64,000 bases of DNA. Source: Varibaculum cambriense DSM 15806 (GTDB taxonomy: Bacteria; Actinomycetota; Actinomycetes; Actinomycetales; Actinomycetaceae). Below, in pieces: positions 1 through 64,000 of this stretch. The notes beneath the pieces are model-generated. The model did not search any database, had not been told where the DNA came from, and saw nothing but the letters and a program-made list of their open reading frames with translations. A program made the position numbers and the translations under genes. The stretch covers positions 434,001 through 498,000 of the forward strand of contig NZ_ATUF01000002.1 in NCBI RefSeq assembly GCF_000420065.1, written 5' to 3'. Numbering within the stretch: position 1 is the stretch's first letter; every line of letters begins with the position of its first letter.

Positions 1-1278
1 ATCTGCGGCATGGTCATCAGTTACGGGGTGCTGCTCCCCTACTTTTCTTCCGGCCAGCTCGGCAGCGGAGATATTGCCGAGGGCGTGCAAGGAATCTTTG
101 CTTCCGACGTGCGTTTTGTAGGTGCCGGGACCATCGCCATTGCCGCTATCTGGACGTTCCTAAAAATCATTGCTCCGATCATCCGAGGAATGCGCGAATC
201 CTTGGCAGCTTCACGTAGGCGCAAAGCGGGAGTGAATGTTCCCGCGCAAGAACGCGACCTGTCTCTGGGATGGGTAGTAGGGATTACTTTGGCACTCATG
301 ATCCCGATCGGCATGCTCTTATGGTTGTTCCTAAAGGGCACCCCCTTGGAGCATCACACTGGCGGTCTGATTTTCCTGTCGATCCTGTTTATTTTGGCTC
401 TCGGGTTAGCAGTTGCCAGTGTCTGTGGGTACATGGCGGGACTAATCGGCTCCTCCAACAGCCCGGTTTCCGGAGTAGGCATCCTAGTTGCGATTCTGAC
501 TGCCCTGGTGATTAAGGCGGCAGTACCCGCTGGAAGTGACCCCAAAACCTTAGTTGCCTACACCTTATTTACTGCAGCTATTGTTTTCGGGATTGCCACT
601 ATTTCTAATGACAACCTGCAAGATCTAAAGACCGGCCAACTAGTCAACTCTACCCCGTGGAAACAGCAAGTGGCCTTGATAATCGGGGTAATTTTTGGTT
701 CCCTGATTATTCCGCCGGTATTGCATTTAATGAATAATGCTTTTGGTTTCCAAGGAGCACCCGGTGCCGGTAAGAATGCACTGGCCGCTCCGCAAGCCTC
801 CCTAATCGCAGAGCTAACCAAGGGCGTATTCGGAGGCGATATTGATTGGAGTCGCCTAGGGCTGGGAGCATTGATCGGGGTGGCCATCATCTTGATCGAT
901 GAGATTCTAAAGCACACCACTTCCCGTTACTCGCTGCCCCCGATCGCAGTGGGGATGGGAATGTATCTACCTATTACCCTGACCATCCTGATTCCGATTG
1001 GCGCGACTTGCGGGGTCCTCTTTAACCGTTGGGCAAAAACTCGGAAGAATCCCGAGGCCGCGTCCCGAATGGGCACCCTGCTGGCTACCGGGTTGATCGT
1101 AGGCGAAAGCCTATGGGGCGTGGTTTATGCCGCGATTGTGGGCACTACCGGCAGTGAGGAACCACTAGCCATCGTGCCTGATTCCTGGTCGGGAGTGTCC
1201 TCCCTCGTGGGGCTGGCTATCTTCGTTGCTTTAGCCGCCTGGGGATACCGCCGCGCAAAGCAGCAGGCCGAGGCTTAA
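1..1278 (+). CDS. OPT-family oligopeptide transporter, C-terminal part
   Basis: The frame is open from the first base, so the N-terminal third of the gene lies outside the window and 425 codons are visible. The protein is a chain of long hydrophobic segments separated by short charged loops, as expected for an integral membrane carrier. A loop reading GSSNSPVSG at about visible residue 150 matches the conserved motif of bacterial OPT/YSL transporters, which import small peptides or metal chelates by proton coupling. It ends in a short basic tail (GYRRAKQQ). The substrate cannot be told from sequence. It converges on the acetyltransferase gene, with a palindromic repeat between them. Confidence 0.85.
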   Translation: MCGMVISYGVLLPYFSSGQLGSGDIAEGVQGIFASDVRFVGAGTIAIAAIWTFLKIIAPIIRGMRESLAASRRRKAGVNVPAQERDLSLGWVVGITLALMIPIGMLLWLFLKGTPLEHHTGGLIFLSILFILALGLAVASVCGYMAGLIGSSNSPVSGVGILVAILTALVIKAAVPAGSDPKTLVAYTLFTAAIVFGIATISNDNLQDLKTGQLVNSTPWKQQVALIIGVIFGSLIIPPVLHLMNNAFGFQGAPGAGKNALAAPQASLIAELTKGVFGGDIDWSRLGLGALIGVAIILIDEILKHTTSRYSLPPIAVGMGMYLPITLTILIPIGATCGVLFNRWAKTRKNPEAASRMGTLLATGLIVGESLWGVVYAAIVGTTGSEEPLAIVPDSWSGVSSLVGLAIFVALAAWGYRRAKQQAEA

Positions 1279-1350
1279 AATCAATCAAATTGATGACGCT
1301 AGAGGAGAATCAAATCCCTCTTTACCCGCACGCAACTGACTGACGTTGGT

Positions 1351-1458
1351 GCGCGGAGGATTGGTTTCCCCTCCCGCCCAAGAATTCGGAAAACGTAGCG
1401 ACGTTTTCCGAATTCTTATGCCCACCGCGCCTGCTCGGATAAAACCAATCCCCCGCGC
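1351..1458. repeat. Palindromic repeat family A, copy 1
   Basis: This is a nested palindrome. The outer arms are 1351-1367 and 1442-1458 (core GGATTGGTTT against AAACCAATCC). The inner 17-bp stem is perfect, 1380-1396 against 1401-1417, and contains GAATTC on both sides. The unpaired stretches between the stems, around CCTCCCGCCC and CCACCGCGCCTGCTCGG, recur in the other copies at 15.1, 33.3 and 57.3 kb. It lies between two convergent genes, so it could act as a bidirectional terminator, or be a non-autonomous mobile palindrome. Confidence 0.85.
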
Positions 1459-1461
1459 AGC

Positions 1462-2025
1462 CTAAAGCCAACGGCCGGGGAACTGCACTACGCTGGCCTG
1501 CGGCTCCACTAGTTTGACTAGGTCGCGATGGTCAATTCCGGCATCCAAGTAGGGGTCGCGGGAAGGAATTAGCTGGTAACCAAGTTTTTGATAAAAGCCA
1601 ATCACCGGAGCCTGCGCTGTGACTTGCAGTAGCACTACTCCGCCCCCCTCGGAACTCCCCCAGCTGTTAAGCGCTAATCGTTCGGCGCCCCGCACCAGTT
1701 CTTTACCGTTTCCACACCCGCGAGCAGCGGGTAGTACGGCAAAACGTCCTAGCTTCCCGGTTATAGTGTCCCGCGGCAACTGGGGAAACATTTCGGCCAG
1801 GTCGGTGGGAATCCCGATTTTTGGCGGGGAGATCCTGGCGGCCGCGATAGTACCCGAGGCATCCTCACCTAAAAGGTGGATAGTTCCCTTAGCGAAGTCG
1901 ATATCGTCTATTTCCCGATCCAGAGAGATTCCCTGTTCCAGGTGAAAAACCGCGCGGCGGGTCGCAAAAATGTCTAACATGTCGCGGGCGGTCTCGGCTT
2001 GGCGAATCTGCATAGGGGTACTCAT
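1462..2025 (-). CDS. GNAT-family N-acetyltransferase
   Basis: A 187-residue protein with the GNAT fold signature. An N-terminal segment FHLEQGISLDREIDDID resembles ElaA-type acetyltransferases. The acetyl-CoA loop RGCGNGKEL lies near residue 103, and the aromatic FYQKLGYQ segment near residue 145 is the usual C-terminal GNAT strand. It probably transfers an acetyl group from acetyl-CoA to a small amine or protein N-terminus; the acceptor is unknown. It is transcribed alone, converging on the OPT transporter gene. Confidence 0.8.
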   Translation of the reverse strand: MSTPMQIRQAETARDMLDIFATRRAVFHLEQGISLDREIDDIDFAKGTIHLLGEDASGTIAAARISPPKIGIPTDLAEMFPQLPRDTITGKLGRFAVLPAARGCGNGKELVRGAERLALNSWGSSEGGGVVLLQVTAQAPVIGFYQKLGYQLIPSRDPYLDAGIDHRDLVKLVEPQASVVQFPGRWL

Positions 2026-2089
2026 ACCTTTAAGGATATTTATTTTCCTTCTATAGGGGTGACTTCCGAGGGCAATTTCCTAATAACGC

Positions 2090-2386
2090 TTAGCCCTGGC
2101 GATAGCTAATACCCATCATGGAGCGCGGGTAATGCCATTTGAGCACCCCGGGAGGAGCTACTGCCAGGCAGGTGCCGCATTCCAGACAGGCCGCGTATTC
2201 GATATCGACCGAGCCGTCCTTGCGAGCTTTATACACGTGGGCGGGACAAACGCGTTCTAATAGTTTTCCGGCGCCGGTGGCTTTCGCTAGTTCTTGATCG
2301 ATAGAAATATGGGATTCTTCTTCGTCTACCTCATAAATATTGGCGGTAAGCCTCTCAGATACGGATTCGGGAAGGTAATCAGTCAT
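2090..2386 (-). CDS. fixX: FixX-like ferredoxin
   Basis: A 98-residue ferredoxin-like protein. Four cysteines are seen, one in CPAHVYK and three in CLECGTC, the same set found in E. coli FixX, enough for one [4Fe-4S] cluster. The C-terminal block KWHYPRSMMGISYRQG matches the conserved FixX ending W.YPRG.FGV.YR.G. It starts one base after the fixC stop codon, so the two are translationally coupled. The usual role is to accept or donate electrons for the FixC flavoprotein. Confidence 0.88.
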   Translation of the reverse strand: MTDYLPESVSERLTANIYEVDEEESHISIDQELAKATGAGKLLERVCPAHVYKARKDGSVDIEYAACLECGTCLAVAPPGVLKWHYPRSMMGISYRQG

Positions 2387-2387
2387 T

Positions 2388-3683
2388 TTAAATCGACCTC
2401 ACTGCTTGTAAACCAAGTTTCACCAGACGGCGGATACTTAGTGGCGATTTTTTTAGCGCCGCCCGCGCCACCGGTAATAGGCGCCGGCGCGGGGTGGTAT
2501 CCAGGTTATAGACCCCGTGGAACACGTCCGCCGCCAGCTCACCTACCTGGCCGTATAGTTCCTGATTGTGGAGGAACTGCGGAGCCCGCGCGAAAGTTTC
2601 CATATCTTTGCCCACGAAAGACGCTTGGTAGTTTTCTAGATATTTATTTAACGAGGACGCGCTAAAGTTTTCCGCTTTAAGCGCCGCATCAATGGCACTG
2701 GCAGCGGCTTGAGCAGATCCGGCGGCCAAATCCATTCCCCGAATCGTGAACCCGGTGTTGAGGGTAAACCCAGCCGCGTCTCCTATTAGGATCAGCCCGT
2801 CATGCACCAGCCCATGCTGCATGGCTTTACCACCCTCGGCTACCAGGTGACAGCCATATTCCACCAGCTTTCCCCCGCGCAGGAACGGTTCGATAAAGGG
2901 ATGCTGTAAGAAATGATCATGCAGTTCAGAGGAAGATAACTGTTTTTTCTTCAGGTCATCTAGCATCGCCACGATCCCGATAGAAACCGAATCCCGGTTG
3001 GTGTACAGGAAACCGCCGCCTGCTACTCCTTGAGTGCAGTCCCCCACCATTTGGTAGGCCGCGCCCTCGCCCTCTTGCAGGTTGAAGCGTTCTTTAACGG
3101 TTTCTTCCCCTAACTGGATAACGGATTTCACCCCCACCCCCAGGTGACTAAGGGGTTCTTGCGGGCGAATCCCGGCATACTGGGCAAGGAAGGAATTCAC
3201 CCCATCTGCAGCCACGATTACTTTGCCGTAAACGGTGTCTTCTCCGGCGCGCACCCCGCAGAACTTCCCGTCCTCACGCACCAGTTCATCGACTTTCATG
3301 CCCGGCATAATGGTGGCTCCGGCTTCTTCGGCCTGTTCCGCCAGCCAGGGATCCAGTTTGGCACGCAAAACGCTGACGGCGTTGACTGGTTCTGCTAGGC
3401 GCTGATCCCAATACTCCAGGTTGACCGCGGAGGTCGGGTTCAGGAAAGACAAAATGTTCTTGTTAATTTTCCGTTCAAGGGGGGCTTTCTCAATAAAGTC
3501 CGGGAAAATCTGGTTCATTACCTGGCAGTAAAACACCCCACCCGAAAGGTTCTTAGCCCCTACTTCCGAGCCCCGCTCAATCAATAAGACCTCGTGACCC
3601 TCTTTTGCTAATAGGTAGGCACATACCGTTCCGGCGACGCCGCCACCTACGATAATGACATCGAAATCGTATTCCACGCTCAT
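2388..3683 (-). CDS. fixC: FixC-like electron-transfer flavoprotein:quinone oxidoreductase
   Basis: A 431-residue FAD enzyme. The N-terminal dinucleotide-binding motif is VIIVGGGVAG, the second FAD motif is around GKVIVAADGVNS (about residue 160), and LIGDAAGF near residue 300 contacts the flavin. In the FixABCX complex this protein takes electrons from the FixAB electron-transfer flavoprotein and passes them to FixX and quinone. FixA and FixB are not in this window, so the partners must be encoded elsewhere or be different. The gene is divergent from hrpA; the two starts are about 130 bp apart, giving a shared promoter region. Confidence 0.88.
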   Translation of the reverse strand: MSVEYDFDVIIVGGGVAGTVCAYLLAKEGHEVLLIERGSEVGAKNLSGGVFYCQVMNQIFPDFIEKAPLERKINKNILSFLNPTSAVNLEYWDQRLAEPVNAVSVLRAKLDPWLAEQAEEAGATIMPGMKVDELVREDGKFCGVRAGEDTVYGKVIVAADGVNSFLAQYAGIRPQEPLSHLGVGVKSVIQLGEETVKERFNLQEGEGAAYQMVGDCTQGVAGGGFLYTNRDSVSIGIVAMLDDLKKKQLSSSELHDHFLQHPFIEPFLRGGKLVEYGCHLVAEGGKAMQHGLVHDGLILIGDAAGFTLNTGFTIRGMDLAAGSAQAAASAIDAALKAENFSASSLNKYLENYQASFVGKDMETFARAPQFLHNQELYGQVGELAADVFHGVYNLDTTPRRRLLPVARAALKKSPLSIRRLVKLGLQAVRSI

Positions 3684-3810
3684 GTTTTATCTCGCTGCCT
3701 CCACTGGGCGGATTACCTGCTTCGGAATCTCTACCTTATCGCAGTTGGCAGCATTCAATAATGCCGCGGACGCGATACCCGTTAGACTTTTCTCAGAGGT
3801 AAGGAGGACA

Positions 3811-6800
3811 ATGAGCGGGCAGCAGGAAGCTAGCGGGCAGAATCAGCGGGCTGAGCGACGCGAAAAACCGTGCGAGAAAAGTGACCGTCCAGTTCGCCGC
3901 CGCACAAAAGCCTTAAATAACCCTCCTGCAAAGATCAACTTTCCCGAGGAATTACCGGTTAGCGCCCGGCGGCAAGAAATCGCCGAAGCTATCGCCAATA
4001 ACCAGGTGGTAGTGGTTTCGGGGGAAACTGGATCCGGGAAAACTACGCAGCTGCCAAAAATTTGTTTAGAGCTAGGCAGAGGACGCGGCGCCCTCATCGG
4101 ACACACCCAGCCGCGCCGGATTGCTGCCCGCTCAGTGGCTACCCGGATAGCCCACGAGCTGGGAGAAGAGCTGGGAAAAACCGTCGGTTTCCAGGTGCGT
4201 TTTACCGACGTGGTCTCTAGCAAAACCATGGTCAAGTTGATGACGGACGGGATTCTACTAGCGGAAATTCGCACCGATCCTCTGCTGAAACGCTATGACA
4301 CGATCATCGTGGATGAAGCCCACGAACGCTCCCTGAATATTGATTTTATTTTGGGGTATTTGGCGCGCTTGCTGCCCCGCCGCCCGGATCTGAAAGTGAT
4401 TATCACCTCGGCAACTATTGATTCCCAACGTTTTGCCGAACATTTTTCCCGCCCCGGTTCCCCAGTCCCGATTATTGAGGTTTCGGGGCGCACCTACCCG
4501 GTTCAAGTGCTTTATCGCCCCCTGGATGGCTCCGATAGCGAGGATGAGGACGCAGAGGGTGATGAGGGCGATGAGGGAGCCCGCGGGGAAAACCGCAAAC
4601 GCCTCTCTAACCAGCAAAAAGAGGGCGCCGCCAGCGGTGAAACAAAAGACCAAACCGAGGGAATCTGCCAGGCGGTTGATGAACTTTTTTCTGGCGACCC
4701 CGGTGATATTTTGGTGTTTTTGCCAGGCGAGCGAGATATTCGGGACACTGAAGCCGCCCTCGCCGCACACTTGGGTTCCCGGTACGTGCGCGCCGGGGAA
4801 CGCTCAACCACCCCAGGCGCAATAGAAATCCTGCCCCTGTTTGCCCGGTTATCCCCGGCCGAACAACAACGCGTTTTCGCCCCCCACCCTTATCCGCGGA
4901 TAGTGCTGGCCACCAATGTGGCGGAAACTTCGCTGACCGTGCCGGGCATAAAATACGTGATCGATCCCGGTCTGGCCCGGATTTCTCGCTATTCCCAACG
5001 CACCAAAGTGCAGCGCCTGCCGATTGAGGAAGTATCTCAAGCCAGCGCCCGTCAGCGAGCGGGGCGCTGTGGACGAATCAGTGACGGGATTTGTATCCGC
5101 CTATATTCGGAAGAAAACTTCCTGGCACGTCCCCAATTCACTGAACCCGAGATTTTACGGACTTCCCTAGCGGCAGTAATTTTGGCGATGGCCTCGTTAA
5201 ACCTGGGGAAAGTCACCGATTTTCCCTTTATCGACGCCCCGGATCCGCGGCAAGTCCGGGACGGGGAACAGCTGCTTTACGAACTGGGTGCTCTTTCGGA
5301 GCGGGGCGAAAACGCCGAAGGTTACCGCCTAACTAAGCTGGGGAAACGCCTGGCGAAGCTGCCGATCGATCCGCGACTGGCCCGGATGCTGCTGGAGGCC
5401 GACCGGCGCGGCTGCGTATCGGAGGCACTAGTAATAGTTTCGGCACTTTCAATGCAAGATGTGCGCCTGCGCCCTCTAGAACACCAAGAAGCCGCCGATC
5501 AGGCTCATTCGCGTTTTCTGGATTCCAGTTCCGATTTCCTCACTTACCTTAATCTTTGGCGCTACCTGCGCACCCAATCCCGCGATCTGTCCGGAAGCGC
5601 CTTCCGGAAAATGTGTCAACGTGAATTTCTGCATTACCTGCGTACTCGCGAATGGCAAGATCTTACTAACCAACTGCGGCAACTATTAAAAGAACTGGGA
5701 ATTAGCGCCCGCCCCTTAGCGAAGCCCTCTCGCTCGAGCTACCAGCCAGATCCGGAGTCTCGTGAGCTAATTGTGGCCTGCCAAAACCTCACCTCTAAAT
5801 ATTCTGACACGGAAGCTATTCATCGGTCCCTGCTGGTAGGGATGCTTTCGGGGATTGGGAACTGGGATCAGCGCGCCAAACAGTACCTAGCGCCGCGCGG
5901 CGCCCGCTTCACCATTTGGCCAGGTTCGGGGCTCTCTAACCGCACATTCGATTGGGTAATGGCTGCGGAACTGGTGGAAACCTCCCGGCTGTTTGCCCGC
6001 AATGTTGCCCGGGTTAATCCCGATTGGATTATTCACGCCGGAAAACACCTGGTGAAACGCTCCTATGGGGAGCCGTATTGGTCAAGTAGGAAAGGCACGG
6101 CGCTAGTGCCGGAACGAGTCACCCTCTACGGGCTCACTATTGCCGCGGACGTGCCAGTTCCTCTGTCCCGGCTGGGAAATAAAATGATGCCCGCGCTATC
6201 GCCTGCGGCAAATAAGCTGGATCTTCCTGGCGAGCAGACCCCGCAAACTGCCCGGGAGTGGGCACGCGCCCTCTTTATTGCTAATGCCCTGGTCAGGGGG
6301 GATGCCCCCTTGAACTATCCCTTCTTGAAACGCAATGAAAAGATACTGGAGCGCGCCCGGGAAGTTGAGCAACGCACCCGTCAGGCCGGAATAGTTGCCG
6401 GAGAGGACGCCTTGGCGGCTTTCTTCGCCGCCCGCTTGGGCAAAGAGGTAACCAATCCGGGAACTTTCGCGGCCTGGTTCAAGCGTCAAGATGACCCCCA
6501 TATTTTGGATTACCCCGAGGACGTGGTGCTCACCCCCGCTGCCACCCAACAAGCGCCCCGCAACTACTCCAGTGGTAAAGCCGCAGATCATTCCATTGGG
6601 GGCAGAACTGATTTGGCGGGCAAACTTACCCGGCTGTCTCGCGCCGGGTTCCCCGACCGCTGGATAGGAGCAGATTTTAGTTTGCCCCTGCAGTATCACT
6701 TTGCCCCCGGCAAGGAAGAAGATGGGATTACCTGCCAGGTTAGCTTGGAGCAGTTGCCCTACCTGGATCCGCAAGAGTTTCAATGGACGGTCCCGGGCTT

Positions 6801-8613
6801 GTGGCCGGAGCTGTTTACTGCGCTGATCCGGGCGCTACCGAAAACGGTGCGCCGCCAGTTAGTTCCTGCCCCACAGGTGGCGGCGGAAGTGAGCACCTGG
6901 ATTGAGCGCGAACTGGCCAACCCCAAGCCTGCTACTGGCACTACCGAAAGCCGCGAGCCTACCCCGGTGCAGATTAAGCAGGAGGAAGCGTTGCAGGCTT
7001 CTCTGGGGCGCCTAGCTGCTTGGGCGGGGATTGAAAAAAGTAATAACGCGCCTTCCAGTGAAAATCAGTCCAAAGTTTCGGGGGATGGAGGCAGCACCAA
7101 GAACGCAGATTCAGACCCCTCGGAGAGCACAGAACAGGGAAAAAACGGGGACTTATCAGGGACAGGCACTCCCCAAGCCGCTGCACCCGCAGCGGCGGAT
7201 ACCCCTAAACAGACTGACCATCGCAACCTAACGGAAGTTTCGCCTAATAAGAAGCAAACTGCACCCTCGCGCCCGCTGGCTTCGCTGTTCATCGCGGCTC
7301 TCGACCAGCTACGCGCCGTGGAGGTAACTGCACAAGACTTTTCCCAGGCAGTCACGGCTTTGCCTGCGCATTTGCGGATTCGCTTTGCGCTTCGGATAGG
7401 GAAAGAACAGATATATTCTCGCGACCTTGAAAAACTGCAAAAGCGTTACGGAAAGAAAGGACGGGCCGCCCGCAAGCAAGTAATCCGGGAAGCGCTTTCG
7501 CAAGTCAGCAAATCCGAAAGCGGAAAGAAAAACCCGGAACGTTGCAAGCCGACCTCGGGCAGCGGCGAAGCTAATAAAGCCGACGAACAGCGTTTCCCGG
7601 AAACAGATTTTTCTCCTTCCTGGCCGCAAATACGTGGGAAAGCGGCAGTTCTACCTGCGCAAACAACCACTAATGCTGGCGGGGTACCTGGAGAAGCCTT
7701 CCCGGGCTTACTACCACAGCGCCTGCCGCGGCCTTTCGGATTATCACTACTGTCTGGCCCACAAAAAAACCGCTACGAAAACCCGCGTTCCACCCATAAA
7801 AACAGCACAAACAGCAATCAGCAGAATCCAAGCTCCCCCGTTTTCCCGGTACGAGTAGCCCGCTTTGAAAACTTGCAGCCAGCTCAACGTTCCCACCACT
7901 TTGGGGTTACCTACCTGCTATGCTCCCAGCTTTACCTGCCTCCTGCCCGGATTTCTACCCGCTGGCCAGCGCATTTAGCGTTAAACCTGGCGGCACTGCC
8001 CTACGAAAAAGCGAATCTGCTTTCAGAGCTACAGCTGGTTGCCACCTGGCGTTGCCTGGAACAAGCAAAAGTAGATACCTGGACAGTTAGAGATTCTTCG
8101 ACCCTGCGGCAGCTGGCTGCAGATTTCCGTGACCGTTTCGAGGACGAGGTATACGCCCTCGCCGGAAAAATTGGAGAAGTTGGTGCCAGCTATCGAGAAG
8201 TGGCAGCCGCCCTATCTGAGCATTTCCCGCTCAGCGCTTTAGGCGAAGTCACCCAGGTGCGCTCTCAGCTACCGCAGCTAATCTACCCGGGGTTCCTGTG
8301 GGATTTATGCGAGGGAACCGCAGATTTAGGGCGTTACCTGCAGGCGATAGCTACCCGCCTACAAAAGGCAAGCCAGGGGCAAAACAGCGCGATTCACCAG
8401 GAAGAACAGGCTTTAGCTATCTGGGAAGGCGCGCGCGAAAATCTAGCAAACCGAGATAATCTAGCCGCAGATCCTGCTGCGGTAGCGTCCTTAATCCACG
8501 GGCGCTGGCTGTTAGAAGAACTGCGGGTTTCGCTATTTGCCCAACCCTTAGGTACGCGGGAGCGGGTTTCCCTGCCGCGCCTAAGCAAGCTCCTAAAACA
8601 GGCGCAAGTCTAA
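3811..8613 (+). CDS. hrpA: ATP-dependent RNA helicase HrpA (DEAH family), unusually long
   Basis: 1600 residues from the ATG that follows AAGGAGG at 3801-3807; an open frame continues upstream to 3655 but only by reading back over the fixC start. Helicase motifs are complete: GETGSGKTTQ, DEAHER, a SAT motif, and QRAGRCGR in the second RecA domain. The C-terminal part follows the DUF3418 layout of HrpA. E. coli HrpA is about 1300 residues. The extra length comes from disordered insertions, an acidic DSEDEDAEGDEGDEG stretch near residue 245 and a Ser/Asn-rich stretch around residues 1070-1160. In E. coli HrpA helps resolve stalled ribosomes. Bases 7600-7770 look better coded in another frame (see findings). 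Confidence 0.93.
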   Translation: MSGQQEASGQNQRAERREKPCEKSDRPVRRRTKALNNPPAKINFPEELPVSARRQEIAEAIANNQVVVVSGETGSGKTTQLPKICLELGRGRGALIGHTQPRRIAARSVATRIAHELGEELGKTVGFQVRFTDVVSSKTMVKLMTDGILLAEIRTDPLLKRYDTIIVDEAHERSLNIDFILGYLARLLPRRPDLKVIITSATIDSQRFAEHFSRPGSPVPIIEVSGRTYPVQVLYRPLDGSDSEDEDAEGDEGDEGARGENRKRLSNQQKEGAASGETKDQTEGICQAVDELFSGDPGDILVFLPGERDIRDTEAALAAHLGSRYVRAGERSTTPGAIEILPLFARLSPAEQQRVFAPHPYPRIVLATNVAETSLTVPGIKYVIDPGLARISRYSQRTKVQRLPIEEVSQASARQRAGRCGRISDGICIRLYSEENFLARPQFTEPEILRTSLAAVILAMASLNLGKVTDFPFIDAPDPRQVRDGEQLLYELGALSERGENAEGYRLTKLGKRLAKLPIDPRLARMLLEADRRGCVSEALVIVSALSMQDVRLRPLEHQEAADQAHSRFLDSSSDFLTYLNLWRYLRTQSRDLSGSAFRKMCQREFLHYLRTREWQDLTNQLRQLLKELGISARPLAKPSRSSYQPDPESRELIVACQNLTSKYSDTEAIHRSLLVGMLSGIGNWDQRAKQYLAPRGARFTIWPGSGLSNRTFDWVMAAELVETSRLFARNVARVNPDWIIHAGKHLVKRSYGEPYWSSRKGTALVPERVTLYGLTIAADVPVPLSRLGNKMMPALSPAANKLDLPGEQTPQTAREWARALFIANALVRGDAPLNYPFLKRNEKILERAREVEQRTRQAGIVAGEDALAAFFAARLGKEVTNPGTFAAWFKRQDDPHILDYPEDVVLTPAATQQAPRNYSSGKAADHSIGGRTDLAGKLTRLSRAGFPDRWIGADFSLPLQYHFAPGKEEDGITCQVSLEQLPYLDPQEFQWTVPGLWPELFTALIRALPKTVRRQLVPAPQVAAEVSTWIERELANPKPATGTTESREPTPVQIKQEEALQASLGRLAAWAGIEKSNNAPSSENQSKVSGDGGSTKNADSDPSESTEQGKNGDLSGTGTPQAAAPAAADTPKQTDHRNLTEVSPNKKQTAPSRPLASLFIAALDQLRAVEVTAQDFSQAVTALPAHLRIRFALRIGKEQIYSRDLEKLQKRYGKKGRAARKQVIREALSQVSKSESGKKNPERCKPTSGSGEANKADEQRFPETDFSPSWPQIRGKAAVLPAQTTTNAGGVPGEAFPGLLPQRLPRPFGLSLLSGPQKNRYENPRSTHKNSTNSNQQNPSSPVFPVRVARFENLQPAQRSHHFGVTYLLCSQLYLPPARISTRWPAHLALNLAALPYEKANLLSELQLVATWRCLEQAKVDTWTVRDSSTLRQLAADFRDRFEDEVYALAGKIGEVGASYREVAAALSEHFPLSALGEVTQVRSQLPQLIYPGFLWDLCEGTADLGRYLQAIATRLQKASQGQNSAIHQEEQALAIWEGARENLANRDNLAADPAAVASLIHGRWLLEELRVSLFAQPLGTRERVSLPRLSKLLKQAQV

Positions 8614-8623
8614 GCTGTTTCCC

Positions 8624-10015
8624 TTAGAGCAATAGCAAAATAGTGGCTGCTACCAGGGTGATTAGGGCGCCGGCCCCCAGCCCGATCGCCACTCCCCCTA
8701 CGATTTCTTTCGCTGCGCTCCGGCGGGGAGCAGGCGCACCCTGACGGGGGGATGACTTCGGCAGGTTCTCGGCAAAACCGGGAATGTTCTCCCAAGCCCC
8801 TAAAGTTTGCTCGTTTGCGGACTCCTCCTGCTCCCGCGGCGGCGAGAATCCCCCGGGGGAGCCAGCTCCGGCCCCGATAGCCTCCTCAGTATTATCCATA
8901 ATTGCTGGCGGTAAAGTTACCGGATGCCAGGCGGGAGCCACCAGTTCCACCTGCCCGCGAGCGGTCTGCCCCGACTGGGTTTCGTCCTCATTATGGGCGG
9001 GAATAATCGGTTTTACCGATGCCAAGGAAGTCTTAGCATCTGCTGGGGAAACCTTCACCACATCCTCTAACGGTTGCGGCCGTGGGGGCTCCTTTAATAC
9101 CGGCAGAGCCTCCAGGGGGCGCACCTGGTCAACTACTGACTTTAAGAGGGCGTGGGTCTGGACAGCACTAGGGCGCACCGAAGTCTCTTTCGCCAGCATT
9201 TGGGTCATCACATTCCACAAGGAACTGGGAATTCCCGGAAGTATTCCCGGCATATCGTAGAACTGATGGTTTAAGACTTCCCCCACTGTCCCTCTAAAGG
9301 GAGTGACTCCGCAGAGTAACTCGTAAAGAATCACCCCCAGGGAATAAATATCAGTTTTGGAACTTACCCCTTTGCCTTCAATCATCTCCGGCGCCATATA
9401 GTAAGGGGTTCCCGAACGCTTCGTAGTCTGGATTTCGTAACGAGGATCAATCCATCTGGCCAAACCAAAATCCGCGATTTTGGGCACCAGGTAGCCCCCT
9501 TGTCGTTTCAATAAAATATTCGAGGGCTTCAAGTCCCGATGCACAATCCCCGCGTGATGAATCGGGGAAAGACCAGCGGCAATCCCCATGCAATAGTAGA
9601 CAGCATCTAAGGGCAGCAGCGTGCCCTGCTTTTTCAGTAGCACCCCCAAATCCCCGCCATCGGTATATTCCATAATGATCGCCATATATTCCGGGGTTTG
9701 GATCAGGTCATAAACCTCCACAATGTTTTGATGCCGCACCCCGGTAACCAGATCTTTTTCCATGCGAAAACGCTGCGCGATGCCCGGCTTAATTGCTAGC
9801 TTAGAACGCAAAATTTTTGCGGCGTAAATATTTCCTCGGGGATCGGCAACCTTCCATACTTCGCCCATGGTGCCCGACCCTAAGGCTTTTAACAGCCGAT
9901 ACCCAGCTATAACTGTAGAGCCTTGGGGGTCAGACCGTATGACCGGGTTCTGCGGATTCTCGGCAGCAGGGAAGGGTTGTCCGGCATGGGCGTGTGCCGG
10001 CTGATAATTATCCAT
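8624..10015 (-). CDS. Serine/threonine protein kinase with C-terminal membrane anchor
   Basis: About 463 residues from the ATG preceded by AGGGA; an upstream in-frame ATG at 10051 has no ribosome binding site. All Hanks-kinase elements are present: glycine loop GSGTMGEV, lysine in YAAKIL, catalytic HRDLKPSN, DFG, and the SGTPYYMAPE activation segment. The kinase domain is followed by a Pro/Ala-rich linker and one hydrophobic helix at the extreme C terminus (ALITLVAATILLLL). There is no PASTA or other external sensor domain, so it looks like a tail-anchored cytoplasmic kinase rather than a PknB receptor. Its stop codon lies about 10 bases from the end of convergent hrpA. Confidence 0.88.
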   Translation of the reverse strand: MDNYQPAHAHAGQPFPAAENPQNPVIRSDPQGSTVIAGYRLLKALGSGTMGEVWKVADPRGNIYAAKILRSKLAIKPGIAQRFRMEKDLVTGVRHQNIVEVYDLIQTPEYMAIIMEYTDGGDLGVLLKKQGTLLPLDAVYYCMGIAAGLSPIHHAGIVHRDLKPSNILLKRQGGYLVPKIADFGLARWIDPRYEIQTTKRSGTPYYMAPEMIEGKGVSSKTDIYSLGVILYELLCGVTPFRGTVGEVLNHQFYDMPGILPGIPSSLWNVMTQMLAKETSVRPSAVQTHALLKSVVDQVRPLEALPVLKEPPRPQPLEDVVKVSPADAKTSLASVKPIIPAHNEDETQSGQTARGQVELVAPAWHPVTLPPAIMDNTEEAIGAGAGSPGGFSPPREQEESANEQTLGAWENIPGFAENLPKSSPRQGAPAPRRSAAKEIVGGVAIGLGAGALITLVAATILLLL

Positions 10016-10101
10016 ACGTTCCCTGCAACTTGGTCGATAATCTTTCAGCATCCAGTTTAAAGCTTCAAAAAGAGAAATCCTCTCTCCCCTAGCTCCTACT
10101 T

Positions 10102-10632
10102 TTAATGATCCTTACAGATTTTTTGGAGTTCGCGCAGGTATGCCCGGTGGTGTCGGGGAGCCCCTCCCCGGTATGTCCAGGTGAAAATATTTTCTACCCG
10201 GAAATCGCGCGAACATTTAGAACAGGCCAAAACCCGGGTGGGGGTACGGAAACGTTCAATACGGTGGCCGGCTTTACACACCCCGATCCAGGGAGCCGGG
10301 AGTGAGGGCGCGTCCGGGGCTACTGTACGTTCAGCGCGCCCTCCTAAAGACTTAACTGCCTGTTGCCACCGCTTACCATGCCCGGCCTGCGGTCCCACTT
10401 GCGCGTGAGCGACCTCGTGTAAAACCACCTCCCACGCGGCATCCGAATCGTAGAGTGGCAACAAATAACGGGAAAAACTAATCCGTTTATCTGCAAAATG
10501 GCAGGCGCCGGCACGGCGGCGCGCATGATCCAGGCCAACTTCCCAGTCCTGCAAGCCGCAGGCGTCCAGGGTGCGCCGCGCTAACGCTAATACCTCTTCC
10601 AAGCTGTCTACTTTCACGAGCAGCCCTGCCAC
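10102..10632 (-). CDS. SprT-like zinc metallopeptidase-type protein
   Basis: A 176-residue protein with the SprT signature HEVAHAQVGPQAGHG (HExxH plus a third histidine) near residue 70. A Cys/His set downstream (CKAGH and CSKC) could bind structural zinc. SprT-like proteins resemble the protease domain of eukaryotic Spartan; most bacterial members have no assigned substrate. It lies between the kinase gene and the phosphoribosyltransferase gene on the same strand with short gaps, possibly one transcript. Confidence 0.8.
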   Translation of the reverse strand: MAGLLVKVDSLEEVLALARRTLDACGLQDWEVGLDHARRRAGACHFADKRISFSRYLLPLYDSDAAWEVVLHEVAHAQVGPQAGHGKRWQQAVKSLGGRAERTVAPDAPSLPAPWIGVCKAGHRIERFRTPTRVLACSKCSRDFRVENIFTWTYRGGAPRHHRAYLRELQKICKDH

Positions 10633-10666
10633 TCCGCCTAGCGGGGATGGTAACTAGCGATTGCGC

Positions 10667-11197
10667 CTAGTGTCCTAGCCCTTCCGCAGTCACCGGAGGC
10701 AGGGTCGACCAAGGGAAATTAATCCATTTGTCGGTGTGCTTTAGCACGTAGTCCGGGGTAATAATCGACCGCGACTTTACATAGATACAGGCACATTTAG
10801 CTTCTGAAACCGCTACCCGCTCACCTTCTTGTCCCGAAGGAATCCCGCGTTCGCGAATCAGCCGCATGACTAACTCTAAAGTTTTTCCCGAATCGGCAAC
10901 GTCATCGACTACCAGCACTCGTTTACCGGACAGAGCCGAGACGTCCATTAGCGGCGGAATCAGCACTGGCTCAGGCAGAGTTTCCTCTATATCGGTATAG
11001 AACTCTACATTCATGGTGCCGATTGCTTTTAGTCCTAACGCGTAAGACAAAGCACCCGCCGGTAATAACCCCCCGCGAGCCACCGCCACTACTAACTCGG
11101 GCATCCACCCGGAATCTACAATATTTTGCGCGATTTGTCGGGTCGCATCTCCGAATCCTTGCCAGGTGAGCACTTCCCGATCTTGTGTATCTGCCAT
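10667..11197 (-). CDS. Phosphoribosyltransferase, probably purine salvage
   Basis: A 176-residue type I phosphoribosyltransferase. The PRPP-binding motif VLVVDDVADSGKTL sits near residue 92 and a conserved VAVARGGLLPAG segment near residue 37. The form resembles xanthine/guanine or hypoxanthine phosphoribosyltransferases, which make nucleotides from free bases and PRPP. The divergent neighbour is GuaB1, also a purine-nucleotide enzyme, which fits a role in guanine or xanthine salvage. The exact base cannot be decided from sequence. Confidence 0.8.
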   Translation of the reverse strand: MADTQDREVLTWQGFGDATRQIAQNIVDSGWMPELVVAVARGGLLPAGALSYALGLKAIGTMNVEFYTDIEETLPEPVLIPPLMDVSALSGKRVLVVDDVADSGKTLELVMRLIRERGIPSGQEGERVAVSEAKCACIYVKSRSIITPDYVLKHTDKWINFPWSTLPPVTAEGLGH

Positions 11198-11372
11198 AAA
11201 ACTAGCCTAGCTATCTTCAGCCAACTTTTTGAAACTGCGAGCGGATATTTTTCTCAAATTATTCCTTTCTAGCTATTTACCTGGGAAAACACTTCCCCCG
11301 TGTTCCTCGTAATATTATCTATTTAAATTAAGGTCTCCCCCTTTTGCTTTCTTTGCACTAAGCTGAGTAGCC

Positions 11373-12812
11373 GTGCGCTTTTTAAATGGAATGTCGGCAC
11401 CTTATGAGCTGACCTATGACGATGTTTTTATGGTTCCCTCGCGTTCGGGAATAGCTTCCCGCTTCGACGTGGATCTATCTTCCGACGACGGCAGTGGCAC
11501 TACGGTGCCGATTATCGTCGCAAATATGACGGCAGTTGCCGGTAAACGTATGGCGGAAACAGTTTCTCGCCGCGGCGGTCTAGTAACTCTGCCTCAAGAT
11601 GTTCCCGGTGACATCATCGCTAAGACTGTAGCTGAGGTGAAAGCCTGCCACACGGTCTATGACACTCCGGTAGTGCTCGGTCCTCACGACACGGTAGCAG
11701 CGGCCCTGTCCTTGATTTCTAAGCGCTCCCACCGCGCGGTGCTAGTCGTAGATGAAGAAAACCGCCCGATCGGAGTGGTCCCCGAGTCGGCGCTGGCGGG
11801 AGTAGATCACTTTGCGCAGCTACATACCGTGATGGACACCCGCACCTTACTTTTGCCGGAGGGGATCGGCCCCGAGGACGCTTACCGCCAGCTTGCGGAA
11901 GAACACCTGGGGCTCGGCGCCGTAGTTGATACTGACGGACGCCTAGTCGGGGTAATGACCGCGCCGGGTGCCGTGCGTTCCTCCATCTACACCCCCAACA
12001 CCGATAAAGATGGCAAACTGCGGGTAGCTGCGGCGATCGGCATTAACGGTGACGTGGCCGGACGCGCCTGCCAACTGGTAGAAGCGGGCGTAGATGTCTT
12101 AGTGGTCGATACTGCCCACGGCTATCAAGATAAAACCATCCAGGCTTTAGAGGCAGTACGAGCCACCGGAGTGGAAGTACCAATCGTGGCAGGAAACGTG
12201 GTCACCGCGGACGCAGTCTCCGAACTGGCTGCTGCCGGCGCCGATATTTTGAAAGTCGGCATTGGTCCAGGCGCCATGTGTACTACCCGGATGGCGACTG
12301 GCGTAGGCCGCCCCCAATTTTCGGCAGTACTCGAATGTTCTCGCCGCGCCCACGAACTAGGGAAGCATGTTTGGGCTGACGGCGGCGTACGTCATCCGCG
12401 GGACGTGGCCTTAGCATTGGCAGCCGGAGCCTCTAACGTGATGGTCGGTTCCTGGTTCGCTGGTACTCACGAATCTCCGGGCGATATTGTGCGCGACGGG
12501 AATGGACGCCCCTACAAAGAAAACTTTGGGATGGCCTCACGCCGGGCAGTTCGTAACCGTAATGCCACCTCCCGCGGCTTTGAACGCGCCCGTAAAGAAC
12601 TATTCGAAGAGGGGATCTCTACCTCGCGGATGTATCTGGATCCTGCCCGTCCCGGGGTAGAGAACTTGATCGACCAGATTCTGGCGGGGGTGCGTTCCTC
12701 CTTCACCTATGCGGGCGCCACTAACCAGGCTGAATTCCGGGAAAAAGCAATCGTCGGGATTCAAAGCGCCGCCGGATATAAAGAGGGCGCCCCCGTAGAA
12801 AGCTCCTGGTAA
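11373..12812 (+). CDS. guaB1: GuaB1-family IMP dehydrogenase-related protein, probable GMP reductase
   Basis: 479 residues with an IMPDH/GMPR TIM barrel interrupted by a CBS-domain pair (about residues 95-200). The catalytic cysteine loop is [11 protein letters not shown] near residue 300. The mycobacterial GuaB1 group has been shown to act as a CBS-containing GMP reductase, returning GMP to IMP with NADPH, so that activity is the best guess over true IMP dehydrogenase. The start is GTG at 11373 with no Shine-Dalgarno. A TAAGCT hexamer at 11359-11364 sits at -10 distance, so the mRNA may be leaderless. It is divergent from the purine phosphoribosyltransferase gene. Confidence 0.85.
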
Positions 12813-12868
12813 ACCTGCGTCAATATGACAAGGGCACACCACCAAAATGGTTAACGAAAGGAATCCCA

Positions 12869-13348
12869 TTGACCCGGGTACTGTTCGTATGCACCGGTAA
12901 CATTTGCCGTTCAGTCATGGCACAGGCAGTTGCCTCCCAAAAGGCTGAAGAAGAAACCCGCGATAACCTGGTTTTTGATTCGGTGGGAGTCTCTGACGAA
13001 GAACACGGTAACCCTCCAGACTACCGCGCGGTACATATCCTAGAAGATCACGGTTGGCTGGTTCCCGATCACTATGCCCGTCAGATCAGTCGCCGTGATT
13101 TCGAAGATTTTGATCTACTACTCGCCATGACCAGTGGTCATCAGCGCGCCCTCACCCGCCTAGCACAGCGTTGGGGAGCCGATGAGAGCAAAATTCGTCT
13201 CTACCGCGAATTCGATCCCGAAGCCAGCCCGGACGATATGGAGGTTCCCGATCCTTGGTATGGCGGGGATCGCGAATTCGCCGACACCTTGGAAGTAATC
13301 GAGCGGGTAACTCCGGTACTCCTAGAAGTCCTCTCCGAGATCTCCTGA
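12869..13348 (+). CDS. Low-molecular-weight protein-tyrosine phosphatase
   Basis: A 159-residue protein beginning with TTG about 8 bases after GAAAGGA. The P-loop CTGNICRS (CX5R) starts at residue 7 and the general-acid loop VPDPWYGG lies near residue 130, both diagnostic of the LMW-PTP family. It dephosphorylates phosphotyrosine or acts on related small phosphates. It is 56 bp downstream of guaB1 on the same strand and may be co-transcribed. Confidence 0.9.
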   Translation: MTRVLFVCTGNICRSVMAQAVASQKAEEETRDNLVFDSVGVSDEEHGNPPDYRAVHILEDHGWLVPDHYARQISRRDFEDFDLLLAMTSGHQRALTRLAQRWGADESKIRLYREFDPEASPDDMEVPDPWYGGDREFADTLEVIERVTPVLLEVLSEIS

Positions 13349-13536
13349 CCCTTCTCGCTGAATGCCCTCAACCTCGATATTTTCTTTTACGTAGCTAGAG
13401 GTGGCCGGCGCGGGGGCTAGGGTCGACCCGATACCAGAGGAAAGCTAATCACGCGCACATGGGCATCAGTTTGCTTAGTTTTGGGTTTTAGCGCTTAAAA
13501 TCGAGGAAACGAAAAGCGATCGATAAGGGAACGCCC

Positions 13537-15024
13537 ATGCCAAATAAACCAGTCGAGGTTGAGGACATTATCAATAAGCATTCGGGGGGATTGCAACGCA
13601 ACCTCTCGAATCGGCATATCCAGTTAATCGCGATTGGCGGAGCCATCGGTACCGGCCTGTTTATGGGATCCGGACGCACGATTCACTTGGCGGGTCCTTC
13701 AGTACTGTTGGTTTACACCATTATCGGGGCAGTGTTATTCCTGGTTATGCGATGCATGGGGGAACTACTGGTTTCCGATCATAAGTATGGCACCTTCGCC
13801 GATTTCATTACCGACCTGTTGGGGCCAGGCGCTGGCTTCGTAGTGGGATGGACGTATTGGCTGTGTTGGATAGTTACCGGCACCGCCGAGGTGATCGCGA
13901 TTGCCGGTTATTTCAATTTTTGGTGGCCAGATCTGCCGCGTTGGATTCCCGCGATTGCTACCGTGGCACTATTATTTTTCCTTAACGCCCTCACGGTAAA
14001 GGCTTTTGGGGAAACCGAGTTTTGGTTCTCGATGATAAAAATCGTCGCGATTATTGCCCTGATCTGTTGCGGAACCGTAATGGTGATTATCGGGTTTACT
14101 GCTCCCGATGGCCAGCACGCCACCATCACTAATCTGTGGTCGCGCCCGGGCGTTACTGGTTCCGGGTTCTTCCCGAATGGTTTTTCCGGATTCCTAGGCG
14201 GATTCCAACTGGCAATCTTTAGTTTCGTAGGGATTGAGCTGGTTGGTACTACGGCCGCAGAAACCAAAGATCCCGAGAAATCGCTCCCCAAAGCCATTAA
14301 TTCGATTCCGTTGCGGGTGTTGTTGTTCTATGTTTTGGCGTTAGCAGCGATCATGTCGGTGACTCCTTGGGATTCTCTCGACCCCGAATCTTCCCCCTTC
14401 GTTGGACTGTTCTCTCTCGTAGGACTCGTCTTTGCGGCTTCACTAGTGAACCTGGTGGTAATGACTTCGGCCGCCTCTTCGTGTAACTCGGGAGTTTATT
14501 CCACCTCCCGGATGATGTACGCCATGGCGCTGCGCAGTGACGCCCCGAAGATCTTCCGGAAGCTTTCCCGTCGCTCCGTACCCTTAAACGCGCTGATTGT
14601 TACCTGTCTATTCTTGCTTACCTCCATTGCTCTGATGGCAGTAGGCGGCACGGTAATGGAAGCGTTTACCCTGGTAACTTCGGTGGCCTCGGTGCTATTC
14701 ATGTTCGTATGGGTCATGATCGTGGCCTCCTACGTAGAGTTTCGCCGGCGCCTGCCCCAAAAGCATGAAGAATCAATATTTGCCATGCCCGGTGGATATT
14801 TTTCTATCGCAGTAATCAGTGTCTTTATTGTGGCGATGGTATTCGTCCTCGCCCTCGATCCCGCAACGCGGTTCGCCATGTTGGCCAGCCTGCTTTGGAT
14901 TGCTATCACCGCTGGGTTATCGTTCCTGGCGAGCCGCAATCCCCACAACGCGAAAATCCGCGCCGAGTTTGCGGACCGTCGCCGCCGGGAACTAGCAGCC
15001 GCCCAGGAGTACCAAGCCAAATAA
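13537..15024 (+). CDS. Amino-acid permease, AAT/APC family (GabP/CycA-like)
   Basis: A 495-residue carrier with about twelve hydrophobic helices. The N-terminal block LSNRHIQLIAIGGAIGTGLF is the conserved start of the AAT family of proton/amino-acid symporters, and the segment FVGIELVGTTAAETKDPEK near residue 230 is the conserved loop after TM6. Related proteins carry GABA, D-Ala/D-Ser/Gly, aromatic or basic amino acids; the substrate is not determined here. The 188-bp upstream gap contains the short palindrome TTTAGCGCTTAAA but no recognisable riboswitch. Confidence 0.88.
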   Translation: MPNKPVEVEDIINKHSGGLQRNLSNRHIQLIAIGGAIGTGLFMGSGRTIHLAGPSVLLVYTIIGAVLFLVMRCMGELLVSDHKYGTFADFITDLLGPGAGFVVGWTYWLCWIVTGTAEVIAIAGYFNFWWPDLPRWIPAIATVALLFFLNALTVKAFGETEFWFSMIKIVAIIALICCGTVMVIIGFTAPDGQHATITNLWSRPGVTGSGFFPNGFSGFLGGFQLAIFSFVGIELVGTTAAETKDPEKSLPKAINSIPLRVLLFYVLALAAIMSVTPWDSLDPESSPFVGLFSLVGLVFAASLVNLVVMTSAASSCNSGVYSTSRMMYAMALRSDAPKIFRKLSRRSVPLNALIVTCLFLLTSIALMAVGGTVMEAFTLVTSVASVLFMFVWVMIVASYVEFRRRLPQKHEESIFAMPGGYFSIAVISVFIVAMVFVLALDPATRFAMLASLLWIAITAGLSFLASRNPHNAKIRAEFADRRRRELAAAQEYQAK

Positions 15025-15063
15025 CCCGCCCGCAGATTTTAGATCCTCCCGGTTGCAGTTCCC

Positions 15064-15171
15064 GCGCGGAGCCTAGGTTTTTCCTCCCGCCCAAGAATTC
15101 GGAAAACGTAGCGGCGTTTTCCGAATTCTTATGCCCACCGCACCCACTCGGATAAAACCTAGCCCCCGCGC
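15064..15171. repeat. Palindromic repeat family A, copy 2
   Basis: Outer arms GCGCGGAGCCTAGGTTTT (15064-15081) and AAAACCTAGCCCCCGCGC (15154-15171) pair. The inner stem AAGAATTCGGAAAACG against CGTTTTCCGAATTCTT is identical to that of copy 1 for 16 bp. The outer arms differ from copy 1 but still pair. It lies between the convergent permease and ABC-ATPase genes. Confidence 0.85.
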
Positions 15172-15233
15172 TCGCTGGTATCGCACATGTAAACATCTGA
15201 GCGGGAACGCGGATCCCGCAAGGTACGCAATGA

Positions 15234-15342
15234 GCGTGCAGGGGCGGATTTATGCCGCAGGGTAGGCTGCGGCATAAATCCGTGAAAATGCCAGAGCATT
15301 TTCCGGATTTCGGGGCGCGAGGCAAAATCCGCCCCTGTACGC
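15234..15342. repeat. Structured repeat family B, three-way-junction palindrome
   Basis: An outer 18-bp inverted repeat (15234-15251 against 15325-15342, one mismatch) encloses two hairpins. The first is TTATGCCGCA against TGCGGCATAA, the second GAAAATGC against GCATTTTC. The result is a cloverleaf-like junction. The left arm and about 25 bases before it recur at 57.42-57.46 kb, so this is a repeat rather than a unique terminator. Together with copy 2 of family A it fills the 336-bp gap between the two convergent genes. Confidence 0.75.
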
Positions 15343-15360
15343 GGACTAATACAGCAGGAA

Positions 15361-17091
15361 TTAGGCGGAGCGGGCTTTTAGGTGGCGATAGCGGCAAAGC
15401 GCCGCGAAAATATCTTGGAGGCGGGGGGCGGCCAGGAACGCCGGGTAGCGTCCGGCGGCGAAAGCCTGCCAGCTAGAGGACGCGAACTCGGTCGCGAAAC
15501 GGGCGCAAGCATCTGCAATAGTTTCTTTACCGGTGGCGTCAGTGACCAAAGTACGAATCGCGTAAGCAATCGCTTCTGCTTGCCCGGGATCAACTACTTG
15601 GGCAAGGGCGGAAATATCGATTTCTTCACGGTTCAAGCGCAATGTGGCGGTGCCTTCGGCGCGAGTTTTTTCGCGCCGTCCTGCAGGCGGAGGCGGGCAA
15701 GATAGCAGGAGGCGTTTGTGTACTGCCTCTTGCGGACAGGGAGCCGCCGCGTTATCCGTGCTGCTGGCTGCAACCTCTCCCCTGCTTACTTCCCGCGCCC
15801 TCGCGGTGGCATCGTAGGGAAGATAATTTTCTAGCAGTAGCACCTGGTCGGCTAAATCCAGGAAATCTCCCGAGCCTCCCATCACCATAATGGTGGATAC
15901 TCCCAGTTCCTCCCGGATGCCCCCTACCCGGTCGATTAAGGGAATAATCGGCTCGCTGCGCACCAGTTGTCGCATCCGGCTATCTCGCAACAAAAGGTTG
16001 GTGGCCGAGGTATCTTCATCAATCAGCAGAGCCCGCGAGCCGCACTCTATGGCTTCAGTAATTGCCGCTGCTTGTGAGGTTGATCCGGAAGCATTTTCGG
16101 TAAAGAACTGCCGCGTGTCACTTCCCCCTGGAAGAGAGCCGATAAATAAAGAAATATCGGTGCCAGTTATTGCGCGTCCGTCCTCAGCCCGTACTTTTAT
16201 TGCATCGGGCAAAGTAGCTACCAGTTCCCGGCCATCCCCCGGAATATGGGGATACACCGCACGCTCTAACGCTTCTAGCAGCGTGGATTTGCCGTGATAT
16301 CCGCCCCCTACAATCACGGTGATTCCTTTAGGGATCGCCATTCCCGAGATTTTCCCGCTATAGGGCAGCTCTACGCTTTGCACTAAGGGCGAGGGCGCGT
16401 CCTCACCTAACACCGTAGGTAGGTGGAAAGGCACCGCATTTTTCATCGGTAAATCGCTAATTCCGGAAGCCCTGGCCAGCAGTGCCCCATCCGCCACGAA
16501 GGCCACCCAGCCGCGCTCGCTAAGCATCTTTTGCAGTGCCGCATGATCTTTAAGCGTGTGAATATGGCGAGTAAGGTCGGCTAAATCCGGGCCGTCGTCC
16601 TCACCAAAACATACGGTTTTATAGACTAACTCGCACAGGTCGTAGTCCAAGAAGCGGGCAAAATTACGCCCTAAAATCCGTCGGCCTGCTGCCGGGAATG
16701 GTACCTGGACGCGCAGTTCCAGCCCGTCTTCACTCAGGGTTACCGAGGAGCGCGCTAAGATTTCTTGCCCCACCGGCGCTATTCGCAGTTGCGCCTCAGA
16801 TTTCCCACCTGAACGCCGCGTCCCGAAAATTTTGCGGGCTCGCCGCGCCAAAAAATCACCGGTAGCTATCCGTGCCAACTTGTCAGTGGCAATCTCGGCG
16901 GGGATCTGCACAGTATCCAGCGGAACCAGCACTCGGCAGGCGGAAGGTGGGGCAAAGGGGTCGGACTGCACCCGGTCGATAGCGAAAGTAAAGTCCCCAA
17001 AACTCCATTGACCGACTAGTTGTTTATAGCCGCCATAGGAGCGGCCATCGAGTGATTTTGTTTTCCGAATTAGCTCATCTGCATCCCGCAT
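15361..17091 (-). CDS. Predicted ABC-class ATPase
   Basis: A 576-residue soluble protein of the ABC_ATPase (PF09818-type) family. The Walker A region GGGYHGKSTLLEALE is near residue 260 and the Walker B-like segment RALLIDEDTSATN near residue 350. There are no membrane segments and no partner permease. The family is widespread in Actinobacteria and Firmicutes with no settled function; RNA or ligand-dependent roles have been suggested. It is transcribed alone and divergent from nrdF. Confidence 0.82.
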   Translation of the reverse strand: MRDADELIRKTKSLDGRSYGGYKQLVGQWSFGDFTFAIDRVQSDPFAPPSACRVLVPLDTVQIPAEIATDKLARIATGDFLARRARKIFGTRRSGGKSEAQLRIAPVGQEILARSSVTLSEDGLELRVQVPFPAAGRRILGRNFARFLDYDLCELVYKTVCFGEDDGPDLADLTRHIHTLKDHAALQKMLSERGWVAFVADGALLARASGISDLPMKNAVPFHLPTVLGEDAPSPLVQSVELPYSGKISGMAIPKGITVIVGGGYHGKSTLLEALERAVYPHIPGDGRELVATLPDAIKVRAEDGRAITGTDISLFIGSLPGGSDTRQFFTENASGSTSQAAAITEAIECGSRALLIDEDTSATNLLLRDSRMRQLVRSEPIIPLIDRVGGIREELGVSTIMVMGGSGDFLDLADQVLLLENYLPYDATARAREVSRGEVAASSTDNAAAPCPQEAVHKRLLLSCPPPPAGRREKTRAEGTATLRLNREEIDISALAQVVDPGQAEAIAYAIRTLVTDATGKETIADACARFATEFASSSWQAFAAGRYPAFLAAPRLQDIFAALCRYRHLKARSA

Positions 17092-17192
17092 AGTTCCCTA
17101 TTCTATGACGCACGCTGACTCGCCTTGTAGACTAGCTAAGTACCATGAGGCATTTTCCGAGCGCCACTAGACGGCTGCACGGGTATTTCTGA

Positions 17193-18185
<993 letters not shown>

Positions 18186-18219
18186 ATACTTAAGGACGCA
18201 GCTGCGCTAAAGGAAAACT

Positions 18220-18269
18220 AACAGCTGCTGGTGGGGAAAAATAAATTTTCTTCCCCACCAGCAGCTGTT
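18220..18269. terminator. Bidirectional terminator between nrdF and nrdE
   Basis: A perfect 19-bp inverted repeat, 18220-18238 against 18251-18269 (AACAGCTGCTGGTGGGGAA and its complement), with a 12-base AT-rich loop. T-rich ends lie on both strands and both neighbouring genes run towards it. Confidence 0.88.
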
Positions 18270-18323
18270 TGTATGTTATTAAACTCTTAACACCCTAGCG
18301 CCCATTGGAGTAGCCGAGCATCC

Positions 18324-20480
18324 CTAGAGCATACAGGATACGCAGCCTTCGACCTCGGTTCCCTGCAGGGCGTGCTGACGCAGACGCATATAATAAAGGG
18401 TCTTGATCCCCTTGCGCCAAGCGTAAATATAGTTCTTGTTTACCTCGCGAGTAGTGACCGTGTCCGGGTAGAACAGCGTCAAGCTGAGTCCCTGATCGAC
18501 ATGCTGGGTGGCCACCGCATAGGTGTCGATAATCTTTTCCGGTCCAATCTCGTAGGCATCCTGGTAATACTCCAGGTTGTCGTTATCCATATAGGGAGCC
18601 GGGTAGTAAACCCGCCCGATCTTGCCCTCTTTCCGAATCTCAATCTTGGCCACGATTGGGTGGATGGAGGAGGTGGAGTTATTGATATAGGAAATCGACC
18701 CGGTTGGGGGCACCGCCTGCAGATTCTGGTGATACATTCCGTATTCCCGGACTTTTTCGGCCAGCTTCTTCCAATCCTCGTTGGTAGGCACCTTGATTGA
18801 CGATTTTTCTAGCAGCTCCCGGCACTTTTCAGTCTGGGGAGTCCAATCGCCGTTAATGTATTTCTCGAAATACTGCCCAGAGTAGTACTGGGAATCTTCG
18901 AAGCCTTCGAAGCGTTCCCCACGCTCTTTCGCAATCTTGCACGAGGCTTTAATCGCTTCGAACGCCACGGTCATGAAATACATATTGGTGAAATCCAAGG
19001 CTTCTTCACTGCCATAGAAAACCTTTTCCCGCGCCAGGTAGCCGTGCAGGTTCATTTGCCCGAGTCCAATAGCGTGGCTCATGCTATTGCCGCGCTCGAT
19101 CGAAGGCACTGCCCGAATATTTGACAAGTCAGATACGCTGGTCAAGCCGCGGATCGCGGTCTCGATGGTGGCAGAAAAGTCTGGAGAGTCCATAGTCTTG
19201 GCAATATTTAGCGAAGCTAGGTTACAGGAAATATCTTTACCCACCTGCTCATAGGTGAGGTCTTCGTTGAACTCGCTCTTTTCCGAGACCTGCAAGATCT
19301 CTGAACACAGGTTGGACATGGAGATACGTCCCTTAATCGGGTTAGCCCGGTTGACGGTGTCCTCGTAAACAATATAGGGATAGCCGGATTCGAACTGGAT
19401 CTCCGCCAGGGTCTGGAAGAAACGGCGCGCGTCAATCTTCTTTTTGCGGATCCGCCCGTCCTCTACCATTTCCCGATAATGTTCGGTGATGGAAATATCG
19501 CTCATCGGTTTCCCGTAGACCCGCTCTATATCGTAAGGGCTAAACAGGTACATGGGTTCCTTATTGCGTGCCAGGTGGAAAGTAATATCCGGGATTACTA
19601 CCCCCAGGGACAGAGACTTAATCCGGATTTTCTCATCCGCATTTTCCCGCTTGGTATCCAAGAATTCCATAATGTCGGGGTGGTGAGCATTGAGATAGAC
19701 CGCTCCGGCGCCTTGCCGCGCCCCCAACTGATTGGCGTAAGAGAAGGAATCCTCAAGCAGTTTCATTACCGGAACTACCCCGGAGGACTGATTCTCGATT
19801 TTCTTAATCGGGGCGCCCGCTTCCCGCAGGTTAGTAAGCGAGAGGGCTACCCCTCCTCCGCGTTTAGAAAGCTGCAGGGCAGAGTTGATACCCCGCGCGA
19901 TGGATTCCATATTGTCCTCAATGCGCAGCAGGAAGCAGGAAACCAGTTCCCCGCGCGCTTTCTTGCCGGCATTTAAGAAAGTGGGGGTAGCCGGCTGGAA
20001 ACGACCAGTCATGATCTCGTCTACCAGACGCTTGGCCAGTTCTTCATCCCCACGCGCCAGGTAGAGCGCCACCATACATACCCGATCCTCGAAGCGTTCC
20101 AGGTAGCGTTTACCGTCGAAAGTTTTCAAAGTATAGGAGGTGTAATACTTGAATGCCCCCAAGAAAGTGGGGAAACGGAACTTATAGGCATAAGCCTGTT
20201 TAAATAGATCCTTAATGAACTGGAACTGGTATTGCTCTACCACCTCCTGTTCGTAATAACCCTCGCTTACCAGGTACTTCATCTTTTCTTCCAGGTCGTG
20301 GAAGAACACCGTGTTCTGGTTTACGTGCTGCAGGAAGTACTGGCGGGCTGCCTCTTTATCTGCCCAAAATTGGATTTTTCCCTCTTTGTCATACAGGTTC
20401 AGTTCCGCATTTAAAGCGTGATAGTCCAGCTCGGGAGCGGGCGCGGTTTCTACTCCGGTGTCAGTTAGATTTTCTGCCAA
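18324..20480 (-). CDS. nrdE: Class Ib ribonucleoside-diphosphate reductase, alpha subunit
   Basis: 718 residues, the normal length for NrdE. The active-site region includes SNLCSEILQ, a NLASLNIAK stretch and the radical-transfer end with KTLYYMRLR. The C-terminal GCVSCML carries the cysteine pair re-reduced by NrdH. The first codon appears to be TTG inside the end of nrdI (16-bp overlap), so translation is coupled. It catalyses reduction of NDPs to dNDPs in the cytoplasm. Confidence 0.95.
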
Positions 20481-20878
20481 AACTCACTCAGTCCTTTACG
20501 GCATATCTCAACGTCCTGGGAGGTTCCCAAGAGTTCGTACTTGTACATAAACGGGATTTTCAGTTTTTGGGCGAGAATATCGCCGGCAATGCAATACGCT
20601 TTGCCAAAGTTAGTGTTTCCGCTGGCGATAACCCCTACGCAGTGCTCGCGGTTGCTCTTTTCGTTTAAGAACTTGATTACTTGCTTGGGCACGGCCCCTT
20701 TGATGTTGCCGCCCCCATAGGTAGGCACCACAATCACATAGGGTTCGTTTACATAGAGGAATTCATCGCGAGGACGCAGGGGAATCCTTTTACTGCGAAA
20801 ACCTAGTTTCTCTACAAAACGCTTAGTGTTACCCGTTGCGGAAGAAAAGTAGACTAGCAGAGGTTCCGTATCGCTCAC
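20465..20878 (-). CDS. nrdI: NrdI flavodoxin-like protein
   Basis: A 137-residue flavodoxin-like protein with the FMN phosphate loop [12 protein letters not shown] at its N terminus and the glycine-rich [13 protein letters not shown] loop near residue 52, both typical of NrdI. It supplies the oxidant that assembles the manganese-tyrosyl cofactor of NrdF. It overlaps nrdE by 16 bp and follows nrdH after a 144-bp gap. Confidence 0.93.
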
Positions 20879-21022
20879 CTTTGACCTGCCTTACTGTTTT
20901 CGCTTCTCGCTAATACCTGCTCTGGGATGCACTATTTTTCTGTTGGTTCCGCAATACCGCACCCCTGGGAGGCGACAGGTATCCGAAATATATTTTAATA
21001 GTTTTTGGAGGATGCGCCCGCC

Positions 21023-21271
21023 TTAGGCAGTAGCCACCGCCCGCGCGGCGACCGCTGTCCCCTTGATCTTATCGGGACGGAATCCGCTCCAAGAATCGGT
21101 ATCAGTTACCACTACCGGAGCCTGCACGAATCCTAAAGATTTTACGTGTTCCAGAGCGTCCGGATCTTGGCTCATATCAACTTCCGCGTAAGCAATTCCT
21201 TGCTTTTTGAGGGCGCGCTTGGTCGCATCACACTGTACGCAACGAGGCTTAGAGTAAACGGTGATCGACAT
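21023..21271 (-). CDS. nrdH: Glutaredoxin-like NrdH redoxin
   Basis: 82 residues when started at MSITVYSK, preceded by AAGGAG; an in-frame extension to 21316 has no such site. The redox motif CVQC sits at residues 11-14 and the C-terminal WSGFRPDKI matches the NrdH family. It passes electrons from thioredoxin reductase to NrdE. It is the first gene of nrdH-nrdI-nrdE. Confidence 0.93.
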   Translation of the reverse strand: MSITVYSKPRCVQCDATKRALKKQGIAYAEVDMSQDPDALEHVKSLGFVQAPVVVTDTDSWSGFRPDKIKGTAVAARAVATA

Positions 21272-21367
21272 GTTTCTGCGCTCCTTAAATCGGCTTTCTT
21301 CGTCTGCGCTATTCAAAGAATAACATCAGTGTAGTTTTTATGCCGCCACATTTTGGCGATGAACTAA

Positions 21368-21413
21368 ACACTACACCTAGTAGTGACTTAACACCAGTAC
21401 CCCAAGATAGTGT
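21368..21413 (-). promoter_or_regulatory. Putative tandem NrdR boxes upstream of nrdHIE
   Basis: Two 16-base sites, 21368-21383 (ACACTACACCTAGTAG) and 21398-21413 (read on the minus strand, ACACTATCTTGGGGTA), partly match the NrdR consensus ACACWATATATWGTGT. They start 30 bp apart, the usual three-turn spacing of paired NrdR boxes, and lie about 100 bp before nrdH. Only one half-site of each is good. Confidence 0.35.
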
Positions 21414-21416
21414 GTT

Positions 21417-21567
21417 TGGGGATAACCGGTGGAAAGAGGGCATTTTTCTGGGGATACCCCGGATACGAAACCTCTTTCGAGGCTGACCGCCCCGCGTCTG
21501 CCTGGCTTTTGAGTAAAACCCATACCCGAGATTATTGGTGAGCGGTTCCACCAAAAATTGTGGATAA
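21417..21567. promoter_or_regulatory. Cluster of DnaA-box-like sites between nrdH and luxS
   Basis: 21559-21567 read on the minus strand is TTATCCACA, a perfect DnaA box. TGGGGATAA at 21417-21425 and TGGGGATAC at 21449-21457 are one and two mismatches away. DnaA boxes upstream of ribonucleotide reductase genes are known from E. coli nrdAB. No dnaA/dnaN is nearby, so this is not argued to be an origin. The gap (21272-21742) otherwise holds the luxS and nrdH promoters. Confidence 0.35.
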
Positions 21568-21742
21568 ACTTTTCCCGGCGTGTCACAGGTGTCCGCGCAC
21601 AGGGGCCGATTCTGCCTAGCGCCCACTGGTAAGCGCGGGGGAAAAGTTTGCCCCAGACCCGCAACGACGGCAAGCTAGCCCCCGCACACGAATGGTTGCA
21701 GATAAGATGGTATCCAGAACAGCTACTACTAAGGAGCAGGCG

Positions 21743-22204
21743 ATGAGTGAGCGCATGAACGTGGAATCTTTCAACCTAGATCACACGAAAGTGGCCGCTC
21801 CCTTTGTGCGGGTGGCCGATCGCAAACAGTTACCGGGCGGCGACGAACTGGTCAAATACGATGTGCGCTTTTGCCAACCAAACCAGGAACATTTGGAAAT
21901 GTACACCGTGCACTCGATTGAGCATCTCACCGCGGAACTGATGCGCAACCATACCGATAAGTTGATTGATTTTTCACCGATGGGATGCCAAACCGGATTT
22001 TACGCCCTGATGTTAGGGGTAGAACCAGACGAGTTCACTCAGCTATTGGCGCTAACTTTTGAGGATATTCAACGCGCTGACCAGGTCCCCGCAGCAAATG
22101 AACGCCAATGCGGATGGGGCGCGAACCATAGCCTTAAAGGAGCGCAGCAGGCTACCGCGCGTTTCTTAGCGGCTCGCGATAGCTGGAATCAGATCTACGC
22201 TTAG
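21743..22204 (+). CDS. luxS: S-ribosylhomocysteine lyase LuxS (AI-2 synthase)
   Basis: 153 residues from the ATG preceded by AAGGAG at 21731-21736; the frame is open further upstream but without a ribosome binding site. The zinc-binding HSIEHL motif (HxxEH) and the later ERQCGWG cysteine are present. LuxS cleaves S-ribosylhomocysteine to homocysteine and the AI-2 precursor DPD. The next gene encodes the nucleosidase that makes its substrate, so the pair forms an activated-methyl-cycle unit. Confidence 0.95.
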
Positions 22205-22218
22205 GGGATAAATAGGTT

Positions 22219-23076
22219 ATGAGCAGCTACGAGACTGTTATTATCTGCGCGGAACTTACCGAGCTAGCTCCTTTGGTGAACCGTTCTTGGTTGCAAGAAT
22301 GTCTTTCTCACCGCTTCTCAGACTCCTACCAACCATCTAACCCCAAAAAAGTACTTCCGACCCCGGTTAGGGAAGTCTCAGGACTATGTTTTTACCCCCT
22401 GGATTTACCGGAGATTCCCGGAGAAGTCCTCGGGGTACAAAGCGGGGTGGGAATGGTTAATGCTGCCCGCACCACTGCGATCGCGATTGAGGTATTAGGG
22501 GCACACCAAGTGCTATATTCAGGCACCGCTGGGGGTTTAGCCAAAGACAGCCAAGTCGGGGAAATTATTTTCGGTGACAACTACGTGTTTCACAGCGCAG
22601 ACGCTACCGCTTTTGGTTATCAGCGCGGGCAGCTCCCAGGCATGCCAGCCCACTATGCAGGTAATGAAAGATTACTGTCGAGCGCCCGTAGCCTCTTAAC
22701 CGATCCTGGCGAGGATCCTTCACCCCGGGAAACCGCTGCCTCCCGATTTAAAAATCCAGTTTTTGCGGCAGAGACGGAACTTGCCGACGCTTTAGAGGAG
22801 ATCCCGGTACGCTGCGGTACCATCGCCACCGGGGATTCTTTTATTACTGAAGCCAATGTTAGTGCAGTACGTTCAGCCTTTCCTACGGCTCTAGCTGCAG
22901 AAATGGAATCAGCAGCCGCAGCCCAAGTAGCATTTTTATCCCAGGTTCCCTTCTTGGCAGTGCGCTGCGTTTCCGACCTTTGCTCCCCGGAAGGTCAAGA
23001 CGTATATCACGGTAACGCTGCTGTTTGCGGGGCGCTCTCCGCGGCAGCCACGATCTGCCTACTTGAGTCCTGCTAG
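22219..23076 (+). CDS. mtnN: 5'-methylthioadenosine/S-adenosylhomocysteine nucleosidase
   Basis: A 285-residue member of the PNP/UDP phosphorylase family. Conserved segments include GVQSGVGMVNAARTT, SGTAGGL, AAEMESAAAAQVAF and the catalytic-Asp region RCVSDL near the C terminus. It removes adenine from SAH, giving the LuxS substrate, and from methylthioadenosine. It starts 14 bp after luxS. It is about 50 residues longer than the E. coli enzyme because of an N-terminal stretch and an internal segment around residues 155-175. Confidence 0.88.
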   Translation: MSSYETVIICAELTELAPLVNRSWLQECLSHRFSDSYQPSNPKKVLPTPVREVSGLCFYPLDLPEIPGEVLGVQSGVGMVNAARTTAIAIEVLGAHQVLYSGTAGGLAKDSQVGEIIFGDNYVFHSADATAFGYQRGQLPGMPAHYAGNERLLSSARSLLTDPGEDPSPRETAASRFKNPVFAAETELADALEEIPVRCGTIATGDSFITEANVSAVRSAFPTALAAEMESAAAAQVAFLSQVPFLAVRCVSDLCSPEGQDVYHGNAAVCGALSAAATICLLESC

Positions 23077-23205
23077 ATCTAGTCACGCCGCCAGCAATAT
23101 CACATTGTGACACAGATATCGGCCACTTTTGCGCCTGATCAAGACTGTCCTCTAATCGGCGCGGTATGATTTCCATGTAATCTTATTTGCAGTGGGAGAA
23201 CATTC

Positions 23206-24042
23206 ATGGCCTCGTCGCGTCCTCGTAATTTGAAAGTAATCATTGGGCTAATAGTAGGGGTCGCAGTATTGTGCTCGGCTATAGTGGTCGCTTACGCCGC
23301 AACCAGAGATTCGGGAACCCCGAACGCTTCCTCCACGACTTCTAAAACGACTCCCACGAAAACTAAGACCCCCAAAGCTACCCCCACCACCACTCCCACC
23401 CCTACTCGTCCTCCGGTGGATTGCACTAAGGAAAAGTGTGTGGCGTTAACTTTTGATGATGGCCCCGGTCCTGACACTCCGAAACTTTTGGATACTTTAA
23501 AGGCGGAAAATGTTCCCGCTACTTTCCTACTGGTGGGCAAAGCGGTTGTCACTTACCCGGATACGGTGGCACGAGAGTTCAAAGAGGGGCACTCCCTGGG
23601 TGTTCACACCTGGAACCATCCGCAGTTAACTAAGATTCCTGACGACAAAATAGTCAACGAAATAACCAGCACGGCAGACGCGATCAAGAAAGCTGCCCCG
23701 GATGCGAAACTTACTTTCACTCGCCCACCCTATGGGGCTTTTAACCCCCGGGTAATTTCTGTCTTGAAATCCTTAAATCATGCTGCTCTAATCTGGGATG
23801 TTGACACTTTGGATTGGAAGCATCGTGACCCAAACGCGGTATTGTCTCAGGTTCAACAGCAAACTAAACCGGGGTCGATTATTTTGATGCACGATATTCA
23901 CCCCACCAGCATTCAAGCAGTACCCGAGATCATTAAATATCTACGCTCTCAAGGGTTCACGATGGTGACAGTTCCCGAATTATTCGGAGGATCGCTTACT
24001 CCCGGCAAGATTTATTTTGATCAAAACATGGTTCGCGAGTAA
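23206..24042 (+). CDS. Membrane-anchored polysaccharide deacetylase
   Basis: A 278-residue protein. An N-terminal hydrophobic helix (signal anchor, about residues 10-30) is followed by a Thr/Pro/Lys-rich wall-spanning linker and a NodB domain. Motifs: TFDDGPG, HTWNHPQL (metal H..H), RPPYGAFN, and a LMHDIH C-terminal catalytic histidine motif. It probably de-N-acetylates peptidoglycan or another cell-surface glycan on the outer face, a common route to lysozyme resistance. Monocistronic. Confidence 0.88.
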   Translation: MASSRPRNLKVIIGLIVGVAVLCSAIVVAYAATRDSGTPNASSTTSKTTPTKTKTPKATPTTTPTPTRPPVDCTKEKCVALTFDDGPGPDTPKLLDTLKAENVPATFLLVGKAVVTYPDTVAREFKEGHSLGVHTWNHPQLTKIPDDKIVNEITSTADAIKKAAPDAKLTFTRPPYGAFNPRVISVLKSLNHAALIWDVDTLDWKHRDPNAVLSQVQQQTKPGSIILMHDIHPTSIQAVPEIIKYLRSQGFTMVTVPELFGGSLTPGKIYFDQNMVRE

Positions 24043-24103
24043 TCGCGACAGCTAGGTTTTTCTGACAGACTGTCCCCGAAATTCTTTATTTATTCCCGGA
24101 GGC

Positions 24104-25291
24104 TTAAGACTCCGGGCTGGTCATAGCATCTACTTCCGCATCGGGATGGGCCGCGACCAGATCGTGCAGCGAGGACGCGGAGGCAATCATTCGAGCCATT
24201 CCGTGGGTTCCCACTACCCCCGCAAGCGCGGTTCCTAACCCGATTTCGGCAAGAGCGTCGGCTTTTAGTCCCGGCCATCCGTGCAACTTCGTTTGCAGAT
24301 CGGCAGGGATTTGCGCGAGCCCAATTCCGGCTGCAAATAATGCCCCTACTAAACCGGCAATAGCATCAGTTGCGCCTCCCAGCTGTACCGCGAGGGAGGT
24401 GGCGCGGCGGAGGGCGTCTTGTCCGCTAAGCGGCATCTCGGCATGCTCGATTTTCACAGCTTGCAAGATTCCTGCCACTGCCTGTAGGGCGGTAACTGCA
24501 TAGGTGTTGTCACGCGGCGGTTTGAAGTAGGTTTCCTCGGCTTGTTGCAACCATTCCTGCCACTGTTCGCGGCGAGCTGTGGGTAGCAGCGCTATTCCCG
24601 CCCCCAGGTTGATCCGGTTGCCCCAAGTTTCTTCACCGGGAAGCGGATCAGTAACTGCCCGGCGGATCGCTTCCGTATAGATCACCGCTGCCTCACTGGC
24701 TAAAGGATCCACGTGAGTTAGTTCGGTCACCGCTCGCACTGATTCTGCTGTCCACTGGGGATCTTTTATCCGGGTGAGCCCCAAAATAGCGCAGCGGCTA
24801 AGCGGACCGGCTCCGGAAGTACGGCGGGTACGCAAATGAAAATAGGCGGCAGCGGAACGCATTTTTCGGGCGGGATTCATATTAGAAATATCGTTACTGG
24901 TGGTTTCTAGCACCACCCTGGTGGGTGCATCTATTTTACGACTTCCCCCGTGATACCAGGCTAAATAACGGGTAGCGACGGCATCCAAGCCTTCTTCTGT
25001 GGTCAGATCGATTCCGGTGACCGCTACTTCTGCTATACAGATTCCCAGCTGGGTGGCTTCTGACCATTCTCCCGGACTTAGACGTCCCGTTGCTCCCAGC
25101 ATTCGGGGAATTCCCTCTAGAGGAGGAGTTTTGAATTCGTAGCCAACCCCTAGCGCGTTACCACAAGCTTGCCCCACGAGGACGCCACTAGCCCGATCTG
25201 CCATTATGGCTAGGGGTGCTTGTCCGCCGCGCCGGATCAAGTCCTTTTCTTGATCGGTGCGTTCTGGATTTTTATCACGCGCATCAGCCAC
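24104..25291 (-). CDS. ADP-ribosylglycohydrolase-fold protein with degenerate metal site
   Basis: A 395-residue protein of the ADP-ribosylglycohydrolase (ARH/DraG) fold: VLVGQACGNALGVGYEF near residue 37, THVDP near residue 190, and GGATDAIAGLVGALFAA near residue 310. In active family members the segment after the first motif reads W-TDDT and the last reads GGDTDT, whose aspartates bind two metal ions. Here they read W-SEAT and GGATDA. The fold seems kept but the metal ligands largely lost, suggesting altered chemistry or a binding-only role. Confidence 0.75.
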   Translation of the reverse strand: MADARDKNPERTDQEKDLIRRGGQAPLAIMADRASGVLVGQACGNALGVGYEFKTPPLEGIPRMLGATGRLSPGEWSEATQLGICIAEVAVTGIDLTTEEGLDAVATRYLAWYHGGSRKIDAPTRVVLETTSNDISNMNPARKMRSAAAYFHLRTRRTSGAGPLSRCAILGLTRIKDPQWTAESVRAVTELTHVDPLASEAAVIYTEAIRRAVTDPLPGEETWGNRINLGAGIALLPTARREQWQEWLQQAEETYFKPPRDNTYAVTALQAVAGILQAVKIEHAEMPLSGQDALRRATSLAVQLGGATDAIAGLVGALFAAGIGLAQIPADLQTKLHGWPGLKADALAEIGLGTALAGVVGTHGMARMIASASSLHDLVAAHPDAEVDAMTSPES

Positions 25292-25403
25292 CCTGTCAAC
25301 TTTAATGCACCTACTAGTGGATAGGCGAGATTCCCCTGGCTATAACGCGTGGTTAGCGAAATAGCCAGGGGTTCAGGCTAGCTATCCTTGATAGCGGGCA
25401 GGC

Positions 25404-27407
25404 TTATTTGCGGCGAGCACGATAGGAAACTAGCAGTCCTCCACACCCGAGGGCGATTAGCGCCGCCGACAGCGGAGCTGAGGGACTGGCACCAGTGGCA
25501 GATAGTACCGTCTGCTCGCTTGAAGGCGGAGGCGGCGTAGAGGAGGTAGGCGGAGGCGGGGCTTGAGGCAGGGCATATTGTTCATCTGTTTCGGTTTCCG
25601 AACTTCTAAAAGCTTGCGTCCGCGAGTCCCCTTCATAGCTAGTGACAAACACATAAGTGTCTTTACATTTCAAGCGTTCCAGGCTGAGCGGTTTTCCGTC
25701 CTTATCTTTGTCCACAGTATAAGTTCCGTTCTTAGCCGGTAGCTCCACCCTAGCTAAGGGTTCTTTCCCCTGTGTATCTTGATCTTTAATGGGTTGAGGT
25801 AGACAGTAAAGGTCATTACGGACTACCGGTTCATCACCTTTCCATTTGCCGGTGCCCACAAAATCCGGGTGATCGTCGGGAAATCCTCTCAGTTCTACCT
25901 GATCGGTCAATATTTTGCCCTGTTTATCGGTTACTACTTTCGCCTGAGTTTTTACCCCCGGAGAAAACGGCAGTACCTGAGTTTCCTCTTCCTCAAAAAA
26001 ATTGGGTACATAGTCTGCTTTTAAGTGGGTATCCTCCGGCTGTAAGTCCCGATGCGCAGCGGCTACGAAAGTATAGAAACCTGGTTGGTCTATCTTATAG
26101 GGATCAGTTTCGTTAGAGATAGTGACGCCGTTTTCTGCCTCTTCCGCATTTTTGGGAGTAGCGGGTAACTGCCAGGTTTTTATTGGCTGAGCCTCTGTTG
26201 GGATCTGTCCCGGGCCGCGCGCAGAGCTAAAAGGTCCGTAAAGCGACAAGTCGATCATCACGGTTTGCCAGGTTTCTTGTCCGGTAGTCTTCCCCCATTT
26301 TTCTTCGGCTTTCACCAAAATGGTGTCCGCTAGTTCCGCTCCTTGTTCTAGCGGTCTCATTTGCGATTGCGTCTGCGTTTTTACCGCAAAGAACTGTCGT
26401 GGCTCAACGCTCGTAGCTGCACTGGTGCTTATTTGCGAATTCGGGCCGGCGATCAGCAAATCCTGCCAACGGGTATGTTCCCAGATTTCGTAACTAACTG
26501 GCGGCAGCCCTAACACCTGCACCTGGGCACTCACTTTCCCGGGACCGGTTACCTCTATCGGGAGCTCTTTGGCGGTGCTCACCGAGGAAGTACTAAGGGT
26601 TTTGGGTTGACCTTTACTGGAAAAATGTGCCGGTCCCGTTAAGGTAACGCTTTCTTTGAGTCCGCTCATCGGGCGACCAGCTGCGCTTTGAGGCACTGGC
26701 AGGTACACGGTTCCTTGCGTGGATCCCGGGTTTACTTTTATTTCCGGGGCTGCCATCTGGTAGGGGCCGGCATAGGCGGCGGCTTGCTGCACAAGCTGGG
26801 CAGCCCGTTGCTTAATCTGAGCGGAACGGTTTTGCTCCGCAGTTAAACGCCCCGATAACGAATGAATCGCGTATACGGTAGCCCCCAGTTCCGGGTCTCC
26901 TTTATCGATAGCACCGCGAAGTTGTCCGGCTAGGTAAGCTACTCGGTATTCTTGCGCTGCCGGAAATACTACAGTCGTTCCTTTTACTTTATCTTTAACT
27001 TCAAAGGTCGCTCCGTTAGATCTATACTCTTGCCCCGCACCGATTACTCGGCGCCCCTGGTAGTTAATCCACTTGTTGCGCGGAGAGTTAATCTGCCGAT
27101 CGGTGGCACAGACCGCCACTTTGCTACCATCGATAGATTTACGAGCATTTAACTCTAGTTTGGAGTTGCCATAGTTTTTCCAGGCCGCCCCAGGTCCGGC
27201 TGCTTGGGAAGTTCCTTGATCGGTAACAACCATAGCGGAGGTGATCATGGCGATCGCGGCAGCTAACCCGAGGAGGCTGAGACATTTTCGTCTCCGAGCA
27301 CGCTGGCGACGTTGAGGACTAATCCTTGAGGACGAACCGGGGATCTGATTATTTCTTGCGGAAGTGTTACCACTGCTTTTTGCTGTTTTCATAGCCTCAG
27401 ATTCCAT
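25404..27407 (-). CDS. Large cell-wall-anchored surface protein (LSATG sorting motif)
   Basis: About 667 residues; the start is uncertain (TTG 27422, ATG 27407 or ATG 27392). A basic N terminus and hydrophobic helix ending near TSQAAG form a signal peptide. The body is rich in beta-prone sequence, with paired cysteines late in the protein (YCLPQP and LKCKDTY). A Pro-rich stalk leads to LSATG, a hydrophobic helix and RARRK, which is a sortase signal with a non-standard motif. No known adhesin domain is recognised; it is probably an adhesin or pilus-like surface protein exposed on the wall. Confidence 0.7.
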   Translation of the reverse strand: MESEAMKTAKSSGNTSARNNQIPGSSSRISPQRRQRARRRKCLSLLGLAAAIAMITSAMVVTDQGTSQAAGPGAAWKNYGNSKLELNARKSIDGSKVAVCATDRQINSPRNKWINYQGRRVIGAGQEYRSNGATFEVKDKVKGTTVVFPAAQEYRVAYLAGQLRGAIDKGDPELGATVYAIHSLSGRLTAEQNRSAQIKQRAAQLVQQAAAYAGPYQMAAPEIKVNPGSTQGTVYLPVPQSAAGRPMSGLKESVTLTGPAHFSSKGQPKTLSTSSVSTAKELPIEVTGPGKVSAQVQVLGLPPVSYEIWEHTRWQDLLIAGPNSQISTSAATSVEPRQFFAVKTQTQSQMRPLEQGAELADTILVKAEEKWGKTTGQETWQTVMIDLSLYGPFSSARGPGQIPTEAQPIKTWQLPATPKNAEEAENGVTISNETDPYKIDQPGFYTFVAAAHRDLQPEDTHLKADYVPNFFEEEETQVLPFSPGVKTQAKVVTDKQGKILTDQVELRGFPDDHPDFVGTGKWKGDEPVVRNDLYCLPQPIKDQDTQGKEPLARVELPAKNGTYTVDKDKDGKPLSLERLKCKDTYVFVTSYEGDSRTQAFRSSETETDEQYALPQAPPPPTSSTPPPPSSEQTVLSATGASPSAPLSAALIALGCGGLLVSYRARRK

Positions 27408-27618
27408 CGTAGAAACCGACAAAACCAGATCCGAAAAATATTTTCAGGATATTTATTAGCGCCTTCCACTTGGGGACAAGCTGCGGAAACTATCCCCTAC
27501 TTAAGCCGTTTTCCCCAGCGAAGACCAACCTATTTTTGTAAATTGGCTGGACAAACCGTCTAAAATACACTTTAATAACAATAGAAACATTTGCAACATT
27601 TACAACTTACTTAACAAG

Positions 27619-29088
27619 ATGGTCCCAGTGGTTAGTAAGAAAAATATTTATAAAACAGCAGCGGGCATTCTCGCCCTATCATTAGCAGTACTTTCAGTTC
27701 CCCTTTCATCAGCGTTTGGCGAAACTGGCTTCCGGGCAGGAAACATTATTTCTGATGCCAACATGTACCAGTCGACCCCCTCCATGTCAGTGACGGAGAT
27801 TCAAAATTTCTTGAATACTCAAGGAGCAGCATGCCGCGGAAATGGATGCCTGAAAAATATCCGCCTAAACACTAGATCTATTGATGCCGACAAATTCTGC
27901 AAAGGCAGTTACCAGGGCGTAAACAGTGAACCAGTTTCCCAAGTTATCTACAAAGTTTCCCAGGCTTGCCAGATTAGCCCCAAAGTTTTATTGGTGACCA
28001 TCCAAAAGGAACAGTCCGGGATTACCAAGAACTTAACAGCTGCTAAGCAAAATAAACTCACCGGTTACGGATGCCCGGACGGCAGACCCTGCAGCGAGCA
28101 ATATTACGGAGTACAAAACCAGATCTACCGGTCTGCACACCAGTTCCAGCGCTACCGTATCAAATCGACAAACTACAGCTTCCGCAGTGGAATAACCACC
28201 GACATCCAATTTTCTTACCAAGATGGATGCGGGTCTTCCAAAGTGAAACTGGAAAACCAGGCGACTGCATCGCTCTACAACTACACCCCCTACCAGCCTA
28301 ATGAAGCTTTACTCTCAGGCAATTCTGATCTCTGCTCTTCGGACGGTAACTACAATTTCTTCAAGATTTATCAGCGCTGGTTCGGCGATCCGCGCAGCAC
28401 AGTTTCCGCAACCATCCCGAGCAGCAAAGTTGCAGTTCCTGAAAGCGGATACACCGGCACTTCTAATAACACCAAAGCCCAAGCTACCAAGGAACAGGCC
28501 GCTAGCACCCCGCCAACCGGGAGCAACGCTCACGCCGCCCAAAAGGTAGGCATGGCGAGCTCTCAGTCCTCCCGCACTGCCACGACTGCAAACTCTAAGG
28601 CCGCTACCGCCCCTCAGTCGACCAGTAATTCCAAACCTGCGGACACTTCCCAGGCCGCGGCCGCTGAAAACGCCGCTTTGAAGGCCACTGAGCAAGAAAA
28701 AGCTAAGCAGGCAGCAAAGGCGGCAGCGGAAGCCTCTCAGCAGGCCGCCCAGGCTGCAGAAGCAAAGAAAGCCGCCGCCGTGACTGCGCAAGCGCGCGCT
28801 GTAGCCGCAGCCCAGGAAGAAAATTCAACCCAGCCGAATTCGGATTCCCAAACCGCTAAGCCTCAAAACGAAGCGCCGATCAAGCCCCAACCGACTACCG
28901 CCACCCCGGAAAAAACACTGCCAGCAAAGAAGGCTACAGAATCAGCGACGCCCAGCAATAGTCCGGCTTTGGCTAGCACCGGAACCATTGGCGGCTCGGT
29001 AACTATCCTGGCAATGGTCTTAGTGATAGCGGGCTGGAGGATTCGCAAGAACGTGATCGACAACCGCCCGATCCGCGTTAACTGCTAA
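27619..29088 (+). CDS. Secreted protein with lysozyme-like domain, Ala-rich stalk and LASTG sorting signal
   Basis: 489 residues. A signal peptide ends near SSAFGET. It is followed by a Cys-containing globular domain (about residues 45-265) with QISPKVLLVTIQKEQS, the helix carrying a likely catalytic Glu in transglycosylase-like domains found in actinobacterial wall proteins, and later CGSSK and YQRWFGD. Then comes an Ala/Gln/Lys-rich helical stalk and LASTG plus a hydrophobic helix and IRKN, a sortase-type anchor. Probably a surface peptidoglycan-active or adhesive protein; the enzymatic role is inferred. Its 3' end overlaps the convergent HAD gene by 11 bp. Confidence 0.7.
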   Translation: MVPVVSKKNIYKTAAGILALSLAVLSVPLSSAFGETGFRAGNIISDANMYQSTPSMSVTEIQNFLNTQGAACRGNGCLKNIRLNTRSIDADKFCKGSYQGVNSEPVSQVIYKVSQACQISPKVLLVTIQKEQSGITKNLTAAKQNKLTGYGCPDGRPCSEQYYGVQNQIYRSAHQFQRYRIKSTNYSFRSGITTDIQFSYQDGCGSSKVKLENQATASLYNYTPYQPNEALLSGNSDLCSSDGNYNFFKIYQRWFGDPRSTVSATIPSSKVAVPESGYTGTSNNTKAQATKEQAASTPPTGSNAHAAQKVGMASSQSSRTATTANSKAATAPQSTSNSKPADTSQAAAAENAALKATEQEKAKQAAKAAAEASQQAAQAAEAKKAAAVTAQARAVAAAQEENSTQPNSDSQTAKPQNEAPIKPQPTTATPEKTLPAKKATESATPSNSPALASTGTIGGSVTILAMVLVIAGWRIRKNVIDNRPIRVNC

Positions 29089-29836
29089 CGGACGCCAATA
29101 CCTGCGCGATAATTTCTTGGGTCCGCCCCGGGCCGGTGGTCGCGCAGGTTTGCACTCCGGTACGCACCGCCGGATAGTCATTTCCATCCGGGTCAAGACG
29201 ATCCCCCACAAATAGGACTTGGGCAGGTTCCAGTGCCGTTTGCGCAAGAAATTTCTCCACCCCATAGGCTTTGTCAATCCCGCGCATAGTAATATCCACG
29301 GAAGTGGATCCGCCAGAAAGTACCGTTAACTCTGGCAGGAGTTTCCCGGCACGAGCAGCTAACTTTGCGCGTTTAGCTCCACTGGGATCCCAAGCGTCTT
29401 TTTCTTGCTTCGCTGCTTGTTGCCCGAGGGCGGAATAGGTTAGTTGCGAACCGCGGTTTTCGATTATCTCTCCCACCGGATTTTCGCACCAGTAACCGAG
29501 GGAACGAGCGACATCCTCTATTACTTTCCGCGCTTTCTCCACCTGCTCTGGCGCCATTTTCAGCACATATTGTGCCTTCCAGTCCCCGCCTGCAAATAGA
29601 TAGTAGCGAGTACCGCAGGTCGGCAGCAGATGTAACTGCTGCGGGCAGAAATCCTGTCCCGCTAAGGGGTCTAAAAGTTGCCGGGAGAATTGCCGGAAGG
29701 ATCCCCCGCTGATAACTCCGGTCGGTAAAGCCCGGGTAAGACGCGCAAAAACCCTTGCCATCTCGGGCGGCATTGCCTGTTTCGAGGGCGCTAAAGTACC
29801 ATCCAGGTCAAATATCATCGCCTTAATCGCGCCCAC
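29078..29836 (-). CDS. HAD-superfamily phosphatase (HAD-IIB, phosphomannomutase-like)
   Basis: 252 residues. Motif I DLDGTLAPSK at residue 10, motif II ISGGSF near residue 43, and motif IV GDRLDPDGNDY near residue 215 define a HAD hydrolase with a type IIB cap. Relatives act on phosphosugars; the substrate is unknown. It overlaps the 3' end of the convergent surface-protein gene by 11 bp, so there is no room for a separate terminator. Confidence 0.8.
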   Translation of the reverse strand: MGAIKAMIFDLDGTLAPSKQAMPPEMARVFARLTRALPTGVISGGSFRQFSRQLLDPLAGQDFCPQQLHLLPTCGTRYYLFAGGDWKAQYVLKMAPEQVEKARKVIEDVARSLGYWCENPVGEIIENRGSQLTYSALGQQAAKQEKDAWDPSGAKRAKLAARAGKLLPELTVLSGGSTSVDITMRGIDKAYGVEKFLAQTALEPAQVLFVGDRLDPDGNDYPAVRTGVQTCATTGPGRTQEIIAQVLASVSS

Positions 29837-30051
29837 TTGTTGCCTTTCTGCCGTACTTACACAAGGTAGTCAAAAAGCCATTGTAAGGCTAAGACTAAAG
29901 CGGAACCGCATTTGCATGAGGCAGTTCAGCCGAGACACTTACTCTCAGTTAACCGGAACCGCGGATCGCTTCTCTAGGTATAGCTACAGCGCCGGCGCCG
30001 AAACGACTTAAAAATGGGATATCGCGACCATTTCACCTCCTTACACAGCCG

Positions 30052-30065
30052 TGTAATCGTTTTCA
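30052..30065. promoter_or_regulatory. LacI-family operator-like site, upstream copy
   Basis: TGTAATCGTTTTCA fits the LacI/GalR-type consensus TGNAANCGNTTNCA at every fixed position. A second perfect match lies 149 bp downstream at the promoter of the small membrane protein gene. The rest of the gap 29837-30274 shows no gene. Confidence 0.6.
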
Positions 30066-30164
30066 CAAAGGCGATTTTAATCTATCATTTATCGCTCCTA
30101 CCAGCAGTTTTGCTAAGTTTAAAAACCGCAAATCGCCAAAAGTTCTCATTTTTATTGTCCTGAC

Positions 30165-30195
30165 ATTGACTCCCCTCTCGGGAAGCTTCTATAGT
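30165..30195 (+). promoter_or_regulatory. Promoter of the small membrane protein gene
   Basis: TTGACT (30165-30170) and TATAGT (30190-30195), spacer 19 bp. The expected start of transcription falls inside the downstream operator. Confidence 0.55.
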
Positions 30196-30200
30196 AATCA

Positions 30201-30214
30201 TGTAAACGTTTCCA
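30201..30214. promoter_or_regulatory. LacI-family operator-like site, promoter-proximal copy
   Basis: TGTAAACGTTTCCA matches TGNAANCGNTTNCA fully and begins six bases after the -10 hexamer. A bound repressor would therefore cover the transcription start of the gene at 30275. Confidence 0.65.
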
Positions 30215-30274
30215 CGAGGGAAAAAGTTCAACCGAACTTTTCGAATCGACAGAACAGAAAGAGAGAAAATAAAA

Positions 30275-30505
30275 ATGGCTACTTTGGTTGCTCCTTCGAT
30301 TTCAATGTCTTCCACTCGGCTCGAGGTGCCGACGATGGTTGCCTACATCGCCCTCACCGCCTTGATGGTAGCGGGCGTAGCGATCACTTTGATTGGCGCA
30401 TTCTCCGCTTACGCGGTCACCGCGATCCTGGGTGGGCTCCTGACCGCTGCTAGCGGATTTGGTTTAGCCTGGTCCAACATTTATTTCCAGCTCAAGGGAG
30501 AATAG
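30275..30505 (+). CDS. Small two-helix membrane protein of unknown function
   Basis: 76 residues with two hydrophobic segments (about 21-40 and 45-65) joined by a short loop, ending in QLKGE. The ATG follows a purine-rich AGAAAGAGAG stretch. I do not recognise the family. It has a good promoter with a LacI-type operator on the start site and a strong terminator 200 bp downstream, so it is expressed as a regulated single-gene unit. Sugar-responsive control is an inference from the operator type. Confidence 0.7.
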   Translation: MATLVAPSISMSSTRLEVPTMVAYIALTALMVAGVAITLIGAFSAYAVTAILGGLLTAASGFGLAWSNIYFQLKGE

Positions 30506-30702
30506 GTTTACCCGGCATTTGCCTAAACCACGCGCGTCGCTGCCAGCGACGCCTAAAGTCTCGCTGAGCTAGAAAAAAATATAGCTGAATAAAACTCAGA
30601 AAGTCTAGGCGCTAAAGCACTAACAGTGGCAGGTGCCAAGATGGTCTGGACAGCCTCCTAAAGAAACTAGTCTCGGCAGGCTCTCTCAAGACTGTTACCT
30701 TT
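30506..30702 (+). other. Long 3' untranslated stretch or small RNA region
   Basis: No convincing ORF. It contains the hairpin GCGTCGCT-GCC-AGCGACGC at about 30533-30551 without a T-run and then nearly 150 further bases before the terminator at 30703. It may be a structured 3' UTR or a small RNA. Confidence 0.35.
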
Positions 30703-30736
30703 GCGGGGCGGATGGATTTCCATCCGCCCCGCTTTT
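30703..30736 (+). terminator. Rho-independent terminator
   Basis: A 13-bp perfect stem GCGGGGCGGATGG / CCATCCGCCCCGC with loop ATTT, followed by TTTT. It ends the small membrane protein transcript. Confidence 0.85.
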
Positions 30737-30903
30737 CTAATTTCACGCCGAGGCTCGACAACCTCGGTTCTCTTTTAATTAGACATATTGGGTGTTACCT
30801 CGACATTTTTGGGCACTAGCTAGTCACGAATCTTAGGGCTATTGGCGGCAGGCACCCCAGAAATGTCTCCGCTAAGGGATAGAGACAAATAATGCTTATA
30901 CCT

Positions 30904-30948
30904 AAAAAGGGCGGGCAGGTTCTTTTTTAGATAAGAACCTACCCGCCC
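30904..30948 (-). terminator. Terminator of the alcohol dehydrogenase gene
   Basis: GGGCGGGCAGGTTCTT pairs with AAGAACCTACCCGCCC (one mismatch). On the minus strand it is followed by TTTTT. It lies about 50 bp after the dehydrogenase stop codon. Confidence 0.85.
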
Positions 30949-30995
30949 AGTTACGGCAACTAGCAGCTAGCTAATCACCCCAACAGAAGTAACTC

Positions 30996-32123
30996 CTACA
31001 GCGACATATCAACCACAGCGCGGCCTTGTACCTTGCCCTGAGACAGCAGCTTGTAGGTGGCGCCGGCTTCTTCTAGCGGAATCCGCTTGGTAACAATCTT
31101 CTGGTAATCAATCATTCCCAGATCGGCCATCCGGATTACCTCCGGCAGATCCTGACGGGTACGCGCGCCGTACGATCCCAGAATGTGCTGAGAGCGACGT
31201 ACTAGACGGTTAATCTCTACTTGCGCGGTTTGTACTCCGGCACCCAGGCCGATCGGCACCATGCGGCCTCCATCTTTAAGTACATCCAAAGCGGTGGTCC
31301 AGGTTTCCGGGCGACCGAGCGCCTCGAAAGCCACATCTACGCCTTTACCGCCGGTGATCTTGAGAATTTCCGCACGCGCGTCCTGAGTGACCGAATTAAT
31401 CACGTCGGTGGCACCCAATTCTTTGGCGCTGGCAAGTTTGTCATCGGAAATATCGATTGCCACGATCTGGCTGGCGCCAAAGGCTTTGGCGATCTGAATA
31501 ATGTTAGAACCCACGCCTCCGGTAGCAACTACCGCCACGGATTCACCAAAGTGCAGGTCAGCACCGCGGCGTACCGCTCCATAGGCGGTCATAGCGGCGC
31601 AACCAATAATCGCCGAGGAAACCAAATCCATACTTTCAGGTACCACTGCTACCGAAGTGGAGGGCACTACCGCGTATTCGGCGAGCCCACCCATGGAGTA
31701 CATGGCGATTTCACTGCCATCTAGATCGGCCAGGCGGGTGGTGCCGTCGTAGAGTTTGCCCTGCAAACGGTTGAGGTCAAAGAAAGGCGCGCATAGGTCG
31801 TCACGTCCAGACGCGCAGGCTTCACACTGCCCACAAGGCATGAGGAAGGCTCCGGAAACATACTGGCCAACTTCCAGTCCGGTATGTTCATTGCCTTCAC
31901 CTAGCTCCACAATTTGACCGGCAACTTCGTGTCCAAGGACGCAGGGCTTGGGGAAGTCGATAGCTCCCCCGATTACATGCAGGTCAGAGTGGCAAAGACC
32001 GCAGGCAGCAACTTTGATGAGTACCTCGCCCGCCTTGGGGTGGGGGGTACGAATCTCATTTACTTCCAGTCCCTTCTCAACATCACGAAGAACTGCGGCC
32101 TTCATTGTCTCGGGAATCGTCAT
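30996..32123 (-). CDS. Zinc-dependent alcohol dehydrogenase
   Basis: 375 residues of the medium-chain dehydrogenase family. Catalytic zinc ligands are in CGLCHSD and GHE; structural zinc is bound by the four-cysteine lobe CGQCEACASGRDDLC. The Rossmann motif is TGGVGS, followed by AIDIS, whose aspartate favours NAD over NADP. It oxidises alcohols or reduces aldehydes in the cytoplasm; the natural substrate is not evident. AAAGGAG precedes the ATG. Monocistronic with its own terminator. Confidence 0.88.
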   Translation of the reverse strand: MTIPETMKAAVLRDVEKGLEVNEIRTPHPKAGEVLIKVAACGLCHSDLHVIGGAIDFPKPCVLGHEVAGQIVELGEGNEHTGLEVGQYVSGAFLMPCGQCEACASGRDDLCAPFFDLNRLQGKLYDGTTRLADLDGSEIAMYSMGGLAEYAVVPSTSVAVVPESMDLVSSAIIGCAAMTAYGAVRRGADLHFGESVAVVATGGVGSNIIQIAKAFGASQIVAIDISDDKLASAKELGATDVINSVTQDARAEILKITGGKGVDVAFEALGRPETWTTALDVLKDGGRMVPIGLGAGVQTAQVEINRLVRRSQHILGSYGARTRQDLPEVIRMADLGMIDYQKIVTKRIPLEEAGATYKLLSQGKVQGRAVVDMSL

Positions 32124-32540
32124 ATCCTGCTCCTTTGCTAGCGTTTAAATCTTAATTTTTTCAGCCTTGACGGGTGCGGCTACCACAGCCACTCCTGCCA
32201 GTTATTTCCAGTATCGTACAGATTCCAAACTTTGTCCATACATTTTGACAAAAAGTTGCTTTTTTACCTAAAGATTTTATTAAAGAGGACGTAGGCGGGA
32301 CCATGGACACAAGCAAAAATGCTGGATAAGAAAATTCAAACCAGTTTCGGAGTGCGTTGGCATTACTATATAAATGTAATAACAATAGCTCTAACGGTTT
32401 ATCGCCGACCGGAACCGTCCTGGGTTCCCTAACCTTATTCCTTAGAGCCAACAAAGTTCAGATACTGACTCTAACTCCCGAGCCCGCCGCGATGGCGCCG
32501 CGAACACCTCCGGTATCTACCGGATCTTAGAAAGGAAACC
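32124..32540. other. Divergent intergenic region, no gene seen
   Basis: 417 bp between divergent adh and the TauE-like gene. A 97-codon minus-strand frame inside it has no ribosome binding site and no protein-like composition. It presumably holds both promoters; no riboswitch or operator could be identified. Confidence 0.4.
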
Positions 32541-33296
32541 ATGCTTGACCTCACTCCCGGTTTAATCGCTATCTTGGTAGCCTGCGCCCTGATGTGCGGA
32601 CTAGCAAAAACCGCCCTTCCGGGACTAGCGTGCATACCGGTCGCCATCCTCGCTGCAGTAATGCCTACCCGTCCCTCCACTGCCCTGATGCTGCTAATGC
32701 TGCTCACCGGGGATTTACTGGCCATCTGGACCTACCGTAAAGATGCTGACTGGAAAGTTCTGCGCGGCCTATTCCCACCAGTAGCGGTGGGGGTAGCCAT
32801 CGGTGCCATTTTTCTGGCAAAAGTATCTAACCAGGTGATGAAAGTTTCTATCGGGATTATTATTCTGACACTGACCGCTCTTACCCTGGGGTTAATCTGG
32901 TATGCGCGTCGCACCGGGCGCGACCTGGCTACCTCTATGAGCACTTCCCTACCCGCGCGGCTTTTTTACGGTTCCCTATCCGGCTTCACTACCATGGCCG
33001 CCAACTCGGGAGGCCCGGTAGTCTCCCTTTACTTCCTGGCCTCCCGCTTTGAAGTCCGCCGCTTCATGGGCACTCAAGCCTGGTTTTTCTTTATCGTCAA
33101 CCTACTAAAGCTACCCTTTTCCGCCGGTATTGGCCTGATTGACCGGCAAATGCTGCTGATCGCCCTATGCCTAGCTCCCCTAGTCCTGGGGGCAGCTCTC
33201 CTGGGGCGCTGGTGGATAGGTCGCATCGACAATAAGATCTTCGATCCAATTGTCACTGCCCTAACCATCGTTTCCGCAGTGTTCCTGCTGCTCTAA
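32541..33296 (+). CDS. TauE/SafE-family sulfite exporter-like permease
   Basis: 251 residues with about seven to eight hydrophobic helices. The N-terminal GLAKTALPGLACIPVAIL and the internal GSLSGFTTMAANSGGPVVSLYFL repeat are typical of the TauE/SafE family, whose members move sulfite, sulfoacetate or other organic anions. AAAGGA precedes the ATG. No sulfur genes are adjacent, so the substrate is open. Confidence 0.85.
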   Translation: MLDLTPGLIAILVACALMCGLAKTALPGLACIPVAILAAVMPTRPSTALMLLMLLTGDLLAIWTYRKDADWKVLRGLFPPVAVGVAIGAIFLAKVSNQVMKVSIGIIILTLTALTLGLIWYARRTGRDLATSMSTSLPARLFYGSLSGFTTMAANSGGPVVSLYFLASRFEVRRFMGTQAWFFFIVNLLKLPFSAGIGLIDRQMLLIALCLAPLVLGAALLGRWWIGRIDNKIFDPIVTALTIVSAVFLLL

Positions 33297-33327
33297 GCGT
33301 GATTTCACCGCGTAACCCAATCGCGTC

Positions 33328-33423
33328 GGGAAAGGTTTTATCCGAGTGGGCGCGGCGGGCATAAAGATTCGGAAAACGTCGCTAGGTTTTGCGAATTCTT
33401 GGGCGGGAGGAAAAACCCTTCCC
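33328..33423. repeat. Palindromic repeat family A, copy 3 (reverse orientation)
   Basis: Outer arms GGGAAAGGTTTT (33328-33339) and AAAAACCCTTCCC (33411-33423) pair. Between them the conserved TATCCGAGTGGG and TTGGGCGGGAGG stretches match the complement of copy 2. The inner stem is imperfect (TTCGGAAAAC against GTTTTGCGAATT). It lies between convergent genes. Confidence 0.8.
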
Positions 33424-33510
33424 TGCACCGGGACACAAGCGACAGTAGCTGCTGTTAACAACAGAAAATGCGGGAGGCGGTTTCATGTCGAGAGGAAGAT
33501 TTTCGGGATA

Positions 33511-33654
33511 CTAGGGGCGCGGCCGGTAAAAGATACGACAGGGACACGCAAGCCACCAGTATCTTCCTTATTCGGAAACATACCTATTAATCTCTTGAGA
33601 TAATTCCCTATCCTCGCTTTAGCGAGGAAATCGGGGTCCCCGGAGTGCTTTTAC
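33511..33654. repeat. Structured repeat family C, copy 1
   Basis: 144 bp, about 93% identical to 57507-57650. A terminal inverted repeat CGGTAAAAG / CTTTTACCG closes it. Internal hairpins include TCTC-TT-GAGA and CCTCGC-TTTA-GCGAGG. No open frame is conserved between the copies. It could be a structured RNA or a miniature mobile element. Confidence 0.75.
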
Positions 33655-33730
33655 CGAGCCAGCCTCGACACGAGAGACAACCGACAACCCCCTACACCGA
33701 CAGCTATCAACGGCAACAACCTATAGCAAA

Positions 33731-33759
33731 CGCGGGGGCGAGCTGAGCTCGCCCCCGCG
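33731..33759 (-). terminator. Probable terminator of the oxidoreductase/sugar porter unit
   Basis: GC-rich palindrome CGCGGGGGCGAGCT / AGCTCGCCCCCGCG, 45 bp past the sugar porter stop codon on the minus strand. The T-tract is weak (TTTGC). Confidence 0.55.
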
Positions 33760-33803
33760 CATCAGGTAACTGACTTACAGGTTTTCACCTGTAGATTTAG
33801 CAG

Positions 33804-35456
33804 TTACTTGCTGTAAATGTGCTCCATGTAGGTTTCGATTTCATCCAAGGAACGTCCGGAAGTTTCCGGCATGATCTTGAACAACGCCACTGCGATGATC
33901 AGGTTCAGCACCCCGTACATCGCGTAGGTGGGTCCACCGCCCAGAGCGGCAATCATCGGCGGGAAGGTCCAGGTGATAATGGCGTTCATAATCCACATGC
34001 AGAAGATGGCAGTACCATTCATAATTCCGCGGACATTTGCGGGGAACATTTCGCCCAACATTGTCCAGACTACGGTACCGTTCGAAGACTGTACCACCAG
34101 CATGAATAGCGACATCATTAACAGCACCAAGTACCCGGCCCACACCGGTACACTGCCGGCTGCATCATGAGGAGCAATCACAAACTGGAAGATTAGGGCG
34201 ATTCCCAGCAGCAGGATACCTACCAGGGTAACGTCCCAGATCAAAATGGTGCGCCGGCGGAACTTGGTAATCAGGATCAAGCCGATTGCCGAGCCCACTA
34301 CGCTCATCACGCCGTTAGCGACCTGCGCGGTAATCGCGGCAGAAGTTCCCATGCCCGCGATGCCCAGCACTTTCGGTGCGTAATACATAACCGTGTTTAC
34401 CCCGGTGGTCTGGTTTACGATCGCCAGGAATATGCCAACGAACATCAGTTTACGCAGCCACGGCGTGTTCATTACGTCGCGGAAAGTACCCTTCTTGCCA
34501 TGTTTTTCATTCTGACGAGCTTCGACCATCTCGTGTAGTTCCTCGGTAAGATCTTCATCTTTCCGGGGGTCGCGTATCCGCTTCAAGGAACCAATAGCGG
34601 CGTAAACTTCCTGCTGCAAAACATGCCAACGGGAAGATTCCGGCATCAGATGCATCCCGATCCACAGAGCGATGGCAGGCACCGAACATAGCACAATCAT
34701 CCAGCGCCAGGCGGCACCGTTACCGCCAGAAATCGTCATATTAGCGATAAAATCATGGGCTGCTTGTACATCGTTACTACCCAGGTGCTTGGCAACAATC
34801 TGGTTTAAGGCGTCCCAAGAGTATTCGCCTGCGTTCACTACCCCAGACGGATCCGATTTGACGGTAATCTTGGGTCCACCATGAGCAGAGTTAATGATGG
34901 CGTTCATCGAGAAGGCTAACAGCTGCCCGGCTACAATCATCAGCTGGTCAACGGCCACAATGGTACCGCGGATCCGCTTAGGTGCGGTTTCCGCCAGGAA
35001 TACCGGCACCGTTGCCGAGGCGCCGCCAACGGCCAACCCCAGGATCAGGCGGAAGGGATACATTACCCAAATATTGGGGGCAAAAGTATTACCGATGGCG
35101 CCGATCAGGAACAAGATTGCCAGCATGATGATGTTGTGCCGGCGACCGTAACGGTCGGAGAGGCGTCCTCCAAATAGCGCTCCGAAGGCTGCGCCGAGGG
35201 TAAGAATACCGCCAATCGCGCCCTCTTGAGCCGGAGTAATTCCCATGCCGCCTGCGCCATGGGGCATGTACATATAGGGCAAGGCCCCGGAGATAACCCC
35301 GGTGTCATACCCGAATAGCAGGGAGCCGAGAGTGGCCACCGCCGCTACGGCGATAACTCCGCGATGCTTTCCCGATGCTGGGGTTTCCTGCACCATTTCG
35401 CGCAGTTTATCTTTACTTAACTCGTTGAGAGGAGTTTTTTCATTATATTTTTCCAC
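33804..35456 (-). CDS. MFS sugar porter, possibly a myo-inositol or hexose transporter
   Basis: 550 residues, twelve hydrophobic helices. Sugar-porter signatures are present: GYDTGVISGAL in TM1, GGRLSDRYGRR between TM2 and TM3, PESSRW after TM6, and PETSGRSLDEIE at the end. An extra loop of about 60 residues sits between the fifth and sixth helices. It is likely a proton symporter. It follows the Gfo/Idh oxidoreductase gene by 31 bp, so the pair probably imports and oxidises one sugar or polyol such as inositol; that substrate is inference. Confidence 0.87.
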   Translation of the reverse strand: MEKYNEKTPLNELSKDKLREMVQETPASGKHRGVIAVAAVATLGSLLFGYDTGVISGALPYMYMPHGAGGMGITPAQEGAIGGILTLGAAFGALFGGRLSDRYGRRHNIIMLAILFLIGAIGNTFAPNIWVMYPFRLILGLAVGGASATVPVFLAETAPKRIRGTIVAVDQLMIVAGQLLAFSMNAIINSAHGGPKITVKSDPSGVVNAGEYSWDALNQIVAKHLGSNDVQAAHDFIANMTISGGNGAAWRWMIVLCSVPAIALWIGMHLMPESSRWHVLQQEVYAAIGSLKRIRDPRKDEDLTEELHEMVEARQNEKHGKKGTFRDVMNTPWLRKLMFVGIFLAIVNQTTGVNTVMYYAPKVLGIAGMGTSAAITAQVANGVMSVVGSAIGLILITKFRRRTILIWDVTLVGILLLGIALIFQFVIAPHDAAGSVPVWAGYLVLLMMSLFMLVVQSSNGTVVWTMLGEMFPANVRGIMNGTAIFCMWIMNAIITWTFPPMIAALGGGPTYAMYGVLNLIIAVALFKIMPETSGRSLDEIETYMEHIYSK

Positions 35457-35487
35457 TGGTCAAACTTTCTTTATTGAGAGGAGATTG

Positions 35488-36687
35488 TTATTTGTCGTAA
35501 GTGGTGGGTCCAGCTACTTTGGGGACTTCATGCCATTTACCATCTGCAGCCGAGGCTACGGTTGCCTGGTCGATCTCGGCAGCAGACCAGCCATCAGACA
35601 CCGAAGGCGCTATCTGCTCACCAGTCAACACCCCCGAGAGGAACTGGAAGCACTCGACCGCTTTCATATCATCAAAGCCCATCGAAGTACCCGCTCCGGG
35701 CTGAAAACGCGAAAAATGCGGATAATGCGGGTTAGCCATGGAACGCACATACCCGTGAACAACCCCATTATCCTGACCAATACAAGCCTGCAAATCATTG
35801 AGGTATTCAAAGTTCCAACGCACCGAACCGTCGGTACCATAAACTTCCACCACATACTCAGCACGCGGCCCTACGCTCACGCGAGAGGACTCCATAGTCC
35901 CCACCACGCCGGAATCGAAACGAACCATCATGGCCACATAATCCTCGTTCCCAACTTCCTTCTTCTCGTCAGAAACTTCCCAACCAGTATGACCCACACC
36001 AGCCTTAGTAGGAATAGGACGCTCCTTAATAAAAGTGTCAGTCAAAGCAGAAACCGAGCTAATCCGATCACGCAAAATATACTGCACCAGGTCAGCGCCA
36101 TGACTCATCAAGTCACCAACCACACCAGCACCCGCTTTTTCCCGGTCGTAACGCCAGGTATAAGGCCCATCGGGACTAGAAGCATAATCAGCGATCAACC
36201 AGCAACGAACATTGGTAATCCGCCCCAGCTTACCTTGCGCAATCATTTCCCGCGCCTGCTCAACCGCCGGAGTATGACGATAGTTAAAACCAACCGCCGT
36301 ATTAACCCCCGCTTTAGCCGCAGCCTCAGCAATCTCGCGAGACTCTGCGGCGCTAACCCCCATCGGTTTTTCAATCCAGAAAGGCTTACCAGCCTCAGCC
36401 GCCGCCACCGCAATCTCACGATGCAAAAAATTCGGCGAACAAATAGAGACCACATCCACTTCCGGATCCGAGAGCACCTCACGGTAATCAGCAACCGCTT
36501 TCTCAAAGCCCAAAGCCTCCACAGCGAGCTTTTGAGTCTCTGCGATCGGATCACAAGCAACCACCAAACGCACCTCAGCTCCCAACTCCGGGAAACGCTC
36601 AGCCATCGCCTTATAGGAACGCGTATGCAAACGCCCCATCCAGCCCAGGGATATTACCCCTACGCCGATTTTTTTCTTGTCGGACAT
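35488..36687 (-). CDS. Gfo/Idh/MocA-family oxidoreductase
   Basis: 399 residues. The N-terminal Rossmann motif GVISLGWMGRLHTRSY binds NAD(P), WIEKPMG near residue 100 carries the conserved EKP lysine, and the GDLMSHGADLVQYI segment near residue 190 carries the active-site His. Members oxidise inositol, glucose-like sugars or related polyols. It is the first gene of an operon with the sugar porter. Codon use is unlike its neighbours: most codons end in G or T (CGT, GCT, GGT, GTT, TTG) over roughly 35.75-36.65 kb, a sign of acquisition from another genome. Confidence 0.87.
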   Translation of the reverse strand: MSDKKKIGVGVISLGWMGRLHTRSYKAMAERFPELGAEVRLVVACDPIAETQKLAVEALGFEKAVADYREVLSDPEVDVVSICSPNFLHREIAVAAAEAGKPFWIEKPMGVSAAESREIAEAAAKAGVNTAVGFNYRHTPAVEQAREMIAQGKLGRITNVRCWLIADYASSPDGPYTWRYDREKAGAGVVGDLMSHGADLVQYILRDRISSVSALTDTFIKERPIPTKAGVGHTGWEVSDEKKEVGNEDYVAMMVRFDSGVVGTMESSRVSVGPRAEYVVEVYGTDGSVRWNFEYLNDLQACIGQDNGVVHGYVRSMANPHYPHFSRFQPGAGTSMGFDDMKAVECFQFLSGVLTGEQIAPSVSDGWSAAEIDQATVASAADGKWHEVPKVAGPTTYDK

Positions 36688-36767
36688 ATAAACTCCTTAC
36701 CCAGCCACCATCGGCTGATATCCATTCAGCGCGTCGGAGCCTCCCTGCTCGCTAACGCACGCCCTCC

Positions 36768-36823
36768 AATGTAACCGAAAGATTTCGGTTTGTCTAGCTT
36801 TGACTTAACATTGTTACATTAAA
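36768..36823 (-). promoter_or_regulatory. Inverted-repeat operator region before the Gfo/Idh gene
   Basis: AACCGAAA-GA-TTTCGGTT (36773-36790) is a perfect 8-bp inverted repeat. It is overlapped by a wider inverted repeat AATGTAAC ... GTTACATT (36768-36775 and 36816-36823). They sit 80-140 bp before the ATG and could bind a repressor of the sugar operon. The regulator is not identified. Confidence 0.45.
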
Positions 36824-36858
36824 TAGTGGCATTTGCGGTCGGAGCTGCAGATATAAAG

Positions 36859-36912
36859 AGGCGCGGGGAGAGTTTTCCCGGGCAAATGCCCGTTTAAACT
36901 CTCCCCGCGCCT
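36859..36912 (-). terminator. Terminator at the end of the S10 ribosomal protein operon
   Basis: A 17-bp perfect stem (36859-36875 against 36896-36912, AGGCGCGGGGAGAGTTT and its complement) with an inner CCGGGC hairpin. It is followed on the minus strand by a T-rich CTTTATAT. It separates rpsQ from the next operon. Confidence 0.8.
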
Positions 36913-36987
36913 TGTAGCTATTAGGAATCAAACTAAAGATCTTGTCAGATCTTAAGCACTATGATCCCTGAAAAAGCTATCGAAAAC

Positions 36988-37272
36988 CTACTTGGCTTTC
37001 TCGATGATTTCGCTAACCCGCCAACGCTTGGTCTTGGACAGAGGACGAGTCTCCATAATCCGTACCAAGTCGCCAGTGCCGCATTCGTTGTTCTCGTCAT
37101 GCACCTTGTAGCGTTTACGACGGTTAATAACCTTGCCGTACAAGCGGTGCTTAACGCGATCTTCAACCTGCACAACTACCGTCTTGTCCATTTTGTCGGA
37201 CACCACGTAGCCCTGCAGCACCTTGCGGTGATTACGTTCTACCGTAGCGGTTTTCTCTGTTTCTTCGCTCAT
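36988..37272 (-). CDS. rpsQ: 30S ribosomal protein S17
   Basis: 94 residues. [19 protein letters not shown] and the C-terminal [21 protein letters not shown] are characteristic of S17, a primary 16S rRNA-binding protein. It is the last gene of the S10 cluster here. The rplN-rplX-rplE genes that follow S17 in many bacteria are absent; a terminator and an unrelated operon follow. Confidence 0.96.
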
Positions 37273-37277
37273 GAATC

Positions 37278-37508
37278 CTACTCCTCAGCCTGCGGAGCGG
37301 TACGAATACCGAGCTCCCGCTCTCTAGCAATGGTGTAAATGCGGGCAATATCGCGACGCAACTGCCCGATCTGACCGCGATCCTCACCAGCACCGGTGGC
37401 CAGCTGGAAACGCAGGTTGAACAGCTCGGTCTTAGCTTCGTCTAGTTTCTGGGAAAGCTGTTCTTCATCCAGCAAATCCAAATCAGACATTTTAAGGCCC
37501 TTTGCCAT
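37278..37508 (-). CDS. rpmC: 50S ribosomal protein L29
   Basis: 76 residues, or 70 if started at the second Met (MSDLDLLD). The L29 signature [15 protein letters not shown] is clear. It lies near the tunnel exit on 23S rRNA. The ATG shares a base with the rplP stop codon (TAATG), so the two are translationally coupled. Confidence 0.95.
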
Positions 37509-37927
37509 TACTGATCACCGCCTTCACGACTGATGAACCGGGTCTTAATCGGCAGCTTGTGCTGCGCACGGCTCATCGCTTCCCGAGCGACGTCTTCAGA
37601 CACGCCCGCCAGTTCGAATAGTACGCGACCGGGTTTTACCGGAGCCACCCACCATTCAGGAGAGCCTTTACCAGAACCCATACGAGTTTCGGCCGGCTTT
37701 TTGGTCAGCGGACGGTCGGGGAAAATGTTGATCCACACTTTACCGCCACGCTTAATGTAACGGGTCATCGCAATACGAGCGGCTTCGATCTGCCGGTTGG
37801 TGATATAGGCGTGATCGAGAGCCTGAATCCCGTATTCACCGAACGCTAGTTCGGTACCGCGCTTGGCCATGCCCTTACGATTGGGGCGATGTTGTTTGCG
37901 CCATTTAGTCCTACGAGGAATTAACAC
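37508..37927 (-). CDS. rplP: 50S ribosomal protein L16
   Basis: 139 residues, standard length. The N-terminal [14 protein letters not shown] and the [12 protein letters not shown] segment are diagnostic. L16 helps position tRNA in the A site. It starts one base after the end of rpsC. Confidence 0.97.
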
Positions 37928-37928
37928 G

Positions 37929-38825
37929 TTACTCCTCCATTCCGTTTTCTTGTGGCTTCTCGGCCTCGGCTACCGGCTTTTCAGCAGGAGCTTCAGCTGC
38001 GGGTGCCTCTTTATCCGAGGACGCAGCCTCGGCGTTTTCTGCCGGTGCCTGGGTAGCTGCCTCTTGTCGGCCTTCTCCGCGTCCGCGACGTCCGCCGCGT
38101 CCGCCATCTCGACCTGCGCGTCCGCGACGAGCCCCGCCGCGTCCTCCGCGACCGCCTGATTCAGCCTGTTTACGAGAGAATTCGGTTTCGGTGAGATCGC
38201 CTTTATAGATCCACACTTTTACGCCGATGCGCCCGAAGGTGGTGTGAGCTTCGTAGAAACCGTAATCGATCAGGGCACGCAGCGTGTGCAGCGGTACCCG
38301 ACCTTCACGGTAAAACTCTGAACGCGACATTTCTGCGCCGCCCAGACGACCCGAGCACTGCACCCGAATACCGAGGGCTCCCCCGCGCAGCGCCGACTGC
38401 ATACCTTTACGCATTGCGCGCCTAAAAGACACACGAGCAGCCAGCTGTTCCGCGATTCCTTGTGCCACGAGCTGCGCATCAATCTCGGGGTTCTTTACCT
38501 CGAGGATGTTTAGCTGCACCTGCTTGCCGGTAAGTTTCTCCAGATCGCCACGTAGGCGATCCGCTTCTGCACCGCGCCGGCCAATAACGATACCGGGGCG
38601 AGCGGTGTGCAGATCGACCCGTACCCGATCGCGGGTGCGTTCAATATCGATCTTTGAAATCCCGGCGCGCTCCAGGTTCTTTTCCATTACCCTGCGAATG
38701 CGCACATCTTCATCTACGAAATCACTGTAACGCTGTCCCGGCTTAGTGGAGTCCGAGAACCAGCGGGAACGGTGATCGGTGGTGATACCTAGCCGAAAAC
38801 CGGTAGGGCTAACCTTTTGTCCCAT
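37929..38825 (-). CDS. rpsC: 30S ribosomal protein S3 with long C-terminal extension
   Basis: 298 residues. The KH domain with [16 protein letters not shown] near residue 80 and the GVKVWIYKG end of the conserved body (about residue 210) are clear. Beyond that come about 85 residues not found in E. coli S3. First is an Arg/Gly-rich run ([19 protein letters not shown]), then an Ala/Glu/Pro-rich acidic tail. Actinobacterial S3 often has an extension, but this bipartite basic-then-acidic form is long. It shares one base with rplV. Confidence 0.96.
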
Positions 38826-39193
38826 TAGTCGTTCTCCTCTTCCTGTTTGCCGTCAGAAACCTCGATCGTGATGTGGCTGGTCCGCTTGAGGATTCGTCCC
38901 GCACGCCCTTGCGCACGCGGACGGAACCGCTTCATCGTGGGGCCTTCATCTACGTATGCCCGCGAAACTTTCAGTTCCGCAAACGTCTCTTTGTCGCCAG
39001 ACCGATCTGCTTTAGCGGCGGCGTTGTACATTGCGCTGCGAAGCACCTTGCGAACATCAGTTGCGACCGCTTGCGGAGCGAAACGCAGGATGTCGTAGGC
39101 CTCGAGGGCGTTCTTGCCGCGAATCATGTTCACGACGCGACGCGACTTCTGCGGCGTAGAGCGCACGAAACGCGCTTTCGCCATGCCTTCCAT
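38825..39193 (-). CDS. rplV: 50S ribosomal protein L22
   Basis: 122 residues. The conserved [16 protein letters not shown] start and the C-terminal [22 protein letters not shown] tunnel-loop region mark L22. The first ATG has AAGG at correct spacing; the second Met (MAKARFV) has a site too close to use. Confidence 0.96.
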
Positions 39194-39220
39194 CTTTGCC
39201 TTCTTTCTCTTCCGGCGCGC

Positions 39221-39502
39221 CTAACGGCGGCGTGCCTTTCGGTCGTCCTTGTCATGTCCGCGGAAGGTCCGAGTAGGAGCGAATTCGCCCAACTTGTGAC
39301 CAACCATGTTTTCGGTGACGTACACCGGAACGTGCTTGCGTCCGTCGTGTACCGCGATAGTGTGCCCAATAAAATCGGGGGTAATCATAGAGCGGCGTGA
39401 CCAGGTCTTGATAACCGACTTTTTATTGGCGTCATTCAGAGCGTCGACTTTTTTCATCAAATGGTCGTCGACGAAAGGACCTTTCTTTAGGCTACGTGCC
39501 AT
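39221..39502 (-). CDS. rpsS: 30S ribosomal protein S19
   Basis: 93 residues. [36 protein letters not shown] and [13 protein letters not shown] are the conserved S19 blocks. It binds 16S rRNA in the head of the small subunit. Part of the S10 operon between rplB and rplV. Confidence 0.97.
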
Positions 39503-39516
39503 GATTTATCTCCTAC

Positions 39517-40353
39517 CTAACGCTTCTTGCCGGTCCGCCGACGACGCACAATCAGGCGATCGCTGGCTTTATTCGGACGGCGGGTACGACCCTCGGGTTT
39601 GCCCCAGGGGCTAACCGGGTGACGACCACCGGAGGTACGGCCTTCGCCGCCACCGTGCGGGTGATCAACCGGGTTCATTACCACACCACGTACCTTCGGA
39701 CGCTGTCCCTTCCAGCGCATCCGCCCGGCCTTACCCCAAGTGATATTGCCGTGGTCAGAGTTGCCTACCTCGCCGATGGTGGCGCGGCATGCAGCCTCTA
39801 CGTTACGGATTTCCCCGGAGGGCATCCGCAGCTGGGCATATTTGCCTTCTTTCGCCACTAGCTGCACGGAAACTCCGGCGCTGCGCGCGATCTTGGCTCC
39901 CCCACCAGGACGCATCTCGACCGCATGAATCACGGTACCCAACGGGATGTTGGTTAGCGGCAAGCAGTTGCCGGGCTTAATATCAGCAGCCGGCCCCTGT
40001 TCGATGCGGTCGCCCTGATGCAGTTTATTGGGGGCGATGATGTAACGCTTCTCGCCATCTGCATAGTGCAGGAGAGCGATATTGGCGCTGCGGTTCGGAT
40101 CATATTCAATGTGGGCAACCTTTGCGGGCACCCCATCTTTGTCGTGACGACGGAAATCGATCACACGGTAACGGCGCTTATGTCCCCCGCCGCGCCGGCG
40201 GGAAGTGATACGGCCGTCGTTGTTACGTCCACCGGTTTTGTGGATAGGACGCAGCAGAGACTTCTCCGGATGGTCACGGGTGATTTCCGCGAAATCGGAA
40301 ACCGACGCGAAGCGACGCCCGGGAGTAGTCGGCTTGTATTTACGAATACCCAT
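39517..40353 (-). CDS. rplB: 50S ribosomal protein L2
   Basis: 278 residues, the standard length. [17 protein letters not shown] and the catalytic-region motif [12 protein letters not shown] near residue 225 are present. L2 is required for subunit joining and peptidyl-transferase function. Confidence 0.97.
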
Positions 40354-40367
40354 TACTTGTTCACCCC

Positions 40368-40673
40368 TTACGCAGACGCTTCGTTGAAGATATCGATTGT
40401 GCCTTCGGCGAGGGTAATAATGGCGCGTTTGCCATCTTTCCGCTTGCCATATCCGGTGCGAGTGCGTACCCGCTTACCTTTGCGCGCAATCGTGTTTACG
40501 TTCTTTACTTTCACATCGAAGATTTTTTCGATGGCGATCCGAATCTCGGTCTTATTGGCTTTGGGGTCTACCTCGAAAGTGTATTTCCCCTGATCCATTA
40601 AGCCATAGGCTTTTTCCGAGACGATCGGGCGGTAAATAATATCCCGCGGGTTCTTAGTAACCTCGAGTGCCAT
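40368..40673 (-). CDS. rplW: 50S ribosomal protein L23
   Basis: 101 residues from [12 protein letters not shown]. The open frame continues upstream to 40781, but only over the end of rpl[18 protein letters not shown] is the conserved N terminus. L23 lies at the tunnel exit and docks trigger factor and SRP. It starts 4 bases after the rplD stop. Confidence 0.95.
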
Positions 40674-40677
40674 TGCT

Positions 40678-41322
40678 TTACGCCTCCTGTCCGGTCTTAT
40701 CGGCGATGAACTGGCGAATCGCGGCCTCGGTGAAGATAACGTCCTCGTTATTGAGCACGTCGTAGGTGTTGAGCTGGTCAACCATCAGCAGGTGTACCTG
40801 CGGCAGGTTACGCACCGACAATACCTGTTCTTCTTCCGAGCGGGTCAGCACTACCAAGACGTAGCGCTGATCTACCAGGGATTCAATGTGTTCGCGCCCC
40901 GCCTTGGTGGAGGGGGTTTCCCCGGCAACCAACTGGGACACGAGATGCATACGATCCTTGCGTACCCGATCAGACAGGGCGCAAGCCAGGGCTGCGGCCT
41001 TCATCTTCTTGGGGGTGCGCTGAGAGTAATCGCGCGGGTGCGGGCCATGTACTACCCCGCCGCCACGCCACTGGGGCGCGCGAATCGAACCTTGACGAGC
41101 CCGACCGGTGCCTTTCTGACGCCACGGCTTCTTGCCGCCGCCACGCACCTGACCACGGGTCTTCGTAGAGTGAGTACCCTGACGAGCCGCCGCGAGCTGG
41201 GCGTTAACCACTTGGTGCATCAAAGCAATATTGGGATCCCGATCAAAAATGCTGGCGGGCAGATCAATGCTGCCTACTTTCTTGCCAGCGGGATCAGTTA
41301 CGTTTAGCGAAAGATTAGTCAT
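40678..41322 (-). CDS. rplD: 50S ribosomal protein L4
   Basis: 214 residues. The extended loop with [20 protein letters not shown] near residue 60 is the L4 tunnel-loop signature. In E. coli L4 also represses the S10 operon; no matching leader structure is recognised here. It starts two bases after the end of rplC. Confidence 0.96.
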
Positions 41323-41324
41323 AG

Positions 41325-41993
41325 TTACGCACCTTTCACTGCACTACGAATCAGGACAATGCCGCCCTTGGGGCCGGGAATAGCACCGGTAACCAAGACA
41401 ATGCCTTTTTCAGCATCGACTGCCTGAACTTTAAGATTTTGGATGGTGCGGCGATCCCCACCCATGCGTCCGGCCATACGTAGGCCTTTAAATACGCGTC
41501 CGGGGGTCGCGCAAGCGCCGATAGAACCAGGTTTGCGGTGGTTACGGTGAGCACCATGGGAGGCGGAAACGCCGGCAAAGCCGTGGCGCTTCATAACCCC
41601 GGCGAAGCCTTTACCTTTGGTCTTTCCGGTAACATCCACTTTCTGGCCGACTTCAAAAATGTCGGCAGCCAGTTCCTGGCCAAGAGTAAATTCGTCATCT
41701 CCGCCGGTACGCACCTCTACCAGGTGACGACGGGGGCTGACGCCTGCTTTATTAAAATGGCCGGCAAGGGGCTTGGTGACTTTGCGCTGGTCAATCTGGC
41801 CGAAACCGATTTGAATGGCGGTGTAGCCATCGGTTTCTTGGTCGCGAACCTGCGTCACCACGTTCTTGTCGACCTGCACGACGGTGATGGGAATGACTTT
41901 TCCGTCCTCATCCCAAACCTGCGTCATGCCTAGCTTGCGGCCGAGAAGTGCCCGAGTGGGTACTGCGGCAGCCGGCTGGGTCTGCGTGGTCAT
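41325..41993 (-). CDS. rplC: 50S ribosomal protein L3
   Basis: 222 residues. [19 protein letters not shown] at the start, and [16 protein letters not shown] with [16 protein letters not shown] in the body, mark L3. It carries a short extra N terminus (about 12 residues, [12 protein letters not shown]) before the conserved start. Confidence 0.96.
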
Positions 41994-42004
41994 AATTATT
42001 TTCC

Positions 42005-42313
42005 TTAGAGTTTGATCTCGATGTTTACGTCAGCGGGCAAATCGAGACGCATTAGCGAATCGACTGCCTTAGGCGTCGGGTCGACAATATCGATGAGCCG
42101 TTTGTGCGTACGCATTTCAAACTGCTCGCGACTGTCCTTGTACTTGTGTGGCGACCGAATCACGGTGAACGTGTTCTTTTCGGTCGGCAAAGGTACTGGG
42201 CCTACCACTGTGGCGCCCGCGCGCTGGACCGTTTCCACGATCTTTTTCGCGGACGAGTCAATGACCTGGTGGTCATACGACTTCAGCCGGATGCGGATTT
42301 TCTGTCCCGCCAT
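42005..42313 (-). CDS. rpsJ: 30S ribosomal protein S10
   Basis: 102 residues. [20 protein letters not shown] and [19 protein letters not shown] are the S10 signatures; S10 (NusE) also takes part in antitermination. It is the first gene of the operon. tuf, usually just upstream in many bacteria, is separated from it by a 2.7 kb island. Confidence 0.97.
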
Positions 42314-42578
42314 TCCGTCTACCTCTTCTTCTTCCGTAGATGTTTCCCCGGTGTTTATCCCGGGCCTGCCAGGGGATTTCCTCCCTTGCTTGCGCTAAGC
42401 ACGCAGGAGCGAACTTAGCCGGTTGCAAGCGCAAGGATCCCTAAAAACTTTAGGGAGGTGATCTGCGTGATCCCTGGCGAACTGTTTCACCAGGCACGAA
42501 TCGATTCCTGCTTTCTTGCTGCCGGGCGCTAGGAGAGCGGGTACGCAAAGCGCACCTTCCAACTAGAGCCAGTAAACT

Positions 42579-42608
42579 ACTTTAACGCGCTCGCCAGAAC
42601 CCTTTCAA
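42579..42608 (-). promoter_or_regulatory. Candidate promoter of the S10 operon
   Basis: Minus-strand TTGAAA (42603-42608) and TAAAGT (42579-42584) with an 18-bp spacer, giving a leader of about 260 nt before rpsJ. The leader contains the palindrome CCCTAAA-AAC-TTTAGGG near 42440. The 42314-42820 gap otherwise holds a partial family A arm and a hairpin. Confidence 0.5.
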
Positions 42609-42707
42609 GCTGCACTCATGTGAATGACCCCACGTCCCCGCATCCGGGCGTGTCGCGGCATTCATTTTCTGCCGCGCAAGGGTTGTTTTTCCTAACCTCC
42701 TGCGCGG

Positions 42708-42796
42708 AAACTAGGTTTTTCCTCCCGCGCGTGTAATTCGCAGGAGGCACGGCGCATAGTAATCCCCCGCGCGGGCTTGGATACCGCGCGGGGGAT
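42708..42796. repeat. Partial family A arm followed by a strong hairpin
   Basis: CTAGGTTTTTCCTCCCGC near 42712-42729 equals the left arm of family A copy 2, after which the similarity stops. A 13-bp stem ATCCCCCGCGCGG (42762-42774) against 42784-42796 follows, with TTTTTT just downstream on the plus strand. It may also serve as the 3' end of the pilin gene. Confidence 0.5.
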
Positions 42797-42820
42797 GGAG
42801 TTTTTTATGTTACGACGGAA

Positions 42821-43554
42821 TTATTTAACGGCGGCGGGAGTTTCTTCGTCTTGGCGACGGCGCCGCGCGGCTGCCACCACGATGCCGGTGCTAAAGAGCA
42901 CGCCTGCTGCAATCAGGAATGGCACCACGTAGACACCGGTTTTCGGCATGTGCGGGTTGGCGGGAGGCGGTGTCGATGGCGCCGGAGTTTGCTCCGCCAT
43001 CATCTTGGGCGCAACCGAAATATTGAAAGTCCATACGTGCAGGTCAGGATTGCCGGAGGGCATAGTAATCAGGAACGGCTTGATGCGACCATATTTATGG
43101 GTGGTGTCTGCCGGTTTTTGATCACTCACCAGGTAGAGCCCCACCGGCAGGTTAGTGAAGGTAACGTTGCCTGCGTCATCGGTAGTCATGGTCATTGCCG
43201 GTTCTAAGCCTTTGGCTTCGGCCTGCTTTACCGTCATCTTTTGCAACTGTGTCCAATCTGCGGTAGGCAAATCTACCCCTTTGACCCGGTTAATCTGAAT
43301 CACCTGTCCCCCTGCCGGACCGTTCGGCAAGGCCCCCGGTTTGGGGTCGTCATAGGGGTTGGAGGCAGTCTTGGTTATATGCAACTGTCCGAGGCGCGTC
43401 GGATTGAAACTTGTCGGGTCGAGGCCGGTGATATCACCCACTACTGCTGGTTGATCCGATTGCGGTGAGGCCGTCGCCGAGGTTGGTACCAAGGCAATCA
43501 TTAGTGCGGCCAGCATCCCCAAGCAGCTTACAACTGGCGTCGCATGCTGTTCAC
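42821..43554 (-). pseudogene. Frameshifted pilin-type LPXTG surface protein
   Basis: About 240 codons. A GTG at 43554 preceded by AAGGAGG opens a frame that stops after eight codons (MNSMRRQL). The rest of the signal peptide (GMLAALMIALVPTSATA) and protein continue in another frame that has no usable start, only a TTG at 43522 without a ribosome binding site. The body resembles the N-terminal domain of Gram-positive pilins (LGQLHITKTAS, VDLPTADWTQL, FTNLPVGLYLVSD). It ends with MPKTG, a hydrophobic helix and RRRR, a sortase signal. Full pilins have further domains, so this is short as well as shifted. Confidence 0.65.
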
Positions 43555-43591
43555 TGTGTCCTCCTTGCTTTTCGTGGCGGGTAATGAGTAG

Positions 43592-44861
43592 TCATCTCCG
43601 CGTCGGTGACGGGGATTGGCGGATTCTAGGGGTGGTTGCAACGGTTGGTGGTTTTAGGCAAGCAGTTTGAGGATCCGCGCTGGGGTTATCGTATTCTAAC
43701 GTCTTGCGTGGTCGATCGTTTAGATCTTCAGCGGCTGCGTCAAGATATTCTTCTCGGTACTGGGACAGGTCGGTAGCTTTTGGGAAGTACTGTCTTAGCA
43801 AACCATTGGTGTTCTCGTTTGTGCCTCGTTGCCAAGGAGAATAAGGGCCACAGAAGAAAACATCCATATCTAGCGAGGTAGTGATTTTCTGGTGCAGCAC
43901 CATTTCAGATCGCTGATCCCAGGTAAGAGAGTTACGTAGTAGTTTTGGAAGTTTTTGCATCTTTTTCACGATTGCTTCTTGAACGCTGCCGGCATCATGG
44001 TGATTAGGAAGATACAGCAAAATCGTGAACCGGGTTGTACGCTCCACCAACGTGCCAATCGCGGACTTATTGCCGGCGCCGCATATTAAATCCCCTTCCA
44101 AGTGTCCTGGGACGATCCGCTCATTCACCTGTGCTGGACAGTCAGCAATCATTGTCATAGGGTCTTTAAAATGGGGTGTGCGATGCTGGGGTTGTTCATG
44201 TGGTTTACGCCTGGCTTGTCCTGTACGCAGCATCTTTTTAACCTTAAGCTTTAGCTGTCCACGGGCATGAACCTAGATCGCTTGGTAAATGGTTTCTACA
44301 CACATATTCATTGCCGGGTTATCAGGATAGTTTTTCTTCAGCCACCTGCTAATTTGCTCCGAGCTCCAGTGTTTCTTTAACCCGTCCTCCACCAGTTGAA
44401 ACAATAGCGCACTACGGTTAATCTTAGCTGGCTTAGGCCTTTTCCTGGCTTGTGCTACTTGCTGGTCAGCGCGATATGGCTGATAGTGCCCTGTTAGAGG
44501 GCGGCGATGTTTATTTATCTCGCGGCTGATCATTGAGGGCGCCCTGTATAACTCTGCGGCAATCGCGCGAATAGTTTCACCTGTATGAAGTCCATCGGTG
44601 ATAATGATGTGCTCTTGCAGGCCTAGATAGTACGGTTCAACATTTTCAGGGATCTCCATTTTTGCACAGTACCAGGCAACGCTAGTCTTTTCGTTACGCC
44701 CGCTCGAGCGAGTACGTCCATTACGCCATACTTTCCCGGTACGTTTGGAAACGCCACCGCTTTGGTGCTTGCGTAAAATTCAGTCTCTGACGCAAAAGCT
44801 CTACATAATGCTCACGCCGAGCAGCACACATCTTTGAACGAGACGGGTAAACAACACCCAT
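43592..44861 (-). pseudogene. IS30-family transposase, inactivated
   Basis: The DDE domain is recognisable: HLEGDLICG, a downstream SLTWDQRSEM aspartate, and GPYSPWQRGTNENTNG with the final Glu. The N-terminal HTH (ETIRAIAAELYRAPSMISREINKH) is also present. Lesions: an in-frame TAG at 44273-44275 where IS30 reads YQAxYVHARG, and two apparent one-base deletions near 44735-44760 that split the first 50 codons (MGVVYPSRSKMCAARREHY) from GVSKRTGKVWRNGR. The C terminus runs out through the left inverted repeat. Confidence 0.85.
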
Positions 44862-44923
44862 ATACTCATACAACACCGTTGAAACATCCTTTCAAACACG
44901 GTGTTGCAACCACCACTAGAACC
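43621..44923. mobile_element. Degenerate IS30-family insertion sequence
   Basis: Terminal inverted repeats of about 21 bp: 43621-43642 (TTCTAGGGGTGGTTGCAAC core) against 44903-44923 (complement TTCTAGTGGTGGTTGCAAC). They enclose the transposase remnant; length is about 1.3 kb. No clear target duplication is visible. It lies between tuf and the S10 operon next to the broken pilin gene. Confidence 0.8.
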
Positions 44924-45034
44924 TAAGAGGAGGGGCGAGTGAGATACCTTTGAAAAACATTTTTGGTTACAGACCATTAACCCGTCAAGCTCTTTTTAAG
45001 ATTACTCGCAGCATATTCGAATTAGTTAAATGGA

Positions 45035-45071
45035 TAAAAAACGCGCCCCGAGAGTTACCTCTCGGGGCGCG
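45035..45071 (-). terminator. Terminator of tuf
   Basis: A perfect 13-bp stem CGCGCCCCGAGAG / CTCTCGGGGCGCG with loop TTAC. It is followed on the minus strand by TTTTTT, 20 bp after the tuf stop. Confidence 0.92.
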
Positions 45072-45091
45072 AGTTAAACTAAAAGTTTAGT

Positions 45092-46282
45092 TTACAGATC
45101 GATCTTGGTTACACGACCGGAACCAACGGTGCGGCCACCTTCACGAATAGCGAAGCCCAGGCCGACCTCCATAGCGATCGGTTGAATGAGCTCCACCGAG
45201 ATTTCGGTGGTGTCGCCGGGCATAACCATTTCCTTGCCCTCGGGCAGGGTGATGACGCCGGTAACGTCGGTGGTACGGAAGTAGAACTGGGGACGGTAGC
45301 CAGAGTAGAAGCTCTTGTGGCGGCCACCCTCGTCCTTCTTCAAGATGTAGACCTGACCCTCAAACTTGGTGTGAGTGGTGATCGAGCCGGGCTCTACTAC
45401 TACCTGGCCACGCTCCACGTCTTCACGCTTGGTGCCACGCAGCAGCAGACCGGTGTTGTCGCCCGCCTCGGCCTGATCCATCGACTTGTGGAAGGTCTCG
45501 ATACCGGTAACGGTGGTCTTCTGCGGATCGCGAATACCCAGGATTTCCACCTCGGAGTTCAGCGGGAGCTTACCGCGTTCCACACGACCGGTAACTACGG
45601 TGCCACGACCGGTAATGGTGAAGACGTCCTCAATCGGCATCAAGAACGGCTTGTCCAGATCGCGAACCGGTTCCGGAATGTATTCGTCAACCGCTTCCAT
45701 CAGCTTCTGAACCTGGCCAACCCACTTCTCGTCGCCCTCGAGCGCCTTCAAAGCAGATACCTGGACTACCGGAGCGTTGTCGCCATCGAAGTCCTGGCTG
45801 GACAGCAGGTCGCGGCATTCTTCCTCAACCAGTTCCAGCATTTCTTCGTCGTCAACCATGTCGCACTTGTTCAGCGCAACCAGGATGGCGGGCACGCCCA
45901 CCTGACGAGCGAGCAGTACGTGCTCACGGGTCTGCGCCATGGGGCCGTCAGTTGCGGCAACCACCAGGATCGCGCCGTCCATCTGTGCAGCGCCGGTAAT
46001 CATGTTCTTGATGTAGTCGGCGTGACCGGGGGCGTCTACGTGTGCGTAGTGACGCTTCTCGGTCTGGTATTCCACGTGGGAAACGTTAATGGTAATCCCG
46101 CGTTCACGTTCTTCCGGAGCGTTGTCTACGTCCTCGAAAGGAGTGAAATCGTTCAGTTCCGGATAGGTATCGTGCAGCACTTTGGTGATAGCCGCGGTCA
46201 AGGTGGTCTTGCCGTGGTCAACGTGCCCAATAGTACCAATGTTAACGTGCGGTTTAGTCCGCTCGTACTTAGCCTTAGCCAC
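45092..46282 (-). CDS. tuf: Elongation factor Tu
   Basis: 396 residues, standard length. G1 [10 protein letters not shown]3 DAPGHADY, G4 NKCDM, and the C-terminal [18 protein letters not shown] are all intact. It delivers aminoacyl-tRNA to the ribosome. It is the last gene of the str operon (rpsL-rpsG-fusA-tuf) and has a strong terminator. A 391-codon frame on the opposite strand is a shadow of its strong codon bias. Confidence 0.98.
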
Positions 46283-46410
46283 TTAATGTCCTCCTGGACT
46301 CGGGTAGTTATCTATCGCTTGGTTGTCAAAGTAAAGGTTAACACCCAACGCGAATGATCTCCTACGGGTTTTTCTGTGATTTTTAATAAATTAAAAGGTA
46401 CCCGCGAGGG

Positions 46411-48573
46411 CTATTCGCCTCGGGTCTTAGCAATGATTTCCTCAGCAACTGAGCGGGGGACCTCATCGTAGCTGTCAAACTGCATCGTGTAAACGGCACG
46501 ACCCTGCGTCTTTGAACGCAAGTCGCCCACATACCCAAACATTTCCGACAGCGGAACCTTTGCCCGGACTTCCTTCACTCCATTGACATCGTCCATGGAC
46601 TGAATAAATCCGCGGCGAGAGGAAAGATCGCCCATCACGTCACCCATGTATTCTTCTGGGGTCCGGACCTCAACGGCCATAATCGGTTCCAGCAGAACGG
46701 GCTTAGCGCGGCGAGCGCCCTCCCTCAAAACCATGTTACCGGCAATCTTGAATGCCATTTCCGAAGAGTCAACGTCATGGTAAGCACCATCCGTCAAGGT
46801 CGCCTTAATACCGGTTAGCGGGTAACCAGCCAAGACGCCACCCTCCATGGCTTCGCGAATGCCCTGGTCTACCGAAGGAATGTATTCGCGAGGAATACGT
46901 CCGCCGGTAATCTTGTTTACAAACTCGTATGGTTCTTCCGCATCCGTGGGGAGCGGTTCGAAGGTGACCAGTACCTTTGCGAACTGGCCAGAACCACCGG
47001 TCTGTTTCTTGTGGGTGTACTCCACATCCTCGACCGTCTTGCGGATGGTTTCGCGGTAGGCAACCATCGGTGCACCCACGTTTGCTTCCACGTGGAATTC
47101 GCGTTTCATCCGGTCTACCAGTACGTCCAGGTGCAGCTCGCCCATACCGCCGATCACGGTCTGGCCGGTCTCGTCATCTAGACGCACGGTGAAGGTCGGG
47201 TCTTCTTCCGCCAGGCGCTGAATCGCGATGCCCAGCTTTTCCTGGTCAGCCTTGGTCTTGGGCTCAATAGCCACGTGAATAACCGGATCCGGGAAGTTCA
47301 TCGATTCCAGAACTACCGGATGATCGTTCTCACACAAGGTGTCGCCAGTGGTGGTATCTTTGAGTCCCACAAACGCGTAAATGTTTCCAGCATGCGCGAC
47401 TTCAATCGGATTTTCCTTATTGGAGTGCATCTGGAAAATCTTGCCCACCCGCTCGCGGCGCCCTTTAGTGGCGTTAAATAGCGGCGACCCGGCCTTAATG
47501 TGCCCAGAGTAAATCCGGACGTAGGTCAGTTTGCCATAGAACGGGTGCGCGGCAATCTTAAATGCCAGCGCCGCCAAAGGAGCGTTCTCGTCGGGAGGAC
47601 AAAGAATTTCTTCTTCCTCGTTATTGGGGCTGTGTCCTTCCAGCGGCGGTACATCCAGCGGGGAAGGCAGGTAACGCAAAACCCCATCTAGAACCGGCTG
47701 TACGCCCTTGTTCTTGAACGCGCTGCCCGCAAACACCGGGTAGATTTCGCTCTTCAAAGTGAGTTCCCGGATACCGGCGATGATCTGCTCGTTGGTGAGC
47801 TCACCGTTTTCCAGGTAAGCCTCCATCAATTCGTCATTGGCTTCGGCCGCCGCGTCAATCAGTTTCTCGCGGTATTCTTCAGCGCGATCTTTCAGATCAG
47901 CGGGGATTTCCCCATATTCGAGAACCGCACCCAAAGTGGGGTCTCCCTTGGATACTTTCGCGCCCTTCTTATTGGCGGCTGCGGCCTGCTCTTCGCTGAA
48001 AGTTTCCGGGAAATAGACCGCCCGCATTTCCAGCAGGTCAACGATTCCTTTGAACTCGGACTCGGCGCCAATCGGCAGTACCATGACTACCGGCTTAGCG
48101 TGCAGGCGATCCTCGATGGTTTTTACCGAGTAGTAGAAATCAGCACCCAGCTTGTCCATCTTGTTGACGAAGCAAATACGGGGAACGTCATACTTGTCAG
48201 CCTGACGCCATACGGTTTCAGACTGGGGTTCTACGCCCTCTTTACCATCGAATACTGCTACGGCTCCGTCCAGGACGCGCAGCGAGCGCTCTACCTCGAC
48301 GGTGAAGTCAACGTGACCAGGGGTATCAATAATGTTGATCTGTTGACCATGCCAAAAACAGGTAGTTGCCGCGGAGGTAATGGTGATTCCGCGTTCCTTC
48401 TCCTGTTCCATCCAGTCCATAGTGCCGGCACCATCGTGGGTTTCCCCAATCTTGTAGTTGATGCCCGTGTAGTACAGGATGCGTTCGGTTACAGTGGTTT
48501 TACCAGCATCAATGTGAGCCATGATGCCGATGTTGCGAACCTTAGATAGGTCAGCAAGCACTTCTAATGCCAC
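46411..48573 (-). CDS. fusA: Elongation factor G
   Basis: 720 residues. [22 protein letters not shown] (G1), DTPGHVDF (G3) and NKMDK (G4) are intact. Domains II-V follow, including [10 protein letters not shown] and the C-terminal [15 protein letters not shown]. It drives translocation and, with RRF, ribosome recycling. Twenty-one bp separate it from rpsG. Confidence 0.98.
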
Positions 48574-48594
48574 AATTGTTCCTTCCGGTTAGAG

Positions 48595-49065
48595 TTACCA
48601 GCGGTAGTGGGCAAAAGCCTTGTTGGACTCCGCCATCTTGTGCATATCTTCACGACGCTTCACCGCAGCACCCAGGCCGTTGGAAGCATCCAAAATTTCG
48701 TTCATGAGGCGTTCGGTCATGGTCTTTTCACGACGCTGCCGCGAAAAGTCAACCAACCAACGCAGCGCCAAAGTGGTGGCGCGCGCCGGGCGTACTTCCA
48801 CCGGAACCTGGTAGGTGGCGCCGCCAACGCGGCGAGAACGTACCTCTAGAGCGGGGCGAACATTTTCCAGAGCGCGTTTTAGAACGCTTACTGGTTCCTG
48901 CTCGGTACGCTCACGCACGCCCTCGAGCGCGCCGTAGACGATGCGTTCCGCCAAAGATTTTTTGCCGTCTAGCAGCACCCGATTGACCAACTGGGTGACG
49001 ATGGTCGAGTTGTAAACCGGATCAACCGCCAAAGGGCGCTTGGGAGCTGGACCTTTACGAGGCAT
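48595..49065 (-). CDS. rpsG: 30S ribosomal protein S7
   Basis: 156 residues from [12 protein letters not shown]. The longer open frame to 49167 reads back into rpsL and is rejected. [31 protein letters not shown] and [13 protein letters not shown] are the conserved blocks. The start follows the rpsL stop almost immediately. Confidence 0.97.
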
Positions 49066-49066
49066 A

Positions 49067-49441
49067 CTACTTCTTCTCCTTCTTCGCGCCGTACTTCGAC
49101 CGGCCCTGGCCACGGTCACGCACACCCTGGGTGTCCAGCGCGCCGCGCACGATGTGGAAACGCACACCGGGCAGGTCCTTTACACGTCCACCGCGCACCA
49201 GCACAATGGAGTGTTCTTGCAGATTATGTCCCTCGCCGGGGATGTAAGCGGTCACTTCAATGCCGCTGGACAGACGCACACGCGCCACTTTCCGCAATGC
49301 CGAGTTCGGCTTCTTCGGGGTGGTGGTGTACACACGAGTGCAAACGCCGCGGCGCTGGGGCGAGCCCTTTAGCGCGCGAGTTTTACTCTTCGCCTTCTTA
49401 GTTGAGCGTCCTTTGCGGACCAACTGTTGGATGGTAGGCAC
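49067..49441 (-). CDS. rpsL: 30S ribosomal protein S12
   Basis: 124 residues starting at GTG after AGGAGAAG. The decoding-site loops [18 protein letters not shown] and [17 protein letters not shown] are intact. The streptomycin-relevant lysine in TPKKPNS has the wild-type residue. It is the first gene of the str operon. Confidence 0.97.
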
Positions 49442-49811
49442 TACTTCTCCTGTTACTTAATGTCGAAACACTTGCCACGCGGTACCGAAATATCGACCCC
49501 AGAAACGGGCATACTACACCGCCGGGGCCGGCCCGCCAGGTTAAGGCTGCACAGGATGCTTGCCTAGGTGGTCAGCGGATCGCGCCTAACTGACTTACCC
49601 TTAACGTCCGGAGCTCAACGGAGAAGAGCCCGTGCCAGAAAATCTGACTAGTTCGGGGCCCGGTATCGCGGGCACCATGATTAAAATTAGTCAGCCCCCC
49701 TATTGCTGGTCAAACCGGATTAGCAAATAAAAGCGCTTTTGTGACTGATTCCATGAGTAAAGCTAGGATTCCGAGATCCTTTGCCGATATTCCAGGGAGG
49801 TTAGTGTCCGC
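49442..49811. other. Divergent promoter region between rpsL and menF
   Basis: 370 bp without a gene. On the minus strand TAGTAT (about 49510-49515) could be the -10 of the str operon. On the plus strand TTGTGA (49739-49744) and TAGGAT (49764-49769) could serve menF, although the spacer is 19 bp. No riboswitch is recognised. Confidence 0.35.
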
Positions 49812-51245
49812 TTGCTTCCTGGCTTATTATGGGGAATCGTGTGTTCCTCTAGCCTGCCCGCGAGCGGAGTTTTGCAATACCGCCTGTGCCGACTAAGCGG
49901 TGATAATTGCGACTTTAAGCAGGTAATAGCATTTTTAAAACATAACCAACATTTGCTTTCGCCCGCCGCAGCTAGCCGCAGCACCCTTACGGTTTGGAGC
50001 GGGGAGCGGCTTAAGTTAGCGGGTTTAGGTGTAGCTTGGCAGGCCCACTTTAGCGGGGAAAACAGCTTTACGAAGGCCGAGGAAGCGTGGCAGGATTTAT
50101 GCGAACATGCTCAGGTTATTTCCGGTGGCGAGGATGAAAAATCTGGGATAGCTGCCAAACTACGGCAGGCAGCAGCGGAGAAAAACTGCTGTTCAGAAGC
50201 AGAAAAAATCAACTGGCCACTGGTTTTGGGTAGTTTCGGGTTTACCTCCTCCACCCCCTCCTTGCTATTAGTTCCGGCTTTAGCAGTAGTTTCCAGTGGC
50301 GCTAACACCTGGCTCTGGCAGGCTCGTTGGCAGGCGGGGCAAGCAGATTTCCGAGGACGGCGGCGAAATTCCGGAGAAACGGCGCAACCTGCAGCCAGCT
50401 TCATCGCTGAGGAATCCCCGCTATCTCCCGCCAGCCCGGCACAGATAGTAAGCGAAGCACACCCACATTTACAGCCAGATGCCTGGAAGGCTGCAGTGGC
50501 GCGCGCGGCAGCAGAAATCCGCGCCGGACGCGCAGACAAAATCGTGCTCGCCCGCGATAAAGAACTACGCTTTGACCGCGAGGTTTCCTTGGCGAGAGTC
50601 ACCAAATACTTGGCAGACAAATACCCCACTTGCTGGACTTATGCGATTGGTGACCTGGTAGGAGCCAGCCCCGAAATGCTGGCTAGCGTCAGCGAAGGGA
50701 GGCTGCTGTGCCGCGTCCTCGCCGGCTCGGCTGTTCCTTCCCAGGAACAACGCTTACTAAGCGATCCGAAAGAGCAGCTCGAGCACCGCTTGGCAGTGCA
50801 AAGCGCCCAGGAGTCGCTAACTGAATTGAACTTAGATTTAGAGATACCTGCCCCGCATCTGCTGCACCTGGGGTATGTTACCCATTTGGCAACCGATATT
50901 ACCGCTGAAAACCTGGCGGAACAGGCGGTTACTTCTTTGCGGGCGGCAGCGGCGCTCCATCCCACGGCCGCGGTTTGTGGAAAGCCCCGGAAGGTAGCGG
51001 CCCAGCGCCTGGCGGCCCTAGAGGCTATGGATAGGCGCCGTTATGCCGCCCCAATCGGCTGGATGGACGCCGGTGGCGAGGGTGAATGGGCGATTGCCCT
51101 GCGCTGCGCCGAGCGTGACCCGGAGCGCGCAGACATTTATCGCCTGATCGCGGGGGCAGGGATTATGGGAGATTCTGATCCCCAGCGCGAACTGGCCGAA
51201 ACTGAAACCAAAATGTCGCCGCTGCTCCGCGCCCTCCAGGCGTAA
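49812..51245 (+). CDS. menF: Isochorismate synthase MenF
   Basis: Up to 477 residues. The start is TTG 49812, or GTG 49839, which has GGGG just before it. The C-terminal half is a chorismate-binding domain: KIVLARDKEL, VGASPEMLAS, LAGSA, HRLAVQSAQESL, HPTAAVCGKP, and the metal-site IAGAGIMGDSDPQRELAETETK. It converts chorismate to isochorismate, the first committed step of menaquinone synthesis. menD, menC, menB and menE follow within 8 kb, which favours MenF over an anthranilate or salicylate enzyme. Confidence 0.87.
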   Translation: MLPGLLWGIVCSSSLPASGVLQYRLCRLSGDNCDFKQVIAFLKHNQHLLSPAAASRSTLTVWSGERLKLAGLGVAWQAHFSGENSFTKAEEAWQDLCEHAQVISGGEDEKSGIAAKLRQAAAEKNCCSEAEKINWPLVLGSFGFTSSTPSLLLVPALAVVSSGANTWLWQARWQAGQADFRGRRRNSGETAQPAASFIAEESPLSPASPAQIVSEAHPHLQPDAWKAAVARAAAEIRAGRADKIVLARDKELRFDREVSLARVTKYLADKYPTCWTYAIGDLVGASPEMLASVSEGRLLCRVLAGSAVPSQEQRLLSDPKEQLEHRLAVQSAQESLTELNLDLEIPAPHLLHLGYVTHLATDITAENLAEQAVTSLRAAAALHPTAAVCGKPRKVAAQRLAALEAMDRRRYAAPIGWMDAGGEGEWAIALRCAERDPERADIYRLIAGAGIMGDSDPQRELAETETKMSPLLRALQA

Positions 51246-51602
51246 ACCGAGTTTGTATAACAAGTACCGCTAACTATTCCAGGAATAACAAAGATAAGTT
51301 TCCCCCTACTACCGCAAGCAACGTTTGCAGTGCCATCAATTTTCTTGATTAAAGCTAAATTAATTGTATTGGAATATCTTATAGGACCTATGGGCCAATT
51401 TGTTTTTCAAAGAAAAATTTTTTGAGGATATTTTCACCACCTCTCTGAAAGAAATTTCCCTATATAAGCAGTTCACAACAGTGTAAGCAGTTATTTTAGG
51501 CAGAAATAAAAAATTTTACAGCATATTTTTCTACTGTATAACTTTGTCCTAATAAAAAGGGTTACCCCAGAAATTTCCACTAACCAATCGAAGGGAAAAT
51601 AA
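51246..51602. other. AT-rich intergenic region
   Basis: 357 bp, clearly lower in GC than its surroundings, with no gene. A cluster of A/T runs (51400-51560) precedes the ATG at 51603, which has GAAGGGAA as ribosome binding site. It probably holds the promoter and a long leader of the surface-protein gene. Confidence 0.4.
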
Positions 51603-52556
51603 ATGAACGAAAACAAACGGTCCATCCGCTTGCTGGCGTTGATAGTGGCAACACTTTTTGCAATGACAACACTATTCTTTGCGGGTTCCGCTGCAAATGC
51701 TTGGGCTCAGGATCCTGCAGGGTCTAAACACATCACTGCGCTGAAATTCAGCGTACTTAATTACGAGTTTGGTCAATCCCCCAACGGAGTTCAGGTTGGA
51801 ACTTCCACCGAGAATGTAACGGTTCAGTCCAAAAAGTTTTTACAGGCTGACCGGAATGCAGATGCTTGGAAAGATGCTACCGGGACCTTTGCCCCCGAAT
51901 TTAAGTATCGCATCAAAATCGGCTTTAGCGCCACCACCGGTTATGATTTCGATGGCCTGACAAAAGAGCAGATTGAACTGGAAACCGGCGAAAAAGCGGT
52001 TGAATATGATGCTGCACATAAGCTAGCTATATTCGAGCTGAAGCGCATTCCCCAAAACCATACGCTTACCTTCAACACCAATGGCGGCAGCAATATTAAT
52101 CCCGTCACCGAACCCGAAAACACGGTTATTGACCTAGCTGATTATCTGCCCACCAAAAAGGGTTTCAAATTTGCAGGTTGGTATGCTGATGCAGCGCTTA
52201 CTCAAAAAATGGACGAAGTAGCTTTAGGTCAGAACATCACCGTTTACGCGAAGTGGACTGAAGATGAAAACGCAGCCCCCGAAAATCCGCAGCCTGCACA
52301 ACCTGGTGATTCCGAAAATCAGCCGGCACCGGCACCCAATCCGGCACCTAAGCCAAAGCCTTCTGCCACTAATAGGGGCACTGCCTCGGTAGCTACCGGT
52401 TCCAAAGCTGTAAAAGCTGCCAAGAAGATCCCCCAGGGGGAGGCTAAAACCCCAGTTACTGGTAGCCACTCCCTATTGGCAATCCCGATGTCTATTGCGA
52501 TGACCGCCGCGGGTGCGGTACTGATTGCCTCTCGCCGTAAGAAAGCAATCCTTTAA
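51603..52556 (+). CDS. Sortase-anchored protein with InlB B-repeat
   Basis: 317 residues. A signal peptide ends near SAANAWAQ. An unassigned beta-rich domain (about residues 40-155) precedes one InlB B-repeat (Listeria-Bacteroides repeat): HTLTFNTNGGSNINPV to FAGWYADAAL and ITVYAKWTED. Next are a Pro/Ala spacer, TPVTG, a hydrophobic helix and SRRKK, a sortase signal with a non-LPXTG motif. A wall-bound adhesin-like protein, inserted between menF and the menDCB group and preceded by AT-rich DNA. Confidence 0.82.
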   Translation: MNENKRSIRLLALIVATLFAMTTLFFAGSAANAWAQDPAGSKHITALKFSVLNYEFGQSPNGVQVGTSTENVTVQSKKFLQADRNADAWKDATGTFAPEFKYRIKIGFSATTGYDFDGLTKEQIELETGEKAVEYDAAHKLAIFELKRIPQNHTLTFNTNGGSNINPVTEPENTVIDLADYLPTKKGFKFAGWYADAALTQKMDEVALGQNITVYAKWTEDENAAPENPQPAQPGDSENQPAPAPNPAPKPKPSATNRGTASVATGSKAVKAAKKIPQGEAKTPVTGSHSLLAIPMSIAMTAAGAVLIASRRKKAIL

Positions 52557-52591
52557 GGAAAACTCGGGTTTATACCGGAAAACTTCTCAAG

Positions 52592-52633
52592 AATTTTGGG
52601 CAGCCAGATTTTTCTGGCTGCCCAAAATTTTTT
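52592..52633 (+). terminator. Terminator of the InlB-repeat protein gene
   Basis: A perfect 17-bp stem AATTTTGGGCAGCCAGA and its complement with a short T loop, followed by TTTT. Confidence 0.9.
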
Positions 52634-52746
52634 CTTGCCCTACCGAGGCAGGAGTCTCAGTTCTCAAAGAGAACAACCAACCCTGCTGTCGGTCACGAAG
52701 TGACTACCCCCCCCCCAGACACACGCCCTCTAAACGCAAAACCTAA

Positions 52747-54906
52747 CTAGAGGGCAGCTAGCTCCCGCCGAATTTCAGATTCTAAGGCGGCGCGGCGAGC
52801 ACGCAAATCTGGTAGATAAGCATTAATTTCTACGATTTCCCGGCGCGGTTTCTCACAAAGAATTGTTTTCAGTTCTTCTATGTCCTGAGCGCAGCGGTAG
52901 TCCCAACCGAGGCCGGCGGCCAGGGCAGACAGGTCGAAACGCTGCGGCGTTAAGAAATAGCGTTCGAAGACTTCCGGGTTCGCCAGTTCACCGTGCTCTA
53001 GGGTAGCGAAAATACGTCCTCCCCCATCGTTGAGCACCATTACCTGTACGGTAGGCGTGTCCTCCAATTGCCCGGTGAGCAAGCCGGTCAAATCATGCAG
53101 GCAGGTCAAATCGCCGGCAATCAGCCGGACTGCACGCCCAGTTCCGGCAGCTAACCCCAAAGCAGTAGCAATATTTCCATCAATGCCCGCCAGACCACGG
53201 TTCGCGCAATAGCGAATCCCCCGATCTCCGCGCGCCGCCAAATCGAAAGCGCGAATGGTATTAGAGGCACCAAGCATAGTCAGCGGAGGGGCACCAGCGG
53301 CGGTCACCTTCTTACCGTCAGGTTGCGCCAGCACGCTCCCCGCGCCATCCGCATCCCTGACGCTATCCGCACTGCTGAGGGGCTTACTCGCCGATGGGTC
53401 ACTGTTCCTAGTCGAATCGGGGTCACGATTAATCCAGGCTTCATAGACGTCCTCGTAAATACGGGCGAGAGCGAAAGGATCGATCCCCATTTCTAATTCC
53501 CGCAGGTTATCGCTAAGTTCCGGGGCTCCTTCGGACGTGGGCATCCGGAGGCGGTGAGCAGCTTCACTCGCGCCCTGTCCCTCTTCACTAGAGGTCGCAA
53601 AAACATGATTTTTTAGGTTTCCCGAAGGCGCAGTCGCCCTCTCCGTTGCTACCTGCGAAAGATCACGAGGATCAAACGCCGCATAGTTAGCGTTTTGCCA
53701 CACGGTCACTGCCCGCCGATCCACCCCCCGGCGATAGGCACGTTCCACCCCTTGCGCTACCTCGCGCCACCGCGCCAACCAGGCAGGGCTAGCAGCCGCA
53801 GGGAAAACTGTATCCACCTGCGCGGTAGTGGTAGGAACATATTTACCGGTGAGATTAGTTTTCGCTCCCAAGCTAGGCAGGCAATAGATGGGAATATCGC
53901 CCCGGGAAAGCAAGGCACTTATAGGACGAGACAAAGTGGCGTGTCCAGCTATAATAATCTGCTCGATTTCAGCAGCGAGGGCGGGAAGCACCTGTGGAGT
54001 GTGCGCGATCTGCACCACGTTGCCCGGTTTCAGGGTAACGGTTGGTTCCGCCAACACCGGGAGTCCCCAACTTTGTGCTGCCTGCGCCACCTGCGGGGGA
54101 CACTGATCGGCCAAAACTACCAGGGTTTTTGCGTTTTTTCGGGGCGTTGTTTCGGCGCCATCAGCCGTTAGCGACGTTGTCAAGGATACTAGTGAAGAGG
54201 GCGCGGAGATGTCCTTATCAGAGGGGTGAGCTAGCAGCTCAGCAGGAATCTGCCAGGTATTGGAAGTCACCAAGGGCGGCGCAAACCCCAAATTAATATG
54301 TAGCGGGTAGCGCTGCCCGCGTCGGCTCTCTCCCTGTCCCCCAGCCTGCGCTAGCGCCGCCCCCAGGCGGTCTTTGGTAGCTGATAGGTCGTCCTCGCTG
54401 GCGTCAATATCTAGCGCTACTGGGCAGGCAGTCCCAAAAAACCCTTCCTGCCAGGTAGTTTGGTTCGCCCCGGTGCCGCGGGCAGCGCGAGGACGATCAG
54501 CGGTCAACGCAATCAGCGGGATGCCGCAGTGGAAAGCCTCCAATAATCCGGCATGTAACTCCGCGACTGCCGTACCCGAAGTCACTACCAACGCTACCGG
54601 AGTGTAGGCCGCTTCCTCGCCCTTATAAATACCGGATTTTGCCAGCCCTAAAGCAAAGAACGCTGCAGAACGTTCATCCAAGCGCACATGGGTACGCACT
54701 ATCCCTGCCTGTGCTAACGCCGCCAAAGCATAGGTGAGAGGCGCACAGCGAGAGCCGGGACAAATCACGAAATCGCGCACTCCCGCGCGCACTAGCTCGC
54801 TGACCGCTAGCCGCGCAAAGGCAGTCGCATCATCCAGATTTTCTCCTGCCCCTTCCATATTTTGCTTGTCGTGGGAGGCACTTAAGGAGCAAGAAACGTC
54901 GCTCAC
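52747..54906 (-). CDS. menD: MenD, SEPHCHC synthase
   Basis: 719 residues; most MenD proteins are about 550-580. It starts at GTG overlapping the menC stop (GTGA). ThDP-enzyme landmarks: FVICPGSRCAPLTYAL, the catalytic Glu in RLDERSAAFFALG, and the ThDP/metal segment AGDLTCLHDLTG near residue 615. It joins 2-oxoglutarate and isochorismate. The extra length is low-complexity sequence between the middle and ThDP domains (about residues 420-560), rich in Ser, Asp and Glu. Confidence 0.9.
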   Translation of the reverse strand: MSDVSCSLSASHDKQNMEGAGENLDDATAFARLAVSELVRAGVRDFVICPGSRCAPLTYALAALAQAGIVRTHVRLDERSAAFFALGLAKSGIYKGEEAAYTPVALVVTSGTAVAELHAGLLEAFHCGIPLIALTADRPRAARGTGANQTTWQEGFFGTACPVALDIDASEDDLSATKDRLGAALAQAGGQGESRRGQRYPLHINLGFAPPLVTSNTWQIPAELLAHPSDKDISAPSSLVSLTTSLTADGAETTPRKNAKTLVVLADQCPPQVAQAAQSWGLPVLAEPTVTLKPGNVVQIAHTPQVLPALAAEIEQIIIAGHATLSRPISALLSRGDIPIYCLPSLGAKTNLTGKYVPTTTAQVDTVFPAAASPAWLARWREVAQGVERAYRRGVDRRAVTVWQNANYAAFDPRDLSQVATERATAPSGNLKNHVFATSSEEGQGASEAAHRLRMPTSEGAPELSDNLRELEMGIDPFALARIYEDVYEAWINRDPDSTRNSDPSASKPLSSADSVRDADGAGSVLAQPDGKKVTAAGAPPLTMLGASNTIRAFDLAARGDRGIRYCANRGLAGIDGNIATALGLAAGTGRAVRLIAGDLTCLHDLTGLLTGQLEDTPTVQVMVLNDGGGRIFATLEHGELANPEVFERYFLTPQRFDLSALAAGLGWDYRCAQDIEELKTILCEKPRREIVEINAYLPDLRARRAALESEIRRELAAL

Positions 54907-55988
54907 CGACTAGCTACCTCCGCCACGTCTCGCATCCGCTGACTCCAACGGTTAACCAGGTCGCGGTGATCATCGTTGCTGGGAGCGCAGATTAAATCAG
55001 TGTTTACTTCTACTTCTCGCACTGCTAGTTGACCGTCCCGTACCTGCCAGGGTTGACGAGAAACATCAGATTTAAGCAACTGGCTGGTGGCCAGGCCGCA
55101 GGCATGCGGAAGCTGTGCCATCGCGGCGGCGGCGCGTACCCCTAGTCCGATACCTACCGCACTATCAACTGCGGAAGAAACCACCACTTCCAGGCCGCGT
55201 TGCTTGGCTTTCTTCGCCAAATCGATAACCGTCGATACTCCCCCCAGGGGCTGGATTTTCACAATCATTACATCCGCACAGCCATCGGGCAGGTCAGATA
55301 GCGGATCTGGGGAGCGGCGAATCAGTTCGTCAACCGCGATCGGCACCGAGGTCGTGGCGCGTAGCTCTAGAAGATCTTCCGCGCTCTTGCAGGGCTGTTC
55401 CACATATTCCAGTCCCCCCGCAGCCTCATTTAGGGCAGCAATCGCGGCTTTGGCTTCTGCCAGGCTCCATACCCCATTAGCATCGACGCGAATCCGATAA
55501 TCCTGCCCAAACTGTTTTTCGAGGGCGGCGCGCACGGCTTTTATCCGTTCTACATCATCGGCAAGTTCAGTGCCGCGATCAGCAACTTTAACTTTCGCAG
55601 TCCGGCAGCCTCCGCTTTGCTCCACAATTTCCGCGGCGCGTTTGGACGATACCACCGGCACGGTCACGTTCACCGGTACGCTGCCCCGAACTATCTGAGG
55701 TGCTGGCTCGGTGAGGGCGTTGACGGCTGACCATAGCCACCGTTTCGATTCGTGCGGGCCATAATCCCAGAAGGGAGCGAACTCTCCCCAACGGTTCCCG
55801 GAACGCAGCAACACGCCCTCGCGCACAATTATGCGGCGGAAACGGTTCACGAGCGGCAGGGAATACACCAGTGCCTGGTCAATGTCGATCGCGGGAAACT
55901 CAGAGTTTTCAAATAGTTTACCGAGGACACTAACTTGTGCCTCCGGTACTTCCACTAGCATCGGGGTACTGATATTTCCTGCCATCAC
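54903..55988 (-). CDS. menC: o-Succinylbenzoate synthase MenC
   Basis: 361 residues of the enolase superfamily. The catalytic Lys lies in TAKVKVAD, metal ligands are in RVDANGVWS, EYVEQPC and VAVDE-type segments, and the second Lys is in DVMIVKIQPLGG. It dehydrates SHCHC to o-succinylbenzoate. It overlaps menD by 4 bp, so translation is coupled. Confidence 0.9.
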   Translation of the reverse strand: MMAGNISTPMLVEVPEAQVSVLGKLFENSEFPAIDIDQALVYSLPLVNRFRRIIVREGVLLRSGNRWGEFAPFWDYGPHESKRWLWSAVNALTEPAPQIVRGSVPVNVTVPVVSSKRAAEIVEQSGGCRTAKVKVADRGTELADDVERIKAVRAALEKQFGQDYRIRVDANGVWSLAEAKAAIAALNEAAGGLEYVEQPCKSAEDLLELRATTSVPIAVDELIRRSPDPLSDLPDGCADVMIVKIQPLGGVSTVIDLAKKAKQRGLEVVVSSAVDSAVGIGLGVRAAAAMAQLPHACGLATSQLLKSDVSRQPWQVRDGQLAVREVEVNTDLICAPSNDDHRDLVNRWSQRMRDVAEVASR

Positions 55989-56099
55989 GTTTCCCTTGTT
56001 GTTTCTAATTTCCTGCTACTGATTCCCATAGCCCTTGCCTGGCACCGACCGGGCTAACTTCTACCGTTTTCTATTGTCAGCCTATTTGCCCAGAAAAGC

Positions 56100-57191
56100 C
56101 TAATAGTAGTAGGGGAAAGTTGACCAATCCGGTTCCCGATGCTCCAAGAAGGCGCGCCGCCCCTCCTCGGCCTCATCGGTTCTATAGGCCAAGCGAGTAG
56201 CCTCCCCGGCGAATAACTGTTGCCCCAGCAAACCATCATCTGCCAGGTTAAACGCATATTTTAGCATCCGGATAGCCTGCGGGGATTTGCGGGCTACAGT
56301 AAGTGCCCACTCTAGCGCCACGGTTTCTAGCTGCGGGTGCGGAACGGCCGCGTTGATAACTCCCCAGTCTGCCGCTTGCTGAGCATCATAGGTGTTCGCC
56401 AGGTAAAAGATTTGCCGCGCGCGTTTATCTCCCACCTGCCGCGCCAGCAGCGCCGAACCGTATCCGGCATCAAAGGAGCCCACATTGGCATCGGTTTGTT
56501 TGAAGCGCGCATGCTCCTGGCTCGCCAGCGCCAAATCACACACCACCACCAGAGAGTGTCCGCCCCCAGCGGCCCACCCGGGAACCGCCGCAATCACCGG
56601 TTTCGGCATAGCACGTATCAGACGCTGGACTTCCAGAATGTGCAAGCGTCCAGTACGCGCCAAATCCAGGTTTTGGCGGCGTTGGGAAACTTCCGCATCT
56701 GGATCAGCGCCTTCTTGTTCGTAGCGATACCCACCCCGGTCACGAATCCGCTGGTCACCGCCGGAGCAAAAGCTGTAGCCTCCATCGCGGTCGCTCGGAC
56801 CGTTCCCGGTGAGGATTACCGCCGCTACATCGGCGCCGCTGCGCGCATATTCCAGGCAAGCTAGCAGTTCATCTACGGTATGGGGACGAAAAGCATTGCG
56901 CACCTGCGGGCGATCAAAGGCAATTCGCAAAACCGGAAGTTTTTGCCCGCTTTTCCCACGATCGGCTAATTCGGTGGCCGCTAAGTCGCTTAGTTCATAG
57001 CGATCCCGTCCCGGCTTATACGGATTTTTTGGCTCTTTCAATTCGGACGAGGACGCGGACGCAGAGGCATCCGGGCTTCCCGCTTTCACTACCGCCCGGT
57101 GAAAGGTGAGGTCGGTTAGCTTTTCAAAGCCGGGAACTGGAATCCAACGCTGCGCGTCAAAAGTGTCAGAAACATATGCAAGCTGGCTCAT
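56100..57191 (-). CDS. menB: 1,4-Dihydroxy-2-naphthoyl-CoA synthase MenB
   Basis: 363 residues, a crotonase-fold enzyme. FCSGGDQRIRDRGGY, VPGWAAGGGHSLVVVCDL, QTDANVGSFDAGYGSALLAR and the C-terminal EGRRAFLEHREPDWSTFPYYY are MenB hallmarks. It cyclises o-succinylbenzoyl-CoA. It is about 60-70 residues longer than the E. coli enzyme, mainly a Ser/Ala-rich N-terminal insertion near residues 35-60. It is the first gene of menB-menC-menD. Confidence 0.92.
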   Translation of the reverse strand: MSQLAYVSDTFDAQRWIPVPGFEKLTDLTFHRAVVKAGSPDASASASSSELKEPKNPYKPGRDRYELSDLAATELADRGKSGQKLPVLRIAFDRPQVRNAFRPHTVDELLACLEYARSGADVAAVILTGNGPSDRDGGYSFCSGGDQRIRDRGGYRYEQEGADPDAEVSQRRQNLDLARTGRLHILEVQRLIRAMPKPVIAAVPGWAAGGGHSLVVVCDLALASQEHARFKQTDANVGSFDAGYGSALLARQVGDKRARQIFYLANTYDAQQAADWGVINAAVPHPQLETVALEWALTVARKSPQAIRMLKYAFNLADDGLLGQQLFAGEATRLAYRTDEAEEGRRAFLEHREPDWSTFPYYY

Positions 57192-57277
57192 ACCCCCACC
57201 CTACCGCGTGAGCACGTTTCCCAAGTTTCCCCCTAAGTCAGTACCACGCGAGGCAAGAAGTTTTCCTCCCGGCCTGT

Positions 57278-57388
57278 GCGCGGGGGAAGAAGTTTTTCCT
57301 CCTGCCCAAAAACTCGAAAAAGCCCCAAGGGCATTTTTCGAGTTTTACGCCCGCCTAGCCTGCTCGGATAAAACTTCTCCCCCCGCGC
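57278..57388. repeat. Palindromic repeat family A, copy 4
   Basis: Outer arms GCGCGGGGGAAGAAGTTTT (from 57278) and AAAACTTCTCCCCCCGCGC (to 57388) pair. The inner stem AAAACTCGAAAAA / TTTTTCGAGTTTT has a sequence unlike copies 1-3 yet pairs fully. The conserved TCCTGCCC and CTGCTCGGAT stretches identify the family. It lies in the 562-bp divergent gap between menB and menE. Confidence 0.82.
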
Positions 57389-57414
57389 TAGGGTCACGGC
57401 TGGTACGAAAAACC

Positions 57415-57461
57415 CGCGAGATACGCACTGAGTGTGCAGGGGCGGATTTATGCCGAAGGAC
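57415..57461. repeat. Truncated family B repeat
   Basis: The stretch from CCCGCGAGATACGCACTGAG to GGGGCGGATTTATGCCG matches 15216-15258 with a few substitutions. The two hairpins and right arm of family B are missing. Confidence 0.6.
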
Positions 57462-57506
57462 AGACAAGACCTCATTGCCGAAAACACCGGATACTCAGCT
57501 GACAAG

Positions 57507-57650
57507 CTAGGGTCGCGGCCGGTAAAAGACACGAGAGGGACACGCAAGCCACGACTATCTTCCTTAGTCGGAAACATACCTATTAATCTCTTGAGATAGT
57601 TCCCTATCCTCGCTTTGGCGAGGAAATCGGGGTCCCCCGAGCGCTTTTAC
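57507..57650. repeat. Structured repeat family C, copy 2
   Basis: 144 bp, about ten differences from 33511-33654. The terminal repeat GTAAAAG / CTTTTAC, the CCTCGC-TTTG-GCGAGG hairpin and a perfect CGACTA / TAGTCG hairpin are present. It is followed by a short family A-like remnant (AAAACCTAGCCCCCG, from about 57673) before menE. Confidence 0.75.
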
Positions 57651-57753
57651 GGTCCGACCCGATGCGGAAGGAAAACCTAGCCCCCGTGCTTGAATTCGGA
57701 TAGCCGGGAGTGGCGATAGACTGGGCGGTGACGGTTATTTTCGGAGGTTAGCT

Positions 57754-59298
57754 TTGCGTATTGTTCCCCCACCGAGCAGGGAGGCTCAGGCAGCCAGTGA
57801 AGTTTTAGCTCCTCAGGGCGACATTGGTGCTAAAGATTCCCAGATTAAGGAAGCTGAAAATAGTCCGCAGATCATCTGGTTGCAAAGCGAACTGAGTGCA
57901 GGGAAAGAACTGGGAGAAAACCGCGAGGTTCCTGCCGTGCGACCGCTGATTTTTCTACCGGTATCCGATAATCCTGCGCACGATACCTTATTCTTTACCG
58001 CGCTGCGCACCGCCCTCTGGCCGGACAAATTTACCTCCTTACCCACTATTGATTTGTCGGCGGTTGCCAGCCCGGCGAAACCCTTTTTTGCGTTGCGGAT
58101 CCTGGCAGATTACCACCCGGTATTTTTCCCAGCGCGTACCGAGCGTCTGTCCCGCTCTTGGGCTCGCCAGCAAGCATCGCGGTTGCAACGCCTGCCGGAG
58201 CAGGTAAGTTTTATTCTTTCGACTTCTGGTTCTACGAAACCCGGGGGACGCCTCGTGGGAATTTCTCTGGCGGCTTTGCGCGCCTCCCATCAGGCAACCG
58301 CCCAGCGTTTAGGGGGTGCCGGCACTTGGGTGTCGGCGCTCCCCCGAGATCATATTGCTGGTTTCCAAGTGATTGCCCGCGCCTATGCGGGGGGAACTGA
58401 GCCGGCAACTATTGATATGACCGGCGGTTTTAAACTTTCGCGCCTGAGGGAGGCACTGGAAAATATTTCCCCGGCGAACGCCCCTATTTATCTCTCGCTA
58501 GTTCCCACGCAGATGACCCGCGCCCTCGCCGATCCAGAAACCCTCAAGGCTTTGCGCCTTTGCTCTGCGATCCTGGTAGGCGGGGCGCGCATCTCGCCCT
58601 CATTGCTTGCTGCCGGACGCGAACAGGGGTTGAAACTGGTCACCACCTACGGGATGACCGAAACTTGCGGGGGCTGCGTCTATGACGGTGTCCCCCTGCC
58701 GGGAGTCAAAGTTGCAGTTAACGGGGGCAGGATTTGTCTGTCTACCCCCACTTTGATGAGCGGCTATTTGGAGGCAGAATCAGATCCAGAAATCCGCGAA
58801 CATTCGGGGCAAACCTGGCTGGCTACCAATGATGCGGGCAGAATTATTTTTGAGGACGAGGACGCGGGTAAAGTCGCAACCCAAACTATTGATGACTCCA
58901 CCCCAGCTCAACTGGAAGTGCTCGGCCGCCTGGATGACACCATCATTTCCGGCGGGGAAAATATCTCCCTCCCCCGGGTGACCCGGGCGGCGGAACAGGC
59001 GGGATTTTCGGGAATAGAGTTCTGCGGGCTGCCCGATGAGGAATGGGGACAGCTGCTCTGCGCAGTTTTTTCGGCTGCCGCTTTGCCCACCCCAAGGCCC
59101 GATGACACCCGCGACCTGGCTCAATTAGGCCACCAACTGCGCGAATCCCTCAGACAGCAGTTACCGCCCGCGCATCTGCCCCGCGCGGTGGCGCTACTCC
59201 CCCAATTTCCGCTGCTGCCCAGTGGGAAACTAGATCGCCGCGCCCTACAAGCTGCCGCCCGCGCCGCCGATAAAGAAAACCGCACCTGGCGCAAATAA
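57754..59298 (+). CDS. menE: o-Succinylbenzoate-CoA ligase MenE
   Basis: 514 residues starting at TTG after GGAGG. The AMP-binding signature SFILSTSGSTKPGGRLVGIS lies near residue 150. TYGMTETCGGCVYDG, the LGRLDDTIISGGENI hinge, and LPSGKLDRRAL with the C-terminal catalytic Lys complete the ANL-family set. It activates o-succinylbenzoate with ATP and CoA. It is divergent from menB across the repeat-filled gap. Confidence 0.92.
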   Translation: MRIVPPPSREAQAASEVLAPQGDIGAKDSQIKEAENSPQIIWLQSELSAGKELGENREVPAVRPLIFLPVSDNPAHDTLFFTALRTALWPDKFTSLPTIDLSAVASPAKPFFALRILADYHPVFFPARTERLSRSWARQQASRLQRLPEQVSFILSTSGSTKPGGRLVGISLAALRASHQATAQRLGGAGTWVSALPRDHIAGFQVIARAYAGGTEPATIDMTGGFKLSRLREALENISPANAPIYLSLVPTQMTRALADPETLKALRLCSAILVGGARISPSLLAAGREQGLKLVTTYGMTETCGGCVYDGVPLPGVKVAVNGGRICLSTPTLMSGYLEAESDPEIREHSGQTWLATNDAGRIIFEDEDAGKVATQTIDDSTPAQLEVLGRLDDTIISGGENISLPRVTRAAEQAGFSGIEFCGLPDEEWGQLLCAVFSAAALPTPRPDDTRDLAQLGHQLRESLRQQLPPAHLPRAVALLPQFPLLPSGKLDRRALQAAARAADKENRTWRK

Positions 59299-59337
59299 CG
59301 GGGTTACTGACCAAACTGGCATTAGCCCCAAATAAGA

Positions 59338-59367
59338 AGAGGCGGCGAGGAAAACCCCGCCGCCTCT
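59338..59367. terminator. Bidirectional terminator between menE and trpB2
   Basis: A 10-bp stem AGAGGCGGCG / CGCCGCCTCT between two convergent genes, about 40 bp after menE and 14 bp before the trpB2 stop. Confidence 0.75.
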
Positions 59368-59380
59368 ACCAAAAGTTCAG

Positions 59381-60685
59381 TTACTTCTGTAGCACCTGGT
59401 GATAGGCCGCCAAGTCCAGCACCCCGTTACCAGACAGTCCGATCAAGAGCACCTGACCATCCCGAGCCTCCCCGGAGCGGATGAAGTCCAGTGCGCCGGC
59501 TACCGCGTGGGTAGATTCCGGAGCGGGAATAATTCCCTCGGCGCGCGCGAACTCGAGCCCGGCCGCAAAGGTTTCTTCTTGCGGATAGGCGCGTGCTTCC
59601 ATCAATCCCAGGTGGTAGGCGTGAGACACCATCGGTGCCATCCCGTGATAACGCAAGCCACCAGCGTGAATCGGATCCGGAACAAACTCATGCCCCAGGG
59701 TATACATCTTCATTAGCGGCGTCAGCCCCGACATATCCCCAAAGTCATAGCGATATTCGCCTTGCGTGAGCGAAGGACAGGCAGCCGGTTCACAGGCCAC
59801 CACCCGCGAGTTCTTTCCTTCGCGCAGATTCTCGCCGATAAAAGGAGTGGACAATCCGCCCAGGTTAGAGCCGCCCCCGGCGCAACCGAAAATAAAGTCC
59901 GCGCCGGATTCACCAGCTTTAGCCAGTTGAACTTGGGCTTCCAGGCCGATTACCGTCTGGTGGATAATCACCTGATTCATTACCGAGCCCAAAGCGTAGT
60001 GCGCCTGCGGATCCGAAACCGCAGATTCGACTGCCTCTGAAATCGCCATTCCTAAAGACCCAGAAGTATCGGGGTTTTCAGCTTGGATGCGGCGACCTGC
60101 CTCGGTGCGATCGGAGGGCGAACTCCAGCATTTTGCACCGTAAGTTTCCATTTGCATCCGCCGATAGGGCTTTTGATCGTAGGAGGAACGCACCTGCCAT
60201 ACTTCACAGTCCATTCCCAGCATGGAGCAGGCCATCGCCAGGGAAGCGCCCCACTGCCCGGCACCAGTTTCCGTGGTGAGCCGTTTAATCCCAGCCACCG
60301 CATTGTAATAAGCCTGCGCTAAGGCCGAGTTGGGCTTATGGGATCCGGCCGGCGAATTACCTTCATATTTGTAGTAGATACGACACTTGGTACCTAATTC
60401 CTGCTCTAAGTTATGAGCACGATAAAGGGGAGCGGGACGGAAGTTGGTGTACAGTTCTCGGACCCGCTGGGGAATATCGATATAGCGTTCCTTGCTCATC
60501 TCTAGTTCGATGAGTCCGGGAGCAAATAACGGTTCCAAGTCTTTCGCGGTGATTGGCTCCCGGGTCTGCGGGTTCAGGTAGGGAGGCATCGGCTCCGGGA
60601 AATCCGCAGCCAGGTTGTACCAGCGAGCAGGGATATGGTTATCGATCGGAAATCCTAAAGGTTGGATTCTAGGGTTATCAGTCAT
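59381..60685 (-). CDS. trpB2: TrpB2-type tryptophan synthase beta chain
   Basis: 434 residues with a GAGGAG ribosome binding site. The PLP lysine lies in NSPAGSHKPNSA near residue 113 and the catalytic region is TTETGAGQWGASLA. The long N-terminal extension (LPARWYNL-like start) and FAPGLIELEMSKERYIDIP belong to the TrpB2 group rather than TrpB1. It condenses indole with L-serine. No trpA or other trp gene is adjacent, and TrpB2 lacks a strict need for TrpA, so it may use free indole. Expression is under a trp attenuator just upstream. Confidence 0.93.
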   Translation of the reverse strand: MTDNPRIQPLGFPIDNHIPARWYNLAADFPEPMPPYLNPQTREPITAKDLEPLFAPGLIELEMSKERYIDIPQRVRELYTNFRPAPLYRAHNLEQELGTKCRIYYKYEGNSPAGSHKPNSALAQAYYNAVAGIKRLTTETGAGQWGASLAMACSMLGMDCEVWQVRSSYDQKPYRRMQMETYGAKCWSSPSDRTEAGRRIQAENPDTSGSLGMAISEAVESAVSDPQAHYALGSVMNQVIIHQTVIGLEAQVQLAKAGESGADFIFGCAGGGSNLGGLSTPFIGENLREGKNSRVVACEPAACPSLTQGEYRYDFGDMSGLTPLMKMYTLGHEFVPDPIHAGGLRYHGMAPMVSHAYHLGLMEARAYPQEETFAAGLEFARAEGIIPAPESTHAVAGALDFIRSGEARDGQVLLIGLSGNGVLDLAAYHQVLQK

Positions 60686-60742
60686 CTCTTGCTCCTCAAT
60701 GAAATATCACTTCTATTAATACAGTTTCCGCTGGCGGGAGAC

Positions 60743-60768
60743 AAAAAAATACCCGCCAACTGGCGGGT
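60743..60768 (-). promoter_or_regulatory. Transcription attenuator (intrinsic terminator) of trpB2
   Basis: On the minus strand, arm ACCCGCC (60768-60762), loop AGTT, arm GGCGGGT (60757-60751), then ATTTTTTT. The first arm can instead pair with an identical GGCGGGT at 60798-60792 that overlaps the leader-peptide stop codon, making an antiterminator. This is the 2:3 versus 3:4 choice of classical amino-acid attenuators. Confidence 0.88.
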
Positions 60769-60797
60769 TCTATAAATACCTGAAAGAAAGGACCCGC

Positions 60798-60845
60798 CTA
60801 AGCGAGCCACCACCACTGAATCGATTTGATTGCTGTTTCTTCCAT
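60798..60845 (-). CDS. trpL: trp leader peptide with three tandem Trp codons
   Basis: A 15-codon ORF reading MEETAIKSIQWWWLA followed by TAG. Three consecutive TGG codons lie near its end, five codons before the stop. An in-frame TAG four codons upstream fixes the ATG as the only start. A ribosome stalled on the Trp codons leaves the GGCGGGT at 60798-60792 free to form the antiterminator. A ribosome that reaches the stop covers it and lets the terminator form. It precedes trpB2 by 110 bp. Confidence 0.88.
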   Translation of the reverse strand: MEETAIKSIQWWWLA

Positions 60846-60851
60846 GCCCTC

Positions 60852-60881
60852 ATGCTAACGAAAACGTGAGAGCAACTACAA
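60852..60881 (-). promoter_or_regulatory. Candidate promoter of trpL-trpB2
   Basis: Minus-strand TTGTAG (60881-60876) and TAGCAT (60857-60852), spacer 18 bp. The -10 ends six bases before the leader ATG, so transcription may start at or next to it, giving a leaderless leader peptide. Confidence 0.45.
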
Positions 60882-60931
60882 GCCGTCTCAAAAATTGGCG
60901 TTTTGTTTCTCGAGGCTTTAATCTAAACGTA

Positions 60932-61009
60932 GCCATCAAGAGCAGCGCAGAGACCTGGCTCGCGCGCTGCAGCAACCGATAAGACGGTGCTAATGCCAGG
61001 ACCGATGGG
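60932..61009 (+). ncRNA. SAM-I/SAM-IV-type riboswitch controlling metNIQ
   Basis: P1 pairs CCATC (60933-60937) with GATGG (61004-61008). P2 pairs GCAGCGC (60942-60948) with GCGCTGC (60964-60970). P3 pairs ACCG (60975-60978) with CGGT (60985-60988). A pseudoknot pairs CCTGGC in the P2 loop (60954-60959) with GCCAGG (60995-61000). The core strings ATCAAGAG, GCAACC and GGTGCTAAT are those of the SAM clan. No separate P4 is seen, as in the compact SAM-I/IV variants. The 3' strand of P1 abuts the ribosome binding site GAAGGA (61010-61015 region), suggesting translational control. Confidence 0.88.
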
Positions 61010-61018
61010 AAGGAACTT

Positions 61019-62041
61019 ATGAGTAACGCGAAAGCGGAAAATCCGTTAATTGAGTTGCGGGACGTCTATAAAATTTATCCCCGCAAAAAGCAGGACAAGC
61101 TACACGCCCTCGACGGTATCTCCCTAAAAATTGGGGCCGGAGAAATCCACGGCATCGTGGGGCAATCGGGAGCCGGAAAATCTACGCTGATTCGTTGCTT
61201 AACTGCCTTGGAGCATCCCACTTCGGGGGAAATCCTGGTGGCAGGACAAAATCTTTCCACTCTTTCGGAAAAGCATTTGCGTCAGGCGCGCCGTTCGATA
61301 GGCATGGTGTTTCAGGCGGCTAACCTGCTGGATTCACGTACTGCCGCCGGCAATATTGCCTATCCGCTATATCTGGCGGGTCAAAAACGCGGGGAACGCC
61401 ACGAGCGGGTGCAAAAGCTTCTCGATTTGGTGGGCCTGCATGACCGCGGTTCCTCTTATCCTTCCCAGCTTTCCGGGGGGCAACAGCAACGAGTAGGGGT
61501 CGCCCGAGCACTTGCTGATGAACCGCAAGTATTACTATGCGATGAGCCCACCAGCGCTTTGGATACTGAATCCACCCAGCAGATTCTGCATTTAATTAAG
61601 GATGTACACGATCGTCTGGGCGTAACCGTGGTGATTATTACCCACGAGATGAGCGTGGTGCGGGAGATTTGCACCCACGTTACTTTGCTAGAGGGCGGAA
61701 AGATTGTGCAGACCGGTTCGGTGGAGGACGTAGTCAAGGATCCTTCCTCCCGCCTAGCAAAAGACCTGGTTCCGCCCCCAATTGTTGACGATGAAGTAAC
61801 TTTAGACGGTCAGCCCGCCTCGGTAGTGGATATTGCTTTCACTTCGTCGCCGGGGGTGCCTACCGGATCTAAAGTTATGGATCTGGTCGCCCAATTGGGT
61901 GGCGATATTGTGGCCGGGACCTTTGAAACCGTGGGAACCACGCAGGTTGGCCGCTTAGCTCTGGGAGTAAAAACCACGGAACTGGACGGCTTTATTCGGG
62001 AACTGGAAAATCATCACGTCTATACGGAGGTGCGGGCATGA
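61019..62041 (+). CDS. metN: Methionine ABC transporter ATP-binding protein
   Basis: 340 residues. Walker [11 protein letters not shown], signature LSGGQQQRV, Walker [13 protein letters not shown] and the switch histidine in ITHEM are intact. The C-terminal NIL-type ACT-like domain (about residues 265-340) senses methionine in MetN homologues and gives transinhibition. It powers methionine import with MetI and MetQ. Directly downstream of the SAM riboswitch. Confidence 0.96.
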
Positions 62042-62778
62042 GTCTTATCGTTACTACCTCACAGGTTGCGACCCTGATGCCCCTGGCTGCGGATGATTCC
62101 GGCCGTTGGTTTTCCAATCCGGTAATTACTAATAATCTTCTGGACGCCACTTTAGAAACCATCTATATGTCGCTATGGTCGGGATTTTTCTCGATACTGC
62201 TGGGACTGCCGATTGGTTTGCTGCTAGTAGCTACTGCTCCGGCGGGGCTACTATCAGCTTCTAAGGTCGCGCGCGTGCTCTACGCGGTGCTGGGATTCAT
62301 CGTGAACGTAGGCCGCTCGCTGCCCTTCGTAATCTTGATGATTTCGATTATCCCCTTCACTCGCCTGCTGGTGGGCACCTCTTTAGGGTGGAAAGCGGCG
62401 GTAGTGCCACTAACTCTGGCGGCGGCGCCTTTCTTTGCCCGCCTGGTGGAATCTAATGTGCAAGGCGTAGAAAGCGGAAAACTGGAAGCCGCAAAAATGG
62501 CGGGGGCCTCTAACTGGCAAATCATGTTGGGGGTGCAGGTACGCGAAGCGCTTCCCTCTCTAATCCAGTCGATTACCGTCACCTTGATTTCTTTGATAGG
62601 TTACGGCGCGATGGCAGGTACTTTAGGTACCGGCGGCCTAGGTGCTCTCGCCATGAACTACGGCTACACCCGCTTTATGGGTGACGTGATGCTAATCGTG
62701 GTCATAGACATCTTGCTGATCGTAGTCATCGTACAGTGGGTGGGCGACATGCTTAGCCGGCTGGTCGATCACCGCTAA
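62038..62778 (+). CDS. metI: Methionine ABC transporter permease
   Basis: 246 residues with about five to six membrane helices. The coupling-helix region ESNVQGVESGKLEAAKMAGASNWQI (EAA motif) lies near residue 150, followed by GYGAMAGTLGTGGLGALAMNYGY, typical of MetI. Its ATG overlaps the metN stop by 4 bp, so the two are co-translated. Confidence 0.95.
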   Translation: MSLIVTTSQVATLMPLAADDSGRWFSNPVITNNLLDATLETIYMSLWSGFFSILLGLPIGLLLVATAPAGLLSASKVARVLYAVLGFIVNVGRSLPFVILMISIIPFTRLLVGTSLGWKAAVVPLTLAAAPFFARLVESNVQGVESGKLEAAKMAGASNWQIMLGVQVREALPSLIQSITVTLISLIGYGAMAGTLGTGGLGALAMNYGYTRFMGDVMLIVVIDILLIVVIVQWVGDMLSRLVDHR

Positions 62779-62802
62779 GGGAAAACCAGTCGGAGATTCT
62801 CA

Positions 62803-62820
62803 CCGCTCTTAGCGGTTTTC
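62803..62820 (+). terminator. Small hairpin between metI and metQ
   Basis: ACCGCT-CTT-AGCGGT followed by TTTT. A weak intrinsic terminator that could lower or uncouple metQ transcription. Confidence 0.5.
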
Positions 62821-62958
62821 AGTAAAAATTATTATTCCCTGGCACCATGCTAGGTATCTGGGGAAGCTTCCATCCTCGGCCGCTCTATAGACGCAGGCGA
62901 GGACGGGCAGGAAAACTTTGTAAACTACCTAAATAACAACCATTTAAAGGAAAAGAAA

Positions 62959-63786
62959 ATGAAAACTTGGAAGAAAATTGTAGCCGCAGCTGGGGCTGCT
63001 AGCTTGGCATTGGGACTTGCAGCTTGCGGTGGCGGAGATTCCGCTGCTGACGCCAACAAACTAATTGTGGGAGCCTCCCCTACGCCGCATGCGCAGATCT
63101 TGCGTTACGTGGCCGATAACTTGGCTAAGAAGCAGGGCATCGAGTTGGAAATCAAAGAGTACACCGACTATAACCAACCGAATCAAGCCTTGAACTCTGG
63201 GGATCTGGATGCCAACTATTATCAGACGGTTCCCTATTTCGATGAGAAGACCGCTAAGAACAACTGGCAGTTCGACCACGGTAAGGGAATCCACTTGGAG
63301 CCGGTGGGTATTTATTCCGAAAAGCTCAAGGATATTAAGGATCTGAAGGACGGCGCCAAGATTGGGGTCATCACTGAAGAAACTAACCAGAAGCGCGGCC
63401 TGCAGCTACTGGCTGATAATGGTTTGATTAAGTTGCCGAAGGATGAAAATCAACAGTTGGTGGCGGTGATTGCCAAGTCTAAAGAATACAATCCGCGTGG
63501 CTTTGACCTGTCTGAGGTGGAAGGTCCCCAGTTGGTACGCTCGCTGGCTGACCTGGATATCGCGGTAATTAACGGTAACTTTGCTCTAGATGGCGGCAAA
63601 AAGCCTTCCGACGCTTTGGTTCTAGAATCCCCCAAGGACAACCCTTCCCTGAACATTCTGGTTTGGAAGAAGGATTCCAAAAAGCTGGAAGCGATTAAGA
63701 AGCTGGACGCGTTGCTGCACTCTCCGGAAGTAAAGGCTTTCATCGAGAAGAAGTGGCCGAATAAGGCAGTGCTACCTGGTTTTTAA
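62959..63786 (+). CDS. metQ: Methionine-binding lipoprotein MetQ
   Basis: 275 residues. The lipoprotein signal LALGLAACGGG gives an N-terminal lipidated Cys. The NlpA/MetQ fold follows: IVGASPTPHAQILRYV, YTDYNQPNQALNSGDLDANYYQTVPYF, and DLDIAVINGNFA. It captures methionine outside the membrane for MetNI. AAAGGAAAAG precedes the ATG. It is separated from metI by 180 bp with a small terminator and may have its own promoter. Confidence 0.95.
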   Translation: MKTWKKIVAAAGAASLALGLAACGGGDSAADANKLIVGASPTPHAQILRYVADNLAKKQGIELEIKEYTDYNQPNQALNSGDLDANYYQTVPYFDEKTAKNNWQFDHGKGIHLEPVGIYSEKLKDIKDLKDGAKIGVITEETNQKRGLQLLADNGLIKLPKDENQQLVAVIAKSKEYNPRGFDLSEVEGPQLVRSLADLDIAVINGNFALDGGKKPSDALVLESPKDNPSLNILVWKKDSKKLEAIKKLDALLHSPEVKAFIEKKWPNKAVLPGF

Positions 63787-63832
63787 TTCGACTGACCTAG
63801 TCGCTTTGAAAATCTAATCGCTTGAAATCTAT

Positions 63833-63869
63833 GGGGGCGGGTTCGAAGAAAATCTTCGAACCCGCCCCC
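63833..63869. terminator. Terminator between metQ and the convergent regulator gene
   Basis: A perfect 17-bp stem GGGGGCGGGTTCGAAGA and its complement, with loop AAA, between metQ and a gene entering from the right edge. Confidence 0.8.
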
Positions 63870-63952
63870 CGCTATGTATATCTACGAGTAGTTACCACTA
63901 CTAGTCCGCAGTCACCTATTGCGGATAGCAATAACTTTCAGATTGCAAGTTT

Positions 63953-64000
63953 TTAGGCGGTCTTGCGCACAATCAAGCGAGTATCCACTTGGGTTTCAAC
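63953..64000 (-). CDS. C-terminal end of a probable LacI-family regulator
   Basis: Only the last 15 codons are in the window: VETQVDTRLIVRKTA and stop. This matches the usual end of LacI/GalR repressors (…T.LIVR.S). Too short for a firm call. If correct, it could be the protein acting on the LacI-type operators at 30 kb, but nothing links them directly. Confidence 0.5.
   Translation of the reverse strand, partial: VETQVDTRLIVRKTA

Follow-up and report, generated by a model that had tools for sequence, protein, structure and literature searches.

How would a human-associated bacterium that has lost most of the tryptophan pathway, but has a single gene of the tryptophan synthase beta type, control that gene, and what would the enzyme be used for? 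The question is raised by trpB2 of Varibaculum cambriense DSM 15806, which lies within the window analyzed here (the whole stretch of 64,000 nucleotides). The initial annotation had proposed that the gene is governed by a tryptophan (Trp) leader-peptide attenuator, describing a 15-codon Trp ORF, the segments GGCGGGT, ACCCGCC and again GGCGGGT, a run of seven T and then trpB2; all of these are found where it had placed them, on the minus strand. Our analysis adds a protector arm GGCTCGC (60808-60802), the placement of a promoter and a helix between the start-codon region of the leader and UUUCUUUCA. The features are given below in the direction of transcription, in window coordinates and with the evidence for each, an asterisk denoting the stop codon.

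60876..60881, minus strand: -35-like TTGTAG, spacer of 18, weak match to the consensus (sequence)
60852..60857, minus strand: -10-like TAGCAT, ending 6 nt before the leader ATG (box in 16/19 leaders by script)
60845 (ATG) to 60798 (end of TAG), minus strand: leader peptide ORF MEETAIKSIQWWWLA, 15 codons (sequence; IQWWWLA kept in 6/6 Varibaculum)
60836..60844, minus strand: start-codon helix, 5' side (folding)
60807..60815, minus strand: three consecutive Trp codons (sequence; in all 19 family leaders of alignment A5, themselves picked for holding WWW)
60802..60808, minus strand: arm 1 GGCTCGC, the protector, within codons Trp13-Leu-Ala, partner GCGGGTC (equivalent hairpin predicted in 19/19 family leaders)
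60792..60798, minus strand: arm 2 GGCGGGT, its first base being the last base of the stop codon (sequence, folding; covariation over 19 leaders)
60781..60789, minus strand: UUUCUUUCA, 3' side of the helix with the start-codon region (folding; one compensatory pair among six genomes)
60762..60768, minus strand: arm 3 ACCCGCC, partner of arm 2 (antiterminator) or arm 4 (terminator) (folding; covariation)
60751..60757, minus strand: arm 4 GGCGGGT, 3' side of the terminator and exact copy of arm 2 (terminator scan; covarying pairs over 19 leaders)
60743..60749, minus strand: T7 run of the terminator (sequence, terminator scan)
60692..60697, minus strand: Shine-Dalgarno GAGGAG of trpB2, outside the hairpins (sequence)
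59381..60685, minus strand: trpB2, TrpB-like PLP enzyme of 434 aa, alone (NCBIfam match)

Read from the letters, this is the classical four-arm set of an attenuator, composed of a 15-codon ORF, an antiterminator arm over the stop codon, an intrinsic terminator (7-bp stem, loop of 4, then A and T7) and a protector arm. The gene behind it stands alone: its own Shine-Dalgarno is not part of any hairpin, and on its downstream side it faces a convergent menE-like gene; the upstream neighbor, metN-like, is divergent. A further segment, CCCGCC (60738-60733, minus strand), lies past the T-run and could pair with arm 4 in the readthrough RNA. It is present in five of the six Varibaculum genomes and missing in G207 (locus L086), so that we do not claim it as a fifth arm.

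The reading that we favor, with a probability of about 0.87, is that of a ribosome-mediated attenuator through which a shortage of charged tRNA-Trp would switch on a lone TrpB2 that probably uses indole. Its basis in sequence comprises the anatomy, the conservation, the covariation across the family and the absence of other genes; the positions of the ribosome, the co-transcriptional folding, the response to Trp and indole as the substrate are what we infer.

To what extent could such an arrangement arise by chance? A terminator scan of 501 bases returned three sites (the terminator, the protector hairpin and one elsewhere) against a mean of 0.5 in shuffled sequences, and the 103-nt leader RNA folds with z = -3.0, equal stability being reached in 1 of 200 shuffles. 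A joint scan then looked in TrpB2 upstream regions for the combination of a short, Trp-rich ORF with a terminator after it, using dinucleotide shuffles as control. Positives amounted to 11 of 109 regions (which are not genomes, at least seven of the 110 TrpB2 loci, L001-L007, being duplicate contigs of whole-genome loci), against 0/2180 shuffled sequences and 0/109 reverse strands. Nine of these 11 are Varibaculum records, among which L001-L003 repeat three genomes, leaving eight distinct loci (six from Varibaculum, plus L040 and L055). The same joint scan was negative for the other 98 regions, to which all 24 loci from Actinomycetaceae other than Varibaculum (L087-L110) belong. ORFs that contain WW but lack a terminator, such as those of L017, L025, L097, L099, L104 and L162, were left out of the counts. 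The Trp_leader model of Rfam (RF00513) scores the leader at 21.4 bits (E 0.064), below its gathering score of 41, and an Rfam scan of the window at gathering scores gave zero matches. No T-box is found among the Rfam matches up to E = 1 or by motif upstream of Varibaculum trpB2, the motif scan over TrpB2 upstream regions yielding a single match, L076.

The leader is found in all six Varibaculum genomes (G000, G204-G208). In the most distant of them, G207, the N-terminus of the peptide has diverged, with IQWWWLA*, the arms and the T-run unchanged. Because the arms are invariant across the genus, the six genomes present no covariation in them; the start-codon helix has one compensatory pair. The record L003, titled Tissierella sp. 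Marseille-P2918, has the same leader as Varibaculum G207, and its title looks wrong.

To extend the comparison to the whole family, a covariance model (R1) was built from the six Varibaculum leaders and searched in 213 family genomes with strict filters. Matches at E <= 1 came from 27 genomes, namely the six Varibaculum, each with one strong match before TrpB2, 13 with a WWWL leader, six without and two unclassified. No Trp leader is present at the R1 matches L174, L181, L182, L183, L185 and L187, and two weak matches, in G210 and G182, yielded no locus. The 13 further WWWL leaders precede canonical trpB in ten cases and a trpE-like gene in three. For ten of these 13 genes a comparison with NCBIfam was made: seven trpB (L188-L194) exceed the trpB cut-off and trpE L171 exceeds its own, whereas the trpE-like L169 and L186, which run off their loci, score 226 and 243 against the NCBI cut-off of 471; the remaining three trpB (L172, L175, L179) were identified by eye from their translation only. 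R1 is not exhaustive, having overlooked Trp leaders before trpD in G117 and G133. Such leaders before trpD occur in two Actinomycetaceae as MINAQNWWWHA* (L119:1398) and MHANRWLWWR* (L114:6140).

The alignment of the 19 family leaders (A5) consists of related sequences and its counts are of cells, not events; in it, 97.7% of the antiterminator cells are paired with 12 cells changed on both sides, and 95.5% of the terminator cells are paired with ten so changed, cell counts attained by 0/500 shuffles in either structure. The covariation scores of both structures are likewise reached by 0/500 shuffles. Two other measures are unexceptional: pairs changed on both sides were equaled in 15 (antiterminator) and 47 (terminator) of 500 shuffles, and further pair types in 498/500 and 47/500 respectively. 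The protector hairpin is predicted in 19/19 leaders, at -8.0 to -14.6 kcal/mol. These results bear on what the initial annotation expected of relatives: the conserved TGG run is borne out by WWW in all six Varibaculum and WWWL in 13 other Actinomycetaceae, and covarying arms appear across the 19 family leaders and not within Varibaculum, where the arms do not vary. The layout that it had recognized as that of trp attenuators is supported by the six congeners, by the homologous trpB and trpE leaders and by the family-wide covariation of the arms.

The placement of the promoter relies on a different kind of pattern. A TAnnnT box ending 6-7 nt before an in-frame ATG is present in 16/19 leaders, a count favored by several leaders that offer more than one ATG, compared with 17/775 background ATGs (stored strand, same loci). 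The script skipped L175 for its short locus, but this has TATCAT 7 nt before its ATG, and in L170 and L176 the box precedes a GTG. Such spacing from the start codon suggests that the leader transcript is probably leaderless, starting at the AUG. Several attenuator peptides of Streptomyces lividans are similarly transcribed without a 5' UTR (PMC8079986); there the starts come from mapped transcripts, whereas in Varibaculum the start comes from box spacing only.

How, then, would the leader work? With enough Trp, the ribosome would pass the three UGG codons, reach the stop codon and cover arm 2, so that arm 3 would pair with arm 4 and RNA polymerase would terminate at T7. With scarce Trp-tRNA, it would stall on the UGG codons and cover arm 1, leaving arm 2 to pair with arm 3 ahead of the synthesis of arm 4, and the polymerase would read on into trpB2. 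Without translation, the arm 1:arm 2 hairpin and the start-codon helix would mask arm 2, making termination the default. The TrpB2 produced would then condense indole, supplied by other microbes, with serine or O-phosphoserine.

These states were compared by predicted folding, with assumed ribosome footprint sizes. A ribosome at the stop codon covers arm 2 and leaves the terminator alone to form, and the complete naked leader adopts the terminated form. With the ribosome on Trp codon 1, 2 or 3 and the RNA extending to arm 3, the antiterminator forms in 6/6 genomes, at -10.1 to -14.2 kcal/mol; when arm 4 is included, the terminator is in the best fold of 4/6 genomes for Trp1 and of 6/6 for both Trp2 and Trp3. 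In these models equilibrium folding alone mostly favors termination, and because full-leader folds favor the terminator even with a stalled ribosome, antitermination would have to be kinetic, that is, committed before arm 4. Kinetic action is also the usual view of classical attenuators. Untranslated RNA up to arm 3 also favors the antiterminator in 6/6 genomes, and default termination would therefore rely on reaching arm 4 or on the protector holding. As the untranslated leader grows (6/6), arm 2 is predicted to pair first with arm 1, then with arm 3, and to return to arm 1 alongside the terminator once arm 4 has been made.

We next consider the enzyme and the pathway around it. The TrpB2 of the window shares 98% identity with a TrpB2 of V. 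cambriense and matches NCBIfam NF009057 at 679.7 bits (cut-off 366) and TIGR01415 at 581.7 (cut-off 518.85); its closest solved chains are 6hul, 6hte and 4qys, and in the alignment with them the SHK and TETGAGQWG motifs are kept. In the TrpB2_o class (Merkl 2007) the gene lies outside any trp operon and most members have an operon trpB1 elsewhere; trpB2 here lies outside an operon, in a genome without trpB1. Several roles have been proposed for TrpB2 (PMC1854888, in excerpt), and a high affinity for indole is described (PMC11917138, likewise in excerpt). In none of the six Varibaculum genomes, including that of the window, G000 (2.02 Mb, 10 contigs, 99.97% complete), did we find trpA, trpD or tryptophanase; the sole match to the trpE model is far below the cut-off in all six and in G000 belongs to the isochorismate synthase family. 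TrpB2 is the single TrpB-like gene in all six, with no trpB1, and the claim of a lone TrpB2 without trpA, made for this locus by the initial annotation, holds genome-wide. The search for other trp genes that it called for came out as an absence of trpA, trpD and trpE and the presence of an orphan trpC, seen in 6/6 Varibaculum and lying in G000, where it exceeds the TrpC cut-off, within a hisF-hisI-trpC-lgt cluster. As the searches gave neither trpE, trpD and trpA nor tryptophanase, the indole from which TrpB2 probably makes Trp should be of external origin. Published work has already described trp gene loss in Actinomycetaceae, from a sample that includes Varibaculum (PMC5404923). Two sequences of the orphan trpC (IGPS; L111:7985-8827, minus strand, and L112) carry NAQDL in place of the NARDL/NNRDL of their relatives. 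This change affects what we take to be a substrate-binding position, so that trpC may be decaying or repurposed.

Could a true attenuator control a TrpB2 that performs other chemistry, such as serine deamination, Trp breakdown or a reaction with another indole compound, and is merely Trp-controlled? PMC1854888 mentions that a serine deaminase role was once proposed for TrpB2 and that a TrpB2_o gene is retained in a genome without other trp genes, but also that the deaminase activity of TrpB2_o proteins is poor. Moreover, induction by Trp starvation would have the wrong sign for a Trp-degrading enzyme, canonical TrpB stands behind the same leader family in relatives and TrpB2 has retained its SHK and TETGAGQ motifs; we consider such other chemistry unlikely. 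Even less credit is due to a TnaC-like arrest peptide that would sense free Trp and relieve termination when Trp is plentiful, a notion suggested by the position of the Trp codons just before the stop codon. Arrest peptides of the TnaC kind depend on their own sequence, whereas the N-terminus of this peptide is unconserved in both genus and family; three adjacent Trp codons, arms 1 to 4, the intrinsic terminator and the trpB and trpE genes downstream in relatives all speak against it.

There is, finally, a very slim chance of an ordinary terminator lying beside a chance ORF, with trpB2 transcribed from another promoter. A strict sigma-70 scan found no consensus promoter upstream of the leader, as this explanation would have it. 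However, the upstream neighbor is divergent and thus needs no terminator on the minus strand, the end of the ORF, the arms and the T-run are retained in 6/6 Varibaculum and in relatives, and no positives arose in the 2180 shuffles of the joint scan.

If the leader is indeed an attenuator of an indole-using TrpB2, similar arrangements might be sought elsewhere. Attenuated canonical trpB without trpA is found in nine genomes of four genera (G063, G064, G065, G066, G078, G144, G145, G175, G211), trpA being the only gene tested and, in the last five, taken as absent since the full match list omits them; G067 has both attenuated trpB and trpA. No such leader is present in the TrpB2 carriers without trpA G073, G113 and G122, the last having a WW ORF and no terminator. 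A swap in place between the lone trpB1 and Varibaculum trpB2 is not shown by shared synteny: ten neighboring frames were compared, and the ones that gave a match differ (ClpC-like ATPase, Na/H antiporter, patatin, CAAX protease, transporters, oxidoreductase).

Beyond the family, in the lineage of MAGs to which L040 belongs, a Trp leader (...WWGWWW...SG type) and a terminator precede TrpB2 in 18 of 28 loci, which are the full-length ones among the best 30 loci of 99 genomes (the partial L158 and L160 having been dropped), compared with 0/280 shuffles. Arm 2 is formed here by the Ser-Gly codons AGTGGG. In the corresponding alignment (A2), which retains L150 and L156 although both are out of register at arm 2 and so count as broken pairs, the antiterminator arms have ten cells changed on both sides (0/500 shuffles) and a covariation score reached by 3/500; pairs changed on both sides (182/500) and further pair types (219/500) are unexceptional. 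The terminator has three cells changed on both sides (0/500), and sliding it by -3 outscores the structure itself in covariation (0.109 vs 0.098). TrpB2 is often not the sole synthase of this lineage, trpA being found in 11/18 leader-bearing genomes (completeness not given).

Among 150 genomes related to L055 (Candidatus Nomurabacteria), TrpB2 is present in three (G214, G227, G235), which measure 0.5 to 1.1 Mb and yielded no trpA. Their loci L126, L127 and L128 have Trp-containing leader ORFs with terminators in 3/3 cases, against 0/30 shuffles, a hint that bacteria of very small genome size may salvage indole. The scan of the L040 and L055 sets used a Trp criterion and a loop limit looser than those of the joint scan of 109 regions, and the ORF that the script picked in L127 is not the leader read by eye, nor is its hairpin in L143 the terminator. 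When the antiterminator was shuffled locus by locus, L137, L147, L148, L150 and L127 did not reach significance, partly owing to an overlong arm-3 stretch. The leaders of the three groups (Varibaculum, L040, L055) resemble each other in their Trp codons alone, which suggests separate origins.

These comparisons raise the question of whether a Trp attenuator combined with a stand-alone TrpB is a recurrent salvage module. After the loss of trpE-D-A, an attenuated lone trpB would be kept or rebuilt to live on community indole, TrpB2 being the version in Varibaculum, the L040 lineage and Nomurabacteria-like genomes, each with its own leader, and the general job of TrpB2 would be to make Trp from free indole upon shortage of charged tRNA-Trp; we rate this generalization as evenly balanced between true and false. 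The recurrence, as read in the genomes, supports the view of TrpB2 as an indole-using Trp synthase induced by Trp starvation.

The mechanism itself is already known. Attenuators before trp operons have been described in Actinobacteria (Seliverstov 2005, PMC1262725, in excerpt), and those of Corynebacterium and Streptomyces likewise have a short peptide, two or three UGG codons and an antiterminator competing with a GC-rich terminator and U-run; they precede trp operons or trpS, whereas in Varibaculum, which has no trpA, the leader precedes a TrpB2 gene that stands alone. The C. diphtheriae 'trpB2A' of the same excerpt adjoins trpA, and its trpB2 is presumably a second trpB gene of a family other than TrpB2. 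Chlamydia trachomatis, with its trpRBA genes, is likewise human-associated; it is rescued by indole from its neighbors and has Trp-dependent control of the synthase, as proposed here for Varibaculum. In contrast, it has retained trpA alongside trpB and relies on TrpR and YtgR as repressors, no leader peptide being described in the accessible parts of these sources (PMC7755916, PMC6504234, PMC5135834). A TrpB2 paralogue takes part in indole salvage also in Thermococcus kodakarensis (Hiyama 2014, via an excerpt of PMC11085991), an archaeon that has TrpB1 as well, unlike Varibaculum, which has no trpB1. Among the matches listed in the literature searched, mostly non-subscription, there is no description of a Trp leader before TrpB2 or lone trpB. 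As far as that literature shows, what is new is that the mechanism is attached to TrpB2 or TrpB standing alone once the pathway has been lost, and that this combination recurs.

TrpB2 is a widespread family of disputed cellular role, on which a leader that reads Trp codons offers independent evidence of how the enzyme is used in the cell; the different Trp leaders before TrpB2 in three bacterial groups make that role testable. For the Actinomycetaceae, the loss of the pathway would have a repeated end point, one attenuated synthase gene relying on the indole of neighbors, and this dependence predicts cross-feeding in the communities that these bacteria inhabit. On the opposite side of the intergenic region, a candidate SAM (S-box) riboswitch at 60930-61011 (plus strand), which at 40.3 bits stays below the gathering score of 44.4, precedes the divergent metNIQ-like operon (61019-63786).
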